Position numbers and translations under genes: made by a program | Shown here: piece by piece, positions 1 to 23,558 of the stretch | Layout: each line of letters starts with the position of its first letter | How positions within the stretch are numbered: the first letter of the stretch is position 1 | Virus record (IMG/VR): IMGVR_UViG_3300042566_001605 | Coordinates: 1-23,558 of that record | DNA from: a virus | Direction: 5' to 3' (one strand) | Length of the DNA stretch: 23,558 nucleotides | The notes under the pieces: generated by a model | Told to the model about the DNA's origin: nothing | Databases searched by the model: none | What the model saw: only the letters and a program-made list of their open reading frames with translations

Positions 1-105
1 TCACAAAAAGATCTTATAAATTCAACATTTCAATCACTTATTGCAATTGTAACTGGTGATACAAGCGTACTCTCAAAGGTAAAAAGTAGCATCGCTAACA
101 ACTAA
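1..105 (+). CDS. C-terminal end of an unidentified protein (partial)
   Basis: An open frame runs from base 1 to a TAA at 103-105 and gives the last 34 residues, ending SKVKSSIANN. The start lies outside the window. The tail is rich in Ser, Ile and Val and has no recognisable motif. Its position just before a virion-like gene suggests a structural protein, but that is only context. Function unknown. Confidence 0.6.
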   Translation, partial: SQKDLINSTFQSLIAIVTGDTSVLSKVKSSIANN

Positions 106-251
106 TTCTATCTCGCCTTAAAACCCCATTAGCCATCCGTCCCGGAACTTTCAGAATTCTAATAAAAAATCTAGATTTATACCTTAATACTAGCATCAAA
201 AGCTAATATTAATTATTATACCAAAGTTTCTAAAATTGTAAATAAGAAAAT
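106..251. other. Intergenic spacer, no clear signal
   Basis: AT-rich spacer between two plus-strand genes. I see a 12-bp palindrome (AAATCTAGATTT, 167-178) but no hairpin plus T-run terminator, no TATAAATA octamer and no early-type promoter. Confidence 0.5.
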
Positions 252-1568
252 ATGCCAACCCAATTTTTAACAGCGGATAGTTCGCTAACTCGTAAACATG
301 CTCGTTATGAGGTTGGCATGCTTGCAGATCAACTTACTCCAAGCGGAACAATCACTGATGCATTTGGACGACTACGCACTTCTTCACCGCTTACTCTATT
401 TGATTCTAGTCATAGATTTGCTGATAATGGTCTTTGGAGTACTGGTGTAGCTGGTAGCGGTACAGCAACATTTAATGCAAACCAAGGTCTAATTGATTGT
501 AGTGTTACTGCACTGTCTGGCTCATCTGTAAAGCGAGAAACGACGAAGGTTTTTTCATATCAACCTGGAAAATCATTGCTAGTTCTCAATACATTTGTAA
601 TGGCATCTGCAGATGACTCATCTGCAAAAGCAGGATTAGTGCAACGTGTAGGATATTATGGTGCCGATAATGGCATCTATTTTGAACTTGATGGCACGAC
701 TTTAAATATAGTAAAACGCACAATTGTAAATGGATCTTTGCAAAATATCAAAATAACACAATCACAGTGGAATGGCGATAAACTATTAAATGAGACTGGT
801 TCGTCTGGGCTTACTCTTGATATTTCTAAAGCACAAATTTTATGGATGGATTTTGAATGGTTGGGAGTTGGCAGCGTTCGAGTTGGTTTTGTAATTAATG
901 GAAAATTTGTTGTATGCCATACATTTTATCATGCTAATATAATTGCTTCTACATATACAACTACTGCTTCACTGCCATTGCGATACGAAATTGAAAATAC
1001 CTCTAACACTGGCAGTACAAGTACTCTTAAGCAAATATGCTCTACAGTAATTTCAGAAGGTGGATATCAACTATATGGAGCGCAACAAAGTATAGGCACT
1101 GCAATTGATGCCCCATATAATTTAATAACTGCTGCGGGCACTGACTATCCAGTGCTTACGATAAGATTAAAATCTACAAAACTGGATGCAGTTGTAATTC
1201 TTACTGCTCTTTCAATATTACCCGTATCAACTGCTAACTATAAGTGGAAGGTAGTTGCGGGAGGTGCAACTACTGGTGGAAGCGGATCTTGGCAGCCAGC
1301 ATCGGCAGATTCATCTGTAGAATATAAGATGGATGCTAGCGCAATTACTGGTGGAAGAATATTGGCATCTGGTTATATGAGCAATACAAATCAGAGCAAT
1401 CCTTCTCTTGATATTTTAAAAGAAGCGCTATTTAAATTTCAACTTGAACGCAATGGTTTGAGTGGAGTTCCAAATGAATTAACCCTGGTAGTTTCCGCGA
1501 GCGCTGCTTCAGGCGGAAGTCCAGCAAGAATTCACGCATCTCTAGATTGGGAAGAAATCTCACGCTAA
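252..1568 (+). CDS. Probable virion structural protein (DAFGRLR-motif family)
   Basis: A 438-residue protein rich in Ser, Thr, Gly and Ala with an alternating beta-type pattern and no Cys cluster or nucleotide-binding motif. Residues about 30-55 carry SGTITDAFGRLRTSSPLTLFDSSH. A DAFGRLRxSxPxTLFDS block of this kind recurs in phage tail and other virion proteins, particularly of aquatic phages. The rest reads as a beta-rich, lectin-like or fibre-like body, closing with LDWEEISR. The ATG is preceded by an A-rich stretch with no Shine-Dalgarno. The gene is followed after 9 bases by a small conserved phage gene. Virion location is from family resemblance; the precise part (tail, fibre or head decoration) cannot be decided. 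Confidence 0.6.
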   Translation: MPTQFLTADSSLTRKHARYEVGMLADQLTPSGTITDAFGRLRTSSPLTLFDSSHRFADNGLWSTGVAGSGTATFNANQGLIDCSVTALSGSSVKRETTKVFSYQPGKSLLVLNTFVMASADDSSAKAGLVQRVGYYGADNGIYFELDGTTLNIVKRTIVNGSLQNIKITQSQWNGDKLLNETGSSGLTLDISKAQILWMDFEWLGVGSVRVGFVINGKFVVCHTFYHANIIASTYTTTASLPLRYEIENTSNTGSTSTLKQICSTVISEGGYQLYGAQQSIGTAIDAPYNLITAAGTDYPVLTIRLKSTKLDAVVILTALSILPVSTANYKWKVVAGGATTGGSGSWQPASADSSVEYKMDASAITGGRILASGYMSNTNQSNPSLDILKEALFKFQLERNGLSGVPNELTLVVSASAASGGSPARIHASLDWEEISR

Positions 1569-1577
1569 TATATTATG

Positions 1578-1889
1578 ATGCGTTTTAAAGAATATATCTC
1601 TGAGCAGGCAGAATATGATGGTCGCAAGGTGACTCTCAATGAACCGTGGCGTAGCGACGATGAAAAGCATAAGTTTTATGTCTATGTGCGTAATGAAAAG
1701 GGCAACGTCATAAAACTTGGATTTGGTGATCCAAAGGCAGAGATAAAGCGTGATGATCCAGAGCGTCTAAAAAGTTTTAGAGCTCGCCATCAGTGTGATA
1801 CAGATCCGGGTCCAAAGTGGAAGGCTCGTTATTGGAGTTGTAAGTTTTGGGAAAAGGGAAAGACTGTGTCTGATTTATTGTCGAAATAA
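1578..1889 (+). CDS. Small conserved phage protein, possible capsid-targeting leader
   Basis: A 103-residue basic protein. Two ATGs lie in tandem (1575, 1578); the second gives MRFKEYISEQ, which resembles the T4 internal-protein leader (MKTYQEFI-x-E type), where the prohead protease cuts after the Glu of an I/L-x-E motif. The body contains GRKVTLNEP, YVYVRNEKGNVIKLGFGDP, IKRDDPERLKSFRARHQCD and KARYWSCKFW, a pattern I recognise from conserved short proteins of T4-like and other aquatic phages. The invariant-looking Cys and Trp suggest a compact fold. No enzyme motif is visible. Packaging into the head is an inference from the leader only. Confidence 0.55.
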   Translation: MRFKEYISEQAEYDGRKVTLNEPWRSDDEKHKFYVYVRNEKGNVIKLGFGDPKAEIKRDDPERLKSFRARHQCDTDPGPKWKARYWSCKFWEKGKTVSDLLSK

Positions 1890-1909
1890 ACGACGATATA
1901 AATTATAAT

Positions 1910-2278
1910 ATGCAGTTGGTAAATGAGTTAACAGATAAAAATTTTTTAGTCTACGCGGCTAAACATTATAACAATCCACACTGTCTAGATATAAAAGAGT
2001 TTCACGCTGATCTTGCTCATCTGAAGTATATCAAAAAACTCTTTAAAAAATATCAAGATAAAAGTATACTTCAAGAGAGGCTAATCTTAAACCATCTCAT
2101 TATACTTCACAATATGTTTTACCCTGAGGCAGCAACACGCATGTGTTTTAATCGAGTAAACGAACACAGTTGGCCAGCACTTAAGACATTTTTGCTTTAT
2201 CTAAACTATATTCCAGAAGGCGAATATATAAATATACCTATTGATCTATACGTAGCTCGAACACTTCAAAGAATTTAA
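1910..2278 (+). CDS. Conserved T4-like phage protein of unknown function
   Basis: A 122-residue, mostly helical protein starting MQLVNELTDKNFLVYAAKHY, followed by ILQERLILNHLIILHNMF and HSWPALKTFLLYLNYIP. I recall a similar pattern from small proteins of marine T4-like phages, but no function is known to me. It has no metal-binding cluster, membrane segment or catalytic motif. It lies 20 bases after the previous gene and 4 bases before the next, so it is probably cotranscribed. A TATAAATA octamer at 2227-2234 inside its 3' end could serve the following gene. Confidence 0.5.
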   Translation: MQLVNELTDKNFLVYAAKHYNNPHCLDIKEFHADLAHLKYIKKLFKKYQDKSILQERLILNHLIILHNMFYPEAATRMCFNRVNEHSWPALKTFLLYLNYIPEGEYINIPIDLYVARTLQRI

Positions 2279-2282
2279 AACT

Positions 2283-2867
2283 ATGGGACTCCTAACACGC
2301 ACTACAGACACTGTTTACGCATTTAGATTTTTACGCTTACTCACTACTCCATGGAAAAAAACTGGAGCCTATAAGATGGGGCTTATTGATGCTAATGGAA
2401 ATGTAATTCGCAAACCAGAAACAAGTGAAGAAAAAAGTAAGTATAATATTTTTCATAAATTGGTCTTTAACGTTAAACGTATGCTTAATGTAATTCCATT
2501 TGGCAAGACTACAATTGCTTCGTATCTTGCGGCGCTCTATCTCATAAAAGAAAAAACTGGAGTTTCTGATCGAGCACTTGCTAAGGTTATCAAAGAGGCC
2601 ACTGGGTGCGATCCACGTGCGCTTCATCTTGAAGAGTCTTTTTGGTATCTCAATGAAGACAACACTCTTCGTCATGGAACATACAAATTAACGCGTAACC
2701 TACCATTACAACTAACTGGAGACATATTGGCTCTCAAGAATACAACAATATCAATAGCAGAAAATTCATGCCCGGTTGGAAATATTTTTGGCGTAAATGT
2801 GTATGACGCCGTGCATTGTAAGACTGGACAAAAAGTATTAATAACTCAACACGATATTAAGCAATGA
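2283..2867 (+). CDS. Conserved phage protein of unknown function
   Basis: A 194-residue protein. The N-terminal part contains FRFLRLLTTPWKKTGAYKMGLIDANG followed by a basic region with FHKLVFNVKRMLNVIPFGKT and SYLAALYLIKEK; the C-terminal 60 residues look beta-rich (GDILALKNTTISIAEN, GNIFGVNVYDAVHCKTGQKV). The TPWKKT-x-AYK-x-GLID block resembles a protein that T4-like aquatic phages carry beside the next gene. There is no signal peptide and no clear catalytic motif. Its stop overlaps the next start by 4 bases (ATGA), a typical translational-coupling arrangement. Function unknown. Confidence 0.5.
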   Translation: MGLLTRTTDTVYAFRFLRLLTTPWKKTGAYKMGLIDANGNVIRKPETSEEKSKYNIFHKLVFNVKRMLNVIPFGKTTIASYLAALYLIKEKTGVSDRALAKVIKEATGCDPRALHLEESFWYLNEDNTLRHGTYKLTRNLPLQLTGDILALKNTTISIAENSCPVGNIFGVNVYDAVHCKTGQKVLITQHDIKQ

Positions 2868-3148
2868 AAAACGAAGAAGTAGTTACTGGAGACGTTGCAA
2901 TGCCACCTTCTGACTATCCTAAAAGTGGAGCAACATGGAGACTTTTTAATGTACCAACTGACATCTTTAGACGGTTTGAAACCGGGCGAAATAAGTTTGA
3001 ACGCTGGTGTAAATATCTAGATATGGCAGATGAGGAGCAGCAAGCTTTATACAATTATGCCAAGAAAAATAGCAAGCATACAATTGTACTACGTGATTCT
3101 GTTAGTGGCGCTCTTCGTAGCATACGCAGACGTGCCATGAATGAATGA
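2864..3148 (+). CDS. Conserved small phage protein of unknown function
   Basis: A 94-residue charged protein, ATGA-overlapped with the upstream gene. It contains TWRLFNVPTDIFRRFETGRNKFERWCKYL and KHTIVLRDSVSGALRSIRRR, both rich in Arg and aromatic residues. The pair with the preceding gene looks conserved in T4-like aquatic phages from memory, but no role is known to me. It is the last gene before an early-type promoter at 3172-3200, so it likely ends a transcription unit, though I see no strong terminator in the 85-base gap. Confidence 0.5.
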   Translation: MKNEEVVTGDVAMPPSDYPKSGATWRLFNVPTDIFRRFETGRNKFERWCKYLDMADEEQQALYNYAKKNSKHTIVLRDSVSGALRSIRRRAMNE

Positions 3149-3171
3149 ATCACGAGACGTGTAAAAAATTA

Positions 3172-3200
3172 TTTACAACTCGCCTTTTTCTGTTTATAAT
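3172..3200 (+). promoter_or_regulatory. Early-type (sigma70-like) promoter upstream of nrdB
   Basis: TTTACA at 3172-3177 and TATAAT at 3195-3200 are separated by exactly 17 bases. The GTTTAC-like -35 with TATAAT resembles T4 early promoters. It lies 34 bases before the nrdB ATG. Confidence 0.7.
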
Positions 3201-3233
3201 AAACATCTGCTACACAGCGTAACATTTTCCAAC

Positions 3234-4232
3234 ATGAACGACAATAATACACACAGCATCTTCGAAGAACAAATTAGCCGCAAACCAAACCACTATCCAT
3301 GGACAGAGCAGTTTATTGAGGCCATGCACAATGGATTTTGGACAGACAAAGAGTTTAGTTTTAAATCTGATGTGCAGCAATTTAAGGTTGATTTAAATGA
3401 TCAAGAACGCGAGATTATTGTGCGTACACTTTCAGCAGTTGGACAAATTGAAGTTGCAGTAAAAACTTTTTGGGCCAAACTGGGAGAAAACCTGCCGCAT
3501 CCTAGTCTTCAAGATCTAGGCTATGTTATGGCAAACATTGAAGTTATTCATAATAGTGCCTATGAGCGTCTACTTAGTGTGCTTGAACTAGAAGATATTT
3601 TTGAAGAGAATCTTAAACTTGAATGGATACAAGGTCGTGTTAAATATCTTCGTAAGTATACTCACAAGTTTTATAAAGATTCTAAAAAACAATATCTCTA
3701 TGCTTTGATTCTTTTCACTCTTTTTGTTGAAAATGTTTCGTTATTTTCTCAGTTTTATATTATTAACTGGTTCGCTCGTTTTAAAAATGTACTTAAAGAC
3801 ACAGATCAGCAAGTAAAGTATACTCGCAATGAAGAAAACATTCATGCTCTTGTTGGTATAAAGATTATCAACACAATTCGTGAAGAGCATCCTGAACTAT
3901 TTGACAATGAGCTTGAGGCACGCATCGCGCATGAAGCTGAAGAGGCATACAAGTCTGAAGCTAAGATTGTTGACTGGATGATCAATGGCATAAATGAACC
4001 TGGGCTATCAGCACCAATTCTTAAAGAGTTTATTAAAAATCGTATCAATGAATCCCTTGCTCAAATCGGTTTTAAACCAGTATTTGAAGTGGATAGAGAG
4101 TTGCTTGAGTCTACAATGTGGTTTGAAGAAGAACTACTTGGCAACAATATGACGGACTTTTTTTCGTCTAGACCGGTTGAATATTCTAAGAAAAGTCAAT
4201 GTTTTGACGAAGATTCATTGTTTGATGATTGA
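3234..4232 (+). CDS. nrdB: Class I ribonucleotide reductase, beta (radical) subunit
   Basis: A 332-residue ferritin-like protein that supplies the tyrosyl radical used by NrdA to reduce ribonucleotides. Diiron ligands are visible: Glu73 (in QIEVAVKTFW), Glu103 and His106 followed by the radical Tyr110 (in ANIEVIHNSAYERLL), Glu166 (in LFVENVSL), and Glu201 with His204 (in RNEENIHALVG). The E-x-x-H-x-x-x-Y spacing matches the canonical class Ia subunit. The C-terminus (about 310-332) is acidic and flexible, as needed to dock on NrdA. No ATP-cone precedes the core. An early-type promoter lies just upstream. The gene is convergent with a minus-strand HNH gene that separates it from nrdA, and the nrdB-before-nrdA order is reversed relative to T4. 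Confidence 0.95.
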   Translation: MNDNNTHSIFEEQISRKPNHYPWTEQFIEAMHNGFWTDKEFSFKSDVQQFKVDLNDQEREIIVRTLSAVGQIEVAVKTFWAKLGENLPHPSLQDLGYVMANIEVIHNSAYERLLSVLELEDIFEENLKLEWIQGRVKYLRKYTHKFYKDSKKQYLYALILFTLFVENVSLFSQFYIINWFARFKNVLKDTDQQVKYTRNEENIHALVGIKIINTIREEHPELFDNELEARIAHEAEEAYKSEAKIVDWMINGINEPGLSAPILKEFIKNRINESLAQIGFKPVFEVDRELLESTMWFEEELLGNNMTDFFSSRPVEYSKKSQCFDEDSLFDD

Positions 4233-4256
4233 GTAAAAAAATGATTAAACATTGGT

Positions 4257-4850
4257 CTACCTTTTGTATTTTTTACCTTTTAATGATTCTGCAATTTTTT
4301 TCTTAGTTTCTTCTGATAACGGTTTTCTTTTTCTATTTTTTGCTGCTATGCTCATATTTCGTCTATGTTCTTCAGAAGGTATATTTCCTTTCATGCGTTT
4401 GCTAACTGCTTCACCAATACTACGACGAGCTTCTTCAGAATGTTTAAACGCTCCCTTTTTTCCTTTATTCCATGGTATTCTTCCTTTACCGCCTTTACCA
4501 ATATTTCGTTTATGTTCTTCAGTAAATATCTTTCCCTTTTTAGATTCGCTCATTTTTCGGCGTGTTTCGTCATTATGAATTTTACCTGACATAGGATAAA
4601 TTTTTATTCCACTCATATATTTCCATGCCATTAAATCACCATCATTCCTGTTTATCTTCCATAATAACCAATGAGCAATTATATGTTGACGACGGGTTAA
4701 ATAAGTACAATTGTTTTCCTCATATGTGCCCCCTTGATGTCGAGGAACAATCCTATGTCGCTCAAGACCACTACCAATCGGTTTCCACTCCTCTTTTAAA
4801 TTCTTGTGCGAATTAACAAGATTGTTATAAATTCTTTTATATATACTCAT
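4257..4850 (-). CDS. HNH homing endonuclease with NUMOD3-like repeats
   Basis: A 197-residue very basic protein on the opposite strand between nrdB and nrdA. Residues about 29-62 form an HNH-type core (LERHRIVPRHQGGTYEENN followed by LTRRQHIIAHWLLW). The C-terminal half holds repeated NUMOD3-like DNA-binding units (DETRRKMSESKKGK, TEEHKRNIGKGGKG, SEEARRSIGEAVSKRMKG, SEEHRRNMSIAAKN, SEETKKKIAESLKGKK), typical of phage-encoded mobile endonucleases. The frame is open upstream to an ATG at 4937, but a minus-strand TATAAATA octamer lies at 4922-4929, so the start at 4850 is preferred. It probably nicks or cuts an allele lacking the insertion near nrdA/nrdB. Confidence 0.85.
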   Translation of the reverse strand: MSIYKRIYNNLVNSHKNLKEEWKPIGSGLERHRIVPRHQGGTYEENNCTYLTRRQHIIAHWLLWKINRNDGDLMAWKYMSGIKIYPMSGKIHNDETRRKMSESKKGKIFTEEHKRNIGKGGKGRIPWNKGKKGAFKHSEEARRSIGEAVSKRMKGNIPSEEHRRNMSIAAKNRKRKPLSEETKKKIAESLKGKKYKR

Positions 4851-4921
4851 AGCTGAACTTCTACGTTTAATTATTTTAAGTTTAGAGTCGATGGGAACTG
4901 CAATTCCGCGATCGACTAATC

Positions 4922-4929
4922 TATTTATA
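4922..4929 (-). promoter_or_regulatory. T4-type late promoter for the HNH gene
   Basis: Reads TATAAATA on the minus strand, 72 bases before the preferred HNH start. This is the T4 late promoter octamer, so the endonuclease would be transcribed late and antisense to the nrd genes. Confidence 0.55.
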
Positions 4930-4964
4930 CGAAACACTCTTAAAACAATATATATCTATATTAT

Positions 4965-6626
4965 ATGCAAAAACGAAAAATATACTGGTTAAATTCTGAT
5001 AGTCGAAAATTTTTAGAGAGAGGATATCTCTTAGAGGGAGAAACTCCAGAACAGAGAATACAGGACATTGGAGATAGAGCGCAGGCGTTATTAGATGATA
5101 TGCCTGGTTTTTCAGACAAGTTTGTAGACTATATGTCAAGAGGTTTTTATTCTCTTGCTTCTCCAATCTGGTCAAACTTTGGCCGTAAACGCGGGTTGCC
5201 AATCTCATGCTTTGGTAGTTATATACCTGATGACATGAATGGAATCCTCTCAAAGGTCGGAGAGATTGGTACAATGTCAAAAGTCGGTGGAGGAACTTCC
5301 GCATATTTTGGAGATGTGCGCGGTCGAGGGGCCTCTATCTCTTCTGGTGGTGCTGCTACAGGTGTGCATCATCAACTTACAGTTTTCGATTCGCTTATCA
5401 ACTATGTCTCGCAAGGCAACGTTCGTCGTGGTTCTTTTGCAGCCTATTTGCCTATTGATCACCCTGACATTGAAGAGTTTCTTAAGATTCGGTCTGAAGG
5501 TAACGCTATTCAAGACTTGTCCATAGGCGTATGTGTATCAGATGAGTGGATGAAGAGTATGATTGGCGGCGACAAAGACAAACGTAAAGTTTGGAGTACA
5601 GTCATTAAAAAACGATTTGAGTCTGGCTATCCTTATATCTTTTTCTCTGATAATGTAAACAACGGCGCACCCCAGATGTATAAAGACAAGGGTCTTAAGA
5701 TACATGCAAGTAACCTTTGCACAGAAATCTTTTTGTCTACATCAGAAGATGAAAGTTTTGTATGTGACCTCTCTTCACTTAATCTTGAAAAGTGGGACGA
5801 GATTGCAGAGACAGATGCAGTAGAGACGCTTGTATATTTCTTGGATGCAGTCATGTCTGAATTTATTTTGAAGACTGGAAATCCTGGCAATGAATTTATG
5901 AGAGCGCCTCGTAAGTTTGCTATCAATCAGCGTGCACTCGGCGTAGGTGTGCTTGGTTGGCATTCATTGTTGCAGTCAAAGATGGTGCCATTCGAGTCGA
6001 TGGAAGCAAAGATGATGAACAATCAAATTTGGAGTACTATCCGTGCCAAGGCAGACTCTGCTACCTCCCAACTTGCAAAACTTTTTGGCGAGCCATTTAT
6101 GTTAGAAGGCTATGGTCGACGCAACTCTACTACGCTTGCAATTGCTCCTACTACAAGTAGTTCGTTTATACTTGGACAAGTATCTCCAAGTATTGAACCG
6201 CTGAACAGCAATTATTTTGTTAAGGATCTTGCTAAAGGCAAGTTTACCTATCGCAATCCATATCTTGAAAAGTTGCTCAAAGAAAAAGGCAAAAATGATC
6301 AAGAAACATGGAAGGATGTTCTTACTCATGGTGGTTCTGTACAACATCTAGAATTTCTTTCTGCAGAAGAAAAAGATGTATTTAAAACCTTTGGTGAAAT
6401 TAGTCAAAAAGAAATTGTCATTCAGGCAGCACAACGTCAAAAGTATATTGACCAAGGTCAATCACTTAACTTGATGATTGCACCTACTGCAAAGCCAAAA
6501 GAAGTCAACGAGCTTCTTATCTTTGCTTGGGAACAAGGAGTCAAGTCGTTGTATTATCAACGTAGCGCAAATCCAGCACAGGAACTTGCACGTTCAATCT
6601 TAACTTGCAGCACATGTGAAGGGTAA
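4965..6626 (+). CDS. nrdA: Class I ribonucleotide reductase, alpha (catalytic) subunit
   Basis: A 553-residue catalytic subunit that makes deoxyribonucleotides with NrdB. All key residues are present: Cys82 (LPISCFGSY) and Cys267 (SFVCDLSSLNL) as the reducing pair, Asn250-Leu-Cys252-Thr-Glu254 (NLCTEI) with the thiyl Cys, Tyr530-Tyr531 (SLYYQRS) for radical transfer, and the C-terminal Cys548-x-x-Cys551 shuttle (TCSTCEG). The protein begins directly with YWLNSDSRKFLERGYL, which aligns well inside longer NrdA proteins, so the N-terminal ATP-cone is absent. That implies no dATP activity switch; shortened NrdA of this type is known from marine phages. The start lies 28 bases upstream of the first ATG of the opposing HNH frame. 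The 3' end overlaps a small GTG-start gene by 11 bases. Confidence 0.95.
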   Translation: MQKRKIYWLNSDSRKFLERGYLLEGETPEQRIQDIGDRAQALLDDMPGFSDKFVDYMSRGFYSLASPIWSNFGRKRGLPISCFGSYIPDDMNGILSKVGEIGTMSKVGGGTSAYFGDVRGRGASISSGGAATGVHHQLTVFDSLINYVSQGNVRRGSFAAYLPIDHPDIEEFLKIRSEGNAIQDLSIGVCVSDEWMKSMIGGDKDKRKVWSTVIKKRFESGYPYIFFSDNVNNGAPQMYKDKGLKIHASNLCTEIFLSTSEDESFVCDLSSLNLEKWDEIAETDAVETLVYFLDAVMSEFILKTGNPGNEFMRAPRKFAINQRALGVGVLGWHSLLQSKMVPFESMEAKMMNNQIWSTIRAKADSATSQLAKLFGEPFMLEGYGRRNSTTLAIAPTTSSSFILGQVSPSIEPLNSNYFVKDLAKGKFTYRNPYLEKLLKEKGKNDQETWKDVLTHGGSVQHLEFLSAEEKDVFKTFGEISQKEIVIQAAQRQKYIDQGQSLNLMIAPTAKPKEVNELLIFAWEQGVKSLYYQRSANPAQELARSILTCSTCEG

Positions 6627-6810
6627 AGACTATATAAAACTGTCTCCATTTTGGTATGCACTTGGTATGTTTGTAGTAGTACCATTTGCATCGATACTTA
6701 TGATAGTGTCTGCTCTTTTAATGCTAACATTTTGGCCATTAGTTCCGTTTATCGCATATTTTGAAAGAAAGAACGACCCCGTTGTTGATGATATAAATAA
6801 CAGAAAATAA
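6616..6810 (+). CDS. Small two-segment membrane protein
   Basis: A 64-residue protein with a GTG start inside the last codons of nrdA. Residues about 10-45 form one long or two short hydrophobic segments (FWYALGMFVVVPFASILMIVSALLML, FWPLVPFIAYF), followed by a charged tail (ERKNDPVVDDINNRK). It would sit in the inner membrane. No family is recognised. An internal ATG at 6667 would remove the first segment, so GTG is preferred but uncertain. A TATAAATA octamer at 6792-6799 in its end could serve the next gene. Confidence 0.5.
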   Translation: MKGKDYIKLSPFWYALGMFVVVPFASILMIVSALLMLTFWPLVPFIAYFERKNDPVVDDINNRK

Positions 6811-6829
6811 TTTAAATATATTAAATATA

Positions 6830-7030
6830 ATGATAGAAAACAACAGATGTCCAAAATGCAAATACGTCTACGAAGTCTCTTGGGATGATGAGGACGATAA
6901 ATACTATTGCGATGACGAAGAAGATTTTGAAGATCTAGAACGCGAAGAACTCTACCCAGAATATTGCCCTTTTTGTGGAACCTATCGTATCTATGGAACA
7001 GAAGACGATTCTCGTGATGACGAAATTTAA
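6830..7030 (+). CDS. Acidic zinc-ribbon protein
   Basis: A 66-residue, strongly acidic protein. Two C-x-x-C knuckles frame the sequence: CPKC at residues 7-10 and CPFC at about 47-50, with a stretch of Asp and Glu between. This is the layout of a small rubredoxin-like zinc ribbon, a common phage module that may bind protein or nucleic acid. The acidity argues for a protein partner. It lies 19 bases after the membrane gene and 10 bases before the GIY-YIG gene, so it is likely cotranscribed. Specific function unknown. Confidence 0.6.
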   Translation: MIENNRCPKCKYVYEVSWDDEDDKYYCDDEEDFEDLEREELYPEYCPFCGTYRIYGTEDDSRDDEI

Positions 7031-7040
7031 TATATAATTT

Positions 7041-7472
7041 ATGACATGGCTATATAATGAACTTCCTTTTACTCGTGAACTTGCTCAAGAGAAGATTGAT
7101 GAAGGTTATATTGGGTTTGTCTATGAAATAACTGATAGTCTAAATGGCAAAAAATATATTGGCAAAAAACTGTTGTCTAGTGTAAAAAAACTTGCTCCAC
7201 TAAAAGGCAAAACGCGCAAAAGAAAAAAGTGTGTACAGTCTGATTGGGAAAAATACTATGGCAGCAGTGAAACTGTAAAGGCTTTGGTCGAATCACGGCA
7301 ATCAGATTTTATTCGTCGAATCATATATCTCTGTAAATCTAAAGGTGAATTGTCTTATATGGAAGCAAAGGAACAGTTTGACAAAGAGGTGCTGCTTACA
7401 GATGATTTTTACAACGAATTTATTGGAGTAAAAATCCACAGCGCCCATGTGAAAAGTTTATGGAAAAAGTAG
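7041..7472 (+). CDS. GIY-YIG-like nuclease domain protein
   Basis: A 143-residue basic protein. Residues 22-45 contain GYIGFVYEITDSLNGKKYIGKK, matching the two signature strands of the GIY-YIG fold (G-F-V-Y and K-Y-I-G), followed by a Lys/Arg-rich loop, SDWEKYYGSS and RRIIYLCKSKGELSYMEAKEQ, where the family's catalytic Arg and Glu could lie. The canonical GIY is GFVY here. Similar stand-alone proteins are frequent in T4-like phages and may be free-standing homing nucleases or relics. It ends immediately before an early-type promoter that drives the RNase H gene. Confidence 0.65.
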   Translation: MTWLYNELPFTRELAQEKIDEGYIGFVYEITDSLNGKKYIGKKLLSSVKKLAPLKGKTRKRKKCVQSDWEKYYGSSETVKALVESRQSDFIRRIIYLCKSKGELSYMEAKEQFDKEVLLTDDFYNEFIGVKIHSAHVKSLWKK

Positions 7473-7501
7473 TGTACATTTGAGTCACACTAGTGTATAA
7501 T
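7473..7501 (+). promoter_or_regulatory. Early-type promoter at the rnh start (leaderless)
   Basis: TGTACA at 7473-7478 and TATAAT at 7496-7501 with a 17-base spacer. Transcription would begin about 7 bases after the -10 box, on or next to the ATG at 7508, so the mRNA would be leaderless or nearly so. Confidence 0.65.
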
Positions 7502-7507
7502 TATATC

Positions 7508-8377
7508 ATGTTACTAATCGACTATTCTGGAATTGCAATCTCTGCTATATTTTCTCAATCACGTCCTGGGAAAATTACAGAGGACTTTATGCGACATATT
7601 ATCTTAAATTCGCTGAGAATGTATAATCTCAAGTATAGAGAAAAGTATGGACGTATGATTATCGCATGTGATGGCGGCAGTTGGCGTAAAGATTATTATC
7701 CACAATACAAAGCTGGACGCAAAAAGAGTCGTGAGGCTTCTGATCTTGACTGGAAAGAAATTTTTGGTATTATAAACAAGATACGTGATGAAATAGTTGA
7801 GCATATGCCATATCCAGTAGTAGTTGTACAAGGCGCAGAAGCAGACGATGTTATTGGCACACTCGTTGAATCTACTCAAGAGTTTGGCCAGCACGAACCC
7901 GTAATGATTATCAGCGCAGACAAAGATTTTATTCAACTTCAAAAGTATGATAATGTCTCTCAGTACAGCCCTATGACTAAGAAGATGTTGAGTGATAAAA
8001 ACCCAGCTAATTATCTCTATGAGCATATCTTTCGCGGTGACAGCGGTGATGGCATTCCAAATGTCTTGTCATCTGATACTGTATTTGTTGATGGCGGGCG
8101 CCAAACACCACTCAGTTCAACTAAAATGACAGCATGGATCGCTGCTGCGCATGAAGGTAAACTACAAAGTGTTCTTCCAGAAACAGTCTATCGCAACTAT
8201 ATTCGTAATAGCACAATAATTGATCTTAGCAAAACACCAGAAAATGTAAAAGCTTCAATTCTATCTGCATATTCCGAGTGTGCTTCGGTCGGAAACTCTA
8301 AGATACTTAACTATCTTATCTCTAAGCGTTGCAACATGTTAGTATCATGTGCTGAAGAATTTTTTACACATAAATAA
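7508..8377 (+). CDS. rnh: T4-type RNase H, 5'-to-3' flap exonuclease
   Basis: A 289-residue FEN1-family nuclease like T4 Rnh, which removes RNA primers and 5' flaps during lagging-strand synthesis. The acidic metal-binding residues are all visible: Asp5 (LLIDYSG), Asp55 (ACDGGSWRKDYYPQYK, with the basic helical-arch residues), Glu111-Asp113-Asp114 (GAEADDVIG), Asp138 and Asp140 (SADKDFIQL), and Asp178 and Asp181 (RGDSGDGIPN, the helix-hairpin region). The frame is open from a GTG at 7493, but that overlaps the promoter -10 box, so ATG 7508 is chosen. It is expected to act with the phage replisome and its single-strand binding protein, neither of which is in this window. Confidence 0.9.
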   Translation: MLLIDYSGIAISAIFSQSRPGKITEDFMRHIILNSLRMYNLKYREKYGRMIIACDGGSWRKDYYPQYKAGRKKSREASDLDWKEIFGIINKIRDEIVEHMPYPVVVVQGAEADDVIGTLVESTQEFGQHEPVMIISADKDFIQLQKYDNVSQYSPMTKKMLSDKNPANYLYEHIFRGDSGDGIPNVLSSDTVFVDGGRQTPLSSTKMTAWIAAAHEGKLQSVLPETVYRNYIRNSTIIDLSKTPENVKASILSAYSECASVGNSKILNYLISKRCNMLVSCAEEFFTHK

Positions 8378-8388
8378 AACCATACATT

Positions 8389-8841
8389 ATGAGACCACAA
8401 ACTGCATCAAACAACAGAACAAAACATCCGTTTGAAATTTTTGAAAGCATACAGGCGACAGACAAAGTCGCTGATCGTGTGCGCATACTTCAAGAAAATG
8501 AATCTTATGAATTAAAGACTATACTTCAGGCAGCATTTCGTCCTGATATAAAATTTGATTTACCTGTAGGTGCTCCTCCATATACGCCTAGCCCAAACCC
8601 AGCAGGAGTAAATTTTTCTCCGCTAAGAAAACAGATTGATGTGTTGCCTCGCCTTTTAGTTGGTAATACTACATATGACAAGATTAAAAAGGAGATGGCC
8701 TTTATCAAACTGTTAGAAAATGTTCATGCATCTGATGCAGAAATTTTAATTGCAATGAAAGATAAAAAACTACATAAAAAATATAGTCTACTTACGTCTT
8801 CACTCATTAAAAAGGCCTTTTCAAATCTTGGCATAGAATAA
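8389..8841 (+). CDS. DUF6433-like conserved phage protein
   Basis: A 150-residue protein that I recognise as a conserved T4-like family: HPFEIFESIQATDKVADRVRILQ at the N-terminus, then LKTILQAAFRPDIKFDLPVGAPPYTP, followed by a helical part with KKEMAFIKLLENVHASDAEILIAMKDKKL and a C-terminal SSLIKKAFSNLGI. The family has no established function to my knowledge; its members usually lie near replication and recombination genes, as here. It follows rnh after 11 bases and precedes the zinc-ribbon gene by 1 base, so the three are probably one operon. Confidence 0.65.
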   Translation: MRPQTASNNRTKHPFEIFESIQATDKVADRVRILQENESYELKTILQAAFRPDIKFDLPVGAPPYTPSPNPAGVNFSPLRKQIDVLPRLLVGNTTYDKIKKEMAFIKLLENVHASDAEILIAMKDKKLHKKYSLLTSSLIKKAFSNLGIE

Positions 8842-8842
8842 T

Positions 8843-9100
8843 ATGACATACACATATAATTGCACATCTTGTAACTATTATTGGGACGCAAGTTTGCCTA
8901 TGGATTCGCGTGACCTGCCGCTAAGCGAACCATGCCCGCACTGCACTTTGGCTGGAAACGTAAAACGCGTCATCTCCGCTCCTGGTATATCATATGAAGG
9001 AGGCAAGACAATACTTCAACGTGCTGGTAGTGGATGGAATGACGTATTAAATAAAGTAAAAAAAGCAAGTGGAAGACAAGCAAAAATAGAAACCCGTTGA
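8843..9100 (+). CDS. FmdB-like zinc-ribbon protein
   Basis: An 85-residue protein starting MTYTYNCTSCNYYWD, with a second knuckle CPHC at about 31-34, then VKRVISAPGISYEGGKTILQRAGSGWNDVLNKVKKASG. The order Y-x-C-x-x-C ... C-P-x-C ... V-x-R-V-x-S-x-P matches the FmdB-type regulatory zinc ribbon, which T4-like phages also carry. A basic C-terminal helix follows the ribbon. The role is unclear; nucleic acid or protein binding is plausible. No Shine-Dalgarno is visible. Confidence 0.65.
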   Translation: MTYTYNCTSCNYYWDASLPMDSRDLPLSEPCPHCTLAGNVKRVISAPGISYEGGKTILQRAGSGWNDVLNKVKKASGRQAKIETR

Positions 9101-9103
9101 GAT

Positions 9104-9271
9104 ATGGGACGAAGCAGAAAAAATAGAGACAAGAAAAAGGGACATGGTTATTACGATGATGGTCATGATGATTATTCTCGCAATAAAAAATTTAAGAAAA
9201 ATCGCTTTGATGACAATCGAAGAGATAAAGAAATACAACAAAAACTATTTGTTGATTGGGATAAACTCTAA
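9104..9271 (+). CDS. Short, highly charged protein of 55 residues
   Basis: A 55-residue frame, MGRSRKNRDKKKGHGYYDDG at the N-terminus and KEIQQKLFVDWDKL at the end. It fills the 170-base gap between the FmdB-like and exonuclease genes exactly: the ATG lies 3 bases after one stop, and its TAA shares its last base with the next ATG (TAATG). This packing supports it as a real gene. The composition is Lys/Arg/Asp-rich with a Tyr-Asp-His segment, so it is likely disordered. No family recognised. Confidence 0.6.
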   Translation: MGRSRKNRDKKKGHGYYDDGHDDYSRNKKFKKNRFDDNRRDKEIQQKLFVDWDKL

Positions 9272-9966
9272 TGAATCGAAAAAAGTTTACGCACTCACCT
9301 ATAGATCTTGGCTATAGTGATCTAGAAGCAAACACTACCACTTCTGGTCGCTTTTATATGACGCCTAATGGTAAAGCCTATCCTAGTATTACTACTGTAT
9401 TAGGTATTCGTAACAAAGGTGCACTTCAAGAATGGAGAGCACGAGTTGGCGAAGTTGAAGCAGCACGTGTAGCCCGGCATGCAAGCACGCGAGGCACAGC
9501 TTTACATGCAGCGGTTGAACGATATATTGATAACATTGATTCATATTTTGCTGAAGGAGAGATGCCTCATGTAAAAGATATGTTTAACTCTATCAAGCCT
9601 GTCTTGGATGACCGAATCGATAACGTGTGTCTTCAAGAGGCTCCACTCTACTCAGATCATCTTGGACTCGCTGGTCGAGTTGACCTCATCGCAGAATTTG
9701 ATGGTCGGCTGAGCATAATCGATTTTAAGACAAGTTCTCGAGCTAAAACTGAAGATGAGATTGACAGTTATTTTATACAAATGGCAGCATATGCTATTAT
9801 GTGTGAAGAGCGTACAGGCACACCAGTAAGTCAAGGAGTAATCGTTATGGCTGTAGAAAACAGTTCACAACCACTGGTTTTTGTGCAAAAACGAGATTGT
9901 TGGACGGATGAACTTTTTAAAACTATAAATGAATATAATACCAAAAAACTATTTGGACATGCATAA
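9271..9966 (+). CDS. PD-(D/E)XK exonuclease (RecB/MGME1-like)
   Basis: A 231-residue nuclease of the RecB-like PD-(D/E)XK fold. Visible elements: an N-terminal YPSITTVLG strand, RGTALHAAVERY with His79, Glu123 (CLQEAPLYS), Asp138 within LAGRVDLIAEF, the core Asp151-Phe-Lys153 in IIDFKTSS, and the Q-x-x-x-Y motif at Gln170-Tyr174 (FIQMAAYAIM). This order is that of MGME1/AddB-type single-strand exonucleases and of the exonucleases in T4-like aquatic phages. It probably processes DNA ends or flaps in replication, recombination or host-genome degradation. The TAATG junction couples it to the upstream short gene, and its end overlaps the ClpP-like start by 8 bases. Confidence 0.8.
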   Translation: MNRKKFTHSPIDLGYSDLEANTTTSGRFYMTPNGKAYPSITTVLGIRNKGALQEWRARVGEVEAARVARHASTRGTALHAAVERYIDNIDSYFAEGEMPHVKDMFNSIKPVLDDRIDNVCLQEAPLYSDHLGLAGRVDLIAEFDGRLSIIDFKTSSRAKTEDEIDSYFIQMAAYAIMCEERTGTPVSQGVIVMAVENSSQPLVFVQKRDCWTDELFKTINEYNTKKLFGHA

Positions 9967-10570
9967 ACACAACATACAAAATAAGGGCTTACTGGATCTA
10001 CTAAAGGGTGGTGCAAATGATTGCTTTACGAGCGACTATGGTGCAGTCAAAGAGTATTATCTTTCTGAAGAGATTGGTGATGCAAGTGACTATATACAAT
10101 GGTTTCATGATATACGCAATAGTCGTCCATCCGATGTAGTAAAGATTCATATCAATTGCCCAGGAGGTAATCTGTTTACTACCATTCAATTTATGCAGGC
10201 ACTCTCTGAAACTGAAGCCCATATTATGGTAAGTGTTGAAGGGGCATGTATGAGTGCTGCAACTCTGATCTTTTTGATGGCCGATGAGTATATGATTACA
10301 GATCATAGCATGTTCCTATTTCATAACTATAGTGCTGGTACTGCTGGCAAAGGTGGCGAGATGTATCATGGCATGGTTCATGAACGCAACTGGAGTGCAA
10401 ATCTTTTCAAAGACATGTATTCAGACTTTCTTACCGAAGGCGAGATTAAAGAGATGCTTGAAGACAAAGACATCTGGATGGACGCACATCAGGTACTTGA
10501 TCGTTTGGAAAAGCGCGGCAAGTCAATTCAAAAGCGTATCAAGGCCGAAGAGAAGAAGCAAAAGGCATAA
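9959..10570 (+). CDS. ClpP-like serine protease (S14 family)
   Basis: A 203-residue ClpP-fold protease. From the ATG at 9959 the catalytic triad falls at Ser99 (EGACMSAATL), His122 (MFLFHNYSAG) and Asp175 (DIWMDAHQVLDR), almost the numbering of bacterial ClpP, which supports this start over the longer one at 9929. The oxyanion strand reads INCPGGN. The C-terminus is a Lys/Glu-rich tail (QKRIKAEEKKQKA). ClpP-like proteins in phages can act as prohead proteases or as add-on Clp subunits; here it lies beside replication and repair genes, not head genes, so a Clp-related or regulatory role is possible. No ClpX/A-type ATPase is in the window. A terminator follows at 10659-10703. Confidence 0.85.
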   Translation: MHKHNIQNKGLLDLLKGGANDCFTSDYGAVKEYYLSEEIGDASDYIQWFHDIRNSRPSDVVKIHINCPGGNLFTTIQFMQALSETEAHIMVSVEGACMSAATLIFLMADEYMITDHSMFLFHNYSAGTAGKGGEMYHGMVHERNWSANLFKDMYSDFLTEGEIKEMLEDKDIWMDAHQVLDRLEKRGKSIQKRIKAEEKKQKA

Positions 10571-10658
10571 ATAGACTATATGACAAACCCACTAAAGACG
10601 CTAAAGCAACTCTCATTCATGTGAAATAAGACTACACTCACATTTTCGCACATAGCAG

Positions 10659-10703
10659 ACCCACCATGCCTCTCAACGATGCACACTTTGGTGGGTATTT
10701 TTT
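10659..10703 (+). terminator. Intrinsic terminator after the ClpP-like gene
   Basis: An 8-bp perfect stem ACCCACCA (10659-10666) with TGGTGGGT (10689-10696), a 22-base loop, and a following T-run (ATTTTTT). It closes the replication-gene block before the tRNA region. The long loop makes it less than ideal. Confidence 0.55.
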
Positions 10704-10751
10704 ACATAAAAAATCATAAATTTGGCATTTTTAGCCCTTGGAAGCACTAGA

Positions 10752-10852
10752 TTTCTCTATACGGGGCCTAACTTCGGGACCTTTTTTCACTTTTTTAAAA
10801 AAAGTTGTGTACTTTCTCTGCATTTTAGTGTATAATGACCATGTAAGCAACA
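10752..10852 (+). repeat. 101-bp duplicated promoter cassette, copy A
   Basis: Matches 17740-17840 at 98 of 101 positions. It contains a short GC patch, a T6 run, an A/T inverted repeat next to the -35, an early-type promoter and the start of the transcript (TGTAAGCAACA). The three differences are a C/T at 10771, an A/G in the A-run, and a C/T just after the -10 box. Confidence 0.9.
10808..10836 (+). promoter_or_regulatory. Early-type promoter, copy A
   Basis: TGTACT (10808-10813), 17-base spacer, TATAAT (10831-10836) with extended TGTATAAT. An A-tract directly upstream of the -35 could act as an UP element. It drives the 28-aa membrane peptide and probably the downstream RNA region. Confidence 0.75.
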
Positions 10853-10861
10853 CAACACAAT

Positions 10862-10948
10862 ATGAAAGAAACATTAGGAATTTTCATCGGAATCAATATC
10901 GCGGTTTGGTTCGTCATCTTTATCCAAACCATGAATGGTAGTTGGTAA
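10862..10948 (+). CDS. 28-residue membrane peptide
   Basis: MKETLGIFIGINIAVWFVIF begins this 28-residue frame, ending QTMNGSW. A single hydrophobic helix spans about residues 5-22. It is the first frame after the early promoter at 10808-10836, about 20 bases into the leader, which favours expression. Its size and membrane character match early phage host-takeover peptides, but this is only suggestive. No Shine-Dalgarno is evident. Confidence 0.45.
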   Translation: MKETLGIFIGINIAVWFVIFIQTMNGSW

Positions 10949-11058
10949 TCACAAGAGTTGAACATCTTTTAAAAAGTTTTGAGCTTCGGGCACTCGTTAA
11001 ACTGCTCTAGAGAGTTGAGCATCTCTTAAAACTGCTCACCACTTTCAAAAAACAATTT
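10949..11058 (+). other. Non-coding stretch with imperfect 20-bp direct repeats
   Basis: GAGTTGAACATCTTTTAAAA (10955-10974) recurs as GAGTTGAGCATCTCTTAAAA (11012-11031) with two changes, and TTAAACTGCTC (10998-11008) recurs at 11027-11038 followed by ACCA. The second copy resembles a decayed tRNA 3' end, but I cannot build a cloverleaf. No ORF of note. Confidence 0.4.
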
Positions 11059-11160
11059 TCCCCTGAAGTACTGGCCCGCCAGACACTAAGGTTGAGCGAA
11101 GTGCAAATAGCTCGATCAATAGCCTGGGAGACGAGGTTCGACTCCTCGCAGGGGACACCA
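11059..11160 (+). ncRNA. tRNA-like element with T-arm and encoded CCA
   Basis: The 3' part is tRNA-like: T-arm CGAGG-TTCGACT-CCTCG, then CAGGGGA pairing with TCCCCTG at 11059-11065, then CACCA. The interior (about 65 bases) does not form normal D and anticodon arms; it shows hairpins CTGG-CCCG-CCAG and CACT/AGTG. There is one extra base before CCA. It could be a diverged or defective tRNA, or a tRNA-mimic RNA. Confidence 0.4.
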
Positions 11161-11317
11161 TTTTCAAAAACAAATTTACTGATGGAGGTTGCAAACGAAA
11201 TCAGAGATAAAAGGAACGAGCCTCTTGTCCGCAGGGAGAGCGTTAAAAAGTTTCATGGTGCAATTCCATAGCCTGCGGTGCCATTTCGCAAAGAAGCCCG
11301 AACCACAACAACACATC
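11161..11317 (+). other. Non-coding stretch with a mini acceptor/T-arm fragment
   Basis: CCGCAGG (11229-11235) pairs with CCTGCGG (11272-11278), and ATGG-TGCAATT-CCAT (11255-11269) sits where a T-arm would be, followed by TGCCA. The 18 bases before that arm cannot hold D and anticodon arms. Probably a tRNA relic; no ORF before 11318. Confidence 0.35.
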
Positions 11318-11464
11318 ATGAATGCCACCGAATACAAAGAAATGTTTGCCAAGGTTCAAGCTGGTCAAATCACTCAAGAAGTCTGGTTTGACTATTGCTT
11401 CCAAACTCTGAGCCAAATCATGGAAGACAACAAGGATGTCTTCGTCCGCTTGAAGAATCGCTAA
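11318..11464 (+). CDS. Small conserved-looking protein, 48 residues
   Basis: MNATEYKEMFAKVQAGQITQ opens this 48-residue acidic, helical protein, ending NKDVFVRLKNR. The upstream frame is open to 11189 but overlaps a tRNA-like region, so this ATG is preferred. It has no motif and no membrane segment. It is the first of six closely spaced small genes to 12794 that probably share the early promoter at 10808. Function unknown. Confidence 0.5.
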   Translation: MNATEYKEMFAKVQAGQITQEVWFDYCFQTLSQIMEDNKDVFVRLKNR

Positions 11465-11476
11465 TCACACAAATAT

Positions 11477-11671
11477 ATGAACACTGAAGACGACGTAATT
11501 GACATGATCACTGAAGCACTTTACATGTATCATGAAGAGTATGGTTCTGATGATCCAGATGAAAGCATCGGCATTCGCAGCTACGACGAAGTAGGCATGC
11601 TCACTCGTGATAGCGGATTAGTTCTCACAATCGGTGACAAAAGATTTCAAATCACGGTCGTTGAAGCATAA
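11477..11671 (+). CDS. Small acidic protein, 64 residues
   Basis: A 64-residue acidic protein (MNTEDDVIDMITEALYMYHE at the start, then DSGLVLTIGDKRFQITVVEA). The pattern of an acidic helix followed by a short beta-hairpin is typical of small phage regulators or inhibitors, but there is no recognisable family. It lies 12 bases after the previous gene and 1 base before the next. Confidence 0.5.
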   Translation: MNTEDDVIDMITEALYMYHEEYGSDDPDESIGIRSYDEVGMLTRDSGLVLTIGDKRFQITVVEA

Positions 11672-11672
11672 C

Positions 11673-11750
11673 ATGGAACCAGTATACATATTCTTTTGCA
11701 TCTATACAACGCTTGCGATTCTTGCAAGCGTTTCAATCGAAAATCAATAA
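11673..11750 (+). CDS. 25-residue membrane peptide
   Basis: A frame of 25 residues, MEPVYIFFCIYTTLAILASV at the start, ending SIENQ, with one hydrophobic helix. It begins 1 base after one gene and ends 3 bases before the next, so its spacing fits an operon gene. Very short, so confidence is limited. Confidence 0.35.
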   Translation: MEPVYIFFCIYTTLAILASVSIENQ

Positions 11751-11753
11751 CAC

Positions 11754-11867
11754 ATGAAACCATCGGATTTTTATCCACTAGCCATCTTGATATCACTATT
11801 TTTTGGAGTCTGTATGATTGGATTCATCAGCGCTCTGTTCAAAGCAATCTATCTTTTCTTTAACTAA
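11754..11867 (+). CDS. 37-residue membrane peptide
   Basis: A 37-residue frame starting MKPSDFYPLAILISLFFGVC and ending KAIYLFFN, with a hydrophobic helix over about residues 8-32. It starts 3 bases after the previous peptide, and its stop is 1 base before the next ATG. With the neighbouring 25-residue peptide it forms a tandem pair of single-span membrane peptides. Confidence 0.45.
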   Translation: MKPSDFYPLAILISLFFGVCMIGFISALFKAIYLFFN

Positions 11868-11868
11868 T

Positions 11869-12201
11869 ATGAACACACAACGAACAGTACTACGGGTTAA
11901 AAATAACGAGGCTGGAAAACAGTATATTGAACAGCTGCGCAATGAAGTAAAAGCTCATAATTTAAGAGAGCGTTTGAAAGAGATGGAGTCTTTCGATTAT
12001 GTTGGAAAATTTAAACGAGTTGATCTCTATGGTCGCCTTGGAAAGAATAATCCAAATCGTCACAAATATTCTATTTTTAGCGGCCGCTCAATCTTTCGCA
12101 GCCACACTAGAATTCGTTTAGAAGATGCATCACACATTGCAGTCTATATAAACAACGTCGTGCGCTCTAAGTTTGGTGGCTATACTCTCGTCTGTTCATG
12201 A
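11869..12201 (+). CDS. Basic protein of unknown function
   Basis: A 110-residue basic protein. It opens MNTQRTVLRVKNNEAGKQYI, then a helical Arg/Glu region (EVKAHNLRERLKEMESFDY), then a likely beta part (FKRVDLYGRLG, HIAVYINNVV, GGYTLVCS). The frame is open upstream to 11818, but that would run over the membrane-peptide gene, so 11869 is chosen. It overlaps the HNH gene by 4 bases (ATGA). The basic surface suggests nucleic-acid binding, without proof. Confidence 0.5.
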   Translation: MNTQRTVLRVKNNEAGKQYIEQLRNEVKAHNLRERLKEMESFDYVGKFKRVDLYGRLGKNNPNRHKYSIFSGRSIFRSHTRIRLEDASHIAVYINNVVRSKFGGYTLVCS

Positions 12202-12794
12202 TTCCAGTACTTCCGTCTCATAAGACTACTCTTGTGTTGACAGCTGGATTCCAACCATGCGGTTTCTTTTCTGCTCGATCTGCAATTAGAAACATGATAG
12301 TTGGAGGTGTAAAAGCCTATGACCAGTATGGAAATATACGAGACTGGAGCAGTTGGATCGCTAACGATGATCACCTCGCCCCAGAAAATCCTGCGCTTCG
12401 TAGTGTCGACACACTGTGGGCAATTCCTACAATTGTAGTGGTGCCAGGCTATTTTGGTCACTACAAGCATGGAAAAAAGCAACCGCGCGCGATCAACCTT
12501 CGTCAGCTGTACTATATCTATGGAGGTGAATGTCAATATTGTCTGCGTAAGATTCCATACACTTCAGCGACTCGTGATCATCTAGTTCCGCGCAGTCGTG
12601 GAGGCGGCAATAATGACGACAATATTGTCCTGTCTTGCAAAAAGTGTAATACCAAAAAATCAAACAAGTTTCCATATTTCAACATTCATGGCTCAGAGGT
12701 AAAACCTAAGATGCTAAAAGACATCGAGTTTAGCGCGCTCTCTGAACGTGTAGCGATTCGTGAAGAGTGGAAGGATTTTTTACAATATAAATAA
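12198..12794 (+). CDS. HNH endonuclease with CxxC zinc knuckles
   Basis: A 198-residue protein. The C-terminal half is a classic zinc-stabilised HNH domain: Cys112-x-x-Cys115 (ECQYC), Asp127-His128 in RDHLVPRSRGGGNNDDN, and Cys147-x-x-Cys150 followed by Asn151 and Lys154 (CKKCNTKKSNK). The N-terminal 95 residues (HKTTLVLTAGFQPCGFFSAR, VPGYFGHYKHGKK) are unlike NUMOD DNA-binding repeats and may be a separate recognition domain. Similar HNH proteins recur in phages and bacteria, and the fold nicks DNA. It is coupled to the upstream gene by ATGA and followed by a TATAAATA octamer overlapping its end (12786-12793) and an early promoter. Confidence 0.8.
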   Translation: MIPVLPSHKTTLVLTAGFQPCGFFSARSAIRNMIVGGVKAYDQYGNIRDWSSWIANDDHLAPENPALRSVDTLWAIPTIVVVPGYFGHYKHGKKQPRAINLRQLYYIYGGECQYCLRKIPYTSATRDHLVPRSRGGGNNDDNIVLSCKKCNTKKSNKFPYFNIHGSEVKPKMLKDIEFSALSERVAIREEWKDFLQYK

Positions 12795-12817
12795 ATCACA
12801 CAACGATAAAAAAGTTG

Positions 12818-12846
12818 TTTACATATAAGAGAGTTTAGTGTATAAT
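12818..12846 (+). promoter_or_regulatory. Early-type promoter before the tRNA array
   Basis: GTTTACA -35 (12818-12823), 17-base spacer, TATAAT (12841-12846). This is the closest match in the window to the T4 early promoter pattern. The start of the transcript repeats the TGTAAGCAACA seen after the promoters at 10831 and 17819. Confidence 0.8.
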
Positions 12847-12848
12847 GT

Positions 12849-13072
12849 CTCTGTAAGCAACAAGAAACAAAGGTTTCATAACTGAACGCACCATCAACTG
12901 CTACTGAAAGTTGAGAACGTCCGTGGTTGTACGGCTTGGATCACTCAGTGATGCGATGTCAAAGGTTTGTATATAGGAGTTTTCGGTCCCTATAAAAAAG
13001 TCATAGTCGATTGTAGTTGCAGCGCATTGCGCTCCTCATCGACATGCCAATATGATTAACCGATAAATTTTC
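12849..13072 (+). ncRNA. Structured non-coding leader before the tRNA cluster
   Basis: About 220 bases without a useful ORF between the early promoter and the first tRNA. Hairpins: TCAACT/AGTTGA (12894-12914), CCGT/ACGG (12921-12934), ATCAC/GTGAT (12940-12952), TATAGG/CCTATA (12972-12994) and a long one, GTCGAT/ATCGAC (13006-13043), enclosing AGCGC-ATT-GCGCT. It could be a stable small RNA or a processed leader. Confidence 0.45.
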
Positions 13073-13147
13073 CCTCCTGTAGCTCAGTGGTAGAGCGGAT
13101 TCTTTATAAGGGTCGGGTCGTTGGATCATTCCCAACCAGGAGGACCA
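13073..13147 (+). tRNA. tRNA-Ile(TAT)
   Basis: Complete cloverleaf, acceptor CCTCCTG/CAGGAGG, encoded CCA. Anticodon stem GATTC/GGGTC with loop TTTATAA, anticodon TAT at 13105-13107 (reads AUA). The T-loop is ATCATTC, with A54 and T58 in place of T54 and A58. Confidence 0.85.
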
Positions 13148-13155
13148 TTTTGCAC

Positions 13156-13229
13156 CGCACGTTGGCAGAGAAGTCATGCAGTGGTTTGCAAAACCGCCTA
13201 GTCCAGAGCGTTACTGGAACGTGCGTCCA
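13156..13229 (+). tRNA. tRNA-Cys(GCA)
   Basis: Acceptor CGCACGT/ACGTGCG, discriminator T, encoded CCA. Anticodon loop TTGCAAA with GCA at 13188-13190, followed by CTAGTCC as in bacterial tRNA-Cys. The T-loop AGCGTTA has A54/T58 and lacks the usual TTC. Confidence 0.85.
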
Positions 13230-13241
13230 TCTACAACACCT

Positions 13242-13316
13242 GCTCATATCGTCTAACGGTTAGGACTTACGGTTTTCATCCGTACAATCGGGGTTCGATT
13301 CCCCGTGTGAGTACCA
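13242..13316 (+). tRNA. tRNA-Glu(TTC)
   Basis: Acceptor GCTCATA/TGTGAGT (two G-T pairs), anticodon stem TACGG/CCGTA, loop TTTTCAT with TTC at 13275-13277, T-arm GGGG-TTCGATT-CCCC, encoded CCA. Canonical. Confidence 0.92.
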
Positions 13317-13330
13317 ATAAATAATATACA

Positions 13331-13558
13331 ATGAAAATAGTCATTCGCACCTCAACATACATCAAGGTCGGTCAATTTTACCTTTCAGTAAAACTACCGC
13401 TTAAGAGTGGTGAACGTCGCTTTAGAGTCACTCGCGATCATTCGCGGTTTCAAAACTATTTTGAAATGCATGCTCTAGGATTTACATGCGGTTGTATGTG
13501 GTCTACTCATGCCCAACGTGTACGTGAGAAGCGTTGGTTAAATTCATTTGACGAATAA
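13331..13558 (+). CDS. Unknown protein, 75 residues, between tRNAs
   Basis: A 75-residue basic protein with a beta-like N-terminus (MKIVIRTSTYIKVGQFYLSV), then KSGERRFRVTRDHSRFQNYF and a C-terminal part with FTCGCMWSTHAQRVREKRW. No family recognised. It sits between tRNA-Glu and a tRNA fragment. The start has no Shine-Dalgarno; an AATAAATA (a near match to the late octamer) lies just upstream. Confidence 0.5.
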   Translation: MKIVIRTSTYIKVGQFYLSVKLPLKSGERRFRVTRDHSRFQNYFEMHALGFTCGCMWSTHAQRVREKRWLNSFDE

Positions 13559-13566
13559 TTTTACAA

Positions 13567-13592
13567 TCCGACTTAGCTCAGCGGCAGAGCAA
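13567..13592 (+). pseudogene. 5' fragment of a tRNA gene
   Basis: TCCGACT, then TA, then a D-arm GCTC-AGCGGCA-GAGC, exactly the first 25 or so bases of a tRNA, but followed by AAATAACAATCATAAA instead of an anticodon arm. No matching 3' acceptor (AGTCGGA) is found nearby. It lies immediately before the intact tRNA-Asn and is probably a decayed copy. Confidence 0.6.
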
Positions 13593-13607
13593 ATAACAAT
13601 CATAAAT

Positions 13608-13683
13608 TCCTGAGTAGCTCAGTTGGCAGAGCAAGCGACTGTTAATCGCTGGGTCACACGTTCGAACCGTGTCTCAGGAGCCA
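13608..13683 (+). tRNA. tRNA-Asn(GTT)
   Basis: Acceptor TCCTGAG/CTCAGGA, discriminator G, encoded CCA. Anticodon stem AGCGA/TCGCT, loop CTGTTAA with GTT at 13641-13643, T-loop TTCGAAC. Canonical. A 3' half paralogous to it lies at 14626-14666. Confidence 0.95.
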
Positions 13684-13704
13684 TTGTTATAAAATAGTCA
13701 ATGG

Positions 13705-13712
13705 TATAAATA
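13705..13712 (+). promoter_or_regulatory. T4-type late promoter
   Basis: TATAAATA six bases before the ATG of the HNH gene at 13718. Confidence 0.6.
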
Positions 13713-13717
13713 TACTT

Positions 13718-14155
13718 ATGACTAAGAACGAGAAAATAAGTCAATCATTAAAGGTGCGTAATAGTAACGGTATTCACTATAATACTGGTAAACCTGGTTG
13801 GGTTCATTCTGAAGAAGATAAAGAACTTAAGAGACAACGGGCACTTGAAGCATGGGATAAAAAGGGTAGAACAACAGAAACACAAAAGAAAGCCCGAAAC
13901 AAAGCAAATGTCTATGCTTATAGGGCTAGATTACGTAATGCTATACCGGAAGACGCAGATTTAAAATTGATTAGAAAAATATATGAAAATTGTCCATCTG
14001 GATATCAAGTTGATCATATACAAGCATTAGCTTCTGGTGGCATGCATCATCAAAACAATTTACAATACTTACCAATAAGTGAAAATTGCCGTAAGGGTAA
14101 AGGAAATTCATATGATGAATCTCTTGCTCTTAATTGGAGAAATTTTATTATTTAA
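13718..14155 (+). CDS. HNH endonuclease within the tRNA array
   Basis: A 145-residue basic protein. The N-terminal third is a NUMOD-like, Lys/Glu-rich recognition segment (MTKNEKISQSLKVRNSNGI, GKPGWVHSEEDKELKRQRAL). The HNH core is at about 92-130: CPSGYQVDHIQALASGGMHH with Asp99-His100, then NNLQYLP and the closing SENCRKGKG. This is a compact homing-type endonuclease; tRNA genes are common insertion neighbours for such elements. A late octamer directly precedes it. It lies between tRNA-Asn and a truncated tRNA-Thr. Confidence 0.8.
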   Translation: MTKNEKISQSLKVRNSNGIHYNTGKPGWVHSEEDKELKRQRALEAWDKKGRTTETQKKARNKANVYAYRARLRNAIPEDADLKLIRKIYENCPSGYQVDHIQALASGGMHHQNNLQYLPISENCRKGKGNSYDESLALNWRNFII

Positions 14156-14165
14156 AAACATTTAC

Positions 14166-14229
14166 GCCTCCTTAGCACAGTGGTAGTGCAGCTCATTTGT
14201 AATGAGCAGGTCGTGAGTTTAAAACTCTC
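14166..14229 (+). pseudogene. Truncated tRNA-Thr(TGT)
   Basis: 5' acceptor GCCTCCT, D-arm GCAC/GTGC, anticodon arm GCTCA-TTTGTAA-TGAGC (TGT at 14198-14200) and variable AGGTC are intact. The T-stem has a mismatch (GTGAG/CTCTC), and the 3' acceptor is replaced by CTTATAT, which runs into a late promoter. Without the acceptor partner it is unlikely to be charged. Confidence 0.7.
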
Positions 14230-14233
14230 CTTA

Positions 14234-14241
14234 TATAAATA
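14234..14241 (+). promoter_or_regulatory. T4-type late promoter
   Basis: TATAAATA 9 bases before the ATG at 14251, lying exactly where the truncated tRNA-Thr loses its acceptor. Confidence 0.6.
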
Positions 14242-14250
14242 AGGTAATAT

Positions 14251-14577
14251 ATGAATACACATAGCAACATTACCAATGCATATCGTAAAATGGCTCAGGA
14301 CTCGTATAACAAGTCACTGGTTGTTCAACAAACAGGCGCACTTGAATCCGCCATGGAGATCGATTTAGACGAAGCACTTAAACAAACTTTACCTACTAAA
14401 GAAAACAAAGTACGCCTTGAAGCATTTATGAAAAAGCTTAATGCTCTTCGCAATGAGTTTCCAGATGTAGTGATTCGCGGAACTCATGATGAGAAAGTTG
14501 AAGCACGTCTTCTCGGTGATGATGGTAATGTTGTTCAATACCTTGGTATGAAAATTGGTTTTGTTCATAAAGCCTAA
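14251..14577 (+). CDS. Late-promoter protein of unknown function, 108 residues
   Basis: A 108-residue soluble protein: helical N-terminus (MNTHSNITNAYRKMAQDSYN), an acidic stretch (SAMEIDLDEALKQT), a helix rich in Lys and Leu (VRLEAFMKKLNALRNEFPD), and a beta-like C-terminus (VIRGTHDEKVEARLLGDD, YLGMKIGFVHKA). A late octamer lies upstream and a second one follows its stop. The cassette lies between a tRNA missing its 3' end and a tRNA missing its 5' end, suggesting it was inserted or that it replaced tRNA sequence. Function unknown; a virion role is possible from the late promoter. Confidence 0.5.
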   Translation: MNTHSNITNAYRKMAQDSYNKSLVVQQTGALESAMEIDLDEALKQTLPTKENKVRLEAFMKKLNALRNEFPDVVIRGTHDEKVEARLLGDDGNVVQYLGMKIGFVHKA

Positions 14578-14585
14578 TATAAATA
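14578..14585 (+). promoter_or_regulatory. T4-type late promoter octamer
   Basis: TATAAATA starting at the third base of the stop codon of the 108-residue gene. No ORF follows; transcription from here would enter the orphan intron end and the tRNAs beyond. Confidence 0.4.
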
Positions 14586-14586
14586 A

Positions 14587-14666
14587 ACTACAAACTAAAA
14601 GGGTAGCGAAAGCTATAGTAGTAGGTAATCACTAGGTCACACGTTCGAGCCGTGTCGCAGGAGTCA
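14587..14666 (+). pseudogene. Orphan group I intron 3' end plus 3' half of an Asn-like tRNA
   Basis: 14587-14622 folds like P9 of the intact intron at 19088-19294: ACTAC/GTAGT outer stem and TAGC-GAAA-GCTA inner stem, where the intact copy has ACCAC/GTGGT and TAGT-GAAA-ACTA. It then continues as a perfect tRNA 3' half: TAA, TCACT, AGGTC, T-arm ACACG-TTCGAGC-CGTGT, acceptor CGCAGGA, G, TCA. The half differs from the intact tRNA-Asn at about six of 41 positions. No intron core or 5' exon lies upstream. Confidence 0.75.
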
Positions 14667-14775
14667 ATTTTTTTATTGTAATTTGTAAGTTAAATGTTTA
14701 AGTAGAGCATTTAATTCTGTTGGTATAGCATACAATAGCAATCTTTTTAAAAAATTTATTGATTTATACAATCAC
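14667..14775 (+). other. AT-rich spacer with weak hairpins
   Basis: TTAAATG/CATTTAA forms a 7-bp hairpin at about 14691-14715, and GTAT-AGC-ATAC follows near 14723. No ORF, promoter or tRNA could be supported. Confidence 0.35.
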
Positions 14776-14862
14776 GCCGAAGTCGCATAGTGGTCGATTG
14801 CACCGGATTTGTAATCCGGTTTGGAAACATCATCGTGGGTTCGAATCCCACTTTCGGCTCCA
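14776..14862 (+). tRNA. Class II-shaped tRNA with Thr anticodon TGT
   Basis: Acceptor GCCGAAG/TTTCGGC, discriminator T, encoded CCA. Three-base-pair D-stem (GCA/TGC) with GTGGTCGAT in the loop as in the Ser tRNAs here. Anticodon arm CCGGA-TTTGTAA-TCCGG gives TGT (14810-14812). The variable region is 15 bases, Ser/Leu-like in length. Identity (Thr or Ser-like scaffold) is uncertain. Confidence 0.8.
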
Positions 14863-14871
14863 GTTTAACGT

Positions 14872-14949
14872 GCATCCATAGCTCAGTTTGGTTAGAGCAC
14901 ACGATTGATAATTGTGAGGTCGTTAGTTCGAGTCTAACTGGGTGTACCA
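14872..14949 (+). tRNA. tRNA-Ile(GAT)
   Basis: Acceptor GCATCCA/TGGGTGT, anticodon arm CACGA-TTGATAA-TTGTG with GAT at 14907-14909, T-arm GTTAG-TTCGAGT-CTAAC, encoded CCA. Confidence 0.92.
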
Positions 14950-14956
14950 TATTTTA

Positions 14957-15034
14957 CGGGATGTAGCTCAGCCTGGTCAGAGCGCTGCGTTTGGGACGCA
15001 GATGTCGCATGTTCGAATCGTGTCATCCCGACCA
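14957..15034 (+). tRNA. tRNA-Pro(TGG)
   Basis: Acceptor CGGGATG/CATCCCG, anticodon arm CTGCG-TTTGGGA-CGCAG with TGG at 14992-14994, T-loop TTCGAAT, encoded CCA. Canonical. Confidence 0.95.
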
Positions 15035-15072
15035 TTTATAGTGTGTAAATAGTTCGATTTTAACTAACTCCA

Positions 15073-15080
15073 TATAAATA
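15073..15080 (+). promoter_or_regulatory. T4-type late promoter
   Basis: TATAAATA 6 bases before the ATG at 15086. Confidence 0.6.
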
Positions 15081-15085
15081 GATTT

Positions 15086-15817
15086 ATGGATGGTTTGAAA
15101 ACATGTAAACACTGCAACGAGTCATTTTCATTAAGTACTTCTCTTTTTGCTAATCATATTAGGTGGTGTGAAAAAAATCCAGATAGAAATAATTGGAAAA
15201 AACGAGTAGCCTCAACTAATATATTATCATTGGAAAGAAATTGTAAAAAATGCAACAACACATTTTCTGTTAAATATAAAGAAGGTCAAACACCTCCGCC
15301 GAATTTATTTTGTTCTAGAAGTTGTGCAAATGCTCGTGGGCCACGATCACAAGATTTTAAATCAAAGGTTAGAGCAAAATTATTAAAAGACAATACCAAT
15401 ACTTGTCTGTGTTGTAATACATCATTTTCTGGTAAACGCAAAAAATATTGCTCCAAAAAATGTATTTTAGAATATAGAAAAAGAAATTGGGATGACTATA
15501 AAAGATATAGAAATGAATGTGCTTTTAATTTTTCGTTAAAAAAATATCCACTTGAATTTGATTTTTCTCTTATAGAAAAGTATGGATGGTATCTTCCAAA
15601 AAATCGTGGAGATAATCTAAATGGTGTATCTCGTGATCATATGATATCTGTAAAATATGGTTACGAAAACAATATTGATCCAAAGATTATATCGCATCCT
15701 GCTAATTGCATGCTATTGCGCCATAATGATAATGTTTCAAAACATACAAAATGCTCGTTGGCATTAGCACAACTTTTAGAAAAAATACAAATTTGGGATA
15801 TTAAATATGGGGCCTGA
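15086..15817 (+). CDS. Zinc-finger HNH homing-type endonuclease
   Basis: A 243-residue Lys/Asn-rich protein. Three Cys-rich modules occupy the N-terminal half: CKHC with H24 and C28, CKKC (53-56) with CSRSC (76-80), and CLCC (107-110) with CSKKC (122-126). The HNH core is at about 181-220: GVSRDHMISVKYGYENN with Asp184-His185, HPANCMLLRHNDN and KH. The AT-rich codon use stands out from the neighbouring conserved phage genes, consistent with a mobile gene. Its last 8 bases are also the first bases of tRNA-Ala, so the gene was probably inserted next to, or extended into, that tRNA. Expressed late, from the octamer upstream. Confidence 0.8.
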   Translation: MDGLKTCKHCNESFSLSTSLFANHIRWCEKNPDRNNWKKRVASTNILSLERNCKKCNNTFSVKYKEGQTPPPNLFCSRSCANARGPRSQDFKSKVRAKLLKDNTNTCLCCNTSFSGKRKKYCSKKCILEYRKRNWDDYKRYRNECAFNFSLKKYPLEFDFSLIEKYGWYLPKNRGDNLNGVSRDHMISVKYGYENNIDPKIISHPANCMLLRHNDNVSKHTKCSLALAQLLEKIQIWDIKYGA

Positions 15818-15887
15818 GCTGTGGGCAGCCGGAATCCTTTGCAAGGAATCTGTGAAATGATGAGTTCGATTCTCACCAGGTCCACCA
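15810..15887 (+). tRNA. tRNA-Ala(TGC)
   Basis: Acceptor GGGCCTG/CAGGTCC, discriminator A, encoded CCA, T-loop TTCGATT. Anticodon loop TTTGCAA gives TGC at 15840-15842. Unusual features: a D-arm of CTG-TGGG-CAG with a 4-base loop, and an A-A mismatch in the anticodon stem. Starts inside the last codons of the HNH gene. Confidence 0.75.
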
Positions 15888-15895
15888 TTTTAATT

Positions 15896-15971
15896 GGAGG
15901 CATAACTCAGTTGGTAGAGTAATTCCCTTTTAAGGAATGAGTCATAGGTTCGAGCCCTATTGCCTCCACCA
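15896..15971 (+). tRNA. tRNA-Lys(TTT)
   Basis: Acceptor GGAGGCA/TGCCTCC, anticodon arm ATTCC-CTTTTAA-GGAAT with TTT at 15929-15931, T-loop TTCGAGC, encoded CCA. Canonical. Confidence 0.95.
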
Positions 15972-15979
15972 TTTTAATT

Positions 15980-16055
15980 GGTGGTTGTAGTTCAATGGTA
16001 GAGCCCCAGATTGTGATTCTGGTTGTTGCGGGTTCGAGTCCCGTCGATCACCCCA
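15980..16055 (+). tRNA. tRNA-His(GTG)
   Basis: Anticodon arm CCAGA-TTGTGAT-TCTGG with GTG at 16013-16015. The extra 5' G (15980) faces discriminator C (16052), the G-1:C73 pair that identifies tRNA-His. Encoded CCA. Confidence 0.95.
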
Positions 16056-16060
16056 TTTTT

Positions 16061-16135
16061 ACGTCATTGGTGTAACGGTAAGCACAAAGGTCTCCAAAAC
16101 CTTTTGTCACAGTTCGAATCTGTGGTGACGTGCCA
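16061..16135 (+). tRNA. tRNA-Trp(CCA)
   Basis: Acceptor ACGTCAT/GTGACGT, anticodon arm AAGGT-CTCCAAA-ACCTT with CCA at 16094-16096, discriminator G, encoded CCA. Confidence 0.92.
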
Positions 16136-16136
16136 T

Positions 16137-16211
16137 AGAGGTATAGTGTAACGGTTAGCACCACAGATTTTGATTCTGTTTGTCGAGGTTCGAATCCTTG
16201 TACCTCTACCA
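16137..16211 (+). tRNA. tRNA-Gln(TTG)
   Basis: Acceptor AGAGGTA/TACCTCT, anticodon arm ACAGA-TTTTGAT-TCTGT with TTG at 16170-16172, encoded CCA. Separated from tRNA-Trp by one base, so they are processed from one precursor. Confidence 0.92.
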
Positions 16212-16224
16212 ACTTTGCCGCTAG

Positions 16225-16318
16225 AGAGGTGCACGGGCTCCATGCCCGGTACATAGGCGCAGATGACGTGCAGGACTGCATATGCGGGTGCGTACGGGAA
16301 TGTGTCTATGTCGCCTCT
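16225..16318 (+). ncRNA. Compact three-way-junction RNA between tRNAs
   Basis: P1 AGAGGTG (16225-16231) with CGCCTCT (16312-16318); P2 hairpin CGGGC-TCCAT-GCCCG; P3 ACATAG with CTATGT directly abutting the 3' strand of P1; inner pairs GCGCA/TGCGT and TGCA-GGAC-TGCA. It has no T-loop and no CCA, so it is not a standard tRNA. Probably a stable RNA comparable in context to the extra stable RNAs made from the T4 tRNA cluster. Confidence 0.5.
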
Positions 16319-16339
16319 TTAGTCGGCTCAATTTTCAAT

Positions 16340-16419
16340 CGCGGGGCAGTCAGTAGTGGTGCTGAACTAGTCTCATAAGCTAGGCTTCGGTGTGGGTTCG
16401 ACTCCCACCCCCGCAACCA
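16340..16419 (+). tRNA. tRNA-Met(CAT), initiator-like
   Basis: Anticodon arm CTAGT-CTCATAA-GCTAG with CAT at 16374-16376; T-arm GTGGG-TTCGACT-CCCAC; encoded CCA. The acceptor CGCGGGG faces CCCCGCA, giving a C1-A72 mismatch as in bacterial initiator tRNA, and the 3' end CCCCGCAACCA matches E. coli tRNA-fMet. The three G-C pairs of the initiator anticodon stem are absent. Confidence 0.8.
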
Positions 16420-16422
16420 ATT

Positions 16423-16500
16423 TTTAGCAATGACAATCGGTGAGTTAAATGCGCATAAGGCTTGAGATTCCGTGTGGGTCAATAACCATACATTGCTAAA
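16423..16500 (+). ncRNA. tRNA-sized RNA with 10-bp closing stem
   Basis: TTTAGCAATG (16423-16432) pairs perfectly with CATTGCTAAA (16491-16500). Next to the 3' strand is a hairpin TGTGG-GTCAATAA-CCATA in the T-arm position. The D and anticodon regions do not fold convincingly, and no CCA is encoded. It fills the gap between tRNA-Met and tRNA-Tyr almost exactly. Confidence 0.5.
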
Positions 16501-16501
16501 T

Positions 16502-16587
16502 GGGTAGGTATGCCGTTAAGGAGACGGTTCGGTCTGTAAAACCGACGCTTAAAAGCTCGCTGGGATCGTTACCCAGACTGCCCACCA
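16502..16587 (+). tRNA. tRNA-Tyr(GTA)
   Basis: Class II tRNA: anticodon arm TCGGT-CTGTAAA-ACCGA with GTA at 16536-16538, 14-base variable arm, T-arm CTGGG-ATCGTTA-CCCAG, discriminator A, encoded CCA. The acceptor has six pairs plus one mismatch. The T-loop carries A54/T58. Confidence 0.85.
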
Positions 16588-16620
16588 TCTTTGTATAAGT
16601 AATTTTGCAACCGAGCTCAA

Positions 16621-16697
16621 GAAGAGTGGTGATGCACATAGGTGATTAGGTTCACGCCTTCGGGTTAATATGACAAGTATGCCTGCGTAAGCTCTTC
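16621..16697 (+). ncRNA. Possible tRNA-sized structured RNA
   Basis: GAAGAGT (16621-16627) pairs with GCTCTTC (16691-16697) over a 77-base span; an internal GCC-TTCG-GGT hairpin has a UUCG tetraloop. No T-arm or CCA. An alternative stem GAGCT/AGCTC (16613-16617, 16690-16694) competes. A T-rich tail follows. Weak evidence. Confidence 0.35.
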
Positions 16698-16716
16698 ATA
16701 TATTTTTAATGTATCA

Positions 16717-16724
16717 TATAAATA
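16717..16724 (+). promoter_or_regulatory. T4-type late promoter
   Basis: TATAAATA 5 bases before the ATG at 16730. Confidence 0.65.
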
Positions 16725-16729
16725 GTAGT

Positions 16730-17155
16730 ATGAATGCATTTAATTCTCCATGTTCAGATCCATTAGTTGAAGCTGCAAAGCAAATTCTCGAAAAGGTCGC
16801 TATTGCACCAGTCACTGGCTTTGGACGGTCTGTTCCAGAAAGCATTCAAGATTATCTGCAAGCAATTTTAAATTCTGCCGACACACCCCGTGGGTCAATC
16901 ACACACGCCAAATTTTTCGACTCTGGCTATACTGGTGTCTCATTTGAGATTGGTGGACAAGAGTATACGCTCACCATGAGCATGGGCAAGATGGGGGCTG
17001 ATGACTATATTCGCGGAAATATAGCACTCGCCAAAACCGGCACACACAAGCCAATCCTCTCAATTAGAGGTGGCGACAGCCCGAACAGTGTCTTTCCAAC
17101 AATGGCTGACATTGGTAAAATGACACGTGCTGTGTCTGACCTGATCAGACGTTAA
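16730..17155 (+). CDS. Late protein with DPLVEAAKQIL leader, possible head cargo
   Basis: A 141-residue protein. Its start, MNAFNSPCSDPLVEAAKQIL, matches the leader shared by the five genes at 21342-23558 (Asp-Pro/Ser-Leu-x-x-Ala-Ala-x-x-Ile-Leu), and it too has a late octamer just upstream. A clear L-x-E cleavage motif is not evident; ILEK is the nearest. The body (YTGVSFEIGGQEYTLTMSMG, DDYIRGNIALA, ADIGKMTRAVSDLIRR) looks like a small alpha/beta domain of unknown function. The frame is open to 16709, but the late promoter position favours 16730. Packaging in the capsid is inferred from the shared leader. Confidence 0.55.
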   Translation: MNAFNSPCSDPLVEAAKQILEKVAIAPVTGFGRSVPESIQDYLQAILNSADTPRGSITHAKFFDSGYTGVSFEIGGQEYTLTMSMGKMGADDYIRGNIALAKTGTHKPILSIRGGDSPNSVFPTMADIGKMTRAVSDLIRR

Positions 17156-17163
17156 AACTTTTC

Positions 17164-17237
17164 GCGTCATAAGTGTTACGGCAGCACATTAGACTTCCAC
17201 TCTGAAGGCGTGAGTTCGACCCTCACATGACGCACCA
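17164..17237 (+). tRNA. tRNA-Gly(TCC)
   Basis: Acceptor GCGTCAT/ATGACGC, anticodon arm TTAGA-CTTCCAC-TCTGA with TCC at 17196-17198, T-arm GTGAG-TTCGACC-CTCAC, encoded CCA. Confidence 0.92.
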
Positions 17238-17240
17238 ATT

Positions 17241-17341
17241 TGGGGTGAAGCTTAGCGGCTTCTATTCTCTTCATGCCCTCTACGCTTGACGGGTGCACAC
17301 TAGACAGCGCACGGTTTAAACATGACATGAGAATAACCCCA
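17241..17341 (+). ncRNA. Three-way-junction RNA with fully stacked helices
   Basis: P1 TGGGGT (17241-17246) with ACCCCA (17336-17341); P2 GAAGC-TTAGCG-GCTTC follows with no gap; P3 TATTCTC (17263-17269) with GAGAATA (17329-17335) also abuts both neighbours. P3 extends through TCATG/CATGA. A T6 run comes 3 bases after P1. The same P1-P2-P3 layout is seen at 16225-16318 with unrelated sequence. Confidence 0.6.
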
Positions 17342-17535
17342 TCATTTTTTCCCTGCCATTGTAGGCGATGATCCTACAATGAGCATTGAGGCTAAGAGCG
17401 GGTTGGCAACCCGATGACGCCGAATGTAATCCGACGCAAATTAAACTAGGCTTGGAGTCGCTACCAAGATGAAATAGTCACTGCGTTTCTTCAAGTTGAC
17501 TCTGGTCAATTATTCGGTAGTGGGGAAAATACTTT
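17342..17535 (+). ncRNA. Non-coding stretch with several strong hairpins
   Basis: No ORF of note. CATTGTAGG-(7 bases)-CCTACAATG is a perfect 9-bp hairpin (17357-17381); CGGGTT-GGC-AACCCG (17399-17413) is 6 bp; CTTGG/CCAAG and TTGAC-TCTG-GTCAA follow. These look like one or more structured RNAs, with boundaries not definable by eye. Confidence 0.45.
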
Positions 17536-17604
17536 GCGAGAGGGATCATACGGAGATCGCTAGGCCCATAGTCTAGAGAGGAGGTTAAAGCCCTCCCCCT
17601 CGCA
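17536..17604 (+). tRNA. Aberrant tRNA with CAT anticodon, no encoded CCA
   Basis: A cloverleaf can be drawn: acceptor GCGAGAG/CCCTCGC (one A-C mismatch), D-stem GATC/GATC, anticodon arm CTAGG-CCCATAG-TCTAG, 3-base variable region, T-arm GGAGG-TTAAAGC-CCTCC. Position 33 is C instead of the near-universal T, only one base joins acceptor and D-stem, and CCA is absent. It may be a decayed Met tRNA or a mimic. Confidence 0.45.
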
Positions 17605-17739
17605 ATTCGTATCATGCGCGAATCCAAATATGTCATGACGCAGCTAGGTGTGGTTCCTAGCTAGCCCCAGCCCTGGGTGAGTGTAGCAGCAATCTGTCAT
17701 GGGCAAATTTTCACAAAATTGTGACCTCGGAGGTCAGTT
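17605..17739 (+). other. Non-coding stretch with hairpins before promoter copy B
   Basis: ATTCG/CGAAT, a 7-bp AGCTAGG-TGTGGTT-CCTAGCT hairpin and CCCA-GCCC-TGGG lie here in order. No ORF or tRNA can be supported. Confidence 0.4.
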
Positions 17740-17840
17740 TTTCTCTATACGGGGCTTAACTTCGGGACCTTTTTTCACTTTTTTGAAAAAAGTTGTGTAC
17801 TTTCTCTGCATTTTAGTGTATAATGATCATGTAAGCAACA
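17740..17840 (+). repeat. 101-bp duplicated promoter cassette, copy B
   Basis: 98/101 identical to 10752-10852, in the same orientation 6,988 bases away. Carries the second copy of the early-type promoter and of the TGTAAGCAACA transcript start. Confidence 0.9.
17796..17824 (+). promoter_or_regulatory. Early-type promoter, copy B
   Basis: TGTACT (17796-17801), 17-base spacer, TATAAT (17819-17824). It drives the small genes from 17864 and probably the tRNA block beyond. Confidence 0.75.
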
Positions 17841-17863
17841 AAGAACACCAATACAATAAGAGT

Positions 17864-18061
17864 ATGACCATGCCACCCAACGATGTCCATCCTAACTTAG
17901 ACTCTGCAAAAGAAGCATGCAGATTGTATCTCGAAGCTATGTATGAGTTGCAAGATAAGTTTCATGTTTTCGAGACATGTGATGATAGCTGCGTTCAGGC
18001 TTATACATGTGCTCGCTATCTGAATGAAGAGGGTATCATCAAAGAATACACTCACTGGTAA
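17864..18061 (+). CDS. Small early protein of unknown function, 65 residues
   Basis: A 65-residue acidic protein, MTMPPNDVHPNLDSAKEACR at the start, then YLEAMYELQDKFHVFETCDDSC and ARYLNEEGIIKEYTHW. It is helical with four Cys but no C-x-x-C pair. The frame is open back through the promoter to 17699, which cannot be translated from that promoter, so 17864 (or ATG 17870) is chosen. First gene after promoter copy B. Function unknown. Confidence 0.5.
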   Translation: MTMPPNDVHPNLDSAKEACRLYLEAMYELQDKFHVFETCDDSCVQAYTCARYLNEEGIIKEYTHW

Positions 18062-18094
18062 TAGGAACACTAATAAACACCACCACATCTTTAT

Positions 18095-18370
18095 ATGACT
18101 ATCACTGAATCAATTGGCAAGAAAGTAAGGCATGGCTCTCACGGCTATCAAAATGAAGAGACAATCAAGCAAATCTCTTTTTTAAAGGACTCGGTAGAGA
18201 TTGAGTTTGAATCGGGTGTCTTTTCGACCATGTCACCAGGTGAGTTTGGACACTTTATGCGATATGAAGAACTCTCTTATAAAGAGAAGCATCATGAAGG
18301 TTCAAGTTATATTTTCAGTTATATTTTCTTTTGTGACACTGAAAACCAATGGTATTCACTCATCGACTAA
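18095..18370 (+). CDS. Small early protein of unknown function, 91 residues
   Basis: A 91-residue protein starting MTITESIGKKVRHGSHGYQN. Alternating strands (VEIEFESGVFSTM, YIFSYIFFCDTENQWYSLI) suggest a small beta-rich domain. No signal peptide, no metal cluster, no family recognised. It follows the 65-residue gene by 33 bases and precedes the next by 6, so it is probably in the operon driven by promoter copy B. Confidence 0.5.
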   Translation: MTITESIGKKVRHGSHGYQNEETIKQISFLKDSVEIEFESGVFSTMSPGEFGHFMRYEELSYKEKHHEGSSYIFSYIFFCDTENQWYSLID

Positions 18371-18376
18371 GACAAC

Positions 18377-18580
18377 ATGAAAACTAGATATTCAATTGTA
18401 TTTCATACTTCTGATTGCTATATGGAAGCAATGACATTAAGCGACATTCATACCTATTATGATGTTGATGCTGCAGAACTTGAGCTTTTCTGGAACAGCA
18501 AACATAAACGTGACAGCGCGGTTCGTCTTCTTAAGCAGCATGACATCGTTGTCGACACATATGACGGCGTACCAATATGA
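18377..18580 (+). CDS. Small early protein of unknown function, 67 residues
   Basis: A 67-residue protein, MKTRYSIVFHTSDCYMEAMT at the start, then AAELELFWNSKHKRDSAVRLL and IVVDTYDGVPI. The strand-helix-helix-strand outline fits a small alpha/beta fold. Last protein gene before tRNA-Arg, which begins 8 bases after its stop. Function unknown. Confidence 0.5.
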   Translation: MKTRYSIVFHTSDCYMEAMTLSDIHTYYDVDAAELELFWNSKHKRDSAVRLLKQHDIVVDTYDGVPI

Positions 18581-18588
18581 AAACACTC

Positions 18589-18663
18589 GGGCATATGATG
18601 TAATGGATAGCATCAGGGTCTTCTAAATCCTTCGCCTAGGTTCGAATCCTAGTATGCCCGCCA
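18589..18663 (+). tRNA. tRNA-Arg(TCT)
   Basis: Acceptor GGGCATA/TATGCCC, discriminator G, anticodon arm AGGGT-CTTCTAA-ATCCT with TCT at 18622-18624, T-arm CTAGG-TTCGAAT-CCTAG, encoded CCA. Confidence 0.92.
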
Positions 18664-18673
18664 AACTAATAAA

Positions 18674-18762
18674 TAAAATTTCGGTACTGTGGTGGTATCG
18701 CTTACAGGAGCATGAGGTCCCTAAAGTCGAACAAACATCTCGTCGACAACCTCTAAATTTTA
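18674..18762 (+). ncRNA. Structured RNA between tRNA-Arg and tRNA-Leu
   Basis: TAAAATTT (18674-18681) pairs with AAATTTTA (18755-18762). Inside are CTGT/ACAG (18687-18707) and GAGGT/ACCTC (18714-18753) enclosing GTCGA/TCGAC; the last stem ends one base from the 3' strand of the closing stem. No CCA. Fills the gap to 4 bases before tRNA-Leu(TAA). Confidence 0.45.
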
Positions 18763-18766
18763 TAAT

Positions 18767-18849
18767 GGCTGTGTGATGAAATCGGTAAACATTGCGAACT
18801 TAAAATTCGTTGCTTCGGCTTGTCGGTTCGAGTCCGACCACAGCTACCA
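18767..18849 (+). tRNA. tRNA-Leu(TAA)
   Basis: Class II tRNA: acceptor GGCTGTG/CACAGCT, anticodon arm GCGAA-CTTAAAA-TTCGT with TAA at 18801-18803, variable arm with GCTTCGGC, T-arm GTCGG-TTCGAGT-CCGAC, discriminator A, encoded CCA. Confidence 0.92.
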
Positions 18850-18862
18850 TCTTTAAAAGATT

Positions 18863-19048
18863 ATGAATACAGAACATATTAAAAGTTTGATTGACGCCGA
18901 AGTAGAAGCGCTACTCTCTGAGATGAATGAACTTAGAGAGCGAATAGCCAAACTTGAGCATGAATCATTTCGTCGATCGCTGAATGTTCAACAACATATT
19001 GGGCAATACATAGATCACGAACAAAAAGGAAACGGACCAGTTTTATAA
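18863..19048 (+). CDS. Short coiled-coil protein, 61 residues
   Basis: A 61-residue protein with a heptad-like helix (IDAEVEALLSEMNELRERIAKLEHES), preceded by MNTEHIKSL and followed by a polar tail. It probably dimerises. It lies 13 bases after tRNA-Leu(TAA) and 6 bases before the intron-containing tRNA. No family recognised. Confidence 0.5.
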   Translation: MNTEHIKSLIDAEVEALLSEMNELRERIAKLEHESFRRSLNVQQHIGQYIDHEQKGNGPVL

Positions 19049-19054
19049 TGAAAG

Positions 19055-19337
19055 GGGCTTGTAGCTCAGCGGTAAGAGCAGTCGACTCGATAGGGTCTTC
19101 TTATTAGAAATAGTAAGTTAGCAGAACTTAAATTCAGGGAACGCTTAACGGGTAATGCCGATGCCAATCCTGAGCGAAACCTCGAAAGAGGGACGTGCAG
19201 AGACTATAATAGTTCAATCTTAACAGGTTATGCTGAAGATTAAGGGATAGTCCAGACCACAAACTGAAAAGGTAGTGAAAACTATAGTGGTAAGCATAAT
19301 CGATTGGTCGCAGGTTCGAATCCTGCCGGGCCCACCA
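19055..19337 (+). tRNA. tRNA-Ile(CAT) interrupted by a group I intron
   Basis: Exons 19055-19087 and 19295-19337 join to a perfect 76-base tRNA: acceptor GGGCTTG/CGGGCCC, D-arm GCTC/GAGC, anticodon arm GTCGA-CTCATAA-TCGAT, T-arm GCAGG-TTCGAAT-CCTGC, A, CCA. The spliced anticodon region (GTCGACTCATAATCGATTGG) is nearly that of E. coli tRNA-Ile(CAU), whose C34 is converted to lysidine by TilS to read AUA. The intron lies between U33 and C34. Confidence 0.92.
19088..19294 (+). other. Group I self-splicing intron, 207 nt, no ORF
   Basis: Core helices can be drawn: P1 GACT at the exon end with GGTC (19094-19097) and a U-G pair at the splice site; P3 GAACT (19124-19128) with AGTTC (19211-19215); P4 CAGG/CCTG within AATTCAGGGAA and AATCCTGAGC; P6 CCTC-GAAA-GAGG (19180-19191); P7 GACTAT (19202-19207) with ATAGTC (19247-19252); P8 AATCTT (19216-19221) with AAGATT (19236-19241); P9 ACCAC/GTGGT with an inner TAGT-GAAA-ACTA. 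It ends in G (19294), as group I introns do. No endonuclease inside. Confidence 0.9.
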
Positions 19338-19338
19338 T

Positions 19339-19346
19339 TATAAATA
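19339..19346 (+). promoter_or_regulatory. T4-type late promoter
   Basis: TATAAATA 7 bases before the ATG at 19354, so a transcript from it would be nearly leaderless. Confidence 0.6.
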
Positions 19347-19353
19347 TTATGAC

Positions 19354-20151
19354 ATGGTTTTACGTGCACTGCTATTCATTACTAGTCTACTTGTAGCTGG
19401 ATGTGCCGCATGGTTTTCAGTACTTGGCATTGCTACACTCTTTAGTGGCAGTTATGTTTCAGTGCTCATCATGGCGAGTGCACTAGAGATTGGCAAACTT
19501 GTGGCGACGACCTATTTGCATCACTATTGGACGCATACATCAGCACTCTTAAAAGGCTATCTCGTCACAGCTACACTCATACTCATGTGTATAACTTCAC
19601 TCGGTATTTTTGGTTATCTATCGTCTGCCTATGCTGTAAACTCAATACAATTTTCTAACATCGACTCCCAGGTTGGGTCTCTTCAAGAACGTAAGAGCGG
19701 CATCGACTCTGAAGTCTCACAAATCAACTCACGAATAGAGACACTAAACGCCGCGCGGCGCTCACAAGAAGAACGCTTGCCAAAGATGTCTGCGGCAAAT
19801 GCACGACCAATCTATGCTGACATTGAAAGAACAGCGGCTGAAATGCAGGCACAGCGCGAGAGAATAGTTCAACTGCAAGACAGCAAGAGAGAGCTTGACA
19901 CACAAATACAAGAGCTAAAACTCAAGATGTCGGCATCAAAAGACATTGGAACGTTTAAGTTTATTGCCGATCAGTTTAATCTGCCGCTCGATACAATCGT
20001 AATGGCCTTTATATGCATAATCATCGCTGTGTTTGATCCACTTGCGATTGCACTGCTGCTGTCATACAACAGCACACTTTCCAAAACACTCATGAAAGAC
20101 AAGTCAGTTGATGTTTCAAATCGCATCTATGACCTGTCTGACGGCTTATAA
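19354..20151 (+). CDS. Membrane protein with central coiled coil
   Basis: A 265-residue membrane protein. Hydrophobic segments lie at about 3-30, 35-52 and 66-90 (GYLVTATLILMCITSLGIFGYL), then a long polar coiled coil at about 100-195 (SLQERKSGIDSEVSQINSRI, RTAAEMQAQRERIVQLQDSK), and a fourth segment at about 213-238 (IVMAFICIIIAVFDPLAIALL). The coiled coil would project on one side of the inner membrane. I recall similar proteins in aquatic T4-like phages but know no function. An ATG at 19349 gives only a 15-codon frame, so 19354 is the start. Late octamer directly upstream. Possible roles in lysis control or host-membrane modification are speculation. Confidence 0.65.
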   Translation: MVLRALLFITSLLVAGCAAWFSVLGIATLFSGSYVSVLIMASALEIGKLVATTYLHHYWTHTSALLKGYLVTATLILMCITSLGIFGYLSSAYAVNSIQFSNIDSQVGSLQERKSGIDSEVSQINSRIETLNAARRSQEERLPKMSAANARPIYADIERTAAEMQAQRERIVQLQDSKRELDTQIQELKLKMSASKDIGTFKFIADQFNLPLDTIVMAFICIIIAVFDPLAIALLLSYNSTLSKTLMKDKSVDVSNRIYDLSDGL

Positions 20152-20157
20152 ATTTTA

Positions 20158-20245
20158 GGGTAGATGGCAGAGTGGTCGATTGCGTCGGTCTTGAAAACCG
20201 AAGTGGCGAAAGTCACCGTGGGTTCGAATCCTACTCTACCCGCCA
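20158..20245 (+). tRNA. tRNA-Ser(TGA)
   Basis: Class II: acceptor GGGTAGA/TCTACCC, discriminator G, anticodon arm TCGGT-CTTGAAA-ACCGA with TGA at 20192-20194, long variable arm GTGGCGAAAGTCAC, encoded CCA. Confidence 0.95.
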
Positions 20246-20249
20246 TTTT

Positions 20250-20339
20250 GGAACGTTGGCTGAGTGGTCGAAAGTCTTTCCCTGCTAAGGAAATGTAGGG
20301 GCAACTCTACCGTAGGTTCGAATCCTACACGTTCCGCCA
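20250..20339 (+). tRNA. tRNA-Ser(GCT)
   Basis: Class II: acceptor GGAACGT/ACGTTCC, discriminator G, anticodon arm TTTCC-CTGCTAA-GGAAA with GCT at 20284-20286, variable arm GTAGGGGCAACTCTAC, encoded CCA. Four bases after tRNA-Ser(TGA). Confidence 0.95.
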
Positions 20340-20359
20340 ACACATATAGATACTTTTAT

Positions 20360-20434
20360 GGGGAGTTAGCTCAGTGGTAGAGCGGTGCTTTTACACAGCA
20401 TTGGTCGGGGATTCGAGTTCCTCACTCCCCACCA
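20360..20434 (+). tRNA. tRNA-Val(TAC)
   Basis: Acceptor GGGGAGT/ACTCCCC, anticodon arm GTGCT-TTTACAC-AGCAT with TAC at 20392-20394, T-loop TTCGAGT, encoded CCA. Confidence 0.93.
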
Positions 20435-20467
20435 CTTCTCCCCCTGAAAAACAAAATGAACTATAAT

Positions 20468-21196
20468 ATGAAAAAACAAACACAAATCGTTAAAGTCGGA
20501 CTTATTGCAGCACTTGCTGCTCTTAACTATGCCTATGCAGGCCCAATCGAAGACGCTCCTTCAGCATTCACGCCAGTGACGCTTGAAACTGGCTACTCTT
20601 CTGATAAGGTCTGGCGTGGTGCTGATCTAGGTGCAAATGAAGCAAATGCAATCGTCACAACGACAACTGAACTTCCTGCGGACGTTTCGTTGGCTTTGAG
20701 CGCTGACTATGCAAACGCTGAAACAACTGGGAAGGACGAAGCTACTGAGCTCTCTGCAATCTTCTCGAAAGAGATTGCTGACTATCTCGTATCTTTGAGC
20801 TATACCTGGTATTCGCAAGACTATGCAGGACAGGAAGGACAAGCGCAAGAAGCTGGCTTGACTGTATCACGTGCAGTTGGTCCAATCGATCTTTCGCTTA
20901 CTCAGTATATGAGTATTGTGGGTGATAACAATGCTTATAGCGAACTTGCTGCAACATACAGTGATGATTTTGGATCTTCATTGATGCTTGACTTTCGCGC
21001 TGAGCTTGGCTATCTCGCTCAAGAAGGACAGTGTACTCACTTTGAGACCACTGTGTCGACTGACATTCCAGTTGTGCAAGGCGTGACTGCTGTTCCATTT
21101 GTCTCATACTCACTTGGTCTTGATGACTCGGTTGGTGTGCATTCAGACATGAAGAATCTTTTCTTTGGTGGAATTGAGTTTAAGAAGTCATTCTAA
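20468..21196 (+). CDS. Outer-membrane beta-barrel protein (TorF/Gcw_chp-like)
   Basis: A 242-residue secreted protein. A signal peptide is clear from the ATG at 20468: MKKQ, hydrophobic VGLIAALAAL, then an A-x-A type site before GPIEDAP (AYA|GP). The mature part starts FTPVTLETGYSSDKVWRGADLG, resembling the repeat start of TorF/Gcw_chp putative porins, and continues with alternating amphipathic strands ending in Phe (GGIEFKKSF), the usual C-terminal barrel signature. It should insert into the host outer membrane via Sec and BAM. This is an unusual product for a lytic phage; altering host surface or uptake, or blocking other phages, are possibilities. Another ATG lies 12 bases upstream. A strong terminator follows. 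Confidence 0.75.
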   Translation: MKKQTQIVKVGLIAALAALNYAYAGPIEDAPSAFTPVTLETGYSSDKVWRGADLGANEANAIVTTTTELPADVSLALSADYANAETTGKDEATELSAIFSKEIADYLVSLSYTWYSQDYAGQEGQAQEAGLTVSRAVGPIDLSLTQYMSIVGDNNAYSELAATYSDDFGSSLMLDFRAELGYLAQEGQCTHFETTVSTDIPVVQGVTAVPFVSYSLGLDDSVGVHSDMKNLFFGGIEFKKSF

Positions 21197-21210
21197 TAGA
21201 TAATAGAATA

Positions 21211-21255
21211 AAAACAAAAACGGAGCCTTCTCTATGTTGGCTCCGTTTTTGTTTT
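21211..21255 (+). terminator. Strong intrinsic terminator after the OMP gene
   Basis: A 17-bp stem (21211-21227 with 21239-21255) around CGGAGCC/GGCTCCG, 11-base loop, with A-rich left and T-rich right arms, so it can work in both directions. Its right arm ends on the base before tRNA-Leu(TAG). Confidence 0.85.
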
Positions 21256-21339
21256 GGGCAAGTGGTGTAATGGTAGCCACGCGGGTTTTAGAAGCCCGTG
21301 CAGTGATGCGTGAGGGTTCAAGTCCCTCCTTGCCCACCA
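21256..21339 (+). tRNA. tRNA-Leu(TAG)
   Basis: Class II: acceptor GGGCAAG/CTTGCCC, discriminator A, anticodon arm CGGGT-TTTAGAA-GCCCG with TAG at 21289-21291, 13-base variable arm, T-arm GAGGG-TTCAAGT-CCCTC, encoded CCA. Last tRNA of the cluster; directly abuts the terminator. Confidence 0.92.
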
Positions 21340-21341
21340 AC

Positions 21342-21800
21342 TTAATAGTTAGTCTTGCCAAAGCTGTAAAGCATTGGATTATCACTTGATCCGGTGCCGG
21401 TTGTAGTGACATCCTTTTTAGCTGGAGTAAATGCATAAATCTCACGTTGAGCACGATCTGCATCAATCCATACTTCTTTATAGTTGCTGTCGCGAATGAG
21501 TAGCATTGGCGCGCCATGAATATGAGCATAGCCAACACACTCTCCACGAATGCTGTCAGAGCCAGAGTGAACTTCTAGATATTTTCCAAAGAGTGGAAAC
21601 TTGTCTACTTGTCTGTTTACAGTATCGACAAATGAACCAAGATCATCTTTGCTTATGAGATCTTTTCCAATGTAGATGCCTTTGCCTTTGGCACGATAGC
21701 TCGGAAAGGTTACAATGCCTTCGCTTAATTGTTCTTGAGACAACACACGTGCAGCGGCAGAAACCAATGAGTCTTCTTTGTATGATGTGAAATTATTCAT
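21342..21800 (-). CDS. Late protein with prohead-leader motif (minus strand)
   Basis: A 152-residue protein on the minus strand. Leader MNNFTSYKEDSLVSAAARVL then SQEQLSE|GIV: an L-S-E|G site of the type cut by T4 gp21-like prohead protease. The mature part has strands (GKGIYIGKDLIS, KYLEVHSGSDSIRGECVGYA, APMLLIRDSNYKEVWID) suggesting a small beta barrel, then a Thr/Ser-rich tail. It has its own late octamer (21810-21817), divergent from that of the next gene, and its stop is 2 bases from tRNA-Leu(TAG). Head packaging is inferred. Confidence 0.65.
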   Translation of the reverse strand: MNNFTSYKEDSLVSAAARVLSQEQLSEGIVTFPSYRAKGKGIYIGKDLISKDDLGSFVDTVNRQVDKFPLFGKYLEVHSGSDSIRGECVGYAHIHGAPMLLIRDSNYKEVWIDADRAQREIYAFTPAKKDVTTTGTGSSDNPMLYSFGKTNY

Positions 21801-21809
21801 AATCTATCT

Positions 21810-21817
21810 TATTTATA
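21810..21817 (-). promoter_or_regulatory. T4-type late promoter, minus strand
   Basis: Reads TATAAATA on the minus strand, 9 bases before the ATG of the 152-residue gene. Confidence 0.65.
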
Positions 21818-21839
21818 CATTTTTCGAATTATGAAATTG

Positions 21840-21847
21840 TATAAATA
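21840..21847 (+). promoter_or_regulatory. T4-type late promoter, plus strand
   Basis: TATAAATA 7 bases before the ATG at 21855. Forms a divergent pair with the octamer at 21810-21817. Confidence 0.7.
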
Positions 21848-21854
21848 GTCTTAT

Positions 21855-22424
21855 ATGCAACCCTTTGACAACTATAAAAATGACTCTCTCGTGAGTGCTG
21901 CAGCAACGATTCTGGAGGGCAAGACTCATGACGGGTGTCTTCAAGAAGCGCAGAGCGCAATTATAAAACGCCTATTATCAGAAATTGACAATCTAAATAG
22001 AAGTCAAATGCAAGAATTTTTACTTGCATTTGCCGATCATATGGATGAGATGACAAAATATGCATCATCACGTGATCACAAAGGCAATCCAAGAGACGTC
22101 ATTAAAAAAATAAGTGATCACCTCTATGACGCAGCAAGAGCAGCAAGCGGATTAAAGACTGGTGAAAAGTATGGTTATAATGAAAGTGTTGAAGATGAAG
22201 GTGAGACGCTGCAGGAATATTATACCGCTAAGTTTCCACTCACTAAAAAGGCAATGGAAGCAGTGCGCAATCTGGATGAAGATGAAATGGAAGATTTCTT
22301 ATTTGCTCTTGATGGTTATTTTGATGAAGGAGAAAGTTCCGGTTATAAAGAATCAAGCGCTATATCTGCCTTGATCTATAAAGCAGCCCAAATTTGGAAA
22401 AAAAGAAACAACAGTTATGAATAA
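21855..22424 (+). CDS. Late protein with prohead-leader motif
   Basis: A 189-residue acidic, helical protein. Leader MQPFDNYKNDSLVSAAATIL, then EGKTHDGCLQE|AQS with an L-Q-E|A site. The body has two similar helical halves: LLSEIDNLNRSQMQEFLLAF with ADHMDEM, and AMEAVRNLDEDEMEDFLFAL with DGYFDEG, which look like an internal duplication, each followed by a region ending in an Ala-rich helix (LYDAARAASG, LIYKAAQIW). No enzymatic motif. Stop overlaps the next start by 8 bases. Head packaging is inferred. Confidence 0.65.
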   Translation: MQPFDNYKNDSLVSAAATILEGKTHDGCLQEAQSAIIKRLLSEIDNLNRSQMQEFLLAFADHMDEMTKYASSRDHKGNPRDVIKKISDHLYDAARAASGLKTGEKYGYNESVEDEGETLQEYYTAKFPLTKKAMEAVRNLDEDEMEDFLFALDGYFDEGESSGYKESSAISALIYKAAQIWKKRNNSYE

Positions 22425-22914
22425 AAACACGCTTATAGAAGCAGCAACTAGAATCCTTCAAGGCAAGCCCGAAGACTTGCAAGAGTCTTTTATGCGTTTG
22501 CCTGGACACGTCATCAACAATGAATTATACACGCTAAGCAAATCATTTCAACAATTTGTTGATTCAATAAAACACGGTGGTGACTTTGATCCAAAAAAGA
22601 TCAACTCACTTATAACTGCACTAAATTCTATAAAGGCTTCTGCAAAAACTTTTAAAGATGGAGAAAGTGTTCCAGTCTCGTATCAGTATGGAAACGTAAA
22701 GGAAGCTGCCGAACAAGACGCAGGCGAGTATGACGCTGAAGGCAGCATGGCAAAGACCGCACTTCGCACAATCATTCGCAACGCAAAAGGATTGCATGAC
22801 ATGCTAAGCGACGACGAAAATTTACCAGAGCACGTTCAAGCAAATCTTGTAAAGGCAGAAGAATATGTTGTCAGTGCTCGTGACTATATTGAAAGCACAA
22901 AGGAAGCAGAATAA
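22417..22914 (+). CDS. Late protein with short prohead-leader motif
   Basis: A 165-residue helical protein. Leader MNKNTLIEAATRILQGKPED then LQE|SFM, a shorter form of the shared leader with the same L-x-E site. The body (NNELYTLSKSFQQFVDSIKH, INSLITALNSIKASAKTF, MAKTALRTIIRNAKGLHDML) is a helical bundle rich in Lys and Glu. No motif beyond the leader. It overlaps the upstream gene by 8 bases, so it is probably translated from the same late mRNA. Confidence 0.65.
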   Translation: MNKNTLIEAATRILQGKPEDLQESFMRLPGHVINNELYTLSKSFQQFVDSIKHGGDFDPKKINSLITALNSIKASAKTFKDGESVPVSYQYGNVKEAAEQDAGEYDAEGSMAKTALRTIIRNAKGLHDMLSDDENLPEHVQANLVKAEEYVVSARDYIESTKEAE

Positions 22915-22923
22915 ATAAGACAT

Positions 22924-23367
22924 ATGAATAATTTTCATTACAACCAAGACCCGCTGTATGCCGCTGCAGCAAAGATACTCAGCAGCACAACATTAACAGA
23001 AGATGCATCGCATGCATCTGCCCTTAAAGAACTTAAAGCTTCTAAGGGTGCAGAGATGTTAAAATCAAAAAACAATCATGTATTTGGTAAAAATGGTGGA
23101 TTTTCTGCAGCTCAAGAAGACGCTGACACAATTGCTATTATGATTTTCAAGCAGTCGAACAAAGGATGGATTACCAAGACCACATTCTATACAATCGAAA
23201 AAGAAGATGGCGAAAGTTATTTTAATGTCTATAGTCAAGACGTAACACACATCGCAAATCCAAAGACGTCTGCTGAAAAGGTCTATGAGATTGCAAAGCA
23301 ACACAGCGACAGCAAATACTATTTCAAAACCTTCGATCAAAAATTAGAAATTAACGAACTAAACTAA
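22924..23367 (+). CDS. Late protein with prohead-leader motif
   Basis: A 147-residue protein. Leader MNNFHYNQDPLYAAAAKIL, SSTTLTE|DAS with an L-T-E site. The body appears alpha/beta: SALKELKASKGAEMLKSKNN, ADTIAIMIFKQSNKGWITKT, ESYFNVYSQDVTHIANPKT, SAEKVYEIAKQHSDS. Only AATAAATA, one base off the late octamer, lies just upstream (about 22912-22919), so it may be read from the previous mRNA. Its leader is nearly identical to that of the next gene. Confidence 0.65.
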   Translation: MNNFHYNQDPLYAAAAKILSSTTLTEDASHASALKELKASKGAEMLKSKNNHVFGKNGGFSAAQEDADTIAIMIFKQSNKGWITKTTFYTIEKEDGESYFNVYSQDVTHIANPKTSAEKVYEIAKQHSDSKYYFKTFDQKLEINELN

Positions 23368-23368
23368 A

Positions 23369-23376
23369 TATAAATA
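23369..23376 (+). promoter_or_regulatory. T4-type late promoter
   Basis: TATAAATA 9 bases before the ATG at 23386. Confidence 0.65.
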
Positions 23377-23385
23377 AATTAACAC

Positions 23386-23558
23386 ATGAATAACTTCCAC
23401 TATCACCAAGACCCGATGTATGCTGCAGCTGCAGCAATTCTAACTGGCAAAACTCAACTGCAAGAGTCTGATACTCTTGACGAAGCAATTGATTGGAACC
23501 TTATCCAATCAATGTATGTAAAAGACATTATTGATATTGTAGCAGCATTAGTAATTGG
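23386..23558 (+). CDS. Late protein with prohead-leader motif (5' part only)
   Basis: The first 57 residues of a gene that runs off the window. Leader MNNFHYHQDPMYAAAAAIL, TGKTQLQE|SDT with an L-Q-E|S site, then LDEAIDWNLIQSMYVKDIID. The leader differs from that of the preceding gene at only a few positions, while the following residues are unrelated, as expected for a shared targeting signal on different cargo. Confidence 0.6.
   Translation, partial: MNNFHYHQDPMYAAAAAILTGKTQLQESDTLDEAIDWNLIQSMYVKDIIDIVAALVI

Follow-up and report, generated by a model that had tools for sequence, protein, structure and literature searches.

The RNA element and its fold in the window

The window, the whole stretch of DNA that was analysed, is a virus record of 23,558 bases (IMGVR_UViG_3300042566_001605) with genes for ribonucleotide reductase and an exonuclease and 20 tRNAs (ARAGORN). 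The 231-aa exonuclease had as top-ranked isolate Phage C48C1, classed Kyanoviridae, with 51 % identity, thus the window probably represents a T4-like phage. Inside its tRNA array (ARAGORN) lies an RNA element that starts 3 nt behind the end of a tRNA-Gly(tcc). This neighbour had been named in a preliminary description of the sequence and was recovered by ARAGORN and Rfam. The features of the locus are the following:

17164–17237, + strand: tRNA-Gly (anticodon tcc), immediately upstream of the RNA element (ARAGORN, Rfam)
17241–17344, + strand: RNA element, from P1 through TCA, where 15 of 22 relatives carry CCA (folds, relatives, 3' ends)
17241–17246, + strand: 5' strand of P1, UGGGGU, partner ACCCCA at 17336–17341, 6 bp (fold, alignment)
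17247–17262, + strand: P2 hairpin GAAGC-UUAGCG-GCUUC, GAAGC/GCUUC, 5 bp (fold; C-G to U-A and A-U to G-U changes)
17263–17269, + strand: 5' strand of P3, UAUUCUC, partner GAGAAUA at 17329–17335, 7 bp (fold, alignments)
17271–17275, + strand: 5' strand of P4, UCAUG, partner CAUGA at 17321–17325, 5 bp (fold, alignments)
17283–17286, + strand: 5' strand of P6, CGCU, partner AGCG at 17306–17309, invariant (alignment A6; unconstrained folds of L002, L055, L064 and L047)
17290–17302, + strand: P7, YGG/CUA with a 7-nt loop; palindrome GUGCAC at 17293–17298, followed by a conserved A at 17299 (alignment, hexamer survey)
17345–17350, + strand: T6 run past the RNA element (sequence)

The MFE fold of the element reproduced exactly the three helices of 6, 5 and 7 bp and the extra 5-bp stem of the preliminary description: P1, P2 and P3 meet with zero unpaired junction bases, and P4 follows P3. 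The mean pair probability of P1–P4 was 0.97–1.0 in the window allele. The folding energy was only moderately better than chance, with a z-score of -2.83 for positions 17240–17345 (3 of 200 shuffles as good) and of -2.27 with flanks (6 of 200). Among nine other distinct members, L002 alone was comparable (-2.60); the remaining ones ranged from -1.43 to +1.19, including positive values for L035 and L045.

The distal arm, left unresolved by the preliminary description, is the most conserved part of the RNA. It consists of (G/A)CC/GGU, CGCU/AGCG, a 3x3 internal loop UGA/NAC, YGG/CUA and the 7-nt loop NNGCNNA. This arm appeared in the unconstrained folds of L002, L055, L064 and L047 and was absent from those of the window and L011.

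That the element encodes no protein, as had been stated, held among the members translated. The window ATG at 17273–17275 reads ATA in L002, L011, L055 and L064. One frame of several members presents a similar peptide, but a start codon was kept in no frame, hence a coding role was rejected.

Relatives and conservation of the helices

Nine loci were retrieved via the neighbouring 148-aa protein. An exact 17-mer search returned 12 stretches, of which 11 were members; L013 had only the 17-mer in common, its locus was without tRNA, and it was excluded. With the core-pattern search that followed, the RNA core was located in 22 environmental viral contigs in total, all with tRNA genes on the fetched locus. 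A palindrome-free version of the pattern gave the same 22 contigs and 18 unrelated stretches. Because known members served to define the core pattern, loops differing elsewhere could be missed. A looser stem pattern pointed to L066 and L067, which were rejected as members (no tRNA on the locus, coding appearance), and otherwise to L061 and L062, both already included.

The divergent members L047, L035 and L045, all inside tRNA arrays, obtained E-values of 2.7e-12, 0.0063 and 5.7 with a profile built without them. Scores of 65, 46 and 42 bits were reached with model R1, which had been built with these members. The corresponding model without them, R2, gave an E-value of 2e-9 for L047 and of 0.19 for L035 and did not list L045. 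L035 and L045 were therefore accepted because of the common core of 27–28 nt and their place, not because of a model score. R1 recovered the family from 10 of 42 sources; among L086–L115, the other loci that were tested yielded nothing beyond chance-level scores. On 14 whole records, seven had one family match each, three had weak matches (E 0.33–8) and four had none.

Outside these environmental contigs the searches were negative. At the element, Rfam gave no match at gathering thresholds (whole window) or up to an E-value of 10 (16400–17800). In isolated phages, blastn with the window region had no match at 1e-5; the L047 core gave four matches, all with E about 10, and the L035 RNA two with E 3 within a coding gene, none of them a homologue. 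A blastn query including tRNA-Tyr matched 464 records, and all 20 matches listed aligned to its tRNA end. The best R1 match in Phage C48C1 had 13.1 bits (E 1.5), and the core pattern occurred 0 times in bacterial genome contigs. In the open-access literature, at the level of titles and abstract openings, no paper was recognised as describing this RNA. We consider it very probable that the element belongs to a previously undescribed family of conserved, structured small RNAs.

The alignment A5 comprised seven distinct full-length rows, with 97 % of the pair cells standard. In P2, L055 and L064 share a clean replacement of C-G by U-A, and an A-U/G-U change also occurs. In alignment A7, which is A5 together with L047, P3 and P4 of L047 were changed on both sides; five pairs had two-sided changes, a number matched by 0 of 500 shuffles, in an alignment that leans to the model and with one of the pairs, in P1, doubtful. 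For P1 a clear equivalent is missing in L047, and L035 and L045 have different basal stems with a different P1 sequence. P6 is invariant and thus yields no covariation, for or against. P7 is short and has a G-U pair and a C-A mismatch in some members. Conservation, pairing, a few compensatory changes and a covarying palindrome in the tip loop are documented at the level of the aligned sequences.

The preliminary description had put its emphasis on the gap-free three-way junction. In A5, this junction is intact in the window only, i.e., in one of seven distinct full-length sequences, while the other six rows carry a mismatch or gap there. It was discarded as the defining feature of the family. 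As relatives do not retain the junction and conservation peaks in the distal arm and its palindromic loop, the emphasis was misplaced. The assumption of a stable RNA fold fared better: the occurrence in 22 contigs, some compensatory changes and the location in tRNA arrays support a stable structured RNA as the likely product of the locus. It is the evidence from relatives that lifts the element above chance.

The 3' end and other features of the arrays

The RNA ends with CCCC-ACCA in 15 of the 22 contigs, followed by a T run, as do the neighbouring tRNAs of the array. The window and five of the contigs have ATCA instead; neither form is present in L035 and L045. An absence of tRNA features had been noted for the element, and indeed ARAGORN and Rfam detected no tRNA cloverleaf with T arm and anticodon loop at the element, but the 3' end of most relatives is of the tRNA type. 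This A-CCA end and the acceptor-like closing stem suggest a putative excision by tRNA-processing enzymes in most members.

One explanation for such an end is a decaying tRNA, of which the 3' end and P1 survived without function. The P2 loop resembles a D arm by eye, and arrays create fusions: in L096 (positions 4931–4984), the 5' part of the RNA element is joined to the 3' half of a tRNA-Tyr, apparently via a deletion between them, and this is the sole family remnant in L096. A decaying tRNA is nevertheless highly improbable, since a T arm is missing from the element, conservation is higher in the distal arm than in the tRNA-like parts, and the RNA was kept in lineages whose exonuclease identity has fallen to 77 %.

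The T6 run reported behind the element was confirmed by a coordinate check. A stem followed by T6 could end or protect transcripts, and the RNA could be a terminator or spacer between array modules, with a loop conserved by recent common descent. The placement of the element at module joins is in agreement with this, e.g., in L010 the RNA is directly followed by about 430 inserted bases that include a 136-aa reading frame. However, the T run is not fixed and varies in length: L010, otherwise identical there, has TTTT and then A. T runs also follow the tRNAs of the window array. The terminator scan flagged just the P2 hairpin, inside the RNA element, and lends no support to the T run as a terminator. 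Termination does not need conserved loops either. The core was kept in L047, L035 and L045 despite differing flanks and basal stems. A role as terminator or spacer is therefore improbable.

The arrays contained several other candidate RNAs. Directly behind the element, about 370 bases without detected gene (17346–17720, +) were 96–100 % identical in L002, L004 and L010 and 83–90 % in L011, L055 and L064; a portion of about 150 bases recurs in L047, L092 and L096. This stretch has no Rfam match and looks like a longer RNA. The spacer at 16212–16339 (+) has a very stable fold (z -5.07, 0 of 200 shuffles), 77 % identity in L035 and L055 and no Rfam match. A further conserved spacer RNA at 16420–16501 (+), with the core GCTTGARATTCCGTGTGNGT, was present in 17 viral stretches; it extends to tRNA arrays more remote than those with the main RNA and had no match in isolated phages or bacterial contigs. 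At L010:3448–3548, and also after the RNA in L035 and L045, there is a tRNA-like element with D and T arms and an expanded middle that holds CCC-AAGCAAA-GGG and further hairpins. ARAGORN did not call it in L010; it may represent a further RNA of the array or an unusual tRNA-Cys. tmRNA genes were located in the tRNA arrays of L047 (20171–20484), L055 (10239–10605), L087 (1740–2070) and L096 (3515–3895) by ARAGORN, those of L047 and L055 also by Rfam. Rfam matches to group I introns were obtained in L010 and L026, and one to GOLLD in the tRNA array of the more distantly related L099.

Elsewhere in the window, positions 10660–10696 (+) match the abiF RNA (RF03085, 47.1 bits, gathering 37). Its neighbourhood has no AbiF-type protein among ten ORFs (Pfam) or eight (PADLOC). 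The match is present in L035 too, and a similar stretch of 43–46 bases occurs in Salicola phage CGphi29 and Aeromonas phage PZL-Ah8. A solo RNA antitoxin against a host defence is one idea for this RNA.

The palindromic tip loop and its interpretation

The window and 11 contigs carry the loop hexamer GTGCAC, nine contigs ATGCAT and two TCGCGA, so that it is palindromic in all 23 sequences (22 contigs and the window). As control served the 18 unrelated matches of the palindrome-free pattern, with 11 distinct hexamers and loci without tRNA: none was palindromic. Compared with the L004 type, L055 and L064 carry two loop changes that together retain the palindrome. In A6, an alignment of nine rows that covers the loop, every one of the nine rows has standard bases at both loop pairs, and two-sided changes occur in five and two rows, respectively. 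Seven two-sided changed cells were counted versus 2.3 in shuffles, and 0 of 500 shuffles reached seven; the count of pairs with a double change was not unusual (343 of 500), and the visible loop changes go back to only about two independent events.

This covariation is the pattern expected for a kissing-loop homodimer. The same argument from a palindrome switch is applied to OLE and GOLLD in PMC12286853. Homodimerisation is the likeliest reading of the loop, with a probability that we place at or slightly below even.

As a rival, the RNA may be a structured monomer of the type of the T4 rnaC and rnaD, either a stable protein-binding RNA or a by-product of the tRNA operon, and the covariation would reflect an intramolecular N1-N4 closing pair over a 4-nt loop or the symmetry of protein recognition. 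The outer loop pair could indeed close a tetraloop in a single chain. The inner pair, with just two bases between its partners, is impossible inside one chain but nonetheless standard in all nine rows, an argument that rests on L035 and L045, which alone carry its change from U-A to C-G. The predicted fold of the window allele agrees with the monomer: with C at 17290 and C at 17312, the hexamer is hidden by internal pairing (mean unpaired 0.28; P6 0.06, P7 0.01). Among the seven alleles folded, including that of the window, the mean unpaired value was intermediate in L011 (0.44) and 0.80–0.92 in five others. The internal GUGC/GCAC pairing was rejected as a conserved fold because the pairing partner is absent in L002, L004 and L047.

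The T4 tRNA array speaks for such a monomeric RNA. It holds two noncoding RNAs of 139 and 119 nt, rnaC and rnaD, whose roles are described as unknown in parts of PMC3014915 and PMC9697503. The T4 rnaD ends with GCGCACC, completed to CCA in two of nine aligned rnaD sequences. Despite this similar setting in a T4-like phage tRNA array, homology to the element was not detectable. In the T4 region, the best R1 match (9.8 bits, E 0.13) was outside rnaC and rnaD, a match in rnaD had 6.2 bits (E 2), and R2 gave 4.2 bits at best. Among 20 pairwise tests, L035 with rnaD had a p-value of 0.016 and the window with rnaD of 0.03, both uncorrected, and a profile of nine rnaD sequences found no family member. 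Neither the pairwise tests nor the rnaD profile supported a homology to rnaD. Overall, a monomeric RNA has a possible, somewhat doubtful standing as explanation.

For the kissing-loop homodimer, two known systems offer likenesses. GOLLD and ROOL are phage RNAs, often near tRNA islands, that form homo-oligomers by kissing loops, and a GOLLD loop has palindrome-switch covariation, as stated in parts of PMC12286853. They are several times longer and have many contacts, whereas the element has one self-pairing loop, recognised from sequence; covariance-model searches for GOLLD and ROOL at the element (Rfam, gathering and E up to 10) gave no match. The HIV-1 DIS has an apical loop with the same 6-nt palindrome and a flanking 3' A, and pairs GUGCAC with stacking of this 3' A, according to sections of PMC7357161. 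The DIS belongs to a genome leader, whereas the element is a small phage RNA with a 7-nt loop and a 3-bp closing stem; the analogy implies no relationship. The loop of the HIV-1 DIS comprises 9 nt.

We tentatively propose a noncoding RNA of about 105 nt from the tRNA array that works as a kissing-loop homodimer, an explanation with somewhat less than an even chance, for which expression, excision and dimerisation are our inferences. The RNA would be transcribed as part of the array transcript of the phage and cut from it, probably via tRNA-processing enzymes. It would fold into a junction of P1, P2 and the long arm P3–P7. Two copies would join via the self-complementary hexamer in the tip loop of this arm, as a kissing loop that may pass into an extended duplex, and the dimer would be the working form. 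As a guess at its role, the stable RNA could bind or occupy a host or phage protein. The wider reading of a new family of about 105 nt, excised from tRNA arrays, mostly with a tRNA-type 3' end, and forming homodimers via a covarying palindrome as a miniature counterpart of GOLLD and ROOL, is slightly more tentative still.

Several other conserved array spacers without Rfam match suggest further unlisted RNA families in such arrays. If the proposed dimer is true, a loop that switches its sequence while staying self-complementary would offer a compact system of about 105 nt, in which RNA dimerisation and its use by phages would be testable by point changes.
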